Positions 1-64,000 of a stretch of 64,000 nucleotides of DNA are shown piece after piece. Position numbers and translations under genes: made by a program. Under the pieces are notes generated by a model. It had not been told where the DNA came from, did no database searches, and saw only the letters and a program-made list of their open reading frames with translations. Each line of letters opens with the position of its first letter. The first letter of the stretch is position 1. The DNA is from Vineibacter terrae (GTDB lineage: Bacteria; Pseudomonadota; Alphaproteobacteria; Reyranellales; Reyranellaceae): positions 1 through 64,000 of the forward strand of contig NZ_VDUZ01000046.1 of the NCBI RefSeq assembly GCF_008039615.1, written 5' to 3'.

Positions 1-118
1 ACTCTGCCGGGGCACGGATCCTCGCTTGGTGCTCTGGGCACTGGATCAATGGGTGGCTCCCGGCAGGCGGCCCGACCCGGTCACTCTAGACCGGGCCTCT
101 TGCGCTTCAACTGGTACA

Positions 119-187
119 GGGATCTCCTGCGAATAGCGCACCGTGTGTCTTGCCGCAGGAGATCCCTCGCTGCGCTCGGGATGACAG
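119..187. repeat. palindromic repeat family P, copy A, left end truncated
   Basis: The right arm (GCAGGAGATCCCTCGCTGCG, continuing to GGGATGACAG) is complete, but only the inner part of the left arm (GGGATCTCCTGCG) is present; the outer part has been replaced by unrelated bases. The central GCACCGTG is typical of the family. It lies downstream of the leftward reductase gene, and the first 242 bases hold no gene I can support. Confidence 0.85.
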
Positions 188-242
188 GTGGGGCGGAAGC
201 GCGGCGTCGCGCGATATGCCCATGCGCGCGCCGCTTTGCGGA

Positions 243-1187
243 TCACAGGTCGAGCACCAGCTTCTCCGACTTGGCGCCCGAGCAGCAGATCATCATCGCG
301 GTGTTCGCTGCCCGCTCGGCGTCGCTGAGCACCAGGTCGCGGTGGTCGGGGGTGCCGCCAAGCACCGTCACCTGGCACTCGCCGCAGATCCCGGCTTCGC
401 AGGAAGAGGTTGCCGCTATGCCTGCCGCCTGCACGGTCTCGAGAATGGATTTCCCGGGCGGAACTGTCAGGACCCGGCCGCTCCGGGCCAGCTCGATCAG
501 GAAGCCGCCCGGCGGCGGGCCGTCGTCCACGGGTTGGAAGTATTCGACATGAGCGCGCGCGGGTGGCAGCCCGGTCGCGGCGACGGCGCTGTTGAAGGCG
601 GCCAGCATCGGCTTGGGGCCGCAGCAGTAGAAATGCGCATCGGCGGTCGAGCGGATCAGCGCGGCGATGTCGAGGAAGCCGGCGTGCTCGTCGTCGACGC
701 GCAGGTCGACCCGGTCGCCATGGGCTGCGATGTCGTCCAGGAAGGCAGCCATGCTGCGCGTGCGGCAGCAATAGTGCAGTTGCCAGGACTTCCCCAGCCG
801 GTCGAGGCGCTTGGCCATCGACAGCATCGGCGTCACGCCGATGCCGCCTGCGATCAGCACCGAGTGCGCCGCCGCCTCGTCGAGGGCGAAGAGGTTGCGC
901 GGCGCGGAGATGACCAGCCGCTCGCCCGGCAGCACGCTTTCATGCAGATAGCGCGAGCCGCCGCGGCTGTCCGGTTCGCGGGCGACGCCGATCACGTAGC
1001 GATGACGCTCCTCGGGCGCGTTCAGCAGGGAATAGCTGCGGCTCAGGCCGGTCGGCAGGTGCACGTCGATATGGGCGCCGGCTGTGAACGGCGGCAGTGC
1101 GCCGCCGAGCGCCCGCATCTCGAGGCGGCGGATGGCGTCCGTCTCCCATGTGATCGTGGTGACGCGGACTTCAATTCGATTGCTCAC
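243..1187 (-). CDS. PDR/VanB-family oxygenase reductase
   Basis: Probable electron-transfer partner of a Rieske oxygenase, passing electrons from NAD(P)H through a flavin to a [2Fe-2S] centre. The 314-residue protein has the phthalate-dioxygenase-reductase order: a flavin-binding barrel with RSYSLL (R50-L55), a nucleotide-binding domain with GGIGVTP (114-120) and CCGP (188-191), and a C-terminal plant-type ferredoxin domain with C263, C268, C271 and C301. The start is GTG with GGAAGG a little upstream. It is transcribed away from the Rieske oxygenase gene across a shared region holding a palindromic operator candidate, so the two probably form one enzyme. Family is clear; the substrate is inferred only from context. 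Confidence 0.9.
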   Translation of the reverse strand: MSNRIEVRVTTITWETDAIRRLEMRALGGALPPFTAGAHIDVHLPTGLSRSYSLLNAPEERHRYVIGVAREPDSRGGSRYLHESVLPGERLVISAPRNLFALDEAAAHSVLIAGGIGVTPMLSMAKRLDRLGKSWQLHYCCRTRSMAAFLDDIAAHGDRVDLRVDDEHAGFLDIAALIRSTADAHFYCCGPKPMLAAFNSAVAATGLPPARAHVEYFQPVDDGPPPGGFLIELARSGRVLTVPPGKSILETVQAAGIAATSSCEAGICGECQVTVLGGTPDHRDLVLSDAERAANTAMMICCSGAKSEKLVLDL

Positions 1188-1278
1188 AGGGGCGTCGCCT
1201 TCCGTTCAACCGGCCCGGTCCGCCCGCATCAAAAAATGATGGCGGGCGTTCAGGGCAGGGTATACAGTTTGTCAATTA

Positions 1279-1295
1279 ACGGAATATAATTCCGT
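1279..1295. promoter_or_regulatory. candidate IclR-type operator
   Basis: Perfect inverted repeat ACGGAAT-ATA-ATTCCGT (7+3+7) in the divergent region between the reductase and the Rieske oxygenase. IclR-family operators are often short palindromes of the GGAAnnnnTTCC kind, and two IclR genes lie within 7 kb. A further GGAAT half site follows at 1300-1304. A related palindrome occurs at 8314-8326. Confidence 0.55.
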
Positions 1296-1383
1296 TTTTG
1301 GAATGACGTCAAGCCGGCTCCGCCGGCGGCTCCAGCCGAGCCTTTCTTCAGCAACCTCAATTGGCAGCCAGGGAGAGAGACGG

Positions 1384-2727
1384 ATGCTATCGAAGGAAAA
1401 CAACGAGCTGATCTGCCGGGTCGGGCCGGGAACGCCGATGGGCAATCTGATGCGGCAGTACTGGGTGCCGGCCCTGCCGTCGAACGAGTTTTCCGGGCCC
1501 GACCGCCTGCCCAAGCGCATGCGTCTGCTGGGCGAGAATCTCGTGATGTTCCGCGACAGCAAGGGCCGCATGGGCGCGCTCGAGGAATACTGCCCGCACC
1601 GCGGCGCCAGCCTCTACTTCGGTCGCAACGAGGACGGCGGTCTGCGCTGCTCCTATCACGGATGGAAGTTCGACATCACGGGCGCCTGCCTCGATGCGCC
1701 CTCCGAGCAGCCGGAGCGGCGGGAGCGCTTCTGCGCCAACATCAAGGCCCGAGCCTATCCCTGCCACGAGGTGAACCACATGGTGTGGGTGTACATGGGT
1801 CCGCGCAAGGAGCCGCCGCCGTTCCCCGCCTTCGAGATCAACACGCTTCCGGCCGATCATGTCGGCCACCCGCGGATCATGATGGAGGAGGCGAACTGGC
1901 TGCAGAACATGGAGGGCGATCTCGATTCGGCGCATCTGGATTGGGTGCACCGGCGTCTGACCGAGGAGAGCCCGAAGCCGGAGAAGGGCATTCGCGGCTT
2001 CTGGAACCCGACCGGCCGGCCGCCGGTGCTCGACGTCGCGCCGACCGACTACGGCGTGTTCTATTCCGCGCGCCGCGTGCTGAAGGACGGTGACGAATGG
2101 CACCGGATCAATCAGTACATCTTCCCGTTCCACACCATGATCACGGTCGGCGACGGCACGGTGAACCTGCGCTCCTTCGTGCCCGTCGACGACGAGCACG
2201 CGATGCTGATATCGCAGACCGGGCATCCCACCCAGCGCCTTTCGAACGAGGCGATGAACGCGCATGGCACCATGTTCGACGAGGTCGGCGGCTTCGTGGA
2301 GCGCACCAACGATCCGCGCACCTACTTCCTGACCAAGGCCAACAAGCGCAACGACTACGGCCGGGACCTCAAGGCCCAGGCCGAGACGATGTTCTGCGGC
2401 ATCCCTTTCGTCGGCAATCTGCAGGACCGCGCCATGACGGAGCTGATGACGAATGAGCGCGGCGAGGCCATCTACGATCGCACCAAGGAGCATCTGGGAT
2501 CATCGGATGCCATGATCGTGGCAGTGCGGCGGCAGCTCATCAACGCGGCGACGCGGCTGCGTGACGAGGGCAAGGTGCCGGCCAATGTCGACAACGTCGA
2601 GCTCGACAGGGTGCGGTCGGCATCGCTGCGCTATCCTGCCGGCGCCGATTGGAAGGCTCTCAGCGCGCCGGCGCGGCGCGTCAATCCGGACCAGCCGTCG
2701 GCGGCCGATGTGCCGCTGATCCTGTGA
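1384..2727 (+). CDS. Rieske non-heme iron aromatic oxygenase, alpha subunit
   Basis: Terminal oxygenase that hydroxylates or O-demethylates an aromatic acid, of the phthalate 4,5-dioxygenase type. The 447-residue protein starts with a Rieske domain carrying C70-x-H72 and C89-x2-H92. The mononuclear iron site follows as N171 to H189 with D181, H184 and H189. ATG at 1384 was chosen because the protein then begins as family members do (MLSKENNELICRVGPGTPMG) and GAGAGA lies just upstream; an upstream in-frame ATG at 1303 would add 27 unlike residues. With the divergent reductase it would make a two-component oxygenase. The substrate cannot be read from sequence; LigK and LigJ homologues downstream point to a benzoate- or phthalate-like acid feeding the protocatechuate or gallate meta-cleavage route. 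Confidence 0.9.
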   Translation: MLSKENNELICRVGPGTPMGNLMRQYWVPALPSNEFSGPDRLPKRMRLLGENLVMFRDSKGRMGALEEYCPHRGASLYFGRNEDGGLRCSYHGWKFDITGACLDAPSEQPERRERFCANIKARAYPCHEVNHMVWVYMGPRKEPPPFPAFEINTLPADHVGHPRIMMEEANWLQNMEGDLDSAHLDWVHRRLTEESPKPEKGIRGFWNPTGRPPVLDVAPTDYGVFYSARRVLKDGDEWHRINQYIFPFHTMITVGDGTVNLRSFVPVDDEHAMLISQTGHPTQRLSNEAMNAHGTMFDEVGGFVERTNDPRTYFLTKANKRNDYGRDLKAQAETMFCGIPFVGNLQDRAMTELMTNERGEAIYDRTKEHLGSSDAMIVAVRRQLINAATRLRDEGKVPANVDNVELDRVRSASLRYPAGADWKALSAPARRVNPDQPSAADVPLIL

Positions 2728-2745
2728 TCGGCAACGGGGAGGAGC

Positions 2746-3447
2746 ATGATGAAACCGACAGTGGTGCGATCGTTCGCCCGTGCGGGGAAGGATGTGATCG
2801 ATGGGCTCGGCGCGCTTGGCGTGTCGACGGCGCACGAGGCGTTCGGACGCAATGGATTGATGCGGCCCTATCTGCGGCCGATCTATCCGGGCGCGGCGAT
2901 CGCAGGCTCGGCCGTGACCGTGCTGGTCCATCCCGGCGACAACTGGACCATCCACGTGGCCGTCGAGCAATGCCAGCCCGGTGACATCATGGTGGTGGGC
3001 GTCAGCTCGGAGAACGAGGACGGCATGTTCGGCGAGCTGCTGGCGACCGCGCTGGTGGCACGCGGCGTGCGCGGGCTGGTGATCGATGCCGGCGTCCGCG
3101 ACGTGCGGCATCTGACCGAGATGAAGTTTCCGGTCTGGTCACGCGCGGTTTCCGCCAAGGGCACCGTGAAGGCGACCCTGGGCAACGTGAACCTGCCCGT
3201 CGTGTGCGCCGGCATGCTCGTGCATGCCGGCGACGTGATCGTGGCTGACGACGATGGTGTCGTCGTGGTGCCGGTCGCTGCCGCCGCTGGTGTGCTGGAG
3301 GCGGGCCGGGCGCGTGAGGCGAAGGAGGCCGGGTCGCGCAAGAAGCTGGCCGAAGGCGCGCTCAGCCTCGATCTTGGCGGCATGCGCGAGAAGCTGAAGG
3401 CGCTCGGCCTGACCTATGTCGACAAGGTGGAGGATGCGGGCGTCTGA
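2746..3447 (+). CDS. ligK: 4-carboxy-4-hydroxy-2-oxoadipate aldolase (RraA/LigK family)
   Basis: Probable class II pyruvate aldolase splitting 4-carboxy-4-hydroxy-2-oxoadipate into pyruvate and oxaloacetate, the last step of the protocatechuate 4,5-cleavage and gallate pathways. The 233-residue protein has the HMG/CHA aldolase fold motifs: [13 protein letters not shown] near residue 48, [13 protein letters not shown] near 65, GELLATA near 91 and [12 protein letters not shown] near 108, the last holding the Arg and Asp expected at the pyruvate/metal site. It starts 18 bases after the Rieske stop, so the two are co-transcribed. The resemblance to Sphingobium LigK as I remember it is strong. RraA-like proteins without aldolase activity exist, but the intact motif and the LigJ neighbour argue for the enzyme. 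Confidence 0.85.
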
Positions 3448-3495
3448 GCATCCTCGGCGTCGGGGGTGCGTCGATGGCGACGCACCCCTGCAGGG

Positions 3496-4524
3496 TCAGC
3501 GGCCCGGCGTGGCCGCAAGCTTCTTCGACAGCCGGCCATAAACCCTGTGGGCGTTGCCCTCGAAGATCTTCTGGCGATCCGCGGCGCTGAGGTTCGGCGT
3601 CGCGTCGATGTAGCGCTTGGTGTCGTCGAAATGGTGCCCGGTCTCGGGATCGATGCCGCGGACGGCGCCGATCATCTCGGAGGCGAACAGGATGTTGTCG
3701 GCTGGAATGACCCGCGTCAGCAGATCGATCCCGGCCTGATGATAGACGCAGGTGTCGAAATAGACGTTCTTCAGCAGCTCGGACAGGGGGGGCCGCTTCA
3801 TGTCCTGCGCCAGGCCGCGGTAGCGGCCCCAATGGTAGGGGATGGCGCCGCCACCGTGCGGGATGATGAACTTCAGGGTCGGGAAGTCCTTGAACAGGTC
3901 CGATGTGATGAACTGCATGAAGGCGGTGGTGTCGCCGTTGATGTAGTGCGCACCGGTGGTGTGGAAATGCGGGTTGCACGACATGCTGACATGGATCATC
4001 GCCGGCACGTCGAGCTCGACCATCTTCTCGTACAGCGGATACCAGGCGTGGTCGCTCAGCGGCGGTCCGTTCCAGTGTCCGCCCGACGGATCGGGGTTCA
4101 GATTGCAGCCGATGAACCCGAACTCATTGACGCACCGTTCCAGCTCGGCGACGCAGTTGGCGGGGGTGACACCCGGCGATTGCGGCAGCTGGCAGACACC
4201 GACGAAGTTCTGGGGGTAGAGGCTGCAGACGCGATGGATCAGCTCATTGCAGGCCTGCGACCATTCCAGGCTGATGGCTTCGTTGCCGATGTGGTGCCCC
4301 ATGCCGGCGGCCCGCGGCGAGAAGATCGTGAGCTGCGTGCCGCGCTCGCGCTGCAGCTTGAGCTGGCCGGTCTCGATGCTTTCACGAATCTGGTCGTCGC
4401 TGATCCGCAGGGCCGTGCGGGCCGGGCCGTGCGCGCCGCTGGCGGCGGCGTCGACCTGCTGCTTGCGGAAGGCGTCCAGCTCGCGCGGCGCCGTCGTGTA
4501 GTGACCGTGGCAATCGATGATCAT
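3496..4524 (-). CDS. ligJ: 4-oxalomesaconate hydratase (LigJ-like amidohydrolase)
   Basis: Probable hydratase converting 4-oxalomesaconate to 4-carboxy-4-hydroxy-2-oxoadipate, the substrate of the neighbouring aldolase. The 342-residue amidohydrolase-superfamily protein begins MIIDCHGHYTT with the metal-binding HxH, and carries FIGCNLNPDPSGGHW, MIHVSMSCNP, IIPHGGGAIPYHWGR and SEMIGAVRGID, all as in LigJ proteins I know. It converges on the aldolase gene and diverges from the gene at 4617, so it is not in the same transcript. ACMSD-like decarboxylases are the main alternative, but the motif set fits LigJ better. Confidence 0.85.
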   Translation of the reverse strand: MIIDCHGHYTTAPRELDAFRKQQVDAAASGAHGPARTALRISDDQIRESIETGQLKLQRERGTQLTIFSPRAAGMGHHIGNEAISLEWSQACNELIHRVCSLYPQNFVGVCQLPQSPGVTPANCVAELERCVNEFGFIGCNLNPDPSGGHWNGPPLSDHAWYPLYEKMVELDVPAMIHVSMSCNPHFHTTGAHYINGDTTAFMQFITSDLFKDFPTLKFIIPHGGGAIPYHWGRYRGLAQDMKRPPLSELLKNVYFDTCVYHQAGIDLLTRVIPADNILFASEMIGAVRGIDPETGHHFDDTKRYIDATPNLSAADRQKIFEGNAHRVYGRLSKKLAATPGR

Positions 4525-4567
4525 GTTCCACCTTGTCGAGCTGCGCTTTCAGGTCATCTAGAATTGC

Positions 4568-4581
4568 ATTCAATTTTGAAT
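4568..4581. promoter_or_regulatory. candidate operator in a divergent promoter region
   Basis: Perfect inverted repeat ATTCAA-TT-TTGAAT midway between the divergent ligJ (start 4524) and the gene at 4617, in an AT-rich stretch within GC-rich DNA. A regulator binding here could control both. Which of the three nearby regulators would use it is unknown. Confidence 0.4.
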
Positions 4582-4616
4582 ACTATCAAGTGAACTTGCA
4601 AGGCTTTGGAGGAACC

Positions 4617-5420
4617 ATGACGGACGAGATCGGATTGGCCAAGCAGTTTGGCCAGTCGCTGACGACGGGCGGCCGCGACCTGCCGGCGCTGCTGGCCGCG
4701 GACGCGACCTTCATGGCGCTCAACGTCACGTTGAGCGGCCGCGATGCGGTGCTGCAGCGGCTGACCGGCAAGGACACCGGTCATGTCTACAGGGAAGCGG
4801 CGTGGACGGATGCGGTCCGCCATGGTGAGGCGGTGCGGATCACGGCCAGGATGCCTGACTCGGCGCCGCAGGCCGGCTACATCCTGCTGCTGCGCTTCCG
4901 GGACGGGCTGGTCGCGGGCATCCAGCAGCAATCCATCCTGCCGGCGCGGCCGGCGCCGGCCACGGCGCTGCGCCTGACACCCGAGCTGAAGGCGCTGGTG
5001 AACGACGCCCTGGCGGCGCGGCATCCGATGCTCCTGGCTTACGTGGATGAAACCGGCCAGCCGGTGGTGTCGTTTCGCGGATCGACGCAGGTGTTCAGCG
5101 ACGTGCAGCTTGCGATCTGGGTGCGTAACGATGGTGGCGGCCTGGTCCGGTCGATCGCGCGCAATCCCAAGGTCGCCCTGATGTATCGCGACGAGGACAA
5201 GAAGGCGACATACCAGTTCCAGGGCCGGGCCTGGGTCGCAGCCGGCGCGCGCGAGCGGCGGCAGGTCTATGAGGCGGCGCACAACGTCGAGCGCGACCAC
5301 GACTTCGCCGAGCTGGGCGTCGCGGTGATCATCGATCTCGACCGGGTCGAAGGGTACGCCGGGCTGTCGCCCGCAGGACAGGTCGGCCGGGTGAACATGC
5401 GGCGCGAGGCAGCCGGGTAG
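4617..5420 (+). CDS. SnoaL/NTF2-like plus PNPOx-like split-barrel protein
   Basis: Function unknown. The 267-residue protein seems to have two parts: an NTF2/SnoaL-like fold at about residues 1-115, and a pyridoxamine 5'-phosphate-oxidase-like split barrel at about 125-250 (LLAYVDETGQPVVSFRG, then AIWVRNDGGGLVRSIARNPK), a flavin- or F420-binding fold. ATG at 4617 is chosen for the GGAGG at 4608-4612; an upstream in-frame ATG at 4533 lacks such a site. It is divergent from ligJ and precedes an IclR regulator, so it is probably an accessory of the aromatic pathway. Domain calls rest on pattern only. Confidence 0.65.
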   Translation: MTDEIGLAKQFGQSLTTGGRDLPALLAADATFMALNVTLSGRDAVLQRLTGKDTGHVYREAAWTDAVRHGEAVRITARMPDSAPQAGYILLLRFRDGLVAGIQQQSILPARPAPATALRLTPELKALVNDALAARHPMLLAYVDETGQPVVSFRGSTQVFSDVQLAIWVRNDGGGLVRSIARNPKVALMYRDEDKKATYQFQGRAWVAAGARERRQVYEAAHNVERDHDFAELGVAVIIDLDRVEGYAGLSPAGQVGRVNMRREAAG

Positions 5421-5518
5421 AGGATCCGCGCCGCGCCCGTGCGCCATATGCCACAGCCCTATCCGTTTGGCGGGGAGTTTGTTCCTATCGGTGACGTTGT
5501 CGCGTAATCTGCTGCGGC

Positions 5519-6448
5519 ATGGATCCCCGCGGGAGACGGGCTTTGGCACGCAGGCAGTTGAGACGACAGGGCGACGACGGCGCCGGCGGCAGCCGGTCCG
5601 CGCCGGTCGAGCGCACCGAGTTCAACCGGTCGGCGGCCCGCGGCCTCGATATCCTGACGGCCTTCACGGTCGGGGACCAGTTCCTGGGCAACGCCGAGAT
5701 CGCGCATCGGACCGGCATCCCCAAGCCGACGGTTTCGCGGATCACCGCCACGCTGACCGAGCTCGGCTATCTCAACTATGACGACAGGATCGGCAAGTAT
5801 GAGATCGGCCCCCGTGTGCTGGCGCTGAGCTATTCTTTGCTGTCGAAGCTGCAGGTCCACACCCATGCCCGCCCGTTCATGGAGGAGCTGGCGCGCGAAT
5901 CGAACTGCGTCGTCGGCCTCAGCATCCTTGATGGCCTGAACGTCGTCTTCATCGAATCGGCGCTCGGCGACCACCCCCATGCAAGGCGCGCATCCGTCGG
6001 GTTCCGTGTGCCGATCGCCTTCACGGCGATGGGATGGTCCTGCATCGCGGCGATGAACCTGGCCGAGCGCGCCGAGACCTTGCGCAAGATCGAGGCGGCC
6101 TATCCGAAGCAGGCGGCCGAGATCCTGCGCAACATCCAGCAGGCGATCGCCGATGTCTGGAAGCATGGCTACTGCATATCCCTGGGCGCGTTGTCCCCGG
6201 GATCGAATGCCGTCGGCGTTCCTTACCTGCACCCCGACGGCCGGCACATCCTGGCCTTCAACATGACCGCGCCCGACAGCGTGCTCACCCGACGTGCCAT
6301 CGAAACGAAATGGGGCCCTCGGCTGGTGCGCCTCGTGCAGCGCCTGAGCACCACCGTTGCCGGCCGTCCGCTTGCCGATGCGGACTCCGGCGCGGCGGCG
6401 GCAACCGGTGGCCGCGCGCCGGCGGCGCAACATGCAGCTTCGGATTGA
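5519..6448 (+). CDS. IclR-family transcriptional regulator
   Basis: Likely controls the adjacent aromatic-acid genes. The 309-residue protein has about 35 basic, poorly conserved N-terminal residues, a winged HTH at about 42-100 (RSAARGLDILTAF, then PKPTVSRITATLTELGYL), and the IclR effector-binding domain after that (RPFMEELARESNCVVGLS; IAFTAMGWSCIAAM; SLGALSPGSNAVGVP). Its recognition helix nearly matches that of the IclR protein encoded at 7278-8204, so both may bind similar operators. The true start could lie a little downstream, since the first 35 residues look dispensable. Confidence 0.88.
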   Translation: MDPRGRRALARRQLRRQGDDGAGGSRSAPVERTEFNRSAARGLDILTAFTVGDQFLGNAEIAHRTGIPKPTVSRITATLTELGYLNYDDRIGKYEIGPRVLALSYSLLSKLQVHTHARPFMEELARESNCVVGLSILDGLNVVFIESALGDHPHARRASVGFRVPIAFTAMGWSCIAAMNLAERAETLRKIEAAYPKQAAEILRNIQQAIADVWKHGYCISLGALSPGSNAVGVPYLHPDGRHILAFNMTAPDSVLTRRAIETKWGPRLVRLVQRLSTTVAGRPLADADSGAAAATGGRAPAAQHAASD

Positions 6449-6495
6449 GGCTGCGGTGTGAATTGACCGCCGACTGGTGCTAATATGCGCGTGCG

Positions 6496-7227
6496 GTGCG
6501 ATGGACGGCTCTGATGAAGTCTCGTGAAGCGGTTCAAAACGGCGGCGCTGTCGAGCGGGTGCAGCGGGAGCTGCGGGGACGGATCGCGCGAGGGCTGCTG
6601 CTGCCGGGCGAACAGATCCGTCAGGAGGAGATGGCAGAGGAGTTCGGCGTCAGCCGGGTCCCATTGCGCGAGGCGCTCACGATCCTGGCCGACCAGGGGA
6701 TGCTGGAGCATCACCACAATCGCGGCTACTTCGTCGCCAAGCGCGTGCCGGAGGAGCTTCACCAGCTCTTCTGCATGCTGGACCTGCTCGAGGGCGAGCT
6801 CGTCAAGGCCATGGACTGGCCGTCAAAGGACGAGATCAGCCAGCTTCGGGCGCTGAACCGCCAGATGGCAGCGCTCGCGGATCGGCCCGACTGGACCGAC
6901 ATGATCCCGCTCAACCGCCAGTTCCACTTCAAGGTGTTCGGGCTGACGCACTACCAGCTGATCCTGCGCGAAGTGGAGCGCTTGTGGTCGATGACTGACG
7001 TGTATATCGCCGGGAAGCTGGCGCTGCCCGAGGCACGCCATAGGACGATCCGCGAGCACGATCAGATCATCGCCGCACTGGTGGCGCGGGACCACAAGGC
7101 GGTGGCGGCCGCCGTCGAGCTGCATCGGGCGAACACCGCCACGCGCCCCGCGCCAACGGGGGCGATGACGTCCGGCCGCGCTGCGCGCCGGGTCAAGCCG
7201 GGAGTGCGAAAAGGACAGGTGGGCTGA
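6496..7227 (+). CDS. GntR-family regulator with FCD domain
   Basis: DNA-binding repressor or activator sensing a small carboxylate or amino acid. A GntR winged HTH covers about residues 18-85 (LRGRIARGLLLPGEQIRQEE and EFGVSRVPLREALTILADQG), followed by a helical FCD-type effector domain (LFCMLDLLEGELVKAMDW; NRQFHFKVFGLTHYQLILREVERL; REHDQIIAALVARD) whose D/H residues usually bind a metal. Length 243 from a GTG at 6496; an ATG at 6514 gives 237 residues and is an equal alternative, neither having a strong ribosome site. It sits between two IclR genes, 47 bp after the first, suggesting layered control of the catabolic cluster. Confidence 0.85.
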   Translation: MRWTALMKSREAVQNGGAVERVQRELRGRIARGLLLPGEQIRQEEMAEEFGVSRVPLREALTILADQGMLEHHHNRGYFVAKRVPEELHQLFCMLDLLEGELVKAMDWPSKDEISQLRALNRQMAALADRPDWTDMIPLNRQFHFKVFGLTHYQLILREVERLWSMTDVYIAGKLALPEARHRTIREHDQIIAALVARDHKAVAAAVELHRANTATRPAPTGAMTSGRAARRVKPGVRKGQVG

Positions 7228-7277
7228 CGGGCCCGGCAGGCCAGCGCGGCGTGGCGCCGCGCTGGTGGTGCGCGCAA

Positions 7278-8204
7278 TCAGCCGCGGCCGACCGCGCGGG
7301 GGCCGTTGGGCGTGGACGCGCGGCCGGCAAGGCCGTTGCGCACCTCGCGGGCCAGCCGCACCAGCCGTGGTCCCCATTCCTGCTCGAGGCGCTCGCGCGA
7401 TACCTGGTAGATCGGCGCCGAGACGCCGAAGCCGAAGAACGTTTCGCCGTCCGGGCTGCGCAGCGGCGCGCCGACGCCGCACAGCTCGGGCACCCAGTCG
7501 GCCCAGGAGAGGCAGAAGCCGCGCTCGGCGATCTCCTTCTCGGCCTTGTCGATGTCCGCCTTGGTCTTGGTCCAGTCATCGCGCCAGCGGCGGCGGATCG
7601 AGTCGAGCAGGCGGCTCTTCTCCGGCTCGGGCAGCACGGCGAGATAGGCCCGCCCCATCGCCGTCGAGGCGATCGGCATGCGCGAGCCGACGTCGAAGGT
7701 GACGCCGACGGCGGATGGGCCGCGATGCGACTCCAGCCAGATCATCGAATGGCGGTCGCGGCCGCCCAGCGCCACCGAGCAGTTCAGCGCCTGAGCCATC
7801 TGCTGCATCGGCCCGCGCGCCACGTGGCGCACATCCATGTTGGCCAGCGAGGCGTAGCCCAGCGCCAGCACCGAGGGGCCCAGCTCGTACTTCCGGAAGC
7901 GGCGCATGTAGATCAGATAGCCCAGCTCTGTCAGCGTATGGGTGAGCCGCGCCACGGTGGGCTTGGGCAGGCCGGTGCGGGCGGCGATCTCCTGGTTGCC
8001 CAGCATGCCGTCACCGGCATGGAAGGCGCGCAGGATGTCCAGGCCACGGGCCAGCGCGGTCACGAACTGACGGTCCTTGCTGCCATCCTCTTCCAGAGCC
8101 GGTGTGTGCGCCGCGGGGGCGATCGCCTTGGGCATGCGCGCAACCGGGCTGGTGGGGGGAACAGGGACGGGGGCGCGTCGGGCGCCGACGATCTGCTGGC
8201 TCAT
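7278..8204 (-). CDS. IclR-family transcriptional regulator
   Basis: Second IclR protein of the region, 308 residues from ATG at 8204, chosen because AGGAAA lies 5-6 bases upstream; longer in-frame starts up to 8351 lack one and would run across the candidate operator. The HTH at about 50-105 contains LPKPTVARLTHTLTELGYLI, very like that of the gene at 5519. The effector domain follows (PMQQMAQALNCSVALGG; RMPIASTAMGRAYLAV; CLSWADWVPELCGVGAPL). A Pro/Ala-rich N-terminal tail of about 45 residues is unusual. It is divergent from the HDAC-like gene across 224 bp holding a GCAATATAATTGC palindrome, suggesting autoregulation. Confidence 0.87.
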   Translation of the reverse strand: MSQQIVGARRAPVPVPPTSPVARMPKAIAPAAHTPALEEDGSKDRQFVTALARGLDILRAFHAGDGMLGNQEIAARTGLPKPTVARLTHTLTELGYLIYMRRFRKYELGPSVLALGYASLANMDVRHVARGPMQQMAQALNCSVALGGRDRHSMIWLESHRGPSAVGVTFDVGSRMPIASTAMGRAYLAVLPEPEKSRLLDSIRRRWRDDWTKTKADIDKAEKEIAERGFCLSWADWVPELCGVGAPLRSPDGETFFGFGVSAPIYQVSRERLEQEWGPRLVRLAREVRNGLAGRASTPNGPRAVGRG

Positions 8205-8313
8205 GGGGTTTCCTACGGAACGTTGTTTCGCGAAGCGAGGGGTATCTGCCACGGTCATTGCGGCGGCGCAACATGTCAGGAATAATCTTCTGCTATGCAC
8301 AAGCGTAAGGGGC

Positions 8314-8326
8314 GCAATATAATTGC
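8314..8326. promoter_or_regulatory. candidate IclR-type operator
   Basis: Perfect palindrome GCAAT-ATA-ATTGC, 110 bp upstream of the IclR start and about 100 bp upstream of the divergent deacetylase gene. It shares the core AATATAATT with the palindrome at 1279-1295. Confidence 0.45.
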
Positions 8327-8428
8327 TCTGTATGTGCAGATGAGAAATCACGCCGAATCCGCTGAAGTGGTTATGTATGCGACGCCACGCTTCCTTTCCG
8401 CGGGTGCGCTCGCTATGACCAGATCATT

Positions 8429-9355
8429 ATGGTGACGCTGCTCATCACACACCCGGCATGCCTCCAGCATGACACCGGTCCAGGTCATCCGGAGCGGCCG
8501 GCGCGCCTGCAGGCGATCCTGGCGACGCTGGAGGGCGCGGAATTCGCTGCGTTGCAGCGTCAGGAGGCGCCGCTGGCCAGCGTCGAGGATCTGATGCTGG
8601 CGCACCCGGCGCGTCATGTTCAGTCCGTGCTCGATGCGATCCCGGCCGAAGGGCTGAACATGCTGGACGGCGACACGCTGGTGTCGCCCGGCAGTCGCGA
8701 GGCGGCGCTGCGTGCCGCCGGCGCCGTGCTCGCCGCGGTCGATGCCGTGATGGCCGGCACCGTTGCCAACGCCTTCTGCGCCGTGCGTCCGCCGGGCCAC
8801 CACGCCGAGCCCGACCGCGCCATGGGCTTCTGCCTGTTCAACAATGTCGCGGTGGGCGCCCGCCATGCGATGCGGGCGCACGGCCTGTCGCGGGTGGCGA
8901 TCGTCGATTTCGATGTGCACCACGGCAACGGCACCGAGACCCAGGCCCTGGCCGACCCGCGCCTGTTCTATGCCTCGACGCACCAGAGCCCGCTCTATCC
9001 GGGCACCGGCATGGGCAACGACCCGCGCCATCCCAACGTGGTCAACGTTCCGCTGCCGCCGCGCGCCGGCTCGGACGACTTCCGGGCCGCCATGAACGAC
9101 GACGTGCTGCCGGCGTTGCGGGCGTTCAGGCCGGAGCTGGTGATCATCTCGGCCGGCTTTGACGCGCATCGTGACGATCCGCTGGCCGAGCTGCAGCTGG
9201 GCGAGGCCGACTACGCCTGGGTGACCGACGAGCTGCTGGGCGTCGCGAGGGACTGCGCCGGCGGCCGGCTCGTCTCGGCGCTTGAAGGCGGCTACAACCT
9301 GACGGCGCTGGCGCGCTCGACGGCGGCGCACGTCAAGGCCTTGATGGCAGCGTGA
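8429..9355 (+). CDS. class II histone deacetylase-like amidohydrolase
   Basis: Zinc-dependent deacetylase of the acetoin-utilisation/APAH/HDAC superfamily; bacterial members remove acetyl groups from small amines or proteins. The 308-residue protein has all hallmark motifs: GHPERPARLQAIL near the N-terminus, RPPGHHAEPDRAMGFCLFNN with the paired catalytic His, VDFDVHHGNGT with the zinc-binding Asp and His, STHQSPLYPGTG, and SAGFDAHRDDPL with the third zinc ligand. It lies 21 bp before xseB on the same strand, a neighbour order often seen in alphaproteobacteria, so it may be transcribed with the isoprenoid operon. Substrate unknown. Confidence 0.92.
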   Translation: MVTLLITHPACLQHDTGPGHPERPARLQAILATLEGAEFAALQRQEAPLASVEDLMLAHPARHVQSVLDAIPAEGLNMLDGDTLVSPGSREAALRAAGAVLAAVDAVMAGTVANAFCAVRPPGHHAEPDRAMGFCLFNNVAVGARHAMRAHGLSRVAIVDFDVHHGNGTETQALADPRLFYASTHQSPLYPGTGMGNDPRHPNVVNVPLPPRAGSDDFRAAMNDDVLPALRAFRPELVIISAGFDAHRDDPLAELQLGEADYAWVTDELLGVARDCAGGRLVSALEGGYNLTALARSTAAHVKALMAA

Positions 9356-9376
9356 TGTTGGTGGGAAGGAAGGCGC

Positions 9377-9634
9377 ATGGCTGAGAGCAAGGACACGTTG
9401 CCGGCGGACGTCGCAGCCCTCTCGTTCGAGGACGCGCTGCGCGAGCTGGAGGCCATCGTGCAGCAGCTCGAGCGCGGACAGGTCAAGCTCGACGAGGCGA
9501 TCGCCTGCTACGAGCGCGGTGCGCTGCTGAAACGGCATTGCGAGGCCCGTCTGGCCGAAGCGAAGGCCAAGGTGGAGAAGATCGTGCTCGTGGCGGGTGG
9601 TGGCGTTGCCACCGAGAGCGCCGGCATGGGCTGA
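9377..9634 (+). CDS. xseB: exodeoxyribonuclease VII small subunit
   Basis: Small subunit of exonuclease VII, which degrades single-stranded DNA with XseA in the cytoplasm. It has 85 residues, within the usual 60-90 range, with the family signature LSFEDALRELEAIVQQLERG at about 15-34 and the following KLDEAIACYERGALLKRHCEARLAEAKAKVE helix. GGAAGGAAGG precedes the ATG. The order xseB-ispA-dxs is the conserved alphaproteobacterial arrangement. The last 20 residues are poorly conserved. xseA is not in the window. Confidence 0.95.
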   Translation: MAESKDTLPADVAALSFEDALRELEAIVQQLERGQVKLDEAIACYERGALLKRHCEARLAEAKAKVEKIVLVAGGGVATESAGMG

Positions 9635-9764
9635 CGGGTGGGGCAGGCCGGTGGTGCGCACGGTTTTCGCACACAAGCGCCATCGCCTTGCCGCAGCTTG
9701 CCGCTATGCAAATACGGCAAGGGCAGTCCATTCTCCCGATCAGCCGACCCGAGCTGCAACACCG

Positions 9765-10667
9765 ATGCCGTTGATCGATACGCCCGACATCCAATCCGCT
9801 CTCGACTTTACCGCGTTGACGGTGGAGCGGACGATGGATCGTCTGCTGCCGCGTGGCGACGACCCGGAAGCGAAGCTGTTCGAAGCGATGCGCTATTCGA
9901 CGCTGGGGGGTGGCAGGCGGCTGCGCGCGTTCTTCGTGATGGCGAGCGCGACGCTGTTCGGGGTCTCGGCCCAGGCGGCGCAGCGCGTGGCGGCGGCAGT
10001 CGAGTTTGTCCATGCCTATTCGCTGATCCACGACGATCTGCCGGCGATGGACAACGACGATATACGGCGCGGCCAGCCGAGCTGCCACAAGCGTTTCGAC
10101 GAGGCCACGGCGATCCTCGCCGGCGATGCGCTGCAGGCGCTGGCCTTCGAGGTGCTGGCGCACGAGGACACGCATGGCGATCCGGCGGTGCGGATCCAGC
10201 TGGTCGCCGGCCTGGCCCAGGCCATCGGTCCGCACGGCATGGTGGCGGGCCAGGTGGCCGACATCGAGGCGGCGGGCAAGAACCTCTCGATGGGGCAGGT
10301 CACACGCCTGCAGCGCCTGAAGACCGGTGCCTTGATTTCCTTCGCCTGCAGCGCCGGCGCGACCCTGGCCAAGGCGTCGGAGCCGGCGCGGCACGCGTTG
10401 GTCGCCTATGCCCACGACGTCGGGCTGGCGTTCCAGATCACCGATGATCTGCTCGATGTCGGCGGCACATGCGAGGAAACGGGCAAGACGTCCGGCAAGG
10501 ATGTCATCACTGGCAAGGCGACATTCGTCTCATTGCTCGGCCTCGAGCGCGCCCGCGACCAGGCGTCGCTTTTGGCCGACCAGGCAGGTCGCCATCTTGA
10601 CATGTTTGGCGACAAGGCTGAACTGTTGATACAAGCGGCGCGGTACGTCGTCGAGCGTCGGCGTTGA
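9765..10667 (+). CDS. ispA: polyprenyl (farnesyl) diphosphate synthase
   Basis: Trans-prenyltransferase condensing IPP with DMAPP and GPP to farnesyl (or geranylgeranyl) diphosphate. The 300-residue protein has the first aspartate-rich motif within [33 protein letters not shown] after it, and the second aspartate motif in [16 protein letters not shown] at 9765 ([10 protein letters not shown]) matches the family N-terminus; a longer reading frame opening at 9597 would cover the intergenic DNA after xseB and is not credible. It is followed closely by dxs. Product chain length cannot be decided by eye; FPP is the usual product in this operon. Confidence 0.93.
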
Positions 10668-10687
10668 TCGGCGCAACAAGAGGCAGC

Positions 10688-12631
10688 ATGGCCAACCCCA
10701 ACGACCCTATCCGTCCACCCACGCCGTTGCTTGACACGGTGACGGTGCCGGCCGAGCTCCGCCGGCTGCGGCCGGACCAGCTTCGTCAACTTGCCGACGA
10801 ATTGCGGCAGGAGACGATTTCGGCCGTATCGGTCACCGGCGGCCATCTCGGCGCCGGGCTGGGGGTCGTCGAGCTGACCGTGGCGCTGCACTACGTCTTC
10901 AACACGCCCGACGATCGGCTGCTCTGGGATGTCGGCCATCAGGCTTATCCCCATAAGATCCTGACCGGCCGCCGTGACCGCATCCGCACGCTGCGCTCGG
11001 AAGGCGGACTGTCCGGCTTCACGCGTCGCAGCGAGAGCGAGTACGACGCCTTCGGCGCGGCGCATTCCTCGACATCGATCTCCGCCGGGCTCGGGATGGC
11101 CGTGGCGCGCGATCTCGACGGCAAGCGGCGCAACGTCGTGGCCGTGATCGGCGATGGCGCGCTGAGCGCCGGCATGGCCTACGAGGCGATGAACAACGCC
11201 GGCCATCTGCGCAGCCGACTGATCGTGATCCTCAACGACAACGACATGTCGATCGCGCCGCCGACGGGCGCGCTCTCGGCGCACCTGTCGCGCCTGATCT
11301 CGTCGCGGCCATATCTCTCGCTGCGCCAGCTCGGCAAGGCCTTTGCCGAGACGCTGCCGCGGCCGCTCGAGAACGCGGCCCGCCGCGCCGAGGAGTTCGC
11401 GCGCGGCTTCGTGCAGGGCGGCACCCTGTTCGAGGAGCTGGGCTTCTACTATGTCGGCCCGGTCGACGGCCACAACATCGACCACCTGCTGCCGGTGCTG
11501 CGCAACGCGCGCGACAGCGAGGTCGACATGCCGATCCTGATCCATGCCGTCACCCGCAAGGGCAAGGGCTATCCACCGGCCGAGGCCAGCGCCGACAAGT
11601 ATCATGGCGTGGTCAAGTTCGACGTCATCACCGGCAAGCAGGCCAAGGCGGCGAGCAACGCGCCGAACTACCAGTCCGTCTTCGCCAAGGCGCTGATCAG
11701 CGAGGCCGAAGCCGACCCCAAGATCGTGGCGATCACGGCCGCGATGCCCAGCGGCACGGGACTCGACCTGTTCGCCAAGCGCTTCCCGCAGCGGTCCTTC
11801 GATGTCGGCATCGCCGAGCAGCATGCCGTGACCTTCGCCGCCGGCCTGACCTGCGAGGGCTACAAGCCGTTCGCGGCGATCTACTCGACGTTCCTGCAGC
11901 GGGCCTACGATCAGGTCGTCCACGACGTGGCGATCCAGAAGCTCCCGGTGCGCTTCGCGATGGACCGCGCCGGGCTGGTCGGCGCCGATGGCGCCACGCA
12001 TGCCGGCAGCTACGACATCACCTATCTGTGCTGCCTGCCCGACTTTGTCGTGATGGCGGCGTCGGACGAGCTCGAGCTAATGCACATGGTGGCGACGTCG
12101 GCGGCGATCGACGACCGCCCCTCGGCCTTCCGCTACCCGCGCGGCGAGGGTGTCGGCATCGAGCTGCCGGCGAAGGGCACGCCGCTGGAGATCGGCAAGG
12201 GCCGCATCGTGCGCGAGGGCAGCAAGATCGCGCTCCTGAGCTTCGGGACGCGCCTGCAGGAGTGCCTGAAGGCGGCCGACGAGCTGGCTGCCAAGGGCCT
12301 GTCGACCACCGTGGCCGATGCGCGCTTTGCCAAGCCGCTGGACACGGCGCTGGTCGATCGGCTGGCGCGCGAGCACGAGGTGCTGATCACGATCGAGGAG
12401 GGCGCCATCGGCGGCTTCGCCGCCCAGGTGATGCAGCATCTGGCGACCGCGGGCGCCTTCGACCATGGCCTGAAGATCCGTCCGATGACCCTGCCGGACC
12501 GCTTCATCGACCATGCCGCGCCTGCCCGTCAGTATGAGTGGGCAGGGCTCAATGCCCGGCACATCGTGGCCACGGCGCTGCAGGCGCTGGGCAAGAGCAC
12601 CGGCGTCGCCGACGCCCCGGCGCGGGCCTGA
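10688..12631 (+). CDS. dxs: 1-deoxy-D-xylulose-5-phosphate synthase
   Basis: First and rate-setting enzyme of the MEP pathway: pyruvate plus glyceraldehyde 3-phosphate gives DXP and CO2, using thiamine diphosphate. The 647-residue length is typical (about 620-650). It has [20 protein letters not shown] near the N-terminus, the ThDP motif starting [18 protein letters not shown], the pyrimidine-binding [12 protein letters not shown] with its conserved Glu, and the transketolase C-terminal domain. ATG at 10688 has AGAGG upstream; a TTG overlapping the ispA stop at 10664 is less likely. It follows ispA by 20 bp and ends inside a hairpin terminator, so it is the last gene of the operon. Confidence 0.97.
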
Positions 12632-12660
12632 CGGCAGCGCTCTTCCGCCGGGGTCTTTTC
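12615..12660 (+). terminator. Rho-independent terminator of the xseB-ispA-dxs operon
   Basis: CCCCGGCG at 12615-12622 pairs perfectly with CGCCGGGG at 12646-12653 and is followed by TCTTTT. The left arm overlaps the last dxs codons. The 23-nt loop is long for a classical terminator. Confidence 0.6.
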
Positions 12661-12803
12661 CTTACGTAGAAGACCTCGGAGCGGACACATCCGCGATTGA
12701 AGAACCGGCGTGCGGGTCATATCCGTACGCGCGGCACGCTTGCTCGCGATCGGCGCAGAACGCGCTGGTTGTGCCGGGCGCGAGCCGCTATGACAGCGCC
12801 CCC

Positions 12804-14162
12804 ATGATTCTGAAGGAAGCGCGCGCCACTGTCGCCCTGGCATTGCCGATCGTCGGCACCCAGCTCGCGCAGATGGCGATCCACACCACCGACGTGCTGC
12901 TGCTGGCGCGGCTGTCGGAGCGCGCCCTGGCGGCGAGCGCGCTTGCCGTGTCGATCTACGGCTTCTTCATGGTCATGTGCATGGGGCTGGCGATGGGCAC
13001 GCCGGCGCTGGCGGCGCAAGCGCTGGGTCGCGATCGTGCCGATCGCGAGAAGGTGCGGCGTGCCGTGCATGACGGCCTGATCGTGACCGGCATCGGATCG
13101 GCCGTGGCGATGGTGGCGCTGTGGTTCAGCGGCCCGCTGCTGCTGTGGTCCGGCCAGGCGCCGGAGCTGGTGGCGCAGACCGTGCCGTTCCTGCGCATCC
13201 TCAGCATCGGCTTCCTTTCGGTGATCTGGTTCGCCGTACTGCGCGGCTTCATCGCGGCGCTGGAGCGGCCGCGGCCGGCCATGGTGCTGATGGCGATCGC
13301 CGTGCTGCTCAACGCGGTGCTCAACTACGGCCTGGTCTTCGGCGCCCTGGGCCTGCCGCGCCTGGAGCTGCTCGGCGCCGCCATCGGCTCGAGCACGGTC
13401 AACATCGCGATCCTCGTGGCGCTCGGCCTCTACATCCGCTTCGACACCCAGTTCGCGGCCTACCGGCTGGCGCAGGGCTGGTGGCGCAGCACCGCGTCGC
13501 GCCTGATCCACTACAGCCGCGTCTCGGCGCCGATCGCGCTGACCTTCGGCTCCGAGGTCGGCCTGTTCTCGGCCGCCGCCCTGCTGATGGGCCGGCTGGG
13601 CGCCAGCGAGGTGGCGGCGCACCAGGTGGCGCTGCAGTGGGCTGCCATCACCTTCATGGTGCCGATGGGCATCGCGCAGGCGGCGACGGTGCGCGTCGGC
13701 CTGGCGGCCGGCGCCCACGACATGGCGGGCGTGCGCCGCGCCGGCTGGATCGCTATCGCCTTGGGTGTCGGCTTCATGGCCTGCGCCGGCCTGATGTTCT
13801 GGCTGGCGGGCGGCTGGCTGATCGCCGTGTTCGTGCCGTCGCCGGCCTCGCCGATTTACGCCCTGGCCGTGGCCTACCTGTCATGGGCGGCGCTGTTCCA
13901 GGTCGTCGACGGCGCCCAGGCCGTCGCCAATGGCAGCCTGCGCGGCCTGCACGATACCACCGTGCCGATGCTGCTGGCCGCCGGCGGCTACTGGCTCGCC
14001 GCCTTCCCGGCGGCGGTCTGGCTGGGCCTGTTCACGACGTGGAAGGGTGAAGGCGTCTGGGCCGGCCTCGCCTTCGGCCTGACCCTGGTCGCGGTCCTGC
14101 TGGTATGGCGCTTCGCCGCCCGCAGCGGCCGCCGCACCGTGCTCGCGCCGGCGCCGGCCTAG
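12804..14162 (+). CDS. MATE-family multidrug/toxin exporter
   Basis: Inner-membrane cation-coupled antiporter, 452 residues, the usual MATE length, with about twelve hydrophobic segments in two related halves. It opens with ILKEARATVALALPIVGTQLAQMAIHTTDVLLLARL, as MatE domains do, and the second half contains FGSEVGLFSAAALLMGRLGASEVAAHQVALQ, the matching repeat. ATG at 12804 is preferred over earlier in-frame starts because those overlap dxs and its terminator. It converges on the small gene at 14159, with stop codons overlapping. The substrate cannot be predicted. It separates dxs from tlyA, often close neighbours in related bacteria. Confidence 0.9.
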   Translation: MILKEARATVALALPIVGTQLAQMAIHTTDVLLLARLSERALAASALAVSIYGFFMVMCMGLAMGTPALAAQALGRDRADREKVRRAVHDGLIVTGIGSAVAMVALWFSGPLLLWSGQAPELVAQTVPFLRILSIGFLSVIWFAVLRGFIAALERPRPAMVLMAIAVLLNAVLNYGLVFGALGLPRLELLGAAIGSSTVNIAILVALGLYIRFDTQFAAYRLAQGWWRSTASRLIHYSRVSAPIALTFGSEVGLFSAAALLMGRLGASEVAAHQVALQWAAITFMVPMGIAQAATVRVGLAAGAHDMAGVRRAGWIAIALGVGFMACAGLMFWLAGGWLIAVFVPSPASPIYALAVAYLSWAALFQVVDGAQAVANGSLRGLHDTTVPMLLAAGGYWLAAFPAAVWLGLFTTWKGEGVWAGLAFGLTLVAVLLVWRFAARSGRRTVLAPAPA

Positions 14163-14425
14163 CGCAGCTCGACGCCGATCGTCTCCTTCAGCACCTCGAA
14201 CAGGCGTGCCGGCCCGGCCCAGGTCATGGCGTCGTGCCAGACATTGGCGGCATCCGACAGGGCCGTGCCGAGCTGGCCGGGCGGCAGGTTCTGGGTCCAG
14301 CGCACCAGCCCGGCCGAGTTGAAGACGAACAGCAGGGCGACAGTGATGGCCATGACCGGTATGAACGCGCTCGCGCGCGATGGCCGCATGCCGGCTTCCA
14401 GGTCGTGCGTGCCCAGGCTTTCCAT
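14159..14425 (-). CDS. small single-span membrane protein of the MBOAT cluster
   Basis: An 88-residue protein I do not recognise by family. It has one clear hydrophobic span at about residues 21-40 (FIPVMAITVALLFVFNSAGL), a short cytoplasmic N-terminus and a polar C-terminal half rich in W (VRWTQNLPPG, NVWHDAMTWAG). GGAGG lies 6-7 bases before its ATG and it starts 11 bp after the MBOAT stop, so it is translated with the acyltransferase. Small membrane partners of MBOAT O-acyltransferases are known elsewhere (for example DltX beside DltB), which suggests an accessory or coupling role. That role is inference. Confidence 0.7.
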   Translation of the reverse strand: MESLGTHDLEAGMRPSRASAFIPVMAITVALLFVFNSAGLVRWTQNLPPGQLGTALSDAANVWHDAMTWAGPARLFEVLKETIGVELR

Positions 14426-14436
14426 CGCAGCCTCCG

Positions 14437-15864
14437 TCAGAACTGGAAGTAGATGAAGGGGGCGGCGCCATCGCCGCCGACGGCTTCGATCAGCAGCAGG
14501 GCGACGCCGCAGGCCACGCCCACACCCCAGATGGGCAGGCGGTGGTAGAGGCGGTCGAGGCGCTGCAGGGTATCGTCGGGCGTGAACTGGATCGCCATGC
14601 CGAAGGCGATCAAGGCCAGCAGGAACAGGTTCAGCAGCTCCACCGGCTGGGACCAGTTCGCGAGCCCGCCCAGCAGCTCCATCGCGCGCGCCAGATCCTC
14701 GGCCCGGAAGAAGATCCAGCACAGGCAGACGAAGTGGAAGATCACCAGCACCGAGACCACGCGCGTCCATAGCGGCCGGCCGATGCGGGCAGCGGGATCA
14801 TGCCCGCGGTAGATGAAGCGCTCCAGGGCCAGCACGCCGCCATGCAGGGCGCCCCACAGCACGAACTTCCAGGCGGCGCCGTGCCAGACGCCGCCCAGCA
14901 CCATGGTCAGCAGCAGGTTGCGATAGGTCTTCACCGCGCCGCCGCGGTTGCCGCCCAGCGGGATGTAGAGATAGTCGCGCAGCCAGCTCGAGAGCGACAT
15001 GTGCCAGCGGCGCCAGAAGTCCTGCAGCGACTCGGCGCGGTAGGGCTGGTTGAAGTTGCGCTGGAAGCGATAGCCGAGCAGGGCGGCGACGCCGATGGCG
15101 ATGTCGCTGTAGGCGCTGAAGTCGCAGTAGATCTGGATCGCGTAGCCGTAGACGGCGAACAGCAGGTCGACGGCGCCGTAGTTCGACGGCGCCAGGAACA
15201 CCGGGTCGACCAGCAGCACCGCCAGGTAGTTGGCGACGATCGCCTTCTTGAAGACGCCCCAGATGACCAGCATCACGCCCAGGCCGACGAACACCCGGTT
15301 GGGGTTGGGTGGCGTCTCGAGCTGCGGCAGGAAGCTGGCGGCGCGCACGATCGGCCCGGCCACCAGATGCGGGAAGAACGAGATGAAGAACATCACGTCG
15401 ATCAGCGGCCGGCTGCGGTCGAGGTCGCGGCGGTGCAGGTCGACGATGTAGGAGATGCCCTGGAAGGTGAAGAACGAGATGCCGATCGGCAGCACGATCT
15501 CCAGGTACGGCAGCTCGCGCGCCATCGACAGCGAGCGCAGCAGGTCGTCGAGCGACTCGATGAACCAGCCATAGTATTTGAAGAAGCCCAGCAGCGCGAG
15601 GTTGGCCGCCACCGCCAGCCGCACCGTCCACAGGCCGGCGGCGGTGCCGCGCCAGCGGTCGATCAGGCGCCCGGCGGCGTAGTTCAGCAGCACGCTGGCG
15701 AACAGCAGGAACGCCAGCTTCCAGTTCCAGAAGGCATAGAAGAAGTAGCTCGCGGCGATGATCGCGAGCTTGTGCAGGACGTGCTGCCTGGCCCGCGCCA
15801 GGAGCCAGGCGGTGGGCCAGACCACGACGTAGAACAGCAGGAAGTTGAGCGTCGGGAAGATCAT
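14437..15864 (-). CDS. MBOAT-family membrane O-acyltransferase (AlgI-like)
   Basis: Polytopic membrane enzyme that passes an acyl (often acetyl) group across the membrane to an extracytoplasmic polymer. The 475-residue protein has many hydrophobic spans and AlgI/DltB-type motifs: LNYAAGRLIDR, LPIGISFFTFQGISYIVDL, FSAYSDIAIGVAALLGY, FWRRWHMSLSSWLRDYLYIPLGGNR, and the catalytic-His region GGVWHGAAWKFVLWGALHG. ATG at 15864 is chosen over a TTG six bases upstream. Downstream lie the small membrane protein; upstream are two SGNH hydrolases on the same strand, a usual pairing in polysaccharide or peptidoglycan O-acetylation. The acceptor is unknown. Confidence 0.9.
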   Translation of the reverse strand: MIFPTLNFLLFYVVVWPTAWLLARARQHVLHKLAIIAASYFFYAFWNWKLAFLLFASVLLNYAAGRLIDRWRGTAAGLWTVRLAVAANLALLGFFKYYGWFIESLDDLLRSLSMARELPYLEIVLPIGISFFTFQGISYIVDLHRRDLDRSRPLIDVMFFISFFPHLVAGPIVRAASFLPQLETPPNPNRVFVGLGVMLVIWGVFKKAIVANYLAVLLVDPVFLAPSNYGAVDLLFAVYGYAIQIYCDFSAYSDIAIGVAALLGYRFQRNFNQPYRAESLQDFWRRWHMSLSSWLRDYLYIPLGGNRGGAVKTYRNLLLTMVLGGVWHGAAWKFVLWGALHGGVLALERFIYRGHDPAARIGRPLWTRVVSVLVIFHFVCLCWIFFRAEDLARAMELLGGLANWSQPVELLNLFLLALIAFGMAIQFTPDDTLQRLDRLYHRLPIWGVGVACGVALLLIEAVGGDGAAPFIYFQF

Positions 15865-15880
15865 GCCCAAGCGCCCCGAC

Positions 15881-15989
15881 TGTCATCCCGAGCGCAGCTT
15901 GCGTCATTCCGAGCGTAGCGAGGAATCTTGTGGCTGCGAGGCACGCTGCGCCCTCTCCGAAAGATCCCTCGCTGCGCTCGGGATGACAG
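15881..15989. repeat. palindromic repeat family P, copy B (expanded left arm)
   Basis: Right arm AAGATCCCTCGCTGCGCTCG at 15961-15980 continues to GGATGACAG. The left side carries two successive arm starts, TGTCATCCCGAGCGCAGC at 15881 and CGTCATTCCGAGCGTAGCGA at 15902, as if one copy had inserted into another. It separates the MBOAT gene from the upstream SGNH hydrolase gene. Confidence 0.85.
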
Positions 15990-16003
15990 TGTGTAGGACC
16001 CGC

Positions 16004-17323
16004 TCAACGGCCGCGGTAGCCGCGCATCAGGTTCTCGAACAGGGCGTCCGCCGACTGCCAGTAGCCGTCCTGCTTCATGTGCACGTGGTCGCGATGGCCA
16101 AGGTCCTGACGGGCCCACCGGTCGGCGCCGCAGGCGCCGCCCTGGACCGACGACCAGTCCCAGAAATAGACGTTGAGCTGGCGCGCGACCTGCTGCTGCG
16201 CGCGGCGCACGTAGTCGACCGCAGCGGGCGTGTGCCAGCGGCACAGGCCGCGATCGCCGCCCGCCAGCATGCTCGAGTAGTTGGCGGCCTCGGCGCGGGT
16301 CAGCGGCGCGCAGGGCCGCTCGCCCCTGATGCGCCCGCAATAGGACGGCAGGCGGTTGGCGTCGGGCGGCCCGACGACCACGATCGAGGCGCCGGGCGCG
16401 GCCTGGCGCAGCACCTGCAGGCGGCTGCGGAATTCGGCCGCGTAGTCGCCCAGCCGCTCCTGCGGCGCGAAGCCTTCGTTGGTGCCGAAGGCGAGGATGA
16501 TCAGGGCCGGCCGCAGATGGCGCAGCTGCTCGGTCACGATCTGGAAGTTCCAGCGGTCGAGCAGCTTCACCTGCGCGCCGCTGAAGCCATGGCTGGTCAG
16601 CACCACGCCGGGACCGCGGCGGTAGACGGCCCAGTCGGCGATGTCGACGCTGCCGTTGCCGCGCGGCCGCAGCTCGACCGAGGTGGCGCCCGGCGAGTCG
16701 AAGCTGCGGCGCGCCAGGTCATAGACGCTGCCCTTGGTGTCGATCACCCCGGCGCTGCGGCCGTCGATGAACACGTCCAGCGACCCGCCGCCGGGCTGGC
16801 GCATGACCTCGACCTCGACCCGGTCGAACAGGCGTCCTTCGCCGGCCATCAGCGACATGCTGTCGCTGGGCGAGCGGCCGCGCGTGACGAAGCCCGACAG
16901 GCCGTAGATGCCGGCATCGCCGTTGGCGCTGCTGTTGCTGCTCAGCACCTGCCACTGGCCGGACTGGCTGGCCTCGACCTGGTACGGACGGTAGTAGGGG
17001 AACGGCGAGCCCGGCGGCAGCATGCCGCGGCCGCCGTCGCCGAAGCGCTGCTGGAAGAGGTCGCGCAGGCGGCCGCTGAAATGATCATTGGCAGTGTGCG
17101 AATCACCGATCTGCACGATGGTGACGCGGTTTGTGCGCCGGGCCTGCAAATCGGCCAGCGCCTTGTGGAAATTGGCGAGCTGGCCGGGGTTGGGCGGATT
17201 GGCGGCGAGCTGCGGATCGCCGGCGGCGCTGTCCTCGGCGGCCGTCTGGCCGATGCAGGCGGCCGTCACAAGGGCGAGGACGCCGGCGAGCGCGAGCGCG
17301 GCGGCGGTGCGAAGAGGGGGCAT
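16004..17323 (-). CDS. exported SGNH/GDSL-family hydrolase (probable lipoprotein)
   Basis: Probable extracytoplasmic esterase or O-acetyltransferase. The 439-residue protein has an N-terminal hydrophobic signal ending LVTAAC, a plausible lipobox with Cys near residue 23. The SGNH blocks are visible: block I VQIGDSHTANDHF near residue 70 (nucleophile Ser), block III AFGTNEG, and the block V acid and base in RDHVHM near the C-terminus. It lies upstream of the MBOAT gene on the same strand with only a repeat between, like AlgJ/PatB-type partners that take acetyl groups from an MBOAT channel. The middle region (about 110-250) may be a carbohydrate-binding or jelly-roll domain. The acceptor is unknown. 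Confidence 0.8.
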   Translation of the reverse strand: MPPLRTAAALALAGVLALVTAACIGQTAAEDSAAGDPQLAANPPNPGQLANFHKALADLQARRTNRVTIVQIGDSHTANDHFSGRLRDLFQQRFGDGGRGMLPPGSPFPYYRPYQVEASQSGQWQVLSSNSSANGDAGIYGLSGFVTRGRSPSDSMSLMAGEGRLFDRVEVEVMRQPGGGSLDVFIDGRSAGVIDTKGSVYDLARRSFDSPGATSVELRPRGNGSVDIADWAVYRRGPGVVLTSHGFSGAQVKLLDRWNFQIVTEQLRHLRPALIILAFGTNEGFAPQERLGDYAAEFRSRLQVLRQAAPGASIVVVGPPDANRLPSYCGRIRGERPCAPLTRAEAANYSSMLAGGDRGLCRWHTPAAVDYVRRAQQQVARQLNVYFWDWSSVQGGACGADRWARQDLGHRDHVHMKQDGYWQSADALFENLMRGYRGR

Positions 17324-17377
17324 GGCAACTCTTGTGACGCGTTTCGTAGGCCGGGGAGGGGGCCCCGGCGACGTGCA

Positions 17378-18184
17378 TTATCGCGGCAGAAGACGGAATT
17401 TGGGAGAGGCTTCGCGCAATTGGCTGAGGACCGATTCGGCGATCAGCTCGTAGCCCGGCGGTGTGAAATGCACGCCGTCGTTATCGCGCATCAGGCGCAC
17501 CTTGCCCGAGAGGTCCTTGAAATAGGCCTGGTAGGCGCCGCTGGCATCGGCGGTCAAGGACCAGGTCTCGACCGTGTGCACCCAGGGCCGGTCGGCCGCC
17601 GCCTTGAGCACCAGGTCGTTGATCAGCTTGGCGTCACGCGCGGCGGCGTCGTCGCGCATCACCGGCAGCAGGATCCAGAACACGGGCACGTCGCGGCCCT
17701 TGAGGTGGTCCATGAAGGCGGCGGCGCGATCGCCGTAGAAGTCGCGCCACGGCGGCGTGGCGAAGAGGGCCTTGGACTTGCCGTCGACGAAGAAGCTGCG
17801 CCGGTCGTTGGCGCCCACCATCATGATCAGGGCATCGGCCGGCGTCGGCTTGAAGCCGTCGTCGATCTGCTCGATCAGGCCCTCGGTGGTGAATCCGGTC
17901 GAGTTCTTGGCGTTGCGCCGGATGGCGTAGCGCTTGTCGCGCACCAGCTTGCGGTAGATCGCGCCCCAGATGCCGTCCGCCAGCGAATCGCCGGTGACCG
18001 TGACCGCCAGCTTGTCCGGCACCGGCGGCTGCTCGGCCGTCTTGTTGCGCGGCAGGAAAGGCGAGGGGAACAGCGGCACGGCGCCGTGCGCCAGCACGAT
18101 GTCGCCGGCCGGCTGCTGCGCCTGCGCGCCCATGCCCGGCCAGAGGAACAGAACGGCCAGAAGAAGAGAGATCCGGATCATCAT
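17378..18184 (-). CDS. exported DUF459-like SGNH hydrolase
   Basis: A 268-residue secreted SGNH-fold protein. A signal peptide covers about residues 1-22 (MMIRISLLLAVLFLWPGMGA, then QAQ). Block I is VTGDSLADGIWG near residue 64, an Asn block is VGANDRRSFF, and the catalytic acid/base pair is NDGVHFTPPGYELIAES near the C-terminus. DUF459 proteins are commonly encoded beside polysaccharide or MBOAT acyltransferase genes. It lies 54 bp upstream of the second SGNH gene on the same strand, so one transcript could cover 18.2 to 14.2 kb. Two Met codons at the start make 18184 and 18181 equally possible. Confidence 0.8.
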   Translation of the reverse strand: MMIRISLLLAVLFLWPGMGAQAQQPAGDIVLAHGAVPLFPSPFLPRNKTAEQPPVPDKLAVTVTGDSLADGIWGAIYRKLVRDKRYAIRRNAKNSTGFTTEGLIEQIDDGFKPTPADALIMMVGANDRRSFFVDGKSKALFATPPWRDFYGDRAAAFMDHLKGRDVPVFWILLPVMRDDAAARDAKLINDLVLKAAADRPWVHTVETWSLTADASGAYQAYFKDLSGKVRLMRDNDGVHFTPPGYELIAESVLSQLREASPKFRLLPR

Positions 18185-18420
18185 GGGGCTGGAAAGTAAA
18201 GCGGTGTCACATTACACGGCCTGGCAAGAAGAATACGTCATCGGACGCTCTTCTCAAATAGAAATGTGAGCTTTTATTCATTTTTGTCCGCAGCTCCGAT
18301 CCTGCCGGCCGACTGCGGCCTTTTTGGGGGCTGGCCTTTCGCGGTGCGGGACCCTATCGATGGCCGGGCCCGGCGTCGAGACCGGTGCGACATCGTCGTC
18401 ACCTCGTGTACAGAACGTGA

Positions 18421-19209
<789 letters not shown>

Positions 19210-19586
19210 TCGAAGCCTTGCGCCAAAAATACCAGAAATACCAAAAATTGAATTCGATATCGTTTTCAGCGGCTTAGGAGCGTCTGAACCTGGGCCAGAA
19301 ACTGGCCGGAAATGACCAGAAAATCGGATTGAGCCGCCGCCCGTGGCTGGCGCAGGACGGGCTACAGGCCCTGGGTGCAAACGCCAGCCATGCGTGGCCC
19401 CAGCCGGACGGCAGAGAAAAGGGGGAGTCTGCATGCAGCCTCCTGCGCGAATGATTTCTCTTTGTTGGCGATGCGAGAATAATAACTATTGGACCGCAAA
19501 AAGTCAAGCAAAATGGGCTCAGGAGCAAGAGTCAGATGATTGCGCTCGAGGTCTGGCGCCTGGAATCACTGGTCGCTGATACATCC
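19210..19586. other. gene-free spacer between tlyA and the DISARM island
   Basis: No credible gene. It is less GC-rich than its surroundings and contains several loose CCAGAAA-type direct repeats at about 19235-19320 and an AT-rich stretch at 19450-19520. It may be a boundary of the DISARM island, but no attachment-site duplication or integrase gene is visible. Confidence 0.5.
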
Positions 19587-19673
19587 GTCATCCCGAGCGT
19601 AGCGAGGGATCTCCTGCGCGGGACGCACGGTGCGTCATTCGCGGGAGATCCCTCGCTGCGCTCGGGATGACAG
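19587..19673. repeat. palindromic repeat family P, copy C
   Basis: Full-length copy with both arms (GTCATCCCGAGCGTAGCGAG and CTCGCTGCGCTCGGGATGAC) and the central GCACGGTGC. It lies 30 bp downstream of the drmB stop codon, where it could act as a transcript-ending hairpin. Confidence 0.9.
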
Positions 19674-19703
19674 TCGCGACTCACCTTTCATCGATAGCCG
19701 GTG

Positions 19704-21575
19704 CTAGATGGCGCTGAAGAAGCTGGATTCCTCGGCGGCCATCGTCGGGATGAGAAGAGTCCGATCGAGGAACAGGTTTCTTATCTCGCAACTGGTTTCC
19801 GCGACGAGAAGGCAGCCATGGCAGGCGGCGCCGTGTGTGGCCCGATCGCCGCTCTTGTCGTCGGGCTCATGGTCGGCGCACACAGGATCGTTGGAGCAGA
19901 TCCTCAGCCGGTCCAGCGCATTGTGGAGGATCGAGGCGATCCGCGGCGCTGCTGCCACGAGGCCACCCAGCGTCCCCTGCGCGCCGGCGCTCGCGGTGTA
20001 GATCAGGATGCCGCAATGCTCGGCATCGCCTCCGGCTCTCGAGCTGCCCAGCGCATAGACGCGCTCCTTCAACGAGCTTGCCGGATAGCCGCAATCCAGG
20101 CAGATCTCGGCCATCAGCGCGTGCGAGATGCTGTGCAGCAGCACGTACGGCGTGCCCGGGTATTGAGGCGCGTTGCGCGAGAAGCGCCTTTGCCAGTGGC
20201 CATACCCGGCAAGGAGCTTCTGATGGCGAGGCCGGGTCTGTTCCCGCTCCAGCCACCGCGCGATCGCGGACTCGTCGAAGTGGATGAAGATGCCTTCCCC
20301 GAACTGCTCGATCGCCGGCAGCCAGTCGGCGTCCCGCGAGATCGGGGCACCGCGAACCGCAAGCTGGATATCCTCGATGTCGCCGTCGGCGCTTGTCGGT
20401 GCCGCCTCGAAGCGCGTGAAGCCATACAGGCAGGACACTTCCCGCAGCCGATGGACGGCGACGACGTTCCTGATCGCGCTCAGGTCGATGCGTGCGTCCG
20501 GGTCGGCCCAGGCGTCGCGCGGCAGTGTCTGGGCGTAGAGCTTCGCCGTGGGATGGTTGTGCCCGATCTCCGGCCGGCCGCTCGCGAAGACGGTGAACTC
20601 CGACAGCTTGGGCGAGCGCCTTGCGTCGATCCGGGCGCCGTCGCGAATCCGCTGAAGGCGATCGAAGATATCGCCATCGGCGTAGGGGCCGAGCGATGCG
20701 GAGACCTTCGGGTTGAACCGTTTCGCCTGCGCGACGTCACCGACGGATTGAACGCCCGCCAGGTCGGCAGAGAGCTCCTCGACCAGCCGGGTGAGCTCGT
20801 CGTCCTCGGTCGGCAGCGATATGACGGTATAGACCTGCGGGAAATGGGTGTTTGTCGCGGTGCGCGTCAGCAGCTTCAGCTTGTCGCCGCAGCCATCGGG
20901 ATCGCGATCGAGCAGCCATGGCCGCTCGCCACGGCACTTGCCCAGGCGGCCGGGCAGGAACGCGTCCCGAAGCGAGAGGCGGCTGCCACAGCCGCACACG
21001 ATGCTCGTGGCGGCCGGGTCGGCGCTGGTGCCTTCCTCCTCCACCCACATCGGCTCCTGGCAAGGCGTGGAACCGTGGACCACCCAGCGCCAGTCGATGT
21101 CCTGCAGGTGTCCTTTCTCGCAGGCGGCGACGAAGCGGATCGGCGTGACCTCGCTCTTGCGCCCGTCGTCGAAGACGAACCGCCGGCGGCCCCTGGTATC
21201 CAGGTCCTGCCAGCGCACCAGTCGCCGCCGACGCGTCGCCTTGCCGCTCGTGGTTCCGGTCTCGACCTGCTCGCAGACGAACCAGGTCGGAAACACGGGC
21301 GCCGTGACGCCCCGGGGCATGCGCTCGGCGCCATTCGCCGAGACCGGCGGGGTGCGCAGCGACAGGCGCGTCCCCGGCGCCAGGCGTCCCTGGTCGGCCA
21401 GGAGCTGCTCCAGCCGGGTCGTGAGGCGGGGCTCGGCGATGGTCGTGAAGGCGTTGCCCTGCATATCCCAATGCTCAAGGCCGCCGACGACGACCGATCG
21501 CGTCGGCAGGTCGACCATCGCGCCCGGCCCGAAGGTCGAGATCACCTGGCTCAGCCGCTGGGCGTTCTTCGTCAT
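19704..21575 (-). CDS. drmB: DISARM protein DrmB (DUF1998)
   Basis: Core DISARM component; in studied systems it works with the helicase DrmA to block incoming phage DNA. The 623-residue protein begins like other DrmB proteins (QRLSQVISTFGPGAMVDLPT), has a cysteine-rich central part (VCGCGSRLSL) and ends with the DUF1998 signature: ALMAEICLDCGYP, GGDAEHCGILIYTASAGAQGTLGGL and ACHGCLLVAETSCEIRN, whose cysteines probably bind zinc. Its ATG overlaps the drmA stop by 4 bp (ATGA), so the two are translationally coupled. The usual next gene, drmC, is absent. Confidence 0.9.
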   Translation of the reverse strand: MTKNAQRLSQVISTFGPGAMVDLPTRSVVVGGLEHWDMQGNAFTTIAEPRLTTRLEQLLADQGRLAPGTRLSLRTPPVSANGAERMPRGVTAPVFPTWFVCEQVETGTTSGKATRRRRLVRWQDLDTRGRRRFVFDDGRKSEVTPIRFVAACEKGHLQDIDWRWVVHGSTPCQEPMWVEEEGTSADPAATSIVCGCGSRLSLRDAFLPGRLGKCRGERPWLLDRDPDGCGDKLKLLTRTATNTHFPQVYTVISLPTEDDELTRLVEELSADLAGVQSVGDVAQAKRFNPKVSASLGPYADGDIFDRLQRIRDGARIDARRSPKLSEFTVFASGRPEIGHNHPTAKLYAQTLPRDAWADPDARIDLSAIRNVVAVHRLREVSCLYGFTRFEAAPTSADGDIEDIQLAVRGAPISRDADWLPAIEQFGEGIFIHFDESAIARWLEREQTRPRHQKLLAGYGHWQRRFSRNAPQYPGTPYVLLHSISHALMAEICLDCGYPASSLKERVYALGSSRAGGDAEHCGILIYTASAGAQGTLGGLVAAAPRIASILHNALDRLRICSNDPVCADHEPDDKSGDRATHGAACHGCLLVAETSCEIRNLFLDRTLLIPTMAAEESSFFSAI

Positions 21576-24500
21576 GCCAAGTCCTCGGCGTGCGCGATGG
21601 TGTTGCCGTATGGATCCCTGACCTTCAGTGTCACGCTCGGCTCGACGTCGCGCATGGATCGGCCGGCGACGAAGTGCCTGTGGGGCTCGGCCAGGTTCGC
21701 GATCTCCGGCTCCAGCGGCATATGCAGCAGGCGATGGGGGCTCTTCCTTCTGGCATAGGCGAAGACGTTGCCGCCAGCCGCCTGCTCATCCGCCGTGCGG
21801 ATCCAGGCGTCGAGCAGATCGTCGATCAGGGCGGCGAGGGCAGAGCGGCCGCCCGCGACCATCGGCTCCGGTGCCCGGGCGACGATGGCGTCACGCACGG
21901 CGGCGCGTGTGCCGATCTGGTCCTTCAATTGAGCCACCGCGGCCTCGGGCGTCAGGGCCGCATCGACATGGCGTGCCGCGGCGACCACGACGGCTGCCAG
22001 TGCGCGGTCCAGCGCCCGCGCCGCCCATGGCGTCACGCTGGTGGCTTCGACCGCGCGATAGAAGGTGCGGTGGAATTGCGCGAACTGCTCGAAGTGCATC
22101 CGGTCGCGCGGCTTGTGCAGGTTCAGCACGGCGACGACGAGGCCGGGCCGCCGATGATCGCGGCCGACGCGGCTGGTCGCCTGGATGTACTCCGCCGCCG
22201 TCTTCGGCTGCCCCTGGACGACCATGAGCCCGAGCCGCGTGATATCGAGCCCGACCGAGATCATGTTGGTGGCGAGCGCGACATCGATGGTGTCGGCGTC
22301 TCCGCCGAAGACCGCTTCCAGCCGCTGCTTGGCCTTGGCCACCTCGTCGGTGGAGACACGCGAGGTAAGCTCCATCGGTTCCCTGATGCTGCGATCGGCG
22401 AACGGGCTGTCCGCCGGCTGCACGCGTCGGCGCTGTGTGCCGTAGCGCGCGGCGCGATCGCGCACCTCGTCCTCGACGATCCGGCGCGCGCCGCCCAGCT
22501 CCCGCAGCGCGTTGAAGTAGCACAGGGCCGTCATGTAGGGATCGGCTGGGCTGCTGCCTTGTGCCTCCGCCGGCGCGTGTGCTTCGTATGCTGCCTGCGC
22601 CGCCGCAACCAGCGTCGTCAACGCACGCAGGAACACGAGCTTCGGGCCGCGGCCCTGCGCGGCGATGCCCAGATAGAGCCGGGCCGGGTCCCGGGATGCC
22701 GGCACCGTGCGCGCGAAGAAGCTGTCGGTGCGGTCGATGCCCGGCGGCGGAAAGATGCTGGTCGTCGGGCGATCGAAGAGGGCGCGAATCTGATCGGCTG
22801 CCCGGCGCACGGTCGCCGTCGATGCAACGATCTTGGGGCGGACCGGCTTGTCGCCCCCTGGCCGGGATGCAAGCTGGTCGATGGCCGCCTCATACAGTCC
22901 TGCCACAGTGCCGAGCGGGCCTGCGATCAGGTGCAGCTCATCCTGGATGATCAGATCCGGCGGATCGAGGGAGAAGCCGTTGGCGAGCGTCTGACCCTCG
23001 CCCGGCTCGGCCGCGCCGTAGAAGCCGACACCATCCTGGAAACGATCGACATGGCCGAAGAAGGCGCCCGTCTCGCCGACCCAAGGCAGGCTCGCGAACT
23101 TGTCGACGGTGGCGATCAGGAACGCGGGAAGACGCCGGTAGATCGGTTCATCGACCGTGAGCACGGGCAGGGGCCGGTTGCGGCTGAAGTCGCAGGCCGT
23201 ATTGACGCAGCGGATTTCAAGATTCCGGGGCGTGTGCTCGTTGGGAATACAGGCGAAGGAAGAAGCCGTAAAGGGCGTGCCGCACCAAGGACACGCCTTG
23301 AGCGGCGCCGGCGCGCGCTTGTCGCGTCCGTTACGATAGCGCCGCACGCGGCCGACAGCCGTCGCCTCATTGGAGTCGCCCCGACCGCCCAGACGATTTG
23401 GAGAGGCGTCGGAACCAACCCACAGGCCGATCTCGATGTACCAGTCGCCGAGCAGCCGCCGTCCCTTGTCATCGATGTTGGCAGGATCAGTGCGCATGAG
23501 CTCGAGCGCGCAGACAACGCCGGCGGCGCGCGCGAGCTGGTCCAGGGTGAGCAGGCGCAGGGTGTAGCGCATGATGACGGCGACACCGGCGCCAAGCACG
23601 CCGGGCCCCATCAGCCGGCGGTACGCGATCACGAAGGCGGCGAGTCCGAGATAGGCTTCCGTCTTGCCACCGCCGGTCGGGAAGAAGAGCAGGTCGGCGG
23701 TCTCGCGATCGGCGTGGCGGCGATCGGCCAGGCCCGCCAGGTTGAGCAGGATGAAGGCGAGCTGGAACGGCCGCCATTGCGGTGCGTCCATGGCGTCGGG
23801 GTTGCCCTTCGCGCCAGCGGTGCGCCGCCGCGCCGCCCGCGCCACCGCCAGGTTCATGAAACGGAATGCCATGCGCGCCCGGGCGTCGCGGGCCAGGACG
23901 GCAATGCCGTCCGCGATCCGGCCCTTCGCGGCGTTCATGTAGGCGATCAGGCGTTCACCAGTCTCGCGTCGGCGGACGGGTAACCGCTGCAGCTTGCCGT
24001 GCTCCGCGTCGATCCAGAGCCCGTATAGCGCAGGCAGATCGCTCAGGGCGTCACCCAGCGCCTTGCCGTCTCCCTCGGCCAACGCTGCAAGCGTCTCCAT
24101 GCCGAACGTGACACGCGCCTTGAGATCGGCGTCTTCGTTCGGTGCGACGCGTTCAACTTCCGCCGATGGCAGGGGATCGGTCCACACGTGCGTGACGATC
24201 CCGGCCGCGTCGGCTGCGCTGTCCCAGCCGGCGGCGGCGTTGCGGCCGATCGCCCATTCGCGCACGTCGCGATAGTGCAGATCGGCGATCCGCACATCCC
24301 AGTCCCGTGCGCCATAGCCGGACAGGTCATGGCGCGGCCGGAAACCGGATTCGCAGACGAGCCCGAGCCGTGCCTGGAACGCGTAGCTCACGTCGGCATA
24401 GTAGCGATGCACCTTCGCCCGCCGGTTGACGAGAAATACGGTCAGCGCCCGCACGCGCTCCGTTCTGCCGTCCGGCGTCGCGTAGCTGAAGAGGCGCGCG

Positions 24501-25108
24501 TGCGTTTCCAGGACCAGGCCACCGCCTCGGACCTGTTCGGCGGCGCTTTCCGGCACGACGCTGGGTGCGTTGCGGCCGTCGTGAACCCGGAGGCGGACGC
24601 GCTGCTCCCTGGGCGCGCGAACCCAGTCGACCACGGGGCGCTCGATGCGTTCCGGCTTGCTCTCCTCGACGGACTCCTCCGGCTCGGGCAGGAGGATGGC
24701 CTCAGGCAGCGGCGGTTCAGTCCTGTAATCTCCCCACGACACACGGGCCTCGACCTCGGTGACATCGGGATCGAGCAGCACCGTCAGTCCGATGGACGAG
24801 GGCAGGAAGCGTCGCCGCGTGTTCGGGGTTTCAGGCTCGTCGGCATCGCCGGCCGCGCCGCCGGCACCATCGGTGTCCGGTTCCTCGACGTCGATCTCCA
24901 TCTCCTCTTGCGCCGAGGGATCGTCGTCGGGCGCTCCGTCGAGGCCCATCGGATCATCCGCCGGCGCGAGAAAGCCGGTCAGGTACCAGCGCGAGGGGCT
25001 CTCATTCAGCCGCTCGGTCGCAAGATCGGAGTCCTGCGGGCCCGGGCCGATCAGATCGCGGCGAAACAGGTCGACGATGCCGGCGCGGATCTCGACTGAT
25101 TGGGTCAT
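21572..25108 (-). CDS. drmA: DISARM helicase DrmA
   Basis: Core DISARM superfamily 2 helicase-like protein, 1178 residues. Walker A is FPTGGGKTEAYL near residue 476, the Walker B variant DELH near 720 (LIIQDELHLIAGPLG), motif III STAT near 765, and motif VI QATSRVGRD near 975. A four-cysteine zinc ribbon, opening CPWCGTPF, lies near 604-640. Residues 65-100 form a strongly acidic Asp/Glu-rich stretch. ATG at 25108 overlaps the upstream PIN-like gene by 4 bp, so drmA is coupled to it; a longer frame opening at 25336 would overlay that gene. Helicase motifs look intact, so the protein should be functional. Confidence 0.93.
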   Translation of the reverse strand: MTQSVEIRAGIVDLFRRDLIGPGPQDSDLATERLNESPSRWYLTGFLAPADDPMGLDGAPDDDPSAQEEMEIDVEEPDTDGAGGAAGDADEPETPNTRRRFLPSSIGLTVLLDPDVTEVEARVSWGDYRTEPPLPEAILLPEPEESVEESKPERIERPVVDWVRAPREQRVRLRVHDGRNAPSVVPESAAEQVRGGGLVLETHARLFSYATPDGRTERVRALTVFLVNRRAKVHRYYADVSYAFQARLGLVCESGFRPRHDLSGYGARDWDVRIADLHYRDVREWAIGRNAAAGWDSAADAAGIVTHVWTDPLPSAEVERVAPNEDADLKARVTFGMETLAALAEGDGKALGDALSDLPALYGLWIDAEHGKLQRLPVRRRETGERLIAYMNAAKGRIADGIAVLARDARARMAFRFMNLAVARAARRRTAGAKGNPDAMDAPQWRPFQLAFILLNLAGLADRRHADRETADLLFFPTGGGKTEAYLGLAAFVIAYRRLMGPGVLGAGVAVIMRYTLRLLTLDQLARAAGVVCALELMRTDPANIDDKGRRLLGDWYIEIGLWVGSDASPNRLGGRGDSNEATAVGRVRRYRNGRDKRAPAPLKACPWCGTPFTASSFACIPNEHTPRNLEIRCVNTACDFSRNRPLPVLTVDEPIYRRLPAFLIATVDKFASLPWVGETGAFFGHVDRFQDGVGFYGAAEPGEGQTLANGFSLDPPDLIIQDELHLIAGPLGTVAGLYEAAIDQLASRPGGDKPVRPKIVASTATVRRAADQIRALFDRPTTSIFPPPGIDRTDSFFARTVPASRDPARLYLGIAAQGRGPKLVFLRALTTLVAAAQAAYEAHAPAEAQGSSPADPYMTALCYFNALRELGGARRIVEDEVRDRAARYGTQRRRVQPADSPFADRSIREPMELTSRVSTDEVAKAKQRLEAVFGGDADTIDVALATNMISVGLDITRLGLMVVQGQPKTAAEYIQATSRVGRDHRRPGLVVAVLNLHKPRDRMHFEQFAQFHRTFYRAVEATSVTPWAARALDRALAAVVVAAARHVDAALTPEAAVAQLKDQIGTRAAVRDAIVARAPEPMVAGGRSALAALIDDLLDAWIRTADEQAAGGNVFAYARRKSPHRLLHMPLEPEIANLAEPHRHFVAGRSMRDVEPSVTLKVRDPYGNTIAHAEDLA

Positions 25109-25620
25109 GGTCTTTTCGATCCTTCCGACACGACAAGCGCGCCGAGTGTCTGGCTCAGCCACTTCGCCGTGTAGGCTGGCGGGAGCGCAATCTTGGGCCG
25201 AAACCCGGCGGCATCCAGCAGCGTCTCCAGGGCGACGAGGCGCTCGCGAAAACCCAGCCGCACGCCGAAGCGCAGGCTGGCCTTGTCGGGCCCGCACAGC
25301 ACCCAGCGATCGCTGCGGGTCAGCGCATGCGCCCATAGGGACCGTTCGCCGACGTCGAGAGGGATGTCAGGCGCCTGGACCGCCACCACGGCAAGTTCTG
25401 CATCGCTGACCGGATGGACCGCGGCCAGCGATGCACGCAGCACGGCGGCATCGATCTGGCGCTCCGGCCGCCGCCGCTGAAAGCCTGTCTGTGTTTCGGT
25501 CACGCAATCCTCGACAGTCTCCACCCTGTAGCCGCCGGCCAGCGCACCCCAGGCCCCGGCGCGGAACGCCTCCAGGATCACGTTGGTATCGACGAGAACG
25601 GGCCCGCGATGACGCGCCAC
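25105..25620 (-). CDS. PIN-like nuclease-fold protein in the DISARM operon
   Basis: A 171-residue protein with PIN-like features: VLVDTNVILEAFRAGAWG at the N-terminus with D11 and N13, then acidic positions E42, D89/E92 and D112 spaced as in the PIN metal site (the last in LCGPDKASLRF). PIN proteins are metal-dependent ribonucleases, often toxins. The start is GTG at 25620, seven bases after the XRE-ImmA stop, and the end overlaps drmA by 4 bp, so it is translated with both. It is not a standard DISARM component. It may be an effector controlled by the XRE-ImmA protein, or a nuclease taking the place of DrmC. I see no separate small antitoxin gene. Confidence 0.65.
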   Translation of the reverse strand: MARHRGPVLVDTNVILEAFRAGAWGALAGGYRVETVEDCVTETQTGFQRRRPERQIDAAVLRASLAAVHPVSDAELAVVAVQAPDIPLDVGERSLWAHALTRSDRWVLCGPDKASLRFGVRLGFRERLVALETLLDAAGFRPKIALPPAYTAKWLSQTLGALVVSEGSKRP

Positions 25621-25627
25621 GGGGCCC

Positions 25628-26728
25628 TCACAGCTCGATCGGGGACTTCACCCCATGCGTCATGAACAGGTCCGCAAGATCGTCGAGGGTCATATCCAGC
25701 AGGCCTGCGGCACGCCGCGCCGAGACGCGGCCCTCATCGATGGCAAGCGCAAGCACCTCCATGAAGGATCGCGAGAAGAGGGGCGGCGGAACCGAACCGG
25801 CCGGCGCGCGCGCCATCCGAAGGGCGCTGTCGGGAATCGCGCGTGCCCTGGCAGGCTTCAGCCGGTCGAGCGCGACAAGGCGCCATTTCAGCGCCGAGGC
25901 CGTGACGTGCAGGTCGGCGGCCACGGATTTCAGGCGCGCGATCAGTGCTTTGTCGCCCTCCGGCCAGCCGCCGAACCGCTCAAGCACCGGCGCCGGCATC
26001 AGCACCGCCGAGGCAAAGCTGTTGGCAAGCTGCTCCACGCGGTTGCCGCCGGTCTCCCGGGCTTCCTCGGCGTGCTCCGGCGGCATCACATCCCAGGTGA
26101 GGATGTGGAACAGCTCGTGGGCGAGGTCGAAATGCCGGCGGCCGGCGACCTCGTGCCGGTTGATCAGCACCACGTCCAGCTCGGGCAGGCGGCAGGCCGC
26201 GCCCGATATGCCCTGGAACGCGTCGACCATCAGCACCAGGATGCCGAGCTCGCGCTCCATGACGTCCGCCAAGCGCAGCGCCGGCACGTCGCCAAGATCG
26301 AATTCGGCTGCGAAGCGCTCGCCCGCCGCCATGGCGTCCTCGAACGGGTGGTGGCGCGTAATCCCGAGCGCCCGGCGCAGCAGCGGTGCCGCACGCCCGA
26401 CCTGCGGCGCGATCGCGCGGAAGGCGGCCACCCAGCGCCCGGCGCTGCGCTCATAGGCGCTCAGGCGCTCCGCTCCGACGCCGGTCTGTCGCCACGAAAA
26501 CCGGCCTTCGCCCACCAGGAGGAAGGGATCGGTGAAAAAGTCGAGCGGGGCCTTGAGCTTCTCGACGGCCACGAGAAGCTCTTCCGCCGAGACGCGCCGT
26601 TCGCCCGTCTCGATCGCCGATACCGTCTGGCGGTCCTTGAAGCCGAAAAGGGCGGCGACGTCGTCCTGCGACAGGCCGCGCTCCTCGCGCAGCGCCTTGA
26701 TCCGCGTGCCGATCAGGTTGGGGGTCAT
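25628..26728 (-). CDS. XRE-family regulator fused to an ImmA/IrrE metallopeptidase
   Basis: A 366-residue two-domain protein. Residues 5-58 are an XRE helix-turn-helix (IGTRIKALREERGLSQDDVA and QTVSAIETGERRVS). Residues about 150-290 are an ImmA/IrrE (COG2856) zinc peptidase with HELFH at 204-208 and the downstream E232 in VEQLANSFASAVLMP. Such proteins repress mobile-element or defence genes and are inactivated by proteolysis, or cleave a partner repressor, after damage. ATG at 26728 has GAGAGG 7 bases upstream and lies just downstream of a promoter overlapped by a perfect inverted repeat, so autoregulation is likely. The PIN gene follows. Its place inside a DISARM operon suggests control of defence expression. 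Confidence 0.88.
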   Translation of the reverse strand: MTPNLIGTRIKALREERGLSQDDVAALFGFKDRQTVSAIETGERRVSAEELLVAVEKLKAPLDFFTDPFLLVGEGRFSWRQTGVGAERLSAYERSAGRWVAAFRAIAPQVGRAAPLLRRALGITRHHPFEDAMAAGERFAAEFDLGDVPALRLADVMERELGILVLMVDAFQGISGAACRLPELDVVLINRHEVAGRRHFDLAHELFHILTWDVMPPEHAEEARETGGNRVEQLANSFASAVLMPAPVLERFGGWPEGDKALIARLKSVAADLHVTASALKWRLVALDRLKPARARAIPDSALRMARAPAGSVPPPLFSRSFMEVLALAIDEGRVSARRAAGLLDMTLDDLADLFMTHGVKSPIEL

Positions 26729-26746
26729 GTCTGAGCCTCTCGCGTC

Positions 26747-26779
26747 TATATAATCTTGCAAACAGACACTTGCAAGATT
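26747..26779 (-). promoter_or_regulatory. promoter overlapped by a perfect inverted-repeat operator
   Basis: AATCTTGCAA at 26752-26761 and TTGCAAGATT at 26770-26779 form a perfect 10-bp inverted repeat with an 8-bp spacer. On the minus strand TTGCAA (26775-26770) and TATATA (26752-26747) are spaced 17 bp, a good sigma-70-type promoter, with GAGAGG and the XRE-ImmA ATG (26728) following. A dimer bound to the repeat would cover the -35 element and spacer, the classic geometry of XRE autorepression. The promoter would drive XRE-ImmA, PIN, drmA and drmB. Confidence 0.7.
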
Positions 26780-26830
26780 TTCTTGCGCGCGGTTTGTGGG
26801 CGCCAGGAAAGGCTGTTTGCGGGGACGCGA

Positions 26831-26910
26831 TCAGGGCTTGGGCTTTTCCGTCTCCTCGTTGTAGTTGCCGACGACCCAGATGAAGCTTTGCACATCGATC
26901 CGATCGCGCG
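26831..26910 (-). pseudogene. out-of-frame relic, probably the DrmMI C-terminus
   Basis: In a different minus-strand frame from the truncated methyltransferase, this stretch reads DRIDVQSFIWVVGNYNEETE, then KPKP and a TGA stop (26833-26831). The mixed hydrophobic and polar composition looks like a genuine protein end, unlike the Ser/Arg-rich translation of the same bases in the methyltransferase frame. It joins the motif I region at about 26896-26912, where GATCGGATCG forms a tandem 5-bp repeat. The simplest reading is an internal deletion that kept the extreme C-terminus but shifted frame. The tail's identity is inferred. Confidence 0.45.
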
Positions 26911-28676
26911 GCAGGCCTCAACCAGGAAGGCGCCCGAGCCCATGGCCGGGTCGCACACCTTCAGCTCCAGAATCTGCTTCGGGGTTGCGTCCGGCCCCAG
27001 GCGTGCAAAAGCCGGCTCCAGCGCGTGCTTCACGATCGGTGCCGTCAGGCTGCGCGGCGTGTAGTGGCTGCCGGTGCGCCGGCGCTCGTCCGTCGGCTGC
27101 AGGATGGGCGTGCCGGCGGGCGCGGTTTCATGGCGCGGCGAGCCGCGCTGGTCGACGATGCCGTCGAGCGCGGCCGCGAGGTCATCTACCGTCCCGGCGC
27201 TCTCGACCGGTTTGGCTTGGCTCGCTGTCAGCGAGCGCCCGGCAGTCTCCTTCAGGTGCTTGATCCGGTCCTTGCCCTTCTTCGCCCGTAGATCATCGAG
27301 GTCGACGAAGACCGGCGTGCGGTTGTTCTTGCCGGCCCGGATCGCCAGAACCCGGCCGGGCGCGGCCTCGACCGTGAAGCCCATCACCGTCTCGTAGACG
27401 GAGCCGATCTGCTCGACATCCAGCGTCCGGTATGAGAGGCGCACGCGCTCGGCGCCGCGCAGCTTCACGGTCATCAGCCCTTCGAGGATGCGCAGCAGGC
27501 AGCCGTCCGAGACGTTCAGGATGCGGGCCGGCGCGTCCCGGGTTGTGCGGCCTTCCAGGAAGGGGAATGCGTCGGGATCGAACAGCTTGCCGCCGCGTGC
27601 GCGGACGAAGCCGCTAGCGTGGCCCTGATGGATCAGCCGGAACAGGGCCAGCAGCCGGCCCCAGCCGCCGCGACGTTCGTCCATGGTGTCGGGGTTGAGC
27701 GCGGCATCCTCCGCCAGCCGGGCATAGAGGCCGCGCACCGAATAGCTGGTCTCGTAGATCTCCCGCGCCCTGCCATCGGATCGCGACGGCAGCAGATCGC
27801 GGTCCTCGGCATAAAGGATGAAGACCAGACGCATCAGGACCGTGAGCAGGCCCTCGTAGAGGTGATCGGGTCGGGTTGCCGCCAGCTCGTCCATGCCGGG
27901 CCGCTCGGCGTCGTTGAGGCCGCGCAGCAGCTCATGGAAGGCGCCCAGCACCTGTTCCGCCAGCGCCGTCGATACCGAAGCCTGAGCGTCGCGGCTGCGC
28001 TTGAGCAGGGCCGGCAGGCGGCGGTCGTCGGCGTCGGAGAACAGGCGGAAGGAATCAAGCAGCAGCTTCAGGCCGCCCAGCATCGGGCGCCCGGCGACCG
28101 TGCCCAACGGCCTGAGCGGAAAGGTTACATAGCCCGAGGTCTCGCCGCGCGGCGCATAGATCAGCCTGATGGCCCTGTCCGTCACCATCAGGCCGGCGAA
28201 CACGCCAGTGTCGCGCAACAGCCGCTCGAAGCGCTGATGCGGCGTCGCCTCCCAGCCATTGAGCGCGCCACGCGCATCCGGGTCGACGCCCACCGCCTCG
28301 ATCCGCACCAGGAGCTGCCAGCGCTGCTCGCCGCCACCGAGCTCGGCGACAGCCCAGGTCGGCTTTAACGTGGTGTCGTGCTCGGGAAGGGAGACGAAGA
28401 ACTCGGCGGGAATGGCCGGCCCGCCCGGCGCGCCGGCAACATGGGGCGCCACCCAGCCCAGCACCTGGGTCGCGAATTGCCACGGGTCGGGCAATGCCGG
28501 CTTGGAGGTGTCCGGATCGAGAAGCTCGGCGACCGCGCCGGTATCGATGGGCGTCTGCCGCAGCGGCGACAGGCCGAGCTCCTTGAGCAGGCCGGGCGCG
28601 GCGACAAGCCCGACCGGCTGGACATGATCGAGCCATTCGAGGTCAGGATCGCGATTCATGTCGAGGGGCATGGCGA

Positions 28677-31600
28677 TTATCCCGAAGCCGGCCAGAGATA
28701 GACGAGCCCGACCGGCTCCAGGCGATGGGCGCGCACCTTGTATGAGTCGCGCAGACGCCGCGGCTCGTCGCGCAGCTCGCGGTCCAGGCGGCCCAGGCGT
28801 GCCTCCCAATGCCGCCGGTCCGCCTCGCGCTCGCGCCGCTCTTCCGGCACGAGATCGAGGGCGTACTGATCCGGATCGAAGTCCTTGGCGGCCTTGGCGA
28901 TCCGCGATCGCTGCCGTTCGAGGAGATCGGACAGGGATCGCGCCTCATCCTCGCCACGCTTGGAGAGCTGGGCGCCGACGGCCGTGAGCCGCTCGGCGGC
29001 AATCCGCTCGAGCGTGGGGACAAGGTCGGCAATATCCCGGACAACGAGGGCCTGGATGCGCGCGACAGCGGCGCCCGGCGCTTCCCGGGCCTCGCGCAGC
29101 GCGTCTTCAAGCTGATTCAGGGTCTTTTCCTCGCCACTGTCGCCCAACGGTCGCAGCGGCTTGCGGTCACGCTCCGCCTCCGACCAGACCGCGGCGACGG
29201 GGATCACCTCCTCATGCAGGCGTGCGGCGCCGGCGCCGTAGACGGCGAGGCGGCCCATCAGCACGACACGCGGCTGCGCTCCCGGCCCGACGATGACAGA
29301 CACGCGCGATAGTTTCGACTGGAAGCCCTGACTCAGGAACCGTGACAGCAGCCGCCGGATGAGCCGGTGCTCGAGGTGCACTTGCACCACATCGGTGGCA
29401 TCACGGCCATCGGCCAGGACCGGTGGCTCGAAGGCGATCGCGCGCAGGGGCGCATCGCGTCGCCAGTCGCCGAGGCGCTCGCCCCGCTTGCGTGGACGGA
29501 CCCGCAGGTCATCGAAAGTGTCACCCCAGCCGGCATCCCTGGCAAAAGCGGGATGGGCAGGGTCGAGCCGCCAAGTCTCGATCTTGCCCACCGGGTCACC
29601 TCGTGCGCTGTCGAGGGCGAGCCCCACGCGCGACAGGGCAGCCGCGGCGACGCGCTGCAGGTCGTCCGGATCGACGCCGACCCGCTCGCGCGAGCGTTCG
29701 AGCGCGCGCCGCAAATCGTCTTGCTCCTTCAGCAGCCGTTCGTGCCGGGCGCGCTCCTCGTCATCCATCTCGGCGCGGGCACGCGCCAGGCGCTCCGCAT
29801 CGTTCTCTTGAGATATCGCGCGCGCGATCGCCGCGCCCTGGCCACGGCCGATCCCGCCCTCGGCCAGGCGCCTCGCGATGCGATCCTCGATCACCTTGCC
29901 GGCGGATCCGAGCTGCTCGCGGATGGTTTCCGTTTTGCGCACCAGCGCTTCCAGCACGATGTCGGCTTCGCGCTGCTCGTAATGGAAATAGCGGCAGAAG
30001 ACCTGCTTCGCAGGCTGGAGCTTGCGGTCGATACGGCCGTTGCGCTGCTCAAGGCGCGAGGGATTCCACGGCAGGTCCAGATGCACGAGGTCGGCGCACC
30101 AGGCCTGGAGATTGATGCCTTCCCGCGCCGCGTCCGTGCAGATCAGGATGCGCAGAGGCTCGATGTCGGGGTCGGCATTGAAGGCGCGCTTGACCTCCTC
30201 GCGCCGGTCCGGTCCGGTCGCGCCGGTGAAGACGCCGATGCGATCGTCGGCGCGGTCGGTATCGGCCAGGGCCTCGCGCAGGCGGCGCTCCAGCCAGCGC
30301 CGCGTATCCTCGTATTCGGTGAAAACGATGAGGCGTCGACGGTTCCATGCCGATCCGGCCAGCAGGTTCGCCTTGATCCAGGCCACCAGCCAATCCACCC
30401 GGGCATCCGGTCGGGAGGCGTGCCGCTCGGCCAGCGCCAGCATCGCCTCGACAGCAGCCAACTCGGCGCGCAGGTCATCCGCGGCCGCATCGGCAACGCC
30501 CAGCGCCGTGGCCGCTTCGGCTGTCGCGTCGTCGTCGGCGTCGATGGCGGTCTCGGCAATCTGATCCTCCAGGCCGAGCTCGGCGCTGTCGTCGCTGGTC
30601 GGCCCTTCCACGAAGGCCTGCGCCGCAGCCGCAACCCGGGCAGCGTTCTCGCCTTCGATCACCCGTAGCAAGGTGGCGCGGTGAACTTTCAAGGTCCGCG
30701 CGAATGCCGCGACGGATGAGAGAAGCCGCTGCTGAAGCCCGACAAAGGCAAGCTTTGCCATCGAAGCCTTGTGAGCGGGCAGGCCGGCGATGCGCTTCAT
30801 GCGCAGCACGCCATAATCGGCGAGCCGGCGCGCGAGATCCAGCTCGGGGGCATCCTCGGGCAGGCCGGCTATCGGGATCGGCTCGACGATCCGCTCGGGA
30901 AAGGCCTCGCCGAGACGCCGCAGATCCGCCTTCAGGCGCCGCACCATGACGGGCTCGAGGTCGCGCGGCCGAACCTCGACGCCGCGGGTGAAGCGCTGCG
31001 GGTCGAGCATCTCCAGCAGGGCCGAGAAGCTGTTGGAATGACCGTTGTGCGGAGTCGCCGTCAGGAAGAGGCGATGCTCGAAGCGCTCGGCAAGCTCCCG
31101 CACCGCCTTGGTGAGCTGGCTGGAGACGGCGTAGCGCACCCCCGCGGAGGGTGCCGCGTGGTGGGCCTCGTCGAGAATGAACAGGGCCCGGGCGCGAAAC
31201 TCGCCCAGCGCATCGCGCAGCCCGGCAGCGTAGACCTCGTCGGCCAGCAGGCGGTGCGAGACGATGAACCGGGACCCGGTCGCCCACGGGTTCACCGAGA
31301 AGCCGCGCAGACGGCGCAGCTCGCCGATGCGTTCCCTGTCGATGATGTCGAACGACAGGCCGAACTTGGCTTCGAGCTCATCCCGCCACTGGACCGTCAT
31401 CGATGGCGGAGCGGCGATGACAATGAAATCGATGCGCCGCCGCAGCAGCAGCTCGCGCGCGACGAGCCCGGCCTCGATCGTCTTGCCAAGGCCGACATCA
31501 TCGGCGATCAGCAAGTTGACCCGCGGCAGCCGCAATGCCTTGCGCAGCGGCAGGAGCTGGTAGGCATCGAGCCGGATGCCGGCACGGAACGGCGCTTGCA

Positions 31601-31928
31601 GCAGATCGCGGTCGGCGGCCGTGGCCGACCGCCACCGGATCGCGCGCAGGTGCGCCGCCAGGACCTCGGCGCGATCGGGCAGGCCGTGGCCGACATGCCG
31701 CCAGCCGTCCTCGTCGAGCACGGCCTTGCCGATCTCCGCGTCCCAGAGCACCTCCAGCCGCTCGCCCTGGGCGTCATCGGAAATGCAGGAGAGGCTGAGG
31801 GTCTGCAGATCGTTCGGCTCACCATTCAACGACTCGACCAGCCAGTGACGTCCTCGAAGCTCAACAAAGCTGCCTGGTTCGATCGGCATCGCACGACGCT
31901 GCGGTTGGTTGACGACATTCAGTTGCAT
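28677..31928 (-). CDS. drmD: DISARM SNF2-like helicase DrmD
   Basis: Class 1 DISARM signature component, a SNF2/HepA-type DNA translocase of 1083 residues from ATG at 31928. Helicase motifs are complete: Walker A DDVGLGKT at 143-150, DEAHH at 253-257, motif III FLTATPHNGHSNSF, motif IV RRLIVFTEYEDTRRW, motif V DAAREGINLQ and motif VI PSRLEQRNGRIDR near 625. The C-terminal third is charged and coiled-coil-like. A second start at 31889 (MPIEPGSFVELRGRHW) is plausible because neither has a clear ribosome site. It is the first gene of the leftward DISARM set and lies 56 bp after sppA on the same strand. The protein appears intact. Confidence 0.92.
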   Translation of the reverse strand: MQLNVVNQPQRRAMPIEPGSFVELRGRHWLVESLNGEPNDLQTLSLSCISDDAQGERLEVLWDAEIGKAVLDEDGWRHVGHGLPDRAEVLAAHLRAIRWRSATAADRDLLQAPFRAGIRLDAYQLLPLRKALRLPRVNLLIADDVGLGKTIEAGLVARELLLRRRIDFIVIAAPPSMTVQWRDELEAKFGLSFDIIDRERIGELRRLRGFSVNPWATGSRFIVSHRLLADEVYAAGLRDALGEFRARALFILDEAHHAAPSAGVRYAVSSQLTKAVRELAERFEHRLFLTATPHNGHSNSFSALLEMLDPQRFTRGVEVRPRDLEPVMVRRLKADLRRLGEAFPERIVEPIPIAGLPEDAPELDLARRLADYGVLRMKRIAGLPAHKASMAKLAFVGLQQRLLSSVAAFARTLKVHRATLLRVIEGENAARVAAAAQAFVEGPTSDDSAELGLEDQIAETAIDADDDATAEAATALGVADAAADDLRAELAAVEAMLALAERHASRPDARVDWLVAWIKANLLAGSAWNRRRLIVFTEYEDTRRWLERRLREALADTDRADDRIGVFTGATGPDRREEVKRAFNADPDIEPLRILICTDAAREGINLQAWCADLVHLDLPWNPSRLEQRNGRIDRKLQPAKQVFCRYFHYEQREADIVLEALVRKTETIREQLGSAGKVIEDRIARRLAEGGIGRGQGAAIARAISQENDAERLARARAEMDDEERARHERLLKEQDDLRRALERSRERVGVDPDDLQRVAAAALSRVGLALDSARGDPVGKIETWRLDPAHPAFARDAGWGDTFDDLRVRPRKRGERLGDWRRDAPLRAIAFEPPVLADGRDATDVVQVHLEHRLIRRLLSRFLSQGFQSKLSRVSVIVGPGAQPRVVLMGRLAVYGAGAARLHEEVIPVAAVWSEAERDRKPLRPLGDSGEEKTLNQLEDALREAREAPGAAVARIQALVVRDIADLVPTLERIAAERLTAVGAQLSKRGEDEARSLSDLLERQRSRIAKAAKDFDPDQYALDLVPEERREREADRRHWEARLGRLDRELRDEPRRLRDSYKVRAHRLEPVGLVYLWPASG

Positions 31929-31984
31929 GCTTGAAGTACCAGAACATGCACGAATATGACAATTAATTTTCGCGGCGTGGTTGA

Positions 31985-33757
31985 CTATCGCCATAGCGGC
32001 GGCAGCGGCGGCAGGCGCATGGTGTCGGCGTGCCAGTACAGGCCGAGCGCGTTCAGTCGCCGCGCCAGCGCCCGCGTCGTGGCGCCGGCATCCGTGGCGG
32101 CCATGATCTCGGGCGGCTTGCGGCCGCCGCCAAACACCAGCTCGAGCAGCCGCTCGATGGGCTCCTTCTCGGCCGGGTAGCGGCGGATCTGCACCTCCTG
32201 CGCAGCGTCGATGCCGGCCCGCGTCCTGGCCAGCTCGATGGCGCGGGTCAGCCCGCCGATCTCGTCGACCAGGCCGGCGGCCTTGGCTTGCGTGCCGGTG
32301 AAGACGCGGCCGCGCGCGGCGCGATCCAGGCGGGCCGGCTCGAGCTTGCGCGCGGCGCTCACCTTGGCCGTGAAGTCGGCATAGATGCGGTCGAGCTGGC
32401 GCTCGAGCAGGGCCTGCTGCTGCGGCGTGAAGCCGTGCAGCGGCGAGCTCATGGTGGCGTTGGCGCCGGTCGTCAGCGTCTCGACCTTGATGCCCAGCAT
32501 GTCGAGCAGATCGCTCACCACGGGCTTGATCGAGAAGACGCCGATCGACCCGGTGATGCTGCCGGGATGGGCGACGATCGCGTCGGCCGGCAGGGCCGCG
32601 AAGTAGCCGCCGGACGCCGCCACGTCGCCGACCGAGACGATCACGGGCTTGCCGCCTGCCTTGGCACGCTCCAGCGCCCGGCGCAGCGTGTCGGATGCGA
32701 CATAGCCGCCGCCCGGCGAATCGATGCGCACGACCAGCGCCTTGACGTCCTTGTCGCGCGCCGCCGCCGCGATCGCCGCCACGATGCGGTCGACGGCGAG
32801 CAGGGAGCCTTCCTGCAGCGGGTTGTCGTCGGGGGCCTCCGAGACGATCGTGCCCGAGGCGACGATCAGGGCGATCGTGTCGCCCGCGGGCGCCGCCTTC
32901 TCGAGCGCGGCGTAGTCGTCGATCGCGAACAGGTCGGCGTTCGTGCCGGCCTGCAGCAGGGCCTCCACCTTGGCCTCGTCGCCGTACAGGATCTTGTCGA
33001 TCAGCCTGGCCTGCAGCGCCTCCTGGGCCGAGAGCGGGGCGCGGTCGATGAGGCTGCGCACATCGCCCGCGGCGATCTTGCGCGCGGTCGCGATGTCGGC
33101 CGTCACCAGCCCGTACAGGCCGTCCATGAGCTGCTGCAGGTTCTCGCGCTGCGGCGCCGTCATGGCGGCTTCGGTGAAGCTGTTGGGTGCCGTCTTGTAT
33201 TCCAGGCGGCGGCCGCCTTCGAAGCGCACGCCGACCCGGTCCAGCGCCCCCTTCAGGAACGGCACCTGGGCGGCCAGGCCGACGACCCCGAAATCGCCGG
33301 TCGGCTGCACCCAGATCTTATCGAAGGCGGTGGCGAGGTAGTAGTTCTGCAGGCCGCCGGCCCCCTCGTCGAAGGTCTCGGCGAAGGCGATCGCGAACTT
33401 GCCCGAAGCGCGGAACGCGGCAATGGCATCGCGCAGCTCCTGCACCGAGGCGATGCCGGGGCCGTCGTCGCCCAGGGTCGCGACCAGGCCGGCGACTCGC
33501 GAATCCTTGGCGGCGTGCTGCAGCAGGGCGACGGTCTGCGACAGGCTCGGCTGCTGCCGGCCGAACAGCTTCAGATCGAGCCCGCCGCTGCTGGCGGTCT
33601 CCTGCGGCAGCTTGCGCCAGTCGATCTGCAGCACGATGCGTTCCGGCGGCGTCGGCCGCCCGGAGCCGGCCATCGAGGCCAGAAGGATCAAGCCGCCGAT
33701 GCCCAGCAGCGTGAAGAAGCCGATCACGGCCAGCAGCCCGACCACGAAGCGCCGCAT
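31985..33757 (-). CDS. sppA: signal peptide peptidase SppA, 67-kDa type
   Basis: Membrane-bound S49 serine protease that degrades cleaved signal peptides in the periplasm. At 590 residues it is the long, tandem-domain type. An N-terminal anchor spans about residues 5-30. The catalytic Lys candidate is K188 in RRLEYKTAPNSF and the Ser is S382 in VGDVAASGGYFAALPAD, followed by HPGSITGSIGVFSIKP. Both domains (about 80-270 and 295-500) are present. It lies 41 bp downstream of the permease gene on the same strand and upstream of drmD, so it marks the right edge of the defence island. It is probably a core chromosomal gene. Confidence 0.93.
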   Translation of the reverse strand: MRRFVVGLLAVIGFFTLLGIGGLILLASMAGSGRPTPPERIVLQIDWRKLPQETASSGGLDLKLFGRQQPSLSQTVALLQHAAKDSRVAGLVATLGDDGPGIASVQELRDAIAAFRASGKFAIAFAETFDEGAGGLQNYYLATAFDKIWVQPTGDFGVVGLAAQVPFLKGALDRVGVRFEGGRRLEYKTAPNSFTEAAMTAPQRENLQQLMDGLYGLVTADIATARKIAAGDVRSLIDRAPLSAQEALQARLIDKILYGDEAKVEALLQAGTNADLFAIDDYAALEKAAPAGDTIALIVASGTIVSEAPDDNPLQEGSLLAVDRIVAAIAAAARDKDVKALVVRIDSPGGGYVASDTLRRALERAKAGGKPVIVSVGDVAASGGYFAALPADAIVAHPGSITGSIGVFSIKPVVSDLLDMLGIKVETLTTGANATMSSPLHGFTPQQQALLERQLDRIYADFTAKVSAARKLEPARLDRAARGRVFTGTQAKAAGLVDEIGGLTRAIELARTRAGIDAAQEVQIRRYPAEKEPIERLLELVFGGGRKPPEIMAATDAGATTRALARRLNALGLYWHADTMRLPPLPPLWR

Positions 33758-33798
33758 ATGTCAGTCTCCTCTGCTCATTGCCGGGACGGCCGCCTGAG

Positions 33799-34731
33799 TC
33801 ATCGCCGTTCGGCGCGCGGATCGAGCGCGTCCTGGAGCCCGTCGCCCACGAAGTTGAAGGCGATCACGGCGATGAAGATCAGCAGGCCCGGCCATAGCGC
33901 CAGCAGGGGCGCGTTCCAGATCAGCTCCTGGGCGCCGGTCAGCATGTTGCCCCAGCTGGCATGCGGCGGCTGCACGCCCAGTCCCAGGAAGCTCAGCACC
34001 GATTCGAAGAGCACGATGTTGCCGACCGACAGCGTGGTGGCCACCACGATCGGCGAGGCGGCGTTGGGCAGGATATGGCGCAGCATCAGGCGCAGCGGCG
34101 AGGCGCCGAGCGCGGTGGCCGCGCGCACGAAGTCGCGGGCCTTCAGCGACAGGGTCTCGGCCCGCACCAGGCGCGCCACCGTCGTCCAGCCGGTCAGCGC
34201 CACGATGATGATGATGCGGTAGAGCGACAGCAGGTCGGACTGGGCGACGCTCTCCGACACGCCCAGCTTGCGCACGTCGACGGCGGCCAGCACGATCAGC
34301 AGCGGCAGCAGGGGCAGCGCGATGACGCTGTCGGTCAGCCGCATCAGGATCGAATCGAGCCGTCCGCCGATGAAGCCGGCCAGCACGCCGACCAGGGCGC
34401 CGATGAGCGCCGACAGCAGCGCCGCGACCACGGCCACCAGCAGCGAGATCCGCCCGCCGTCGAGCAGGCGCTGGAACACGTCGCGGCCGACATCGTCGGT
34501 GCCCAGCCAGTAGCGCGCCGAGGGCGGCTCGAAGCGGGCCAGCAGATCGGTGAGGGTGGGATCGATGCCGCGCCACTGGGCGATCCAGGGGCCCGCCAGC
34601 GCCAGCGCCGCCAGCAGCCCCAGCAGCACCAGCGACGCCAGCGCCAGCCTGTGGCTGCAGAAGCGCTGCCAGGCCCGGCCGGCGGGCGTGCGGGCGCCGG
34701 CGATCGCGATGATGTCGGCCCGCGCCGTCAC
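33799..34731 (-). CDS. ABC transporter permease, DppC-type (peptide/nickel family)
   Basis: Inner-membrane subunit of a family-5 peptide, opine or nickel importer; 310 residues with an N-terminal span, about five further spans and the ATPase-coupling loop (ARDFVRAATALGASPLRLMLRHILPNA). The N-terminal RYWLGTDDVGRDVFQRLLDGG segment is typical of DppC. The start is GTG at 34731, overlapping the stop of the DppB-type gene by 4 bp; a longer frame opening at 35268 would overlay that gene. No ATPase gene follows: next is sppA. The solute-binding protein at 40846-42522 on the same strand may be the partner but lies about 5 kb away. Confidence 0.9.
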   Translation of the reverse strand: MTARADIIAIAGARTPAGRAWQRFCSHRLALASLVLLGLLAALALAGPWIAQWRGIDPTLTDLLARFEPPSARYWLGTDDVGRDVFQRLLDGGRISLLVAVVAALLSALIGALVGVLAGFIGGRLDSILMRLTDSVIALPLLPLLIVLAAVDVRKLGVSESVAQSDLLSLYRIIIIVALTGWTTVARLVRAETLSLKARDFVRAATALGASPLRLMLRHILPNAASPIVVATTLSVGNIVLFESVLSFLGLGVQPPHASWGNMLTGAQELIWNAPLLALWPGLLIFIAVIAFNFVGDGLQDALDPRAERR

Positions 34732-35678
34732 GTGCCGGTCCCCAGCCGCACGCGCGGATCGAGCCAGGCGTAGCCGAGATCGGCCAGCAGGCTGCCGACG
34801 AGGGTGGCGGCGGTGGCCAGCAGCAGGCCGACCAGGGCGAGGTTGTAGTCGTTGCCCATGATGGCGTCGTAGATCGACTTGCCCATGCCCGGCCGCGCGA
34901 ACATGGTCTCGGTGATCAGGGCGCCGGAGAACAGGCCGCCGAACGACAGGGCCAGCACGGTCAGCGTCGGCGCCAGCGCGCCGCGCAGCGCATGGCGGCG
35001 GATCACGTCGCGTTCGGACAGTCCCTTGGCGCGCGCCGTGCGGATATGGTCCTGGCGCAGGACCTCGATCGTGGCGGCGCGCACGAAGCGCGTGTAGTGC
35101 CCGACATTGGTCAGCACCAGCACCGCCAGCGGCATCACCAGGTGCCGCGCGCGCTCCAGCACGCCGTCGCCGACGCCGCTGGCGGGCAGCCAGCCCAGCA
35201 GCACCGCGAACAGAATGATCAGCAGCAGCGCCAGCCAGAAGGGCGGCACCGAGATGCCCGCGAAGCACAGCAGGTTCACGCCGTAGTCGGCGGCCGAGCG
35301 CGGCCGGCGCGCTGCGAACATGCCGGCCGGCAGGGCGATCGCGGCCGAGATCAGCAGCGCCAGGCCCATCAGCAGCAAGGTGTCGCCCAGCCGCGGCAGC
35401 AGCACCTCCAGCACCGGCTGCGTGAAGGAGCGGGAGTAGCCGAGGTCGCCGCCCAGCGCGGCGCCGAGCCAGCTCAGATAGCGGTCCCAGATCGGCCGGT
35501 CCAACCCGTAGAGCGCGCGCAGGCGGGCGGCGTCCTCGGTGGTCATCTTGGGATCACCGGAGATCATGAGGTCCACCGGGTCACCCGGCATCAGGCCGAT
35601 CAGGGCGAAGACCACCGCGCTCATCAGCAGCAGCACGACCAGCATCTCGGCGATCCGGCCGACGAGGTATCGCGTCAT
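34728..35678 (-). CDS. ABC transporter permease, DppB-type (peptide/nickel family)
   Basis: First permease of the pair, 316 residues with six predicted spans. It has the DppB features: an N-terminal span with VVFALIGLMPGDPVDLMISGD, then the periplasmic LRALYGLDRPIWDRYLSWLGAALGGDLGYS, and the coupling loop EVLRQDHIRTARAKGLSERDVIRRHALRGALAPT. It overlaps the DppC gene. The region upstream holds a lac-operator-like sequence 46 bp before the start and a family P repeat farther out. The substrate cannot be inferred; peptides or opines are usual for the family. Confidence 0.9.
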   Translation of the reverse strand: MTRYLVGRIAEMLVVLLLMSAVVFALIGLMPGDPVDLMISGDPKMTTEDAARLRALYGLDRPIWDRYLSWLGAALGGDLGYSRSFTQPVLEVLLPRLGDTLLLMGLALLISAAIALPAGMFAARRPRSAADYGVNLLCFAGISVPPFWLALLLIILFAVLLGWLPASGVGDGVLERARHLVMPLAVLVLTNVGHYTRFVRAATIEVLRQDHIRTARAKGLSERDVIRRHALRGALAPTLTVLALSFGGLFSGALITETMFARPGMGKSIYDAIMGNDYNLALVGLLLATAATLVGSLLADLGYAWLDPRVRLGTGT

Positions 35679-35724
35679 GCCGGCACTATAAGGCGCCGGC
35701 GCCGGCCGCGGGAGCCCGAGTGGA

Positions 35725-35740
35725 TTGTGAGCGATAACAA
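35725..35740. promoter_or_regulatory. lac-operator-like sequence upstream of the dpp-type genes
   Basis: TTGTGAGCGATAACAA differs from the E. coli lac operator core TTGTGAGCGGATAACAA by loss of one G. It lies 46 bp upstream of the DppB-type start. No LacI-family regulator gene is present in the window, so this may be coincidence or a site for a distant regulator. Confidence 0.3.
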
Positions 35741-35903
35741 AGGATTACCGAATCATGCCCGGTGAAACCCGTGACGCAAACGTCGGAAACTACGAAAACG
35801 CATCGGTCGATCCCCGTTGGCTGGCGCCGCACGGCCGCGTGGTCGGCGTCATGGCATGCATTCAGATGGCCAGTATATTATATTCTCGCTGAAAGAACAA
35901 TCA

Positions 35904-35992
35904 CTGTCATCCCGAGCGTAGCGAGGGATCTCCTGCGAAAGGCGCACGGTGCGCCATTCGCAGGAGATCCCTCGCTACGCTCGGGATGACAG
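35904..35992. repeat. palindromic repeat family P, copy D (best preserved)
   Basis: Arms at 35904-35939 and 35957-35992 are perfect 36-bp inverted repeats. The 17-nt centre contains a further perfect small palindrome, GGCGCAC-G-GTGCGCC, so the whole 89 bp can fold into one nearly unbroken hairpin. I use it as the reference copy. Confidence 0.95.
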
Positions 35993-36289
35993 GATGGGCC
36001 CGGGGCTACCGTAACCCTGGCCAAGCAGGCGACACGCCGATGTCCGCCTCTCGCGCGCATCGCGCATCTCAGCCATCACATCATTCTGGGTGATTTCCGG
36101 TCGATGATCCAGGGCATGGCGACGTGGAGTCTTGCTCGTCGAAGCTTCGGCACGGGAAAGGAGGGTGGCCAATCTCAGCGTGCGAAACGTCGCAGGCCTC
36201 AAGCTTGACCAGCCGCCGTGCGGTCCCGCACGCTCGATATCAATCAAGACGACGCATCCACGGGTGATGTCCAGGAGGGAAGAGCGAGA

Positions 36290-37261
36290 ATGTATCGTAG
36301 AACCATGCTTCGTGCCGGTGGCGCGCTCGCCGCGGCCGCTTATGCCGCACCGGCCCTGTCGCAATCGGGCAAGTGGCCGAGCCGCGAGATCACACTGATC
36401 AATCCCAATGCGCCCGGCGCCTCGACCGACCTGACCGCGCGCATCGTCGCCCAGGCCCTGGAGAAGCGCCTCAACGCGACCGTTATCGTGAAGAACGTGG
36501 TCGGCGGCGCCGGCGCGCTGGGTCCGTCGACGCTGGCCGCGGCGACTCCGGATGGCCACACGATGGGGCTGGTCGCGATCTCCAGCCATATCACCGTGCC
36601 GAACATGATGGACGTGAAGTACGATCCATGGAAGGCGTTCGACGTCCTCGGCCAGGTCGCGTCGCTGCGCTACGGCATCGGCGTGCGCACCGAGTCGCCG
36701 ATCAAGTCGATCGAGGAGCTGATCGCGCAGGGCAAGCAGAAGCTGCTCACCTACAGCTCGAACAATGTCACGAACGTGGTGGCGATGTTCCAGCTCGCCA
36801 AGCTGTCGGGCGCGAAGTTCCGCTGGGTCGTCTTCCAGGGCGGGGTGGAGTCGGTCACGGCCGCCATCGGTGGCCACGTCGATGCCGTCATCCAGACCGT
36901 CGCCGAGATGAAGCCCCAGATCGAAGCCGGCAAGCTGCGCTTCCTGGCGTCGGCGGCGACGGAACGCTGGCCCGATTATCCCGATGTGAAGACGTTGCGC
37001 GAGCTGGGCTTCGACGCCGTCACCAATGGTCCCTTCGGCTATGCCTTCCCGGCGGGCGTCGATCCGGCGATCAAGCAGCGCATGGAAAGCGCGTTGGCCG
37101 ACGTCATGGCGGACAAGGCGGTGCAGACGCAGATATCCAACCTCGGCATCGTGCCCACCTATCGCAATGGCGCCGACTACGCCGCCTTCCTCAAGCAGAT
37201 CGAAGGCGAGCTCGTGCCGATCCTGCGCGAGACCGGCATGTCGAAGAAAAAGGCGGCATGA
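36290..37261 (+). CDS. tctC: tripartite tricarboxylate transporter substrate-binding protein
   Basis: Periplasmic Bug/TctC-family receptor that captures a carboxylate and delivers it to TctAB. The 323-residue protein has a twin-arginine-like signal (MYRRTMLRAGGALAAAAYAA, then PALSQ), then the family opening WPSREITLINPNAPGASTDLTAR, the VVGGAGALGPSTLAAATPDGHT loop and the FPAGVDPAIKQRMESAL region. ATG at 36290 follows AGGAGGGAAGAG; an upstream in-frame start at 36218 is rejected. It overlaps tctB by 4 bp. Bug proteins often bind dicarboxylates or aromatic acids; the ligand here is unknown, though the catabolic genes in the window make an aromatic acid conceivable. Confidence 0.93.
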   Translation: MYRRTMLRAGGALAAAAYAAPALSQSGKWPSREITLINPNAPGASTDLTARIVAQALEKRLNATVIVKNVVGGAGALGPSTLAAATPDGHTMGLVAISSHITVPNMMDVKYDPWKAFDVLGQVASLRYGIGVRTESPIKSIEELIAQGKQKLLTYSSNNVTNVVAMFQLAKLSGAKFRWVVFQGGVESVTAAIGGHVDAVIQTVAEMKPQIEAGKLRFLASAATERWPDYPDVKTLRELGFDAVTNGPFGYAFPAGVDPAIKQRMESALADVMADKAVQTQISNLGIVPTYRNGADYAAFLKQIEGELVPILRETGMSKKKAA

Positions 37262-37815
37262 GCCGGATGACGGGCGCACGATCCGCGACGCTCGGCCTGC
37301 TGGCGGTGGCGCTGATCGGCTTCTGGCAGGCGACGCGGTTGGAGAGCTGGAGCTTCGACGGACCGGGGGCAGGGTTCTTCCCGCAGCTCGTGGCCGGCCT
37401 GTGCATCGCGCTGGCCTTGGTGGTTCTCGTTGCACCGGGTCGTCCCGGTGCAACGGAAGCCGGCGACACGGACGCCGACGGCACCGGCGCCGAAGACGCC
37501 GACGCCAAAGACACCGGCGCCGAAGACACCAACCGGGCCGATGCAGCCGTGGCGGCGAGGAGCCGTCGCACCTTCGCGCTCTACGCCGCCTCGTTCGTGG
37601 TGCTGGCACTGGGCGCAGCCTATGCCGGCTTCGCCCTCACCGTCATCGCCGTCGCCATCCTGATCGTGCGCTTCGCCGAGGGGCGGTCATGGTTCGCCGC
37701 GATCGGCTATGGCCTGGCTTGCGCCCTCATCGGGCTGGTGTGCTTCGGCTGGCTGCTGCGGGTCGACCTGCCGGAAAGCGCCATCGAGCGCGCCTTCTAC
37801 GCGCTCGTCCGCTGA
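37258..37815 (+). CDS. tctB: tripartite tricarboxylate transporter small membrane subunit
   Basis: TctB-family membrane subunit, 185 residues, about four spans: 10-25, 40-60, 105-130 and 140-165. Family members usually run 140-170 residues. The extra length is an acidic, repetitive segment at about 66-98 (EAGDTDADGTGAEDADAKDT, then GAEDTNRADAA) between spans 2 and 3, encoded by DNA with a near-perfect repeat of GGCGCCGAAGAC. It overlaps tctC by ATGA and lies 16 bp before tctA. The acidic loop is unusual but the frame is intact, so the protein is probably functional. Confidence 0.88.
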   Translation: MSRMTGARSATLGLLAVALIGFWQATRLESWSFDGPGAGFFPQLVAGLCIALALVVLVAPGRPGATEAGDTDADGTGAEDADAKDTGAEDTNRADAAVAARSRRTFALYAASFVVLALGAAYAGFALTVIAVAILIVRFAEGRSWFAAIGYGLACALIGLVCFGWLLRVDLPESAIERAFYALVR

Positions 37816-37831
37816 GTGGGATTGTCTCATC

Positions 37832-39316
37832 ATGGAAGCGCTGCTCGGCGGCTTCGCCGTAACCCTGTCGATCGAGAACCTGGCCTACTGCTTCGTCGGC
37901 GTGCTGCTTGGCACGGTGGTCGGCATATTGCCGGGCCTTGGCCCGCTGACCACCATCGCCATTCTGCTGCCGATCACGTTCAAGATGGACGTGACGTCGG
38001 CGATCATCATGCTGTCGGGCATCTACTACGGGGTCGCCTACGGCGGCACCGTGACGTCGGTGCTGATGCGCATTCCCGGCGAGGCGTCGTCGGTGGTCAC
38101 GTGCCTCGACGGCTACGAGATGGCGCGCAAGGGGCGGGCCGGCGCCGCCCTGGGCGTCGCCGGCATCGGCTCGTTCGTCGCCGGCACGGTCGGGGTCATC
38201 GGGATCTCCTTTCTGTCGCCGCCGCTGGCGCAGCTCGTCGTGAAGTTCGGCCCGGCCGAGTATGCGATGCTGATGCTGGCAGGCCTGTCGCTGGTCACCT
38301 ACATGTCGGGCGGCTCGCTCGCACGCGCCCTGCTGATGGCGGCCTTCGGCCTGCTGCTCGGCACCATCGGCAGCGATCCGATCAACATGACCCAGCGCCT
38401 CACCTTCGACCTCCTGTCGCTGGGCGACGGCATCAACCTGGTGCCGCTGGCCATCGGCCTGTTCGGCCTGTCGGAAGTGCTGTTCATGGCACGCCAGGAT
38501 CCCGACGCCCTGAAGGTCCTGCCGCCGCCTTCGCGCCTGCTCGGCTTCATGCCGTCGCGGGAAGAAGCGCGCCGCTCGGTCGCGCCCGTGGGGCGCGGCA
38601 CCGTGCTGGGCTTCCTCGTCGGCCTGCTGCCGGGCGGCGGCGCGGTGCTGGCCTCGTTCCTGTCCTATGCCATCGAGCGCAAGCTGTCGAAACGGCCCGA
38701 GGAATTCGGGCACGGCGCGGTCGAAGGCGTCGCCGGGCCTGAATCGGCCAACAACGCCGGCACGGCGGGCGCCTTCGTGCCGCTGCTGTGCATGGGCATT
38801 CCCGCCAACGCCATCACGGCGCTGCTGCTGGGCGCCTTCATGATCCACGGCGTCACGCCGGGGCCGACGATCCTCGAGCGGCAGCCGGAGGTGTTCTGGG
38901 GCGTTGTCGCCAGCATGTACATCGGCAACGTCATGCTGCTGATCCTGAACCTGCCGCTGATCGGGCTGTTCGTGCGCATCCTCGAGGTCCCGCGCGCCTT
39001 CCTCGCGCCCATGATCCTCGCCGTGTGCCTCATCGGCGTCTATTCGTCGAGCGGCAATCCGGCCGACGTCGTGCTCGCGGTGGTCTTCGGCTTTGTCGGC
39101 TACGGCTTGCGGCGCAGCGGCTTCGATCTCGGCATCGTCATCCTGGCCTACGTGCTGGGGCCGATCTTCGAACGGTCCGTGCGCCAGGCGCTGGCGATCT
39201 CCGACGGCGACCCCATGATCTTCTTTCACAGCTGGCTGTCGGGTGGATTTGCCGTCCTCGCCGTGGCGATCCTGGTCGCCGGCCTGTGGCCCAAGCGCGT
39301 GGGCCAGGCCGCGTGA
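37832..39316 (+). CDS. tctA: tripartite tricarboxylate transporter large permease
   Basis: TctA-family ion-coupled permease, 494 residues with about eleven or twelve spans. Signature motifs include LGTVVGILPGLGPLTTIAILLPI near the N-terminus, YGGTVTSVLMRIPGEASSV, the second inverted half GFLVGLLPGGGAVLASFLSY, and ESANNAGTAGAFVPLLCMGIPANAITALLL. ATG at 37832 is used because it matches the family start (MEALLGGFAVTLSIENLAYC). It completes a standard tctCBA operon with no local regulator. Confidence 0.95.
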   Translation: MEALLGGFAVTLSIENLAYCFVGVLLGTVVGILPGLGPLTTIAILLPITFKMDVTSAIIMLSGIYYGVAYGGTVTSVLMRIPGEASSVVTCLDGYEMARKGRAGAALGVAGIGSFVAGTVGVIGISFLSPPLAQLVVKFGPAEYAMLMLAGLSLVTYMSGGSLARALLMAAFGLLLGTIGSDPINMTQRLTFDLLSLGDGINLVPLAIGLFGLSEVLFMARQDPDALKVLPPPSRLLGFMPSREEARRSVAPVGRGTVLGFLVGLLPGGGAVLASFLSYAIERKLSKRPEEFGHGAVEGVAGPESANNAGTAGAFVPLLCMGIPANAITALLLGAFMIHGVTPGPTILERQPEVFWGVVASMYIGNVMLLILNLPLIGLFVRILEVPRAFLAPMILAVCLIGVYSSSGNPADVVLAVVFGFVGYGLRRSGFDLGIVILAYVLGPIFERSVRQALAISDGDPMIFFHSWLSGGFAVLAVAILVAGLWPKRVGQAA

Positions 39317-39390
39317 CAGCGCAGGCGGGACCGGGGAAGCGTCGGCTTCGACTACCTTTCCCGCTCGCGGCAGGGCTGTCCGGAAACGTC

Positions 39391-39566
39391 CCTTCTCCCC
39401 GCCTGCGCGGGCAGGGCATTCGCATATGCCCCTACCGTCATCCCGAGCGTAGCGAGGGATCTCCCGCGAATTGCGCACCGTGCGCCTTGCCGCAGGAGAT
39501 CCCTCGCTGGCGCTCGGGATGACAGCGAGGTCAAATGCGAGTGCCCTGCCTGCGCGGGGAGGAGGA
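39391..39566. repeat. nested imperfect inverted repeat around family P copy E
   Basis: CTTCTCCCCGCCTGCGCGGG with following GCAGGGCATTCGCAT at 39391-39425 is matched in inverse orientation by 39533-39566 (AATGCGAGTGCCCTGCCTGC, then GCGGGGAGGAGG), with family P copy E between. It fills the space between convergent tctA and the acetyltransferase gene. Confidence 0.6.
39436..39525. repeat. palindromic repeat family P, copy E
   Basis: Full-length copy. The right arm reads CTCGCTGGCGCTCGGGATGA, one base longer than the left arm (GAGCGTAGCGAG), the only mismatch of note. It lies between convergent genes and may serve as a bidirectional transcript end. Confidence 0.9.
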
Positions 39567-39582
39567 AGGATTCCCCCGAGCA

Positions 39583-40161
39583 TCAGTATTTCAGCCGCTT
39601 TTCCAGGGCGGCTTTCACGGCCGGCCAGTCGCTGTCGACGACGCTGAAGTAGACCGAGTCGCGGACGTGGCCGTCGGCCATGATCATGTGGCGGCGGAAG
39701 ATGCCTTCCTGGACCGCGCCCAGGCGGGCGATGGCGTCGCGGCTGCGCTGGTTGCGCGCGTCGGTCTTGTACTCGACCCGGTGCCATTTGAGCACCTCGA
39801 ACACGTGGCGCATCAGCAGCAGCTTGCACTCGGGGTTGACGTTGCTGGCCCACACCGCGCGGGCGTACCACGTGGTGCCGATCTCCACGCGCTTGTGCTG
39901 CGCATCGATGCTCATGTAGCGCGTGCTGCCCACGACACTGCCGTCGCGTGTCAGGCGCACGATGAAGGGCCGTTCGTGTCCTGCCTCGGCCTGGCGCAGC
40001 GCGCCGTCGAACCAGGGATCGAACGCGGCGCCCAGCGCCGAAGCCGTGAACGTCCAAAGGCGCGGATCCTGCGCCGCCGGCCGCAGCAGCTCGCGATGCG
40101 CTTCCACCAGCGGCTCGAGCGCGACATGGCGGCCGGTGAGGGTGACGGCGTCGATGGGCAT
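39583..40161 (-). CDS. GNAT-family N-acetyltransferase (RimJ/RimL-like)
   Basis: Acetyl-CoA-dependent acetyltransferase of the RimJ/RimL/YjaB type, 192 residues. It contains the N-terminal LTGRHVALEPLVEAHRELLR, the RPFIVRLTRDGSVVGSTRYM strands, the acetyl-CoA-binding area around VNPECKLLLMRHVFEVLKWHRVEY, and the C-terminal NQRSRDAIARLGAVQEGIFRRHMIMADG typical of this subgroup. ATG at 40161 gives the family-like start; a longer frame to 40323 would overlay repeat DNA. It converges on tctA. Substrate unknown (ribosomal protein N-terminus or a small molecule). Confidence 0.88.
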   Translation of the reverse strand: MPIDAVTLTGRHVALEPLVEAHRELLRPAAQDPRLWTFTASALGAAFDPWFDGALRQAEAGHERPFIVRLTRDGSVVGSTRYMSIDAQHKRVEIGTTWYARAVWASNVNPECKLLLMRHVFEVLKWHRVEYKTDARNQRSRDAIARLGAVQEGIFRRHMIMADGHVRDSVYFSVVDSDWPAVKAALEKRLKY

Positions 40162-40270
40162 GGCTTCGGCCAACCGGAGAAGCAGTGGAACGGATGCCGG
40201 GCGGATCCCGCGTGCAGCAGCAACAGGAAGTAAACCATGTCGGGGCCTGAGGCCAGCCGCAGCATCCGAC

Positions 40271-40485
40271 GGCAGGGTTATCGGATATGGCACTATCGGC
40301 CGAACCGTCAGAAGACGAACCACAGAGACACAGCGCAGCCTTTGGCCGCAACCAAATGGCGGAGGAGTGCTTCATGGTTCGACAAGCTCACCGTGAAGCG
40401 CTTCCTCCGCCCTTTGGGTTGCGGCCAAAGGCTGCGCTGTGTCTCTGTGGTCAGCTTTCATGGCGCCATATGCGATCGCCCTGCC
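40271..40485. repeat. composite inverted-repeat element R2, copy 1
   Basis: A 215-bp element with related ends: GGCAGGGTTATCGGATATGG at 40271 and, inverted, GGCAGGGCGATCGCATATGG ending at 40485. Inside is a perfect 34-bp inverted repeat (40320-40353 against 40417-40450, starting CCACAGAGACACAGCGCAGC). The core has a shorter pair CTTCA/TGAAG around TTCGACAAGCTCACC. It looks like a non-coding miniature transposable element. A second copy lies at 47405-47735. Confidence 0.8.
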
Positions 40486-40647
40486 CCGGAGGGGGAAGGT
40501 GCCCCAAATTGACGTTTCGACGCTTTGAGTCGAAACGCCAGAGGCGGATGGGGGATGTTCGAACCGATTCACTGTTCCATGGCCATATCGAATCCGTTGC
40601 AACATCCCCCTTCCGGCGCTTCGCGCCACCTTCCCCCTCCGGGGGAA
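40486..40647. repeat. composite inverted-repeat element R3
   Basis: Perfect 16-bp terminal inverted repeats (CCGGAGGGGGAAGGTG at 40486-40501, its complement at 40627-40642) and an inner perfect pair GGGGGATGTT (40550-40559) and AACATCCCCC (40601-40610). It abuts R2 directly. Confidence 0.75.
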
Positions 40648-40663
40648 GATTAAAATCACAAGC

Positions 40664-40778
40664 TCCGAGCGCCCCTTCGACAGGCTCAGGAGAGGGGTCT
40701 CCTGCGCAATACGCACGGTACGCCATTGGCGGGAGATCCCTCTCCTGAGCCTGTCGAAGGGGCGCTCGGGATGACAGC
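40664..40778. repeat. palindromic repeat family P, copy F (hybrid)
   Basis: Family P ends (CCGAGCG on the left, CGCTCGGGATGACAG on the right) and central GCACGGTACGCC are kept, but the arm segment usually reading AGCGTAGCGAGG is replaced on both sides by CCCCTTCGACAGGCTCAGGA with GAGG, a different palindromic motif. Both arms changed in the same way, so the hairpin is preserved. Confidence 0.85.
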
Positions 40779-40845
40779 TGTGTGATCGAGCCGCGATTCC
40801 GGGTCGTAGTCGGGTGCATGACGAAGGTGGCCACGCGGCGGCGTG

Positions 40846-42522
40846 TCATTTCTCGTTCGGGTCCGCCCAGCGCCAGTCCTCGACCCACAGGGTGGACACG
40901 TTGAGATGGCCGGTGGGGCGCACGCCCTTGAGCGCCTTGGGCAGGACGAAGACGTCGGAGCGGAAGTAGAGCGGCAGCACCGGCAGATCCTCGGTGTAGA
41001 TGCGCTGCATCTCGCCGAACAGCGCCTTGCGCCTGGCGACGTCGAGCTCGACCTCCATGGCATCGAGCAGGCGATCCATCTCGGGGTTCTTGTAGCCGCC
41101 GCTGTTCTGGCCGCTCCAGTTGTTGGCCTGGCTGGGGATCTCCTGCGAATGCAGGGTGGTGCGCGGCACGCTTTGCGGCGCCGACACCCAGGCATACATC
41201 GCCAGGCCGCTATAGGCGCGCTTGTTGACCGTGTCGCCGAAGAAGACGCGCGGCGGCTCGACCTTGAGCCGCACGTCGATGCCGATCTGCTTCCACTGGC
41301 TCTGCAGCACCTGCTGGATCAGCTCGCGGTTGCGGTTGCCGGCCGTGGTGGCCAATTCGATCGACAGGCGCTCGCCCTTGGCGTTCTGGCGCACGCCGCC
41401 GCGGATCTCGGCGAAGCCGGCCGCGTCGAGCAGCTGGCGCGCGGCGGCGGCGTCATAGGCGTAGTGCCGGGCGCCGGGGCTGTACATCGGGTCCAGCGGG
41501 TTGACGTTGCTGTGCGCCACCGGCTGCTTGCCCTCGAACAGCCGCGCCGAGATCGCCTCGCGGTCGATGCCCAGCATCAGGGCGTGGCGGACGCGCCGGT
41601 CGGCCAGCAGCGGGTTGTCCAGGTTGATGTCGATATGCTCGTAGACCAGGCCGGGCTTGTAGACGACGTCGAAGCGGTCCTTGTGCCGCTTCTCGAAGGA
41701 CAGCGCCTGATCCAGCGACAGCCCCAGCTCGCCGATGACGTAGTCGATCGACCCCGAGAGCAGGTTGGCTTCCAGGGCCGCGGTGTTCTCGATGATGCGG
41801 AACACGATGCGCCGGAAGTAGGGCGCCTTGCCGGACCAGGCCGGGTTGCGCTCGAGCTCGACCGAGGCGCCGGGCACGGTCTTGACGATGCGATAGGGGC
41901 CGAACCACAGCGCCGCGTTGGTGGTGTCGGTCTCGAACCTGGACCTGTTGCGGTACTCGGCGGGATTGGCCTCGAACACCGGGCGCTCGACATGCGCCGG
42001 CAGCAGGCGGAAATCCCCCATGGCATTGTAGTCGAACGTCACCCGGTCGGTATGGAAGGTGAAGGTGCGCTCGTCCTTGATGTCGAGCTTGAGGATGCGG
42101 CGGTAGCCCTCGGCGGCGGCGACCCCGGACTGCGGGTGCTTGCCGACCTCCAGGGTGAAGGCGACGTCGCGGGTGGAGACCGGCGTGCCGTCGCCCCATT
42201 TCAGGTCGGGCCGCAGCGTGTAGGTGACGGCGATGCCCTTCTTGCCCGGCGCGTATTCCTCGATCACGGCGCCGCCGTTCTCGATGGTCGGCAGCTCGGT
42301 GCACAGCAGGCACACGAGCTTCCAGTCCGGATCCCAGGCCGTGACCGGCCGCAAGGTCATGCCCTCGACCAGCGACTTGGCCAGCATCGAGCCGATGTTG
42401 GGATTGAACGACGACGGGTACTGCGTCATGCCGATGACGAGCTCGTCCTTGGCCGCGGCAGGGCGGACGAGAGCGACGGCGCCGGCCAGCAGCAGAACGG
42501 CAAGACGGAGGATGATGGTCAC
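40846..42522 (-). CDS. ABC transporter substrate-binding protein, family 5 (peptide/opine)
   Basis: Periplasmic receptor of a Dpp/Opp/App-type importer, 558 residues. A signal peptide covers about 1-24 (MTIILRLAVLLLAGAVALVR, then PAAAK). Family motifs include GMTQYPSSFNPNIG near 32, YTLRPDLKWGDGTPVSTRDVAFTLE near 115, RNPAWSGKAPYFRRI and DNPLLADRRVRHALMLGIDREAIS. The C-terminus is ordinary. It stands alone on the minus strand, flanked by repeats; the DppBC-type permeases at 33.8-35.7 kb could be its partners. The ligand is unknown. Confidence 0.92.
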   Translation of the reverse strand: MTIILRLAVLLLAGAVALVRPAAAKDELVIGMTQYPSSFNPNIGSMLAKSLVEGMTLRPVTAWDPDWKLVCLLCTELPTIENGGAVIEEYAPGKKGIAVTYTLRPDLKWGDGTPVSTRDVAFTLEVGKHPQSGVAAAEGYRRILKLDIKDERTFTFHTDRVTFDYNAMGDFRLLPAHVERPVFEANPAEYRNRSRFETDTTNAALWFGPYRIVKTVPGASVELERNPAWSGKAPYFRRIVFRIIENTAALEANLLSGSIDYVIGELGLSLDQALSFEKRHKDRFDVVYKPGLVYEHIDINLDNPLLADRRVRHALMLGIDREAISARLFEGKQPVAHSNVNPLDPMYSPGARHYAYDAAAARQLLDAAGFAEIRGGVRQNAKGERLSIELATTAGNRNRELIQQVLQSQWKQIGIDVRLKVEPPRVFFGDTVNKRAYSGLAMYAWVSAPQSVPRTTLHSQEIPSQANNWSGQNSGGYKNPEMDRLLDAMEVELDVARRKALFGEMQRIYTEDLPVLPLYFRSDVFVLPKALKGVRPTGHLNVSTLWVEDWRWADPNEK

Positions 42523-42625
42523 ACGCGCTCCCGGGCAGGTTCATGAACCTGCATGGTAGCGCCAGAAGCCGCGGTGCCAAACCACGGAAACGTCAGGTGG
42601 CCGGGCTGTCATCCGATCGCCATTG

Positions 42626-42714
42626 CTGTCATCCCGAGCGTAGCGAGGGATCTCCTGCGGCAAGGCGCACCGTGCGCTATTCGCGGGAGATCCCTCGCTG
42701 CGCTCGGGATGACG
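42626..42714. repeat. palindromic repeat family P, copy G
   Basis: Full-length copy between the leftward pyrE and solute-binding protein genes, with standard arms and central GCACCGTGCG. A short extra fragment CTGTCATCC precedes it at 42606-42614, perhaps the end of an older copy. Confidence 0.9.
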
Positions 42715-42773
42715 GAAGGGCTATTTTGCGGGCAACGAGGAGATGAGCAGCGAGGTTATGAAAGGGGATCGCG

Positions 42774-43634
42774 CTACCGGCCGTTGGTGGCGATGGCCGG
42801 CGTCGGCCGGCTGGCGCTGTGGCCCGGGTTGCGTCCGCCATGCGCCGCCGACCAGCTGTCGGGGGCGTTGAGGAAGGCGCGCGTCTCGGTCAGGCCGCGC
42901 TCGTCGAAAAGCTTGTAGCGCTCGGCGGCGTCAAGCACGTCCCACCATGTTGCAAGGGCATGCAGCTTCACGCCCATCGACGCCAGCACGTCGACGCTCT
43001 GCTGGAAGATCCCGTAGTGGAAGATCACGAACGTGTCGGTGACCTTGGCATCGGCCTTGCGCAGCGCATCGATGAACATCACCTTGCTGCCGCCGTCGGT
43101 CGCCAGATCCTCGACCAGGAGCACGCGGTCGCCGGCCTTCAGCTCGCCTTCGATCTGAGCCATGCGCCCGAAGCCCTTGGGCTGCTTGCGCACATAGATC
43201 ATCGGCTTCTTCGCCGTGGCGGCGATGAAGGCGGCAAAAGGGATGCCGGCCGTCTCGCCGCCGGCAACGACGTCGATCTTGGACCAGCCGATCGCATTGC
43301 CGATCACCTTGTGGGCATGCGCCATGATGCGGGCGCGGGCGTCCGGGAAGGAGATGATCTTGCGGCAGTCGATATAGACCGGGCTGGCCCGGCCCGAGGT
43401 GAAGATGAACGGGTTGTCCGGCCGGCAATGGACCGCCTTGATGTCCAGCAGCAGCCGCGCGGTGTCGCGGGCGGCAGCGGTCGTGCCCGCCTTGCCGTTG
43501 ACCGCCGAACGCGGTGCCGACGGCGTTGCCGCCACGCGACGCACGGCCTTGGCCGCCGGCTTGCCCACCCGGGGCCGCGACGACGGTTTCCTGGCCGAAC
43601 CTGCCTTGCTCTTTGTCTTCTGCTTCGACGCCAT
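42774..43634 (-). CDS. pyrE: orotate phosphoribosyltransferase with a basic N-terminal extension
   Basis: Pyrimidine biosynthesis enzyme: orotate plus PRPP gives OMP. The catalytic core (about 60-265) has FIFTSGRASPVYIDCRKII, VVAGGETAGIPFAAFIA, YVRKQPKGFGRMAQIEGELKAG and the PRPP loop VLLVEDLATDGGSK. At 286 residues it exceeds the usual 210-230, with an N-terminal extension of about 55 residues very rich in Lys, Arg, Ala and Pro (MASKQKTKSKAGSARKPSSR), like a histone H1 tail, and about 20 extra C-terminal residues. A start at an internal codon would remove the tail, but I see no better ATG before residue 60. It is leftward and monocistronic. Confidence 0.9.
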   Translation of the reverse strand: MASKQKTKSKAGSARKPSSRPRVGKPAAKAVRRVAATPSAPRSAVNGKAGTTAAARDTARLLLDIKAVHCRPDNPFIFTSGRASPVYIDCRKIISFPDARARIMAHAHKVIGNAIGWSKIDVVAGGETAGIPFAAFIAATAKKPMIYVRKQPKGFGRMAQIEGELKAGDRVLLVEDLATDGGSKVMFIDALRKADAKVTDTFVIFHYGIFQQSVDVLASMGVKLHALATWWDVLDAAERYKLFDERGLTETRAFLNAPDSWSAAHGGRNPGHSASRPTPAIATNGR

Positions 43635-43820
43635 GACGCCTTCCCCGCCATACTCCCCCGAATAGGCGCACGCTATCTAGCGTCCGGCGCCCGCGGTAGC
43701 AAGTCGCGTCCTGCGAAGAGGATGAGGGTCCTGCCTCAAATGCAGGGTCAAATTCATATCACAATATATTGATATATAATATTTTTGTTGAAGTCGGTGT
43801 GCATTTGGATGGCGCGCGGG

Positions 43821-43851
43821 CCATTCCGGGCGCAAGCGAGGGATCTCCCGC
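43821..43851. repeat. palindromic repeat family P, half copy
   Basis: Only a left arm is recognisable (CCATTCCGGGCGCAAGCGAG then GGATCTCCCGC). The expected right arm is absent, so it cannot form the hairpin. Confidence 0.65.
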
Positions 43852-43901
43852 ATCTACCCCTCGTCCCGCGGGGGCGGGGCTACGGTATTCACACATCTTC
43901 A

Positions 43902-43990
43902 CTGTCATCCCGAGCGCCAGCGAGGATCTCCCGCAAAAGACGCACGGTGCGCCATTCGCAGGAGATCCCTCGCTGGCGCTCGGGATGACG
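43902..43990. repeat. palindromic repeat family P, copy H
   Basis: Full-length copy with GAGCGCCAGCGAGGATCTCC on the left and CTCGCTGGCGCTCGGGATGA on the right. Both arms carry the same CCAGCG/CGCTGG variant, so a change in one arm has been matched in the other. Confidence 0.9.
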
Positions 43991-44155
43991 GTCCTATTTT
44001 TCGGGACGCAAGCTCTCTGAGACTGGATATCGGCGTGCCGTCAGAATCGTCAGGTTGGCATCACGTTGCCGTCAGGGGCGGATCACGCGTGAGGGCTACG
44101 TGAGGGCTATTCGCCGTGTGCGCCCATGCCCGGGCGCAGCAAGGAGTAGCCTCCG

Positions 44156-44818
44156 ATGTGGACGGTCGTTAGTGATTTCGACGGCACGATCGTGCCGTTC
44201 GACGTCACGGATCGGTTGCTGGATCAGTTCGCGGATCCCGCCTGGCAGTTCGTCGAGGAAGCGTGGAAGCACGGACGGATCAGCGCCCGGCGGTGCATGA
44301 CGCTCCAGGTCGCGATGATCCGTGCGACGCAGGCCGAGCTCGACGCCTTCCTCGATGCGATCGACATCGACCCGCACTTCCCCGCGTTCGCGTCCGATTG
44401 CCGCCATGCCGGCGTGCCCCTGGCGGTGGTCAGCGACGGCCTGGACTACGTCATCCACAGGGTCCTCGGGCGCCACCGCATGGACGGGCTCACGGTTTTT
44501 GCCAACCACCTGGTTGCCGGCGGCGACGGGACCTACGCCATGGCGGCGCCGCATGCGATCGACGCCTGCATGGCCGGCAGCGGCGTGTGCAAATGCGATC
44601 GGGCGGCCGCGCTGGCAGGGCGGAACGACCGCACGCTCCTGATCGGCAATGGCCGTTCCGATTTCTGCCCCGGCGAGTCGGCCGATCTCCTCTTCGCCCG
44701 CGGCGCGCTGCTGGGCAAAGCCCGTGAGCAGGGCTGGCCGGCCGTCGACGTTCCCGATTTTGCCGCGGCCCGCCTGGCGTTCGCGCGGCTGATCGGCCGG
44801 CTGGCCGAGGTGGCCTGA
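44156..44818 (+). CDS. MtnX-like HAD-IB phosphatase
   Basis: Haloacid-dehalogenase phosphatase of subclass IB, 220 residues. The nucleophile motif is VVSDFDGTIVPFDVTD (D7, D9), motif II PLAVVSDGLDYVI, and the acidic motif LLIGNGRSDFCPGESADLLFA. This pattern is like MtnX (2-hydroxy-3-keto-5-methylthiopentenyl-1-phosphate phosphatase) and SerB. No other methionine-salvage gene is nearby, so a different phosphate ester is likely. It is the first gene of a tight rightward operon (27 bp to the next gene). AGCAAGGAG lies before the ATG. Confidence 0.85.
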   Translation: MWTVVSDFDGTIVPFDVTDRLLDQFADPAWQFVEEAWKHGRISARRCMTLQVAMIRATQAELDAFLDAIDIDPHFPAFASDCRHAGVPLAVVSDGLDYVIHRVLGRHRMDGLTVFANHLVAGGDGTYAMAAPHAIDACMAGSGVCKCDRAAALAGRNDRTLLIGNGRSDFCPGESADLLFARGALLGKAREQGWPAVDVPDFAAARLAFARLIGRLAEVA

Positions 44819-44845
44819 CGCAACCGCGCCGGCGTGGAGACAGCG

Positions 44846-45760
44846 ATGCGCGTGCGGGCCATTGACCTCGATGGCAGCCTGGCGCTGCAGCCGGCGATCG
44901 TGGCGGCGGCGCGGCGCGACGGCGGCTGGATCGACGCCGCCGACCTCGGGTCGCGGCTGCGGCTGTGGACCGATGCCGCAACGATGCGGGACTTCGGCCA
45001 GCGGCTCCATGATGCGCCGGCCGGCGGCATGCCGGGCGCGGCCGTGACGTTCCTGGGCTCGGGCGATTTCCATCACCTGACCGTGCCGCTGATGGCGGCA
45101 GCGGCGCAGCCGTTCACCCTCATCCATTTCGACAACCATCCGGACTGGGTGCGCTTCGCGCCGCGATGGCATTGCGGATCATGGGTGAACCGGGCGCTGG
45201 AGCTGCCGCATGTCGCACGCGTCGTGACCATCGGCCCGTGCAGCGAGGACCTGGCCTGGCCGCAGCTCAAGGGCGCCAACCTGGCGGCGCTGAGTGCCGG
45301 CCGGCTGGAGCTCTATCCCTGGCAGCATGCGCCGTCGCGCATCCTGGGCGCCTTCGGCGACGGCCCGGGGCACCGGGTCGCGGGCGGCCGGATCCAATGG
45401 CGCTGCGTCGGCGACGACTGGAACGCCTTCGTCGACGAGCTGGCGGCGCGGATCCCCACCGAGGCGATCTGGATCACCATCGACAAGGACGTCCTGCGGC
45501 CACAGGACGCCACCACCAACTGGGACCAGGGCGCGATGCCGCTGTCGGCGCTGACGCGGGCGGTCGAGACGCTGGCCGGCCATCGGCGCGTGCTGGGCGT
45601 CGACGTTTGCGGCGAGTACGCGCCGCCGCGGCACCGCAACCTGCGCAAGCGCTTTGAAGCCTGGACCGATCAGCCGCGGGACGCCGAGCCCCGGGAGGTC
45701 GCCGTGAACGCCCGCACCAATGACGTCCTGCTGGCGCTGCTGACGGCGGTGCCGTCATGA
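44846..45760 (+). CDS. arginase/agmatinase-fold protein (ureohydrolase superfamily)
   Basis: Metal-dependent hydrolase of the arginase superfamily, 304 residues, divergent from true arginases. The metal-site motifs survive in altered form: SGDFHHL (H76/H77) in place of GGDHS, HFDNHPDW with D96, H98 and D100 in place of DAHxD, and ITIDKDVL (D213, D215) in place of the SxDxDxxDP motif. A guanidine, amidine or amide substrate is therefore plausible but cannot be named. ATG at 44846 has GGAGA upstream and is preferred to a GTG at 44834. It ends overlapping the next gene by ATGA. Confidence 0.8.
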   Translation: MRVRAIDLDGSLALQPAIVAAARRDGGWIDAADLGSRLRLWTDAATMRDFGQRLHDAPAGGMPGAAVTFLGSGDFHHLTVPLMAAAAQPFTLIHFDNHPDWVRFAPRWHCGSWVNRALELPHVARVVTIGPCSEDLAWPQLKGANLAALSAGRLELYPWQHAPSRILGAFGDGPGHRVAGGRIQWRCVGDDWNAFVDELAARIPTEAIWITIDKDVLRPQDATTNWDQGAMPLSALTRAVETLAGHRRVLGVDVCGEYAPPRHRNLRKRFEAWTDQPRDAEPREVAVNARTNDVLLALLTAVPS

Positions 45761-46128
45761 GCGCGCTGGCGATCTGCCTGTTCAGCGCCACGGTGGTGCT
45801 GGATGTGCTCGGGCAGCTGCTGTTCAAGACCGGCCTGCTGCGGCTGCAGGCGCCGACGGCGCAGGGATGGCGCTTCCTCGGCGCCATCGCGCTGTCGCCC
45901 GCGATCGTGGGCGGGGTCCTGGCCTACGGGCTGGAGGCGGTGCTGTGGCTGGCCGCGCTGGAGCATGCGCCGCTCAGCCTGCTCTTTCCGCTGGCCAGCC
46001 TCAGCTACTGCGGCGTCGTGGTCGCCGGCTGGCTGGTGCTGGGGGAGGCCGTCAGCCCGCGCCGGTGGCTGGGGACGGCCACGATCACGCTGGGCGTCGT
46101 CATCGTGACCTGGGGAGGCGTTTCGTGA
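45757..46128 (+). CDS. small EamA/EmrE-like transporter (first)
   Basis: A four-span protein of 123 residues resembling SMR/ArnE-type half transporters: spans at about 2-22, 37-57, 63-85 and 97-119, with GEAVSPRRWLGTATITLGVV near the end, typical of EamA proteins. ArnE/ArnF pairs flip lipid-linked aminoarabinose, so this and the second small EamA protein encoded at 46991 may act as a heterodimer. It overlaps its neighbours by 4 bp on both sides, so it is translationally coupled. Confidence 0.8.
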   Translation: MSALAICLFSATVVLDVLGQLLFKTGLLRLQAPTAQGWRFLGAIALSPAIVGGVLAYGLEAVLWLAALEHAPLSLLFPLASLSYCGVVVAGWLVLGEAVSPRRWLGTATITLGVVIVTWGGVS

Positions 46129-46994
46129 CGGGGCATGCAAGGCTCGGCGCGACCGAGGGCATCCACCTGCAGGGCGGCCCTGACGCCGTGCTGCTGATCC
46201 ATGGCCTGACGGGCACGCCCAAGGAGATGCGGTTCGTGGCGCGGCGGCTCAATGCCAGCGGCTTCACCGTGTCGGTGCCGCGGCTGCGCGGCCATTGCGG
46301 CACCGAGGCGGAGCTGATCCGCACCGGATGGCCCGACTGGTATGGCGGCGTCGAGGAAGCGCTGGTGAGCCTGCATGGCGTCTCGCGCCGGGTGTTCGTG
46401 GGCGGCCTGTCGATGGGCGCGCTGCTGTCGCTGCGCCTGGCCCACGAATGCCGCGACCTCGTTTGCGGCATCGCGCTCTACTCGCCGACGCTGTTCTACG
46501 ACGGCTGGAGCATCCCGCGGCTGCACTTCCTGCTGCCCCTCGTCCTCAAGACGCCGTTCGGGCGCCGCTACCGGTTCGTGGAGTCGTTTCCGTTCGGCAT
46601 CAAGGATGCGCGCCTGCGCGACATCGTGGTGGCGCGCATGGCGAGCGGCGATGCCGACGCCGCCGGCTTCGCGGCGACGCCGGGCCCCAGCCTGGCCGAG
46701 CTGCGCCGCCTGATCAGCCACGTCAAGCGCGACCTGCCGCGCATCACGACACCGGCGCTGATCATGCAGGCGCGGGACGATGACATGACGTCGCCGCGCA
46801 ATGCGGCCTATCTCGCCAGGCGCCTGGCGGGCCCGGTGCGGCAGGTGCTGCTCGACGACTGCTATCACATGATCACGATCGACAAGCAGCGCGAGGAGGT
46901 GGCGCGGCAGACGGCCAGCTTCTTCAGCGCGTTGCCGTTGCCCGCAGCCGCGGCATCGCCGATCGCGGGCATGGCGCTGGGGAGCACGGCGTGA
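46125..46994 (+). CDS. alpha/beta hydrolase (carboxylesterase or monoacylglycerol-lipase-like)
   Basis: Serine hydrolase of 289 residues. The oxyanion region is LLIHGLTGTPKEMRFVARRL, as in Est30-type carboxylesterases. The nucleophile is in GGLSMGALLSLRLAH, the acid in LIMQARDDDMTSPRNA, and the catalytic His in LDDCYHMITIDKQREEV, the family pattern. The start is GTG at 46125, overlapping the upstream stop, with GGGAGG close before it; frames opening earlier overlay the EamA gene. Lying between two small transporters, it probably acts on a lipid or an acylated compound handled by them. No signal peptide, so cytoplasmic. Confidence 0.88.
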   Translation: MTGHARLGATEGIHLQGGPDAVLLIHGLTGTPKEMRFVARRLNASGFTVSVPRLRGHCGTEAELIRTGWPDWYGGVEEALVSLHGVSRRVFVGGLSMGALLSLRLAHECRDLVCGIALYSPTLFYDGWSIPRLHFLLPLVLKTPFGRRYRFVESFPFGIKDARLRDIVVARMASGDADAAGFAATPGPSLAELRRLISHVKRDLPRITTPALIMQARDDDMTSPRNAAYLARRLAGPVRQVLLDDCYHMITIDKQREEVARQTASFFSALPLPAAAASPIAGMALGSTA

Positions 46995-47401
46995 GCGACA
47001 TGCCCGTCGCGCGCGCCGGCATCAACCCGTGGCTGGGCTGGGGGTTGCTGGTCGCGGCCGAGACCGCCTCGCAGCTGCTCCTCAAGATCGGCAGCGATCA
47101 TCTCGCGGGCGCCGACGGCATCGGCGCGTGGGCGCTGGCGGTATTGTCATCGCCGGCGGCGCTGGCCGGGTTCGTCTGCTACTTCCTGTCGTTCCTGGCC
47201 TGGATCACCTTGCTGCGCGACAGCGACCTCAGCCGGGCGTACCCGATGACGGCCATGATGTACGTGACGGTGCCGCTGTCGTCGATCGTCCTGCTGGGAG
47301 AAAGCATCGATCTCACGCGCTGGCTGGGCGTGGCGGTGATCTGCACCGGCGTCGTGCTGGTCGCCGGCGACGAGGACGACGACGCAGGGCGCGCGCCATG
47401 A
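46991..47401 (+). CDS. small EamA/EmrE-like transporter (second)
   Basis: A 136-residue four-span protein (spans at about 13-33, 46-70, 83-105, 110-128) of the EamA/SMR type with GESIDLTRWLGVAVICTGVV near the C-terminus, the same motif as in the first small transporter, followed by a short acidic tail (GDEDDDAGRAP). The start is GTG at 46991, overlapping the hydrolase stop. The two halves probably pair as in ArnE/ArnF. An R2-type repeat begins right after its stop. Confidence 0.8.
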   Translation: MSDMPVARAGINPWLGWGLLVAAETASQLLLKIGSDHLAGADGIGAWALAVLSSPAALAGFVCYFLSFLAWITLLRDSDLSRAYPMTAMMYVTVPLSSIVLLGESIDLTRWLGVAVICTGVVLVAGDEDDDAGRAP

Positions 47402-47404
47402 CCA

Positions 47405-47735
47405 GGCAGGGCTATCGCATATGGCATTGTCGGCCGAACCGTCAGAAGACAAACCACGGAGGCACAGAGACACAGCGCAGCCTTGGCCGCAAACCCAAAG
47501 GACGGAGGAAGCGCTTCATGGTGAGCACAGGTGAATGCGAAGCATTCACCTGTGCTCACCATGAAGGCTACTCAAATCACCGCAGCTTGCGAAGACTCTT
47601 GAGGTCAGTAGTACAGAGATCACACAAAGGAAGACGCCATCGCGCGCCGAAGGCGCGCAACCCTTCGTTCTCTGTGTCGCCTCTGTGCCTCTGTGTCTCT
47701 GTGGTTTGCCTTCATGGCGCCATATGCGGTTGCCC
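47405..47735. repeat. composite inverted-repeat element R2, copy 2
   Basis: A 331-bp element with ends related to copy 1 (GGCAGGGCTATCGCATATGG on the left; GGCGCCATATGCGGTTGCC on the right). It shares the GGCCGAACCGTCAGAAGAC and CACAGAGACACAGCGCAGCC stretches with copy 1. Inside is a perfect 25-bp inverted repeat with a 3-base loop (47514-47566). It sits between the small EamA gene and the acyltransferase gene, ending 4 bases before the latter's ATG, so it interrupts what looks like an operon. Confidence 0.8.
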
Positions 47736-47738
47736 GAC

Positions 47739-48905
47739 ATGACCAGGGTCGACTTCGCCACCTCGGTCGCGGCGATCGGGGCCGCGACGTGGCGCGCCTG
47801 CCTGCCCGACGAGATCGAGGGCTACGCCTATCATCGCGCGGTGGAGGCGGCCGGGCTGGAGGGCTTCGAGCTGCTCTGGGCCGTGGTCCGCGACGGCGAA
47901 CGCGTGCTCGGCTTCGCGCCCGCGTTCGTGACGTCGTACCGCCTCGATGCCACGCTGCAGGGGCCGTGGAAGCGCATCACCCAGGCCGTGGCGCGGATCA
48001 TGCCGTCGCTGCTGCGCCTGCGCATGACCTGCCTGGGATCGCCCGCGGCCGAGACCTGCGCCGTCGGCCTGGCGCCGCAGCTCGATGCCGCCGGCCGGCG
48101 CCAGGTGCTGAGCCTGCTGCTGCAGGCGCTGCGGCAATTGTCGCGCGACCGCCGCGCCGGCCTGATCGCCATCAAGGACCTGCCCGAGATCAGCACCGAG
48201 CTGTCGGAAGCGGCCGGCCGGGCCGGATTCCAGCGGCTGCCGGGCCTGCCGATGGCCAGCCTGGAGCTGGCCTATCCCAGCTTCGAGGCCTATCTCGCGT
48301 CGCTCAGCCCGGCCACGCGCAAGGACATGCGGCGCAAGCTGAAGGCCGCCGGCGCCATCGTCGTGGAGCGCCGCACGTCGGTCGACGACGTGCTGCCGCG
48401 CATGGTCGAGCTCTATGCCGCCACGCGGGCCCGCAGCGACCTGCAGTTCGAGACCCTGCCGCCGGCCTATTTCACGGGCGTGCTGTCGGGAGCGGGCGAG
48501 GGGGCGAGCTGCTTCCTCTACTGGCACGGCCCGGAGCTGCTGGCCTTCAATCTGGTGCTGCACGACGAGAAGCGGCTGGTCGACAAGTTCTTCTGCATGA
48601 ACGCCGAGCAGGGACGGCGCTTCAACCTGTACTTCCTGAGCTGGATGACCAATGTGCGCTTCTGCCTGGAGCACGGCATCAAGCTGTTCGTGAGCGGCCA
48701 GGCGGCCTACGGGCCGAAGCTGCGGCTGGGCAGCAAGCTGAACCCGAACTGGCTGTTCTTCCGCCACCGCAACCGGCTCGTCCACGCGGCGCTGCGCGTC
48801 GCCGCCGCGTTCCTGCGCGCCGATCGCCACGACCCGGTCCTGTCGACGCTCGCCAGGGACCGCGATGCCGGGCCAGGCGAGTGGCGCAGGCTGCAGCACC
48901 AGTAG
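47739..48905 (+). CDS. FemAB/GNAT-like acyltransferase (DUF482 or BioF2-like)
   Basis: A 388-residue protein with two GNAT-like halves, resembling the peptidogalycan/FemAB-type DUF482 and BioF2-like acetyltransferases. Recognisable parts are GFELLWAVVRDGERVLGFAPAF near the N-terminus, FEAYLASLSPATRKDMRRKLKAA near 190, the FLYWHGPELLAFNLVLHDEKRLVDKF strand pair near 265, and YFLSWMTNVRFCLEHGIKLFVSGQAAYGPKLRLG near 300. Such proteins transfer aminoacyl or acyl groups to envelope molecules. ATG at 47739 is used; 47724 is an alternative inside the repeat. Same strand as the EamA-hydrolase operon, from which an R2 element separates it. Confidence 0.75.
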   Translation: MTRVDFATSVAAIGAATWRACLPDEIEGYAYHRAVEAAGLEGFELLWAVVRDGERVLGFAPAFVTSYRLDATLQGPWKRITQAVARIMPSLLRLRMTCLGSPAAETCAVGLAPQLDAAGRRQVLSLLLQALRQLSRDRRAGLIAIKDLPEISTELSEAAGRAGFQRLPGLPMASLELAYPSFEAYLASLSPATRKDMRRKLKAAGAIVVERRTSVDDVLPRMVELYAATRARSDLQFETLPPAYFTGVLSGAGEGASCFLYWHGPELLAFNLVLHDEKRLVDKFFCMNAEQGRRFNLYFLSWMTNVRFCLEHGIKLFVSGQAAYGPKLRLGSKLNPNWLFFRHRNRLVHAALRVAAAFLRADRHDPVLSTLARDRDAGPGEWRRLQHQ

Positions 48906-48913
48906 CGCCTTAC

Positions 48914-49002
48914 CGTCATCCCGAGCGCAGCAAGGGATCTCCTGCGGCAGGACGCACGGTGCGCCATTCGCGGGAGATCCCTCGCTGCGCTCGGGATGAC
49001 AG
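48914..49002. repeat. palindromic repeat family P, copy I
   Basis: Full-length copy between the convergent acyltransferase and LivK-like genes. The left arm has one mismatch (AGCAAGGGATC against GATCCCTCGCT). Probably serves as a transcript-ending hairpin. Confidence 0.9.
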
Positions 49003-49025
49003 TGTCCGGGATGACGTCCACGCCG

Positions 49026-50246
49026 CTACGGCGGCAGCACGTATTTCTGCTTGATCACGGGCACGCGGCCGCTGCCGTCGTAGCAGACGATCAGGGCCTC
49101 GTGCGCCATGTTGCCCTTGCCGTCGGAAAAGTACTCCGTCGCCAAGCCGCGCCAGCGGGCCTGCGCCAGCGCGGCGCGCACCGTCTCGCCGGTCACGGCA
49201 TCGGCGCCCTTGGCCTTGACGATATCCTCGACCAGCAGCCCCAGCATGCGCACGGCGTCGTACTGGGCGGCGGCGAAGGCATCGGGATCGGCGCCGTAGT
49301 CGCGGCGATAGTCGGCGACGAAGCGTTGCATGTCGGCGCTGTCGGTCGCCGCCGCCGGCATCGCCGCCGTCTCGGCGCAGACGCCCTTCAGCTCGGCCGG
49401 CTCCAGCAGGGCCGCCGTGGCGGGTTGCGCCATCGCCGAGCCGGCCACGATGGGCAGCGACGGCGCTGATGTGCGCGCCTGGCGGATCGCCAGCGCCGTC
49501 GACTGCGAATGCAGGTGCAGCACCAGCACGTCGGCCTGGGCGGCCTGGGCGCGCGCGATCATGGGCGCGAAATCGTTCACCGTCGTGGCCACGCCTTCCT
49601 CGAGCACCGGCTTGAGGCCGAGCTCGGTGAGCGTGCGCGCCAGCTGCTCGCGGCCCGACTGGCCGTAGGCGGTGGTCTGGTAGATCACCGCTGGCCGGCG
49701 GGCGCCGGTCTTGTCGGCGACGTACCGGGCATGCGCCACCTTCACCGCGCTGTCGCTGGGGAAGAAGCGGAAGAACCAGGGGCTGCCCATCTCGGACAGG
49801 CGCGCGGTGCCCGACACGGCCAGCACCGGCACCTTGGCCTCCGCCGCCAGCGGCAGCAGCGCCAGCATCTGGGTGCCCAGGATCGGGCCGATCGCGGCGA
49901 TCGGCGGGCGCACGCCATCGCGGGTCGAGGAGTCGCGGAAGGCGCGCTGCCAGGTGGTCGCCGCGCCCTCCGGGCTGGTGCCGGTGTCGATGAGGTCGAC
50001 CACGAAGCGCACGCCGACATCGCGCACCGCCAGCAGGGCGCCGTCGCGCTGGCTCTTGCCCTCCAGCGCCGCGAAGCCGGTCAGCGGCACCAGCAGCGGC
50101 AGCCGGAACGCCGGCTGCGATTGCGCGCGCACGATCGCCGGCAGGGCGAGGCCGGCGCCGAGCGCGGCGGCGCCGAGCCCGGCAAGGCGGCGGCGGGATA
50201 TGCCATCAACCCTCGCCCCGCGCAGCGGGGAGAGGGAGGGGCCCAT
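49026..50246 (-). CDS. LivK-like ABC branched-chain amino acid binding protein
   Basis: Periplasmic binding protein type I (Leu/Ile/Val family). It has a Tat-like signal (ISRRRLAGLGAAALGAGLAL, then PAIVRAQ), a receptor domain opening LPLLVPLTGFAALEGKSQRDGALLA, and YGADPDAFAAAQYDAVRMLGLLVED near the C-terminus. The start is a problem: no start codon lies directly before ISRRRLAG, and the nearest in-frame ATG (50246; product 406 residues) is inside an inverted repeat, adding MGPSLSPLRGARVDG. The repeat may have supplied or displaced the start. No permease or ATPase gene adjoins it. The ligand is unknown. Confidence 0.82.
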   Translation of the reverse strand: MGPSLSPLRGARVDGISRRRLAGLGAAALGAGLALPAIVRAQSQPAFRLPLLVPLTGFAALEGKSQRDGALLAVRDVGVRFVVDLIDTGTSPEGAATTWQRAFRDSSTRDGVRPPIAAIGPILGTQMLALLPLAAEAKVPVLAVSGTARLSEMGSPWFFRFFPSDSAVKVAHARYVADKTGARRPAVIYQTTAYGQSGREQLARTLTELGLKPVLEEGVATTVNDFAPMIARAQAAQADVLVLHLHSQSTALAIRQARTSAPSLPIVAGSAMAQPATAALLEPAELKGVCAETAAMPAAATDSADMQRFVADYRRDYGADPDAFAAAQYDAVRMLGLLVEDIVKAKGADAVTGETVRAALAQARWRGLATEYFSDGKGNMAHEALIVCYDGSGRVPVIKQKYVLPP

Positions 50247-50277
50247 TGCGCGCAGCGCAATGGGAGGGTGAGGGGTA
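50209..50277. repeat. long inverted repeat R4, left arm
   Basis: About 70 bp reading CCCTCGCCCCGCGCAGCGGG, then GAGAGGGAGGGGCCCATTGC and GAGGGTGAGGGGTA. It is nearly identical, in inverse orientation, to 50405-50476. The arm contains a small palindrome CATTGCGCGCAGCGCAATG. It overlaps the 5' end of the LivK-like gene. Confidence 0.9.
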
Positions 50278-50404
50278 CGAGTGGTCAAACCGCAGCACCG
50301 CCTGATGAATCTGTTCGGAAGGCCGATGGAAAGCTGGATCACCATACAGCAAGCGCTGCAGCGCGATCGAGTCTGCGGCCATGAGAACGGTATTCGGCCG
50401 TTCT

Positions 50405-50476
50405 TACCCCTCACCCTCCCATTGCGCTGCGCGCAATGGGCCCCTCCCTCTCCCCGCTCTCGCGGGGCGAGGGGTG
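50405..50476. repeat. long inverted repeat R4, right arm
   Basis: Inverse copy of 50209-50277, with TACCCCTCACCCTCCCATTG at its left end and CGCGGGGCGAGGGG at its right. 127 bp of ordinary-looking DNA lie between the arms. It ends right beside the stop codon of the gamma-glutamyltransferase-like gene. Confidence 0.9.
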
Positions 50477-52033
50477 TCACACCGCGGCGCCGCCGGCCCA
50501 GGGGGACATGATCTCGTTCATGCCGGTGACGGTGCCGGTGGCCGGGTCGCGGCGGATGCAGCTCGGGTTGGCGAAGTTCAGGGGATAGACGACGTTCGGC
50601 ACCTCCTCGATCGGGTGCCGGGCGGCGATCGCGCGCCTGATGTCGGCGGGCAGGTCCCAGCTCACGCGGATCGGGCCGGTGCCCGACACGTCGATGCGCG
50701 GCAGGTGGAAGGCGGTCTCGAGGTCAAGCCCGCGGTCAACCTGCATCATGGTGAGCTGCGTGATGGCCGGCACGATGCGCCGTCCGCCGGACGCGCCGAT
50801 GGCGAACCAGCCTTCGCCGCCGCGCGACACCACCGTTGCGCAGATGTTGCACAACGGCCGCTTGCCTGGCGCCAGCGAGTTGGGGCGGCCGGGCTCCGGA
50901 TCGAACCACATGATGCCGTTGTTCATCAGGATGCCGGTCTGCGGCAGCATCACGCGCGAGCCGAACAGCGACAGCAGCGTCTGGGTCAGCGCCACCATGT
51001 TGCCTTCGGCGTCGACGGCATTGAAGTGCGTCGTGCAGGAGGGCGTGTGGGCATCGCCCATGGTGCGCAGACGCTCCTCGTAGGCGACGTGCAGGGCCTC
51101 GGCGACGGCGACGAAGGCGTCGGCATCGGGTGGCCCGTTGCCGACGGTGCGCTCGCCGATCAGGCCGAAGGCGCGCTTCATCGTCGGGCCCGCGGTCAGG
51201 TAGGGCACGGTGTGGATCACGGCGCCGTTGCGCTCGAACGACACCGGGTCGACGACACGGGCATGGTAGCCGGCAAGGTCGTCGCGGCCGATGGGCGAGC
51301 CGCCGGCGTTGAGGTCGGCGATGATCCTGCGCGCGATCTCGCCTTCATAGTAGTCGCGCGGGCCGGCGTCGCTGAGCCGCTTCAGCGTCCGGGCGAGCTG
51401 CCCCAGCCGGATGCGCGGCGGCGCGCCGTCCCAGCCGACGACCGGCGGGAAGCCGTTGGGCAGGTAGGTGGCGCGCGAGGTCTCGAACTCGGCCAGCTGG
51501 GCGGCGCCCGAGGCGATCATCAGGGTGGCGTACCAGTCGCACAGCATGCCGCGCTCGGCGAGATCGATGGCCGGCGCCATCACCTGCGGCCAGGACCAGG
51601 TGCCGAAGCGCTGCAGGGCGGTGGCCATGCCGTCGACCTGGCCGGGCACGGCGACGGAGTGATAGCCCTTGATGTTGCGGTCCTCGACCACCGGCGGCCA
51701 GCCGAACAGGTCACCGGCCGCCTGGCCGCCGGTCAAGGCGTAGGTCTTCAGGTCGAGCCCGCGCGCAGCGATGGGGCCGTAGTCGACGACATAGGCACGC
51801 CGCTCCTTGGCGACCCACACCACCATGTAGCCGATGCCGCCGATGCCGCTCATCCACGGCTCGACGCAGCCGATCGCCATGGCCGTGGTCACGGCGGCGT
51901 CGATGGCGTTGCCGCCCTGCGCCAGGGTGCGGGCGCCGACCTCGGCGGCCAGCGTGTTCTGGGCCACGACCGCGCCGCGCCCGTGGACCGCCTTCTTGGT
52001 GACCTGCTGGCGGCGACTGAAATTCTCGCTCAT
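50477..52033 (-). CDS. gamma-glutamyltransferase family protein
   Basis: N-terminal-nucleophile hydrolase of the GGT/YwrD type, 518 residues. It has HGRGAVVAQNTLAAEVGARTLAQGGNAIDAAVTTAMA at the N-terminus and CTTHFNAVDAEGNMVALTQ, where Thr334 should become the nucleophile after autocleavage, then GSRVMLPQTGILMNNGIMWF. The C-terminus (MNEIMSPWAGGAAV) is complete and ends at the R4 repeat. There is no clear signal peptide, unlike exported GGTs, so a cytoplasmic amidase or acylase is possible. The LivK-like gene follows on the same strand; uptake plus hydrolysis of gamma-glutamyl or acyl amides is conceivable. Confidence 0.9.
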   Translation of the reverse strand: MSENFSRRQQVTKKAVHGRGAVVAQNTLAAEVGARTLAQGGNAIDAAVTTAMAIGCVEPWMSGIGGIGYMVVWVAKERRAYVVDYGPIAARGLDLKTYALTGGQAAGDLFGWPPVVEDRNIKGYHSVAVPGQVDGMATALQRFGTWSWPQVMAPAIDLAERGMLCDWYATLMIASGAAQLAEFETSRATYLPNGFPPVVGWDGAPPRIRLGQLARTLKRLSDAGPRDYYEGEIARRIIADLNAGGSPIGRDDLAGYHARVVDPVSFERNGAVIHTVPYLTAGPTMKRAFGLIGERTVGNGPPDADAFVAVAEALHVAYEERLRTMGDAHTPSCTTHFNAVDAEGNMVALTQTLLSLFGSRVMLPQTGILMNNGIMWFDPEPGRPNSLAPGKRPLCNICATVVSRGGEGWFAIGASGGRRIVPAITQLTMMQVDRGLDLETAFHLPRIDVSGTGPIRVSWDLPADIRRAIAARHPIEEVPNVVYPLNFANPSCIRRDPATGTVTGMNEIMSPWAGGAAV

Positions 52034-52144
52034 CGGGAATGGCTTCCTGTGGATCGTGTTTTGACGCTCAGCGGACGGCTGCTGCCGAGCATATCACCCT
52101 GCCACAGAAAAGCCGTGTAAGATCATGATGTTGCGGCATAGGGG

Positions 52145-52163
52145 GGATGTTCCGGCGACATCC
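52145..52163. promoter_or_regulatory. inverted repeat upstream of the ECF sigma gene
   Basis: GGATGT-TCCGGCG-ACATCC, 38 bp before the sigma-factor start. It may be an autoregulated ECF promoter or operator; it also resembles part of the R3 repeat (GGGGGATGTTC). Confidence 0.3.
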
Positions 52164-52200
52164 TCCGTACCATTGACCGTTGGGGGCGGTTCGAGGCCCG

Positions 52201-52743
52201 GTGGCGTCTTTCGACGACATAGACCTGCGTGCGCTCGTGGCGGGCGGGAAACGCGACTGGGATCGGTTCGTGGCCGCCGCCGCGCCGGTGATCCATGCCG
52301 TGGCGCGGCGGGTCGTGGCCGCCCATGGCGTGCCGGTGGAGGAGGCGGTCGACGTCGCCCAGGACGTCTTCGTGCGCCTGTGCGCCGATGACCGCCGCCT
52401 GCTCAAGACCTACGATCCGGCGCGCGCCTCGCTGGGCACCTGGCTGGCGGTGGTGGCGCGGTCCTGCGCCGTCGACCACCTGCGGCGCCGGCGCCAGGCT
52501 CATGCCTCGCTCGACGAGGTGCCGGAAAGCGCCATCGCGTTCGAGGACCGGCATGTCGAGCGCCTCAACATCCCGCCCGGGCTGCTGACGGAGCGCCAGG
52601 CGCTGGTGCTGCGGCTGCTCTACGACCGCGACATGGACGTGGCCGAGGCGGCGGCGTTCCTCAAGGTCGATGCCCAGACGGTGCGCAGCACGCATCACAA
52701 GGCCATGCTGCGGCTGCGCGACCATTTTCGCATCGAAGCATAA
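52201..52743 (+). CDS. ECF-type RNA polymerase sigma factor
   Basis: Alternative sigma factor of 180 residues with the two expected domains: sigma2 at about 25-95 (VEEAVDVAQDVFVRLCADDR, then ASLGTWLAVVARSCAVDHLRRRRQ) and sigma4 at about 125-175 (LTERQALVLRLLYDRDMDVA, then DAQTVRSTHHKAMLRLRDHF). The start is taken as GTG at 52201, with GAGG 6 bases upstream; a TTG at 52180 is the alternative. The next gene encodes its probable anti-sigma factor, followed by a Spy-like periplasmic protein, so it probably answers envelope or metal stress. Confidence 0.9.
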   Translation: MASFDDIDLRALVAGGKRDWDRFVAAAAPVIHAVARRVVAAHGVPVEEAVDVAQDVFVRLCADDRRLLKTYDPARASLGTWLAVVARSCAVDHLRRRRQAHASLDEVPESAIAFEDRHVERLNIPPGLLTERQALVLRLLYDRDMDVAEAAAFLKVDAQTVRSTHHKAMLRLRDHFRIEA

Positions 52744-52806
52744 TGTTGACGCAATCGGGCGGGGATGCGGCATGGTCCGGCGACGTATGAGGGTCAGGAG
52801 GGGATC

Positions 52807-53340
52807 ATGAGCGACAGGGATCCCGTAGGGACAGACGCAGACCGGGCGCTGTGGGCGCGGCTGAAGGCCGGCGCCCCGGCGACCCGTGCTGCGCGCCTGC
52901 CGCCGGTGTTCGACGAGGAGCTGGCGGCGTGGCTGGACGGTCGGCTGGCGCCCGACGCCGCTGCCCGGGTCGAGGCGCGGCTGGCGGCCGACCCCGCCAT
53001 GCTGGACCTGGCGCTGGATGCCGCGGCCGCGGTGCAGGAAGCGGCGGTGCCGGCGCCGGACCGCCTCGTGGCGCGGGCGCAGGCCCTGGTGGGCTTCGAC
53101 GTCGAGCAGCAGAAGGCGCGGCCGCCGGCCGGCCCGCTCGCGTGGCTGGCGCGCTGGCGCCGCTCGCTCGAGATCGCGGTGGTGGCCGGCGCGTTCGCCG
53201 TGGTCTGCGTCACCGGCTTCTCGCTGGGCGGCGGCGTGCAGGAGGCCTTCGCCAGCGATACCGCCGAGGTCGCCGATTTCATTCCGGCGCCGCTGACCGC
53301 AAGCGAGATCGGCTTCTTCGTCGACCAGGGAGGCCAGTGA
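52807..53340 (+). CDS. membrane anti-sigma factor
   Basis: A 177-residue single-span protein. The cytoplasmic part begins with an anti-sigma-like helix (FDEELAAWLDGRLAPDAAARVEARLAADP, about 35-63); the membrane span is at about 121-140 (LEIAVVAGAFAVVCVTGFSL) and a short periplasmic tail ends GFFVDQGGQ. The zinc-binding HxxxCxxC of ZAS anti-sigmas is absent. AGGAGGGG precedes the ATG at 52807. It follows the sigma gene by 63 bp and its stop overlaps the start of the next gene (TGATG). The role is inferred from position and topology. Confidence 0.78.
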   Translation: MSDRDPVGTDADRALWARLKAGAPATRAARLPPVFDEELAAWLDGRLAPDAAARVEARLAADPAMLDLALDAAAAVQEAAVPAPDRLVARAQALVGFDVEQQKARPPAGPLAWLARWRRSLEIAVVAGAFAVVCVTGFSLGGGVQEAFASDTAEVADFIPAPLTASEIGFFVDQGGQ

Positions 53341-53834
53341 TGATCCGCCGGAACCTGGCCTGGATCCTGCTCGGCCTGTCCCTGGTCCTCAACATCTTCT
53401 TCGTCGGCGGCTTCGTGTATGCCAAGCATTTCGGCTCGCCCTGGGCGCACGGCCATGCGCCGTGGCAGCAGCGGGTCGATGCCAGATGGGCCGACGAGCT
53501 GCGGCTGGATCCCGACCAGCAGCGCACCTTCCGCCAGGCCTTCCGCGAGATGCGCCAGCGCAACGCGCCGCGGGTGCGCGAGCTGGCGCAGCTGCGCGAG
53601 CAGCTGACCGCCGAGATGGGCAAGGACAAGCTCGACTTCGCGGCCATCGACCCGTTGCTGGAACGCGTCTCGGCCTTGCGGCTGGATATCCAGAAGGAAG
53701 GCCTGCACGCCGCCGAGCAGGTGGCCGCCACGCTGCGCCCGGAGCAGCGCGCGAAGTTCCGTGACGTGATGATCGCGCGGACATTCCCGGGGCGGCCGGG
53801 CAAGCGCCGCCCGCCTGACGAGCGTCCGCAATAG
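53340..53834 (+). CDS. periplasmic Spy/CpxP/ZraP-like sensor-chaperone
   Basis: A 164-residue membrane-anchored periplasmic protein of the heavy-metal-resistance (CzcE/ZraP/Spy-like) group. The N-terminal anchor is at about 7-27 (AWILLGLSLVLNIFFVGGFV), then an LTxxQ-like helical region: LRLDPDQQRTFRQAFREMRQ near 55 and AATLRPEQRAKFRDVM near 130, the paired motifs of this family. Such proteins sense metals or misfolded proteins and modulate ECF signalling. The start codon overlaps the anti-sigma stop, so the two are coupled. Confidence 0.85.
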   Translation: MIRRNLAWILLGLSLVLNIFFVGGFVYAKHFGSPWAHGHAPWQQRVDARWADELRLDPDQQRTFRQAFREMRQRNAPRVRELAQLREQLTAEMGKDKLDFAAIDPLLERVSALRLDIQKEGLHAAEQVAATLRPEQRAKFRDVMIARTFPGRPGKRRPPDERPQ

Positions 53835-53859
53835 TCCTTCTTCTGCCTGGAGGCAGCTC

Positions 53860-55464
53860 ATGGGCTTGGACCGCGGTTGCGACCGGATGCTTGAGCGGCG
53901 CGCGCTGCTGGGCGGCGCGGCGCGGACCCTGGCCCTGGCCGGCGTCGGTGTGCTGGCGCCGTCGGTGCTGCGGCCGGCGGCGGCCGCCGCCATGGGCGCC
54001 GATGAAGCGCGCCACCTGCTATCGCGCACCGGCTTCGGGCCGACGCCGTCGGATATCGCCGCGCTGCAGGGCGTGGACTACACGGCGGCGGTCGAGCGGG
54101 TGCTGGGCAAGTGGCGCCCCGAGCCGCTGACGCCGCCGCCGGGCTGGATCAACCTGACGCCGCCGCAGCAGCGCGAGCAGGCCGAGCGCTTCCGCGAGCA
54201 GCGCGACGAGAAGCGCAGGGTGCCGCCCGGCCCGGACAAGCCGCCGCCGCTGGCCAACGCCAATCCGATCCAGGAGCGGGCGCGCGAGCTACGCAACTGG
54301 TGGATCGAGGAGATGCTGGTCACCGACCAGCCGTTCGTCGAGCGCATGACGCTGTTCTGGCACAACCATTTCACGTCGAGCCTGCAGAAGGTGCGCTTCG
54401 CGCCCGCCATCTACCGCCAGAACCTGCTGTTGCGCCGGCACGCGCTGGGCAACTTCGCGACCCTGCTGCACGCCGTCGCCAAGGACCCGGCGATGCTGCT
54501 GTACCTCGACGGCGCCCAGAGCAAGGCCGGCCAGCCCAACGAGAATTTCGCCCGCGAGCTGCTGGAGCTGTTCACCCTGGGCGAGGGGCACTACACCGAG
54601 GCCGACATCAAGGCGGCGGCGCGCGCCTTCACCGGCTGGGGCATCGATCGCAACACCGGCGGCTTCCGCGCCTATCCGGCGCTGCACGACAAGGGCGAGA
54701 AGACCTTCTTCGGCCGCAGCGGCGCCTTCGGCGGCGACGACATCCTGTCGATGATCCTCGACAAGCCGGGCGTCTCGGAGTGGATCGTGGGCAAGCTGTG
54801 GCGCGAGCTCGTGTCGCTGACGCCCGACCCGGCCGAGGTGAAGCGGCTGGCGGCGATCTTCCGCGAGGCGCGCTACGAGATGAAGCCGCTGCTGCGCGCG
54901 ATGCTGCTGTCGCCGGCCTTCCGCGACCCGGCCAATCGCGGCGCCCTCATCAAGTCGCCGGTCGAGCTGGTGGTCGGCACCATCCGCCTGCTGGGCCTGC
55001 CGGTGCCGGAGAAGACGCGCCTGGTGCGCGCCCTGCAGGCGATCGGCCAGGTGCCGTTCGATCCGCCCAACGTCAAGGGCTGGCCGGGCGGCGAGGCGTG
55101 GATCACCACCAACACCCTGCTGATGCGCCAGCAGATCCTGCGCCGCTTCGTGGAGGCCACGACCGTGGCGCCGATGGGCGGCACGATGCCGATGGCGCCG
55201 CCCAGGCCGGGGCGCCGCGCCGACCGCCGCGAGGCGATGGGCGACGAGGTCATGATGGCGCCGGAGCGCACGCCGGTCGAAGGGCGCAGCCTGCGTTCGG
55301 CCGGCAATGCCGCCCGGCTGGGGCCGGCGCTGGCCGGCCTCGACGCCGCGACCCTGCAGCAGGCGCTGCTGCCGGTGCCGCCGCAGATGCCGCTGGCGGC
55401 CGGCCTGCCGGCCGGCGAGGTGGTGGCGACGCTGATGCTCGATCCCGGCTATCAGCTGAAATAG
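53860..55464 (+). CDS. DUF1800 family protein, exported
   Basis: A 534-residue protein of the DUF1800 family, whose function is not established. It has a twin-arginine-like signal (ERRALLGGAARTLALAGVGV), then DEARHLLSRTGFGPTPSDIAAL, the central MTLFWHNHFTSSLQKV and NENFARELLELFTLGEGHYTE, and PFDPPNVKGWPGGEAWITT near the C-terminus, all family hallmarks. ATG at 53860 has GGAGG 6 bases upstream. It follows the Spy-like gene by 25 bp and precedes a DUF1501 gene, the usual partner. Both are thought to act outside the cytoplasm, but no reaction is known to me. Confidence 0.92.
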   Translation: MGLDRGCDRMLERRALLGGAARTLALAGVGVLAPSVLRPAAAAAMGADEARHLLSRTGFGPTPSDIAALQGVDYTAAVERVLGKWRPEPLTPPPGWINLTPPQQREQAERFREQRDEKRRVPPGPDKPPPLANANPIQERARELRNWWIEEMLVTDQPFVERMTLFWHNHFTSSLQKVRFAPAIYRQNLLLRRHALGNFATLLHAVAKDPAMLLYLDGAQSKAGQPNENFARELLELFTLGEGHYTEADIKAAARAFTGWGIDRNTGGFRAYPALHDKGEKTFFGRSGAFGGDDILSMILDKPGVSEWIVGKLWRELVSLTPDPAEVKRLAAIFREARYEMKPLLRAMLLSPAFRDPANRGALIKSPVELVVGTIRLLGLPVPEKTRLVRALQAIGQVPFDPPNVKGWPGGEAWITTNTLLMRQQILRRFVEATTVAPMGGTMPMAPPRPGRRADRREAMGDEVMMAPERTPVEGRSLRSAGNAARLGPALAGLDAATLQQALLPVPPQMPLAAGLPAGEVVATLMLDPGYQLK

Positions 55465-55499
55465 GGCTGACCCCGAAGACGAAGACGTCGAGGTGTCCC

Positions 55500-56717
55500 A
55501 TGTTGCGACGCGATTTCCTGCAGGTCTCGGCCGGGCTGAGCGTCGCCCTGGCGACGCCAGGCGCCCTGGCGCAGAGCGGCACGCCGGCGGCGAAAGCGGC
55601 GCAGAGCGCCGCCGAATCGGCCGCTGCCGGCGGCCCGGCGCGGTGGGACCGCATCCTGGTGGTGGTCGAGCTCAAGGGCGCCAATGACGGGCTCAACACC
55701 GTGATCCCGTTCGCCGACCCGCACTATGCGCCGCTGCGCGGGCCGCTGGCGATCGCGCCCGAGCGCATCGTGCAGCTCACGCCGCGCGTCGGCCTGCATC
55801 CGGCGCTGAAGGGCCTGGTCGAGTCCTGGCAGGGGCGCGACCTCGCGATCGTGCAGGGCATCGGCTATCCCTATCCCAACCGCTCGCATTTCCGCTCGAT
55901 CGAGATCTGGGACACGGCGTCGGCCAGCAGCCAGACGCTGACCGAGGGCTGGCTCGCGCAGGCCTTCGAGGGCGTGAAGCGGCCGGCCGGGCGCGCCATC
56001 GACGCCGTGGTCGTCGACACCAACGCGCTGCCGGCCACCGGCGGGGACCTGCATACGATCGTGATGCAGGACGCCGAGAGCTTCATCCAGCAGGCGCGCG
56101 CGCTGCGCGACGGCAACGCGCCGCCGCCCGCCAATCCGGCGCTGGCCCATGTCATGAAGGTGCGCGGCGAGATCCATGCCGCGTCGCTGGGCCTGGCGGA
56201 GCGCATGCGCGGCGCGCCGGCGCCGGCGCACGCCTTCGCCACCGATCCGTTCAGCCATCAGCTGGCGCTGGCCACCCGCATCCTGCTTGCCAAGGTGCCG
56301 GTGGTCGCGATCAAGGTGGCGCTGGGCGGCTTCGACACGCATGCCCGCCAGCTCGAGATCCATGACCGCCTGCTGGCCCAGCTCGGCGACGGGCTGGCGA
56401 TGTTCCGCCGCAACCTGATCGCCGCGGGGCTGTGGCAGGACGTGCTGGTGATGACCTATTCCGAGTTCGGCCGGCGCGTGAAGCCCAACGCCAGCGGCGG
56501 CACCGACCACGGCGCGGCGGCGCCGCACTTCATGATGGGCGGCGCCGTGAAGGGCGGCCTGCACGGCGCCTACCCGTCGCTGGCCGACCTGCAGGACGGC
56601 GACCTCAAGCACACGGTCGATTTCCGCGACGTCTACGCCACGGTGGCGCGGCGCTGGTGGGGCCTCGAGGAGACCTTCGGCCGGCGCAACCCGACGATGG
56701 TCGACTTCCTGGCCTAG
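55500..56717 (+). CDS. DUF1501 family protein, exported
   Basis: A 405-residue protein of the DUF1501 family, related in fold to alkaline phosphatase/sulfatase enzymes. It has an N-terminal signal (LRRDFLQVSAGLSVALATPG, then ALAQ), the opening ILVVVELKGANDGLNTVIPF, then GLHPALKGLVESWQGRDLAIVQGIGYPYPNRSHFRSIEIWD, FDTHARQLEIHDRLLAQL and MTYSEFGRRVKPNASGGTDHGAAAPHFMMGG with the conserved D and H pair. It follows its usual partner DUF1800 by 35 bp. Function unknown; a metal-dependent hydrolase is plausible. Linkage to the ECF module suggests stress-induced expression. Confidence 0.92.
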   Translation: MLRRDFLQVSAGLSVALATPGALAQSGTPAAKAAQSAAESAAAGGPARWDRILVVVELKGANDGLNTVIPFADPHYAPLRGPLAIAPERIVQLTPRVGLHPALKGLVESWQGRDLAIVQGIGYPYPNRSHFRSIEIWDTASASSQTLTEGWLAQAFEGVKRPAGRAIDAVVVDTNALPATGGDLHTIVMQDAESFIQQARALRDGNAPPPANPALAHVMKVRGEIHAASLGLAERMRGAPAPAHAFATDPFSHQLALATRILLAKVPVVAIKVALGGFDTHARQLEIHDRLLAQLGDGLAMFRRNLIAAGLWQDVLVMTYSEFGRRVKPNASGGTDHGAAAPHFMMGGAVKGGLHGAYPSLADLQDGDLKHTVDFRDVYATVARRWWGLEETFGRRNPTMVDFLA

Positions 56718-56784
56718 GACACCCCGCCGTTGACGCTGGCGGCGGACGCGGCGAATACTGGCGGCCGCACGGGGAGGGTGTGCC

Positions 56785-57438
56785 ATGCCAGAGGGCGGCG
56801 GGCAGGCGACGGTCGCGGATCGCGGGCGCGATCCGGCGCTGCTCATCGTCGACATGCAGAACGACTTCGTGCGCGTGGGCGCGCCGCTGGAGGTGCCGGC
56901 AGCGCGCGACACGATCGCCGCGCACCGCAAGCTGATCGCCGCGTTCCGCGCCGCCGGCCGGCCGGTGCTCTACACCCGGTTCATCTCGCAGCCTTTCGAG
57001 ACGCTGCTGTGGCACTGGTCGCCGCAGTGCCGGCCGCCGGTGAGGTGCTGCTGGCAGGGCCATAGGCGGTCCTACGGCGACTGCGAGGGGCCGCGCGATT
57101 GCGCCGCCGTCATCGACGAGCTGCAACCCGAGGCGTCCGACGCCGTGGTCGACAAGCATGGCTACGGTGCCTTCCACGGCACCGAGCTGGCCGCGCGGCT
57201 GGCGGCGCTGGGCGTCGTCTCGCTCTTCGTCATCGGCACCGTGACCCAGATCTGCGTCGAGGAGACTGCGCGCGAGGCCTTCCATCACGGCTTTCCGACC
57301 ACGCTGGTGGCGGATGCCGTGTCGTCGTTCGACGCCGCGCTGCACGCCGCCACGCTGCGCAACTTCGCCATGAAGTTCGGCTGGGTCGAGGACAGCGATG
57401 CCGTGGTGCGGCGGCTGAGGGAAAAGACCACGCCTTGA
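56785..57438 (+). CDS. isochorismatase-family cysteine hydrolase
   Basis: Cytoplasmic hydrolase of 217 residues in the isochorismatase/nicotinamidase/N-carbamoylsarcosine amidase group. The catalytic triad is visible: Asp in LLIVDMQNDFVRVG, Lys in VVDKHGYGAFHGTEL and Cys in IGTVTQICVEETAREAF. A cysteine-rich insert (CRPPVRCCWQGHRRSYGDCE) near residue 80 is unusual. The gene is on the same strand 67 bp after DUF1501 and upstream of the Liv operon. An amide such as a carbamoyl or nicotinamide compound is likely, but the substrate is open. Confidence 0.88.
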   Translation: MPEGGGQATVADRGRDPALLIVDMQNDFVRVGAPLEVPAARDTIAAHRKLIAAFRAAGRPVLYTRFISQPFETLLWHWSPQCRPPVRCCWQGHRRSYGDCEGPRDCAAVIDELQPEASDAVVDKHGYGAFHGTELAARLAALGVVSLFVIGTVTQICVEETAREAFHHGFPTTLVADAVSSFDAALHAATLRNFAMKFGWVEDSDAVVRRLREKTTP

Positions 57439-57543
57439 CTTGCCGGCGGATGCTCGGCCATGCTTCTGCGATAAGAAACAAGATTCCACGATGTGGAAGT
57501 GCGGACGGAGCGACATGAGCCGTCCCCAGGGGAGGACAAAGCG

Positions 57544-58737
57544 ATGCATCGCCGCTTGCTGCTGATGGCTGCTTCGTCAATCGCCGTTGCCCTGTCGTCG
57601 GGGGCGCTGGCGCAGGGCACGATCAAGGTCGGGTTCCCGATGATCCTGTCCGGGCCCGGCGCGCTGTTCGGCGAGCCGGCGCTGAAGGGCGCCCAGATGT
57701 ATGTCGAGGAGATCAACGCCAAGGGCGGCGTGCTGGGCCGCAAGATCCAGCTGATCCCGCGCGACACCAAGGGCAACGCCGACGAGGCCGTGCGCGTGGC
57801 GCGCGATCTCATCCTGCGCGACGACGTGCAGTTCATCGTCGGCACGCTGACCTCGGCGGAAGGCCCGGCGGTGTCCACGATCGCCAGGGAGAACAAGGTC
57901 GTCTTCATCGCCCCGATCCCCAAGACAGACCAGCTGACGGCGCCGGCCAACCTGCATCCCTATGTCTTCCGCTCGGCGTCGAACACCACGATCGAGGGCC
58001 GCACGGCGGCCGAGATCGTGGCGAAATGGCCGGTGACGCGCATCGCCACGATCGCCCCGGACTACGCCTACGGCCAGGACGTCACCAAGGCCTTCGTCGA
58101 GCACCTCAAGAAGATCAAGCCCGGCGTCGAGATCGTCGACCAGCAATGGCCCAAGCTGGGCGAGGCCGACTACACGCCGTTCATCAACGCCCAGCTCGGC
58201 AAGAAGCCCGAGGCGGTCTACTCCTCGCTGTGGGGCGGCCATTTCGTGACCTTCGCCAAGCAGGCCAAGCCGCTGGGCTACTTCCAGGCGCTCAACAACA
58301 ACTTCATCGGCGTCGGCGAGGCCGGGTCGATCGAGTCGACGCGGTCGATGGGCGCCGACTATCCGGTCGGCATCTGGGCCAACACCTACGACATCTTCGA
58401 CTGGCCCGACGGGCCGCCGGCGCACAAGGACTACATCGCGCGCCTGAAGAAGTTCACGAAGGAAGAGACGCCGTCGTCCTGGCCGGTCACCGGTTACATC
58501 GGCATGCAGTTCCTGGTCGAGGCGATCGCCAAGGCCGGCAGCGTCGAGTCCGACAAGGTCTCGGCGGCGCTGAAGGGCCTGGCCATCGACTCGCCGATCG
58601 GCAAGCTCACCATGCGCGCCAAGGACCAGCAGGCCAACCACGGCCAGTTCTGGGGCCGCACCAGGATGGATCCCAAATACCCGTTCGCGGTGCTCGAGAA
58701 CGTGACGCGCATCGACCCGGCGCCGTTCATGGACTGA
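57544..58737 (+). CDS. Liv-type ABC transporter substrate-binding protein
   Basis: Periplasmic receptor of a branched-chain amino acid (or aromatic/amide) ABC importer, 397 residues. A signal peptide covers residues 1-23 (MHRRLLLMAASSIAVALSSG, then ALA). The receptor begins IKVGFPMILSGPGALFGEPALKGAQM and has AYGQDVTKAFVEHLKK and GQFWGRTRMDPKYPFAVLE near the end. ATG at 57544 follows AGGGGAGGAC. It is the first of a five-gene transporter operon, 108 bp before livH. Family-4 receptors often bind aromatic acids or amides in this kind of bacterium, so leucine specificity is not assured. Confidence 0.92.
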   Translation: MHRRLLLMAASSIAVALSSGALAQGTIKVGFPMILSGPGALFGEPALKGAQMYVEEINAKGGVLGRKIQLIPRDTKGNADEAVRVARDLILRDDVQFIVGTLTSAEGPAVSTIARENKVVFIAPIPKTDQLTAPANLHPYVFRSASNTTIEGRTAAEIVAKWPVTRIATIAPDYAYGQDVTKAFVEHLKKIKPGVEIVDQQWPKLGEADYTPFINAQLGKKPEAVYSSLWGGHFVTFAKQAKPLGYFQALNNNFIGVGEAGSIESTRSMGADYPVGIWANTYDIFDWPDGPPAHKDYIARLKKFTKEETPSSWPVTGYIGMQFLVEAIAKAGSVESDKVSAALKGLAIDSPIGKLTMRAKDQQANHGQFWGRTRMDPKYPFAVLENVTRIDPAPFMD

Positions 58738-58845
58738 CGCCGCCGGCGGTCCGTGCCGCGTGTCGCCCAAGCGCGCTGACGAGCCTCGCAGCGCGCGCCG
58801 GCAGCCATGAGCGCATCCCGCTACAATGTGCCCTGAGGGGAGCCC

Positions 58846-59730
58846 ATGCCGGAGCCAGCTTTCCTGTTCGGCCAGTTCCTGGGTGGGCTCACGGCCGGGA
58901 TGTTCCTGTTCACGATCGCGGCCGGGCTGTCGCTGATCTTCGGCGTGCTGCGGGTGCTGAACTTCGCGCACGGCTCGTTCTACATGTTCGGCGCCTATCT
59001 CGGCTGGCAGGTCATGAGCTGGGTGGGGCCGGGGACGGAGTATTTCTGGCTCGCGGCGCTGGCCGCGGCGGCCTGCGTGGCGCTGCTGGGGATCGCCATC
59101 GAGCATTGCCTGCTGCGCCATCTCTACCGGCGTGAGGAGCTCTATCAGCTGCTCTTCACCTACGCCCTGGTGCTGATCCTGGCCGACTGCGCCAAGATCA
59201 TCTGGGGCACCGGGCAGCTGTCGGTGTCGCGGCCGCCCAGCCTGTCGGGGGCCGTGCAGATCTTCGGCACCACCGTGCCGCACTACAATCTCTTCATCAT
59301 GCTGCTGGGGCCGGCGATCGCGCTGGGGCTGTGGCTGCTGATGCATCGCAGCCGGGTCGGGCGGCTGGTGCGGGCGGCGGTGATGGACCGCGAGATGCTG
59401 GGGGCGCTGGGCGCCAATGTCGGCTCGCTCTACACCATCATGTTCGGCATCGGCGCCTTCCTGGCCGGACTCGGCGGCGCGCTGGTGACGCCGGTCAAGA
59501 GCATCGTGCCGGGCATGGACGTGGAGGTGATCGTCGAGGTCTTCATCGTCGTCGTGATCGGCGGCCTGGGCTCGCTGTGGGGCACGTTCCTGGGCGCCCT
59601 GGTGTTCGGCCAGGTGCTGGCCTTCGGCATCCTGATCATGCCGCGCTTCTCGATCTTCGCCGTCTTCGCCCTGATGGCGATCATCCTGATCGTGCGTCCC
59701 TGGGGCCTGCTCGGAAAGCCGCTGCGATGA
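58846..59730 (+). CDS. livH: Liv-type ABC transporter permease LivH
   Basis: Inner-membrane permease, 294 residues with about eight spans. Typical LivH segments are FGVLRVLNFAHGSFYMFGAYLGW near the N-terminus, VRAAVMDREMLGALGANVGSLYTIMFGIGAFLAGLGGAL, and VIGGLGSLWGTFLGALVFGQVLAFGI. GAGGGGAG precedes the ATG. It overlaps livM by ATGA. Confidence 0.95.
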   Translation: MPEPAFLFGQFLGGLTAGMFLFTIAAGLSLIFGVLRVLNFAHGSFYMFGAYLGWQVMSWVGPGTEYFWLAALAAAACVALLGIAIEHCLLRHLYRREELYQLLFTYALVLILADCAKIIWGTGQLSVSRPPSLSGAVQIFGTTVPHYNLFIMLLGPAIALGLWLLMHRSRVGRLVRAAVMDREMLGALGANVGSLYTIMFGIGAFLAGLGGALVTPVKSIVPGMDVEVIVEVFIVVVIGGLGSLWGTFLGALVFGQVLAFGILIMPRFSIFAVFALMAIILIVRPWGLLGKPLR

Positions 59731-60683
59731 GCCGGCGCATTCCCTGGGTGCTGGTGGTGGCGCTGGTCGCGATGTGGGTGCCGTGGCTGGGCTCGCGCTT
59801 CTACACCTTCCTGGCCACCGACATCGCGATCCTAGCGCTGTTCGCGCTCAGCCTCAACCTGCTGCTGGGCTACACCGGGCTGGTATCGTTCGGACACGCC
59901 GCCTATTTCGGGATCGGCGCCTACACCTCGGCCATCCTGATGAAGACCCACGGCGTGCCGTTCGCGCTCAGCTTCCCGGCGGCCGGCGTCGTGGCGGCGC
60001 TGTTCGCGCTGGTGTTCGGCTTCTTCTGCGTGCGCCTCACCAAGATCTACTTCGCCATGCTGACGCTGGCCTTCGCCCAGATCGTGTGGGCGATCTGCTT
60101 CAAGTGGAACGACGTCACCGGCGGCGAGCAGGGCCTGCCCAACGTGCCGTACCCCGAGCTGGGATGGATGGCCGCGATCCCCGGCCTGGGGCAGATGCGC
60201 GCCGGCGACCATTTCTACCTGCTGGTGCTGGCGCTCGTGGCTGTGGCCGTGGCGGCGCTGCGCCGCATCGTCGCCTCGCCCTATGGCCGCATGCTGACGG
60301 TGATCCGCGAGAACCCGGAGCGGGCCGAGTTCATCGGCATCAACGTGCGGCTCTACCAGCTGTCGGCCTTCACCGCGGCCGGCTTCTTCGCCGGCCTCGC
60401 CGGGGCGCTGTTCGGCATCTTCAACCGCGGCGTCTTTCCCGACTTCGCCTACTGGACCAAATCGGCCGAGGTCCTGATCATGACCATCCTGGGCGGCATG
60501 GGCCATTTCTGGGGGCCGGCGGTGGGCGCCATGGTGCTGACGCTGCTGAACCAGCAGATCACGTCCTACACGGAGTACTGGCCGCTGATCCTGGGCACGA
60601 TCCTGATCGTGCTGCTGTTCGGCTTCCGCGGCGGCATCGTCGGCGCGCTGGCCGGGCTGGGCCGCCGGCTGCGGAGGCGCTGA
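59727..60683 (+). CDS. livM: Liv-type ABC transporter permease LivM
   Basis: Second permease, 318 residues with about nine spans. LivM hallmarks are LFALSLNLLLGYTGLVSFGHAAYFGIGAYTSA, the LTKIYFAMLTLAFAQIVWAI loop, the coupling region SPYGRMLTVIRENPERAEFIGINVRLYQ and LGGMGHFWGPAVGAMVLTLL. ATG at 59727 overlaps the livH stop; earlier frames overlay livH. It is followed after 1 bp by livG. Confidence 0.95.
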   Translation: MSRRIPWVLVVALVAMWVPWLGSRFYTFLATDIAILALFALSLNLLLGYTGLVSFGHAAYFGIGAYTSAILMKTHGVPFALSFPAAGVVAALFALVFGFFCVRLTKIYFAMLTLAFAQIVWAICFKWNDVTGGEQGLPNVPYPELGWMAAIPGLGQMRAGDHFYLLVLALVAVAVAALRRIVASPYGRMLTVIRENPERAEFIGINVRLYQLSAFTAAGFFAGLAGALFGIFNRGVFPDFAYWTKSAEVLIMTILGGMGHFWGPAVGAMVLTLLNQQITSYTEYWPLILGTILIVLLFGFRGGIVGALAGLGRRLRRR

Positions 60684-60684
60684 C

Positions 60685-61418
<734 letters not shown>

Positions 61419-61422
<4 letters not shown>

Positions 61423-62126
61423 GCGCGCTCCTGGAGCTGCAGGACGTCCATACCGCCTACGGCCTGTCGCGGGTGCTGTTCGGCATCTCGCTGCAGATCG
61501 GCGCCGGCGAGTGCGTCTGCCTGCTGGGCCGCAACGGCGTGGGCAAGACCACCACCATGCGCTCGATCATGGGCCTGACGCGCCCCAGCGCCGGCCGGGT
61601 GCTGTGGAAGGGCCGGGACATCGCCGGCTGGATGCCGCACCGCATCGCGCGCGCCGGCATCGGCTTCGTGCCCGAGGACCGCCGCGTCTTCGCAGAGCTC
61701 ACGGTGTGGGAGAACCTCGATGTGGCCGAGCGGGCGGCGCAGCGCCGCGGCCCGTGGACCGTGGCGCGCGTCTACGAGACCTTCCCGGCGCTGCGCGACC
61801 TGGCCGGCCGGCAGGCCGGGTTCCTGTCGGGCGGCGAGCAGCAGATGCTGACCATCGGCCGCACCCTGATGTGCAATCCCGAGCTGCTGCTGCTGGACGA
61901 GCCGTCCGAAGGGCTGGCGCCGCTGGTCGTCGACCGGCTGCTGGAGCAGGTCGGCGCGCTCAAGGACCAGGGGCTCACCATCCTGCTGGCGGAGCAGGGC
62001 GTGGATTTCTCCTTGCGCCTGGCCGACCGGGCCTATGTGCTGGAGAAGGGAACGGTGCGCCACAGCGGCCCGGCCGCCGAGCTGCGCGACGACGCGGCGC
62101 TGCGCCACCGCCTGCTGGCGCTGTGA
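61419..62126 (+). CDS. livF: Liv-type ABC transporter ATPase LivF
   Basis: Second ATPase, 235 residues. Walker A is GRNGVGKTT at about 38-46, then the LivF-type VPEDRRVFAELTVWENL, signature FLSGGEQQMLTIGRTLM and Walker B LLLLDEPSEGLAPLV. The last gene of the transporter operon; 18 bp later begins the SMP-30-like gene, probably in the same transcript. Confidence 0.96.
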
Positions 62127-62144
62127 GCTGAGGGGGATGGAAGC

Positions 62145-63014
62145 ATGAGCGTCGAGATCCGCGATCCGCGTTTTGCCGCGGTGGTGGGCGAAGCCGTCGC
62201 GTTCGAGCCGATCGGCACCGGCTTCCTGTTCACCGAAGGGCCGCTGTGGCATCCCGCCGAGCACTACCTGCTGTTCAGCGACATGCCCGGCGATCACATC
62301 CGGCGCTGGCACGCGACGGGTGGCGTGACCACGTTCCGCAAGCCCAGCAACATGTCCAACGGCCTCGCCTGGGACCGGCAGGGCCGCCTGCTGGCCTGCG
62401 AGCACGCCACCAGCCGGGTGAGCCGCACCGAGAGCGACGGCAGCATCAGCGTGATCGCCAGCCACTACCAGGGCAAGGAGCTGAACAGCCCCAACGACAT
62501 CGTGGTGAAGAGCGACGGCGGCATCTATTTCTCGGATCCCACCTACGGCCGCATGAAGTACTACGGCCGCGAGCGCGCCTGCGAGCTGTCGTTCCAGGGC
62601 GTCTATCGCGCCGACGCCAGCGGGCTTGTGCTGCTGGCCGACGATTTCGCGCAGCCCAACGGGCTGTGCTTCTCGCACGACGAGGCGCGCCTGTTCGTCA
62701 ACGACACCAGCCGCCAGCATATCCGCGTGTTCGATGTGCGCGCCGACGGCACCCTGGCCGGCGGCCAAGTGTGGGCGCAGACCACCGGCACCGGCCCGGG
62801 CGCGCCCGACGGCATGAAGCTCGACAGCGCCGGCAACCTCTATTGCTGCGGGCCGGGCGGCATCCACGTCTTCGCCCCCGACGCCACGGCGCTGGGCGTC
62901 ATCCGTACGCCCGAGCCGGCGGCGAATTTCTGCTTCGGCGACGCCGACCGGCGCAGCCTCTACATCACGGCATCGACGTCGGTGTACCGCATCCGGGTGG
63001 CGGTGGCGGGCTGA
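62145..63014 (+). CDS. SMP-30/gluconolactonase-like beta-propeller hydrolase
   Basis: Calcium- or zinc-dependent lactonase/esterase family protein, 289 residues. Propeller and metal motifs are FTEGPLWHPAEHYLLFSDMPG near residue 28 (Glu ligand), NSPNDIVVKSDGGIYFSDPTYG near 115 (Asn ligand), QPNGLCFSHDEARLFVNDT near 170 and GAPDGMKLDSAGNLYCCGPGGIHVF near 220 (Asp). Most substrates are sugar lactones. Placement right after a Liv ATPase suggests it processes an imported compound or its downstream lactone. No signal peptide is visible. Confidence 0.9.
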   Translation: MSVEIRDPRFAAVVGEAVAFEPIGTGFLFTEGPLWHPAEHYLLFSDMPGDHIRRWHATGGVTTFRKPSNMSNGLAWDRQGRLLACEHATSRVSRTESDGSISVIASHYQGKELNSPNDIVVKSDGGIYFSDPTYGRMKYYGRERACELSFQGVYRADASGLVLLADDFAQPNGLCFSHDEARLFVNDTSRQHIRVFDVRADGTLAGGQVWAQTTGTGPGAPDGMKLDSAGNLYCCGPGGIHVFAPDATALGVIRTPEPAANFCFGDADRRSLYITASTSVYRIRVAVAG

Positions 63015-63027
63015 GGTTGAGCGAGAC

Positions 63028-63114
63028 CGTCATCCCGAGCGCAGCGAGGGATCTCCTGCGTGTGGCGCACGTGCGCTATTCGCGGGAGATCCCTCGCTGC
63101 GCTCGGGATGACGG
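63028..63114. repeat. palindromic repeat family P, copy J
   Basis: Full-length copy between convergent genes. It contains the stop codon and the last 12 codons of the leftward GntR gene, so it has become part of a coding sequence. Confidence 0.92.
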
Positions 63115-63867
63115 TTTGCCCGGCGACCGCGGCGGCTTCCCGCCGAGACCGCTGATGCCTTCGCCCAGCTTCTCCTCGACGAAATCCATGTGGGCGATCA
63201 GGGCGGCGTGCGCGGCCGCCGGGTCGCGGCGGCGCACGCCGTCATAGATGTCGACGTGATGCTGCCAGATGACCCGGTGGTCCTCCTGGTTGGGCACGTA
63301 GCGCTTGAAGCGGTAGAAGGCGGCGAAGCCCTCGCGCAGGGTCTCCATGATGCGGATGGCGAGTGGGTTGCCTGTCGCCGCGGCCAGCGCGCTGTGGAAG
63401 GCGATGTCGTTGGCTTCCCAGGCCGCGTCGGTGACGGCCAGACGGCGCATGGTGTCGAGGCAGGCTTTCATGGCCTTCAGGTCGGCGGCGGTCGCTGCCC
63501 GTGCCGCCTGCATCGCGCACCAGCCTTCCAGCGCCCGGCGGATCTCGAAGAACTCCGACACCCGGTGCGCCTCCTTGCGGATCAGCTCGATCATCGGCCG
63601 GTCGGGCGCCGTGCGCGGCGCGCTCGCCATCACGAAGCTGCCGGTGCCGTGGCGCACCTCGATCAGGCCGACCAGCTCGGCGCGGTGGATCGCCTCGCGC
63701 ACGGTGGGCCGGCTGGTGTTGAGCAGGGCGGCCAGCTCGCGCTCGGGCGGCAGCTTGCTGCCGGTCGGCCATTCGCCGGACCGGATCAGCGCCGTTATGC
63801 GCTCGAACACCTGGTCCGACTTGCGCCCGCCCTGCAGCGGCCGCAGCGACTGCGGCCCGGCTGTCAT
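63076..63867 (-). CDS. GntR-family regulator, FadR/FCD subfamily
   Basis: DNA-binding regulator of 263 residues. The winged HTH covers about 16-80 (SDQVFERITALIRSGEWPTG, then LPPERELAALLNTSRPTVREAIHR). The FCD domain follows, with the metal-ligand pattern in EFFEIRRALEGWCAMQAARA, WEANDIAFHSALAAATGNPL and VIWQHHVDIYDGVRRRD. The last 12 residues (SSRAQRGISRE and one before) come from family P copy J and are unlikely to be native. The start overlaps the stop of an upstream LivF-like gene by ATGA. It may control that leftward Liv operon, the rightward one, or both. Confidence 0.9.
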   Translation of the reverse strand: MTAGPQSLRPLQGGRKSDQVFERITALIRSGEWPTGSKLPPERELAALLNTSRPTVREAIHRAELVGLIEVRHGTGSFVMASAPRTAPDRPMIELIRKEAHRVSEFFEIRRALEGWCAMQAARAATAADLKAMKACLDTMRRLAVTDAAWEANDIAFHSALAAATGNPLAIRIMETLREGFAAFYRFKRYVPNQEDHRVIWQHHVDIYDGVRRRDPAAAHAALIAHMDFVEEKLGEGISGLGGKPPRSPGKPSSRAQRGISRE

Positions 63868-64000
63868 TGCGCAACCTGCGGGCTGATGCCGAGATAGATC
63901 TCCTGCACCTGCGGGTTGTTCTCCAGCTCGGCGGCCGTGCCCTCCAGCACGGTGCGGCCGGTCTGCAGCACATAGGCGTAGTCGGCGATATCGAGCGCCA
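63864..64000 (-). CDS. LivF-like ABC transporter ATPase, C-terminal part only
   Basis: The minus strand at the window edge encodes about 45 residues ending IADYAYVLQTGRTVLEGTAA, then ELENNPQVQEIYLGISPQVAQ and TGA. This is the characteristic C-terminus of a LivF-type ATPase (ADRAYVLETGRIVLEGTGAELLxxxxVxxAYLG). The 5' part lies beyond the window. It shows that a second, oppositely oriented Liv operon adjoins, with the GntR gene as its last member. Confidence 0.85.
   Translation of the reverse strand, partial: ALDIADYAYVLQTGRTVLEGTAAELENNPQVQEIYLGISPQVAQ

Follow-up and report, generated by a model that had tools for sequence, protein, structure and literature searches.

A conserved, sensor-linked module of enzyme and small transporter genes in Vineibacter terrae and other bacteria, with a possible role in making an envelope cationic amine lipid

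Several described systems resemble the gene set considered here, each in part. The Arn system (arnBCADTEF), which adds L-Ara4N to lipid A, has in common with it twin small EamA/SMR subunits, likely to form a heterodimer, an aminotransferase, two-component regulation and, in some lineages of the module, a DegT aminotransferase; in contrast, the recurring genes of the module include no glycosyltransferase or UDP-sugar enzyme, an arginase-fold protein, a lipase-like protein and a tandem GNAT are found in place of ArnC/ArnD/ArnT, and its SMR subunits carry an acidic residue. Ornithine-lipid pathways (OlsB/OlsA, OlsF, OlsI) share a candidate GNAT-fold N-acyltransferase, a link to acyl carrier protein (ACP) and an alpha/beta-fold enzyme, a candidate O-acyltransferase, whereas the transferase of the module is a tandem GNAT and its hydrolase scores far below the OlsI cut-off; to our knowledge, these pathways have no aminotransferase, phosphatase or arginase-fold genes. 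MprF (an aminoacyl-phosphatidylglycerol synthase/flippase) and FemX have the same tandem-GNAT fold (Z 17.9-21.4) and likewise concern lipid or cell-wall amine chemistry, but identity to the transferase of the module is 9-18%, and the latter has no fused flippase domain, a separate SMR pair being encoded instead. EmrE-type SMR exporters share an acidic residue in TM1; they differ from the module in that its two unlike subunits are encoded together, inside a biosynthesis cluster, and have ArnE/F models as their best NCBIfam matches. Finally, MipA of Pseudomonas aeruginosa is described as binding polymyxins and working with ParRS, and mipA as mostly adjoining a two-component system, in one account (PMC10936184).

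The DNA analysed (the window) is a stretch of 64,000 nucleotides of Vineibacter terrae (assembly GCF_008039615.1, contig NZ_VDUZ01000046.1, positions 1-64,000, forward strand), in which six open reading frames, all on the + strand, were confirmed at 44156-48905. They encode an MtnX-like HAD-IB phosphatase (HAD, 44156..44818, 220 aa), an arginase-fold or ureohydrolase protein (ARG, 44834..45760, 308 aa), a small EamA/SMR transporter subunit (EA1, 45757..46128, 123 aa), a monoacylglycerol-lipase-like alpha/beta hydrolase (HYD, 46125..46994, 289 aa), a second small EamA/SMR subunit (EA2, 46991..47401, 136 aa), and a tandem-GNAT, FemAB_like transferase (GNT, 47739..48905, 388 aa). The families proposed by an earlier, sequence-only reading were all recovered, FemAB_like only barely over its cut-off, as were the 4-bp overlaps that it had noted at three junctions (ARG/EA1, EA1/HYD and HYD/EA2); HAD and ARG are spaced by +15 bp. 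The GNT frame opens at 47685, and its start was corrected to 47739 because of homology and an ATG. GNT is split off from the other genes by a dispersed repeat (47405..47735, no strand assigned) lying in a gap of 337 bp after EA2, while both genus-mates (L015, L016) show a 4-bp EA2/GNT overlap. This repeat has 95 full or partial matches in its own genome, the in-place copy included, and a long hairpin at its centre (47501-47590, -55.8 kcal/mol); Rfam gave zero matches within the window at gathering thresholds.

Conservation of the set was followed in the best 80 of 525 relatives. All seven core genes (the six of the window and a class III aminotransferase, AT3) are found in 61 of the 61 loci of at least 20 kb in this sample (hereafter long loci), which are not 61 independent cases because 54 are Pseudomonas by title. 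The 19 shorter loci were left out of this count: eight of them also have all seven genes (L016, L039, L046, L052, L072, L079, L084 and L092), and most of the others end at contig ends. One 13-kb locus has ARG only (L030) and one of 15 kb is without EA2 (L017); in L070 and L090, a different, GSA-like enzyme was counted as AT3. All seven are present in the eight plasmid loci fetched out of 49 records, four of these eight being the source of search seeds and six being annotated. Of 101 relatives, three have ARG, and the same three have AT3 and GNT; ARG occurs in one of 229 genomes of the class of genome G307 (about one genome per genus), so that the module is sparse in this class outside one family. 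Carriers comprise Pseudomonas, Bosea, Labrys, Rhodanobacteraceae, Agrobacterium, Rhizobium, Roseomonas and Azospirillum, several on plasmids.

Gene order differs among lineages, and several orders preserve the same set. In Pseudomonas, for example, a MipA gene of opposite orientation divides it into two gene groups, and some genomes from families f92 and f68 have only pieces of it together. A second set of 27 loci combined seven weak matches with 20 hand-picked stretches from other matching genomes, mostly of 17-18 kb (one of 10.8 kb), genes outside of which would be missed; five of them (L141, L144, L146, L147 and L155) have GNT-ARG without the transporters, HYD, AT3 or HAD within 17 kb. The linkage of the set is more than chance. 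Joint action of the six genes, as proposed, is thus strongly supported by the conservation and co-occurrence of the set; the neighbourhood check that had been named as the refuting test found the set itself conserved and its order variable between lineages.

The six-gene make-up is real, yet incomplete. AT3, which sits between HAD and ARG in genus-mates, is absent from the window, as are the two-component regulators. Loss of AT3 from the organism was considered and rejected, since contig C38 carries a copy, with a second HAD phosphatase, a sensor kinase and a sigma-54 regulator as its neighbours. The AT3 proteins of L016 and L005 match class III at family level; no specific reaction is assigned because none of the 25 models listed for each reaches its curated cut-off. 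The C38 copy is 78-80% identical to AT3 of L015-L017; AT3 of L015 and L016 share 90% identity, whereas their identities to that from C38 are 78 and 79%, and a tree joins L015 and L016 (100/99) without the C38 copy, whose finer placement is weak (86/78). The C38 HAD is 48% identical to that of the window, compared with 80% and 75% for the HADs of genus-mates. Because of these identities and the tree, a simply relocated operon copy is not favoured.

Among the enzymes, HAD scores above two broad subfamily models (TIGR01489, 95.7 bits for a cut-off of 81.55; TIGR01488, 64.5 for 45), and the nearest solved relative of its family profile is of the MtnX type (2fea, 2.7e-34). MtnX of methionine salvage itself was rejected (63.0 vs 303.2 and 73.1 vs 292 bits, equivalog cut-offs). 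The motifs DFDGT and SDG are retained; motif IV reads GNGRSD, with Asn165 where the other 16 of 17 aligned rows have Asp. ARG reaches 35 bits with PF00491 (cut-off 22), and its predicted structure (pLDDT 90.7) has only ureohydrolases among the 50 fold matches listed (Z 20.3-22.5). H80, H81, D100, H102, D104, D217 and D219, candidate metal ligands by the arginase motifs, are invariant in 18 rows, and the alpha/beta fold with these conserved binuclear-metal ligands places ARG in the ureohydrolase (arginase/agmatinase) superfamily. Its identification as an agmatinase of agmatine or arginine breakdown was rejected (16.5 vs 174.3 and 21.7 vs 302 bits, NCBIfam cut-offs). HYD belongs to the Hydrolase_4/alpha-beta hydrolase family and matches a thermostable monoacylglycerol lipase (9.9e-50), with S96, D219/D220 and H248 invariant in 18 rows; as OlsI ornithine-lipid O-acyltransferase it was rejected (21.5 bits, NCBIfam cut-off 385).

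GNT reaches 27.2 bits with PF04339 (cut-off 27), and its predicted structure (pLDDT 90.8) has a FemAB/MprF-type tandem-GNAT fold across most of its length, with FemX (Z 21.4), Sbb17 (21.3), MprF (best 19.7) and N-myristoyltransferases (about 17) among the matches. The FemX-type fold is common to aminoacyl-tRNA-, acetyl-CoA- and acyl-CoA-dependent enzymes; therefore, the fold does not decide whether the donor is an aminoacyl-tRNA, an acyl-CoA or an acyl-ACP.

Both transporters are assigned to EamA. Their likeness to ArnE/ArnF, noted by the sequence-only reading, holds as a distant profile likeness to these lipid-flippase models and fails as an identification: EA1 scores 43.9 bits with ArnF and 41.0 with ArnE, and EA2 53.8 and 34.8, against cut-offs of 99 and 92. 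Moreover, Asp16 of EA1 and Glu24 of EA2 fall in the column of EmrE Glu14, which is D/E in 18 of 18 EA1 rows and 17 of 17 EA2 rows, while E. coli ArnE has Ser and ArnF Ala. The pair was accordingly rejected as ArnE/ArnF proper; by alignment, both subunits have the acidic TM1 residue of EmrE-type proteins. The family profile of EA2 matches EmrE at 1.2e-06, and that of EA1 has no significant match among solved structures (best E 0.19). Central glutamates are described as binding protons in proton-coupled SMRs, and Asn as frequent at this position in lipid SMRs, in a review (PMC9574504).

Accessory genes vary with lineage. Histidine kinase and sigma-54 regulator matches occur in 60 of the 61 long loci, MipA in 56 and a desaturase in 17; some of the kinase and regulator matches may be unrelated neighbours because both families are large. 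MipA thus stands near a two-component system in most long loci, as in the MipA/ParRS polymyxin response, the regulator matches here being of the sigma-54 type; in V. terrae, however, MipA does not adjoin the window genes. The single copy found is on contig C30, where a BLAST comparison using the seed proteins recognised neither module genes nor a two-component pair within the surrounding 17 kb. In the second set, ACP and ketosynthase genes are found in 11 of 27 loci, beside GNT in some, the ketosynthase having Cys/His/His and the ACP its Ser, presumably the functional residues, and a DegT/DnrJ aminotransferase occurs in 16 of 27. Clusters of Agrobacterium fabrum and Phyllobacterium contain a desaturase and a cyclopropane synthase; an EptA-type transferase and DgkA adjoin that of A. 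fabrum, and UppP that of Roseomonas. The genes for ACP/ketosynthase, desaturase and cyclopropane synthase are accessories that only some loci have. Within the six plasmid clusters that have annotation, no gene is labelled as being of ArnC, ArnT or ArnA type; the two glycosyltransferases encoded upstream of the L008 cluster are of a different kind.

Direct observation covers the gene set, how its members are linked and co-occur, the protein families, the candidate catalytic residues that are conserved, and the acidic residue of the transporters. With a probability of roughly 0.5, we read the window as holding most of a conserved, sensor-regulated module for the biosynthesis and transport of an envelope cationic amine lipid, and we infer its substrates and products, the order of its steps, their coupling and the signal as follows. 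HAD would first release phosphate from a small precursor, onto which AT3, here encoded on C38, would then put an amino group. ARG, as a binuclear-metal enzyme, may hydrolyse a C-N bond of guanidino, amidine or amide type and so leave a free amine. GNT would join an aminoacyl group, or an acyl group (supplied by a dedicated ACP in those modules that include it), to an amine, and HYD would add or trim an ester acyl chain. The EA1/EA2 heterodimer would move the cationic product outward, probably proton-coupled via its acidic residues, and the histidine kinase/sigma-54 pair, often with MipA, would switch the module on under envelope stress. Of the modified lipid or envelope amine proposed earlier, making and flipping still give the best reading, attachment being a putative further step; ACP/ketosynthase, desaturase, cyclopropane synthase and MipA in other lineages help this reading, together with the acidic residues of the transporters. 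Against it, a soluble metabolite would be a fitting product of HAD, AT3 and ARG, the action of the core enzymes on lipids being putative; the accessory status of the ACP/ketosynthase, desaturase and cyclopropane synthase genes, the sharing of the GNT fold by enzymes with different donors, the isolated MipA of V. terrae, the Asn in motif IV of HAD, the loci with GNT-ARG alone, L030 and L017 also count against it.

The alternative that survives best, though we think it unlikely, is that the genes serve to produce a small, soluble, cationic metabolite (diamine, N-acylated polyamine or small antibiotic-like amide) which the SMR pair exports, and that no lipid is built. The EmrE-like acidic residue of EA1 and EA2 would fit such a product, as would the membership of HAD, AT3 and ARG in families of soluble small-molecule enzymes, and the presence, among the nearest solved relatives of GNT, of enzymes acting on streptothrisamine and in the clavulanate pathway; but the lipase-like HYD occurs in every long locus, lipid-related accessory genes recur with the module, and the transporters match ArnF/ArnE flippase models best.

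Quite improbable is an Arn-like system placing an amino group on an undecaprenyl-linked carrier, for flipping by the EamA pair and transfer to lipid A or another surface polymer. The closeness of this pair to ArnF/ArnE, the DegT/DnrJ aminotransferase, UppP and the EptA-type transferase beside their respective clusters, and MipA with two-component regulators all point that way, yet no ArnC/ArnT-type gene is among the recurring genes of the loci, and the scores and acidic residues given above, for which the Arn pathway as a single known pathway was rejected, also oppose it.

We give little credence to MprF-style addition of amino acids to a lipid, which would follow if GNT were aminoacyl-tRNA-dependent, the remaining genes then serving to make or recycle the acceptor. 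FemX/FemA, Sbb17/Sba18 and the soluble domains of MprF are indeed the top fold matches of GNT (Z 17.9-21.4), but other tandem GNATs (up to 18.9) and N-myristoyltransferases follow closely, leaving the fold undecisive, and a dedicated ACP and ketosynthase stand beside GNT in some loci. That genes of separate known pathways are merely adjacent, as the divided set of Pseudomonas and the pieces in f92 and f68 might suggest, is very improbable, being contradicted by the linkage in all 61 long loci, by co-occurrence in the same relatives and by the several orders that keep the same set.

As to the cationic amine lipid, no description of the gene set was found in the open-access titles and abstract openings listed, in line with the earlier reading, which knew of no such pathway; the term matching was literal, and other names are possible. 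Taken together, the sequence-only reading is partly supported. If the preferred reading is right, a whole lipid (or amine-conjugate) pathway would lie in plain sight in Pseudomonas and others, and the key residue of its flippase would predict a transport mechanism unlike that of ArnE/F. More tentatively, and with doubt outweighing confidence, it may be a widely scattered, undescribed cationic-aminolipid pathway with a proton-coupled heterodimeric SMR flippase, neither ArnE/F nor drug pump, induced through envelope-stress sensing by MipA and the kinase, and the source of some of the 'unidentified aminolipids' of Pseudomonadota strain descriptions, this last link being our guess. The association of the module with MipA and two-component sensors suggests that it helps cells to withstand cationic antimicrobials.

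The six open frames that the sequence-only reading had claimed at 44156-48905 are all present on the forward strand of the window, and the families guessed for them were matched by searches with the six proteins, namely a HAD phosphatase (HAD), an arginase-fold enzyme (ARG), two small EamA/SMR transporters (EA1 and EA2), an alpha/beta hydrolase (HYD) and a tandem-GNAT, FemAB-like protein (GNT); the overlaps at three junctions are exactly 4 bp. The neighbourhood search proposed for this set, which retrieved 525 relatives (one genome per species) and put the best 80 of them through a BLAST-based scan of gene order (E <= 1e-6), recovered it together with a class III aminotransferase gene (AT3): HAD, AT3, ARG, EA1, EA2, HYD and GNT all occur in 61/61 loci of at least 20 kb among these 80 relatives (by title, Pseudomonas 54, Bosea 3, Labrys 2, Magnetospirillum 1, Reyranella 1), accompanied in these loci by hits for a histidine kinase and sigma-54 regulator (60), MipA (56) and a desaturase (17). 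The six genes thus recur together, and the unit drawn around them was incomplete, since AT3 and a two-component system belong to it in related loci. Two Pseudomonas loci (L035, L055) each contain a pair of GNT genes, and EA1 and EA2 flank one member of the pair.

The module is also found on plasmids. ARG matched 49 plasmid records by tblastn, including Rhizobium, Roseomonas, Agrobacterium, Bartonella, Aureimonas and Azospirillum; five Bartonella, one Xanthomonas and one Phocaeicola records are among them, and the weakest are perhaps ordinary ureohydrolases. Six annotated plasmid neighbourhoods hold the same six gene kinds with an AT3-type class III aminotransferase and a two-component system, and all seven genes are present in 8/8 plasmid loci fetched, four of which had supplied the search seeds. 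The distribution of ARG is patchy: with a limit of E <= 1e-30 it occurs in 11/299 Pseudomonadota, of which four are close matches, and it is found in 34/149 genomes of the genus of G380 (28 of them close), taken from matching gene order to be Pseudomonas, in 12/150 and 81/117 genomes of two further families, and in 1/229 genomes of a class sampled at about one per genus. In identically drawn samples of 101 relatives, whose listed genomes coincide, ARG, AT3 (E <= 1e-100) and GNT (E <= 1e-15) were each found in 3/101, and the carriers are the same three genomes. One ARG relative (L030:10004-10870, 54% identical) has no recognised partner gene within its 13-kb stretch.

In Vineibacter terrae itself, AT3 is missing from the place that it has in its genus-mates: HAD and ARG flank it in loci L015 and L016, and the HAD-ARG gap in the window is 15 bp only. 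The neighbours of the module, identified by family searches, are a gamma-glutamyltranspeptidase family protein (50477-52033), two ABC-type substrate-binding proteins (49026-50480, 40846-42522) and an orotate phosphoribosyltransferase (42774-43634), all on the reverse strand. Gene order on both sides of the module is for the most part collinear with that of the genus-mate G002. AT3 is encoded on another contig of the same genome, C38, by a protein 78-80% identical to AT3 of the genus-mate loci L015-L017; the runner-up in this genome, ranked by E-value, shares 30% identity with the L016 query, and partial pieces reach 39%. Next to AT3 on C38 lie another HAD phosphatase and the genes of a histidine kinase and of a response regulator of the sigma-54 type, so that the pathway is here divided between two loci, and the tree and identities suggest that the C38 locus has its own separate history. 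Motif IV of the window HAD carries Asn165 (GNGRSD), where all 16 other aligned members have Asp; the second HAD, beside AT3, reads GDGRSD. The window HAD may be falling out of use. One copy of a dispersed repeat (47405-47735; hairpin -55.8 kcal/mol), which the genome matches 95 times in full or in part, stands directly before GNT, the last of the six genes (start 47739), and because EA2 and GNT overlap by 4 bp in both genus-mates carrying the cluster (L015, L016), the repeat has split an operon in the window. The same family, whose hairpin is long, is also found at 40271-40481, and one of the 95 matches, G000:C38:84666-84982, closely follows the locus of AT3, kinase and regulator on its downstream side.

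A second set of 27 loci, partly hand-picked, is more varied in content: GNT 27, ARG 27, EA2 19, EA1 18, HYD 18, DegT aminotransferase 16, AT3 15, HAD 13, and acyl carrier protein with ketosynthase 11. Five of the 27 keep GNT and ARG without transporters, HYD, AT3 or HAD within the stretch seen. What we take to be the functional motifs are retained: Cys-His-His in the ketosynthase, Ser in the carrier protein and Lys in the DegT protein. A desaturase and a cyclopropane synthase lie within the cluster in Agrobacterium fabrum and Phyllobacterium, followed in A. fabrum by an EptA-type transferase and DgkA. A different class III enzyme, resembling glutamate-1-semialdehyde aminomutase, takes the place of AT3 in Labrys, Roseomonas and Aureimonas (L070, L090, L004, L007). 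The Labrys enzyme shares 25% identity with the C38 AT3; the Roseomonas one also reaches 403.9 bits against the model for the guanitoxin aminotransferase, below the cut-off of 525.

The predicted ARG model (pLDDT 90.7) resembles ureohydrolases (Z 20.3-22.5), and its candidate metal ligands do not vary in the family alignment; the nearest solved relatives of HYD are monoacylglycerol lipases, and its candidate Ser-Asp-His set is invariant. GNT is predicted as a tandem GNAT (pLDDT 90.8) closest to FemX (Z 21.4), streptothricin peptide synthases (21.3) and FemA (21.1), then MprF domains (17.9-19.7), other tandem GNATs (up to 18.9) and N-myristoyltransferases (about 17), a range over which the fold does not fix the donor.

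Arn-like decoration of a surface polymer is one main rival reading: the best NCBIfam matches of EA1 and EA2 are ArnF and ArnE, both far below cut-offs. When EA1 and EA2 were aligned with E. coli EmrE, ArnE and ArnF, however, the column of EmrE Glu14 held D or E in 16/16 of their rows (18/18 EA1 and 17/17 EA2 rows in the family alignments), whereas ArnE has Ser and ArnF Ala. According to a review (PMC9574504), lipid SMRs often have Asn at this position, are the only SMR subtype moving non-cationic substrates, and perhaps lack proton coupling; set against these traits, the acidic residue leads us to expect that the substrate of EA1 and EA2 should be cationic and its transport proton-coupled. The other main rival has a soluble cationic metabolite as the product.

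The reading we favour is that the module makes, acylates and exports a cationic amine lipid under the control of an envelope sensor, with each substrate one that we infer: the lipid would be built inside the cell, acylated, and carried outward by EA1 and EA2. The earlier proposal of a modified lipid or envelope amine is partly supported, and widened beyond six genes. According to PMC10936184, MipA of P. aeruginosa binds polymyxins and aids ParRS, and most mipA genes adjoin a two-component system, which makes cationic antimicrobial stress a natural guess for the inducing signal. The sequence-only reading knew of no described pathway of this make-up, and none was found within the open-access literature searched; as far as that literature shows, the make-up appears undescribed, and the pathway is one whose parts are known families and whose outline function is like that of several known envelope systems.
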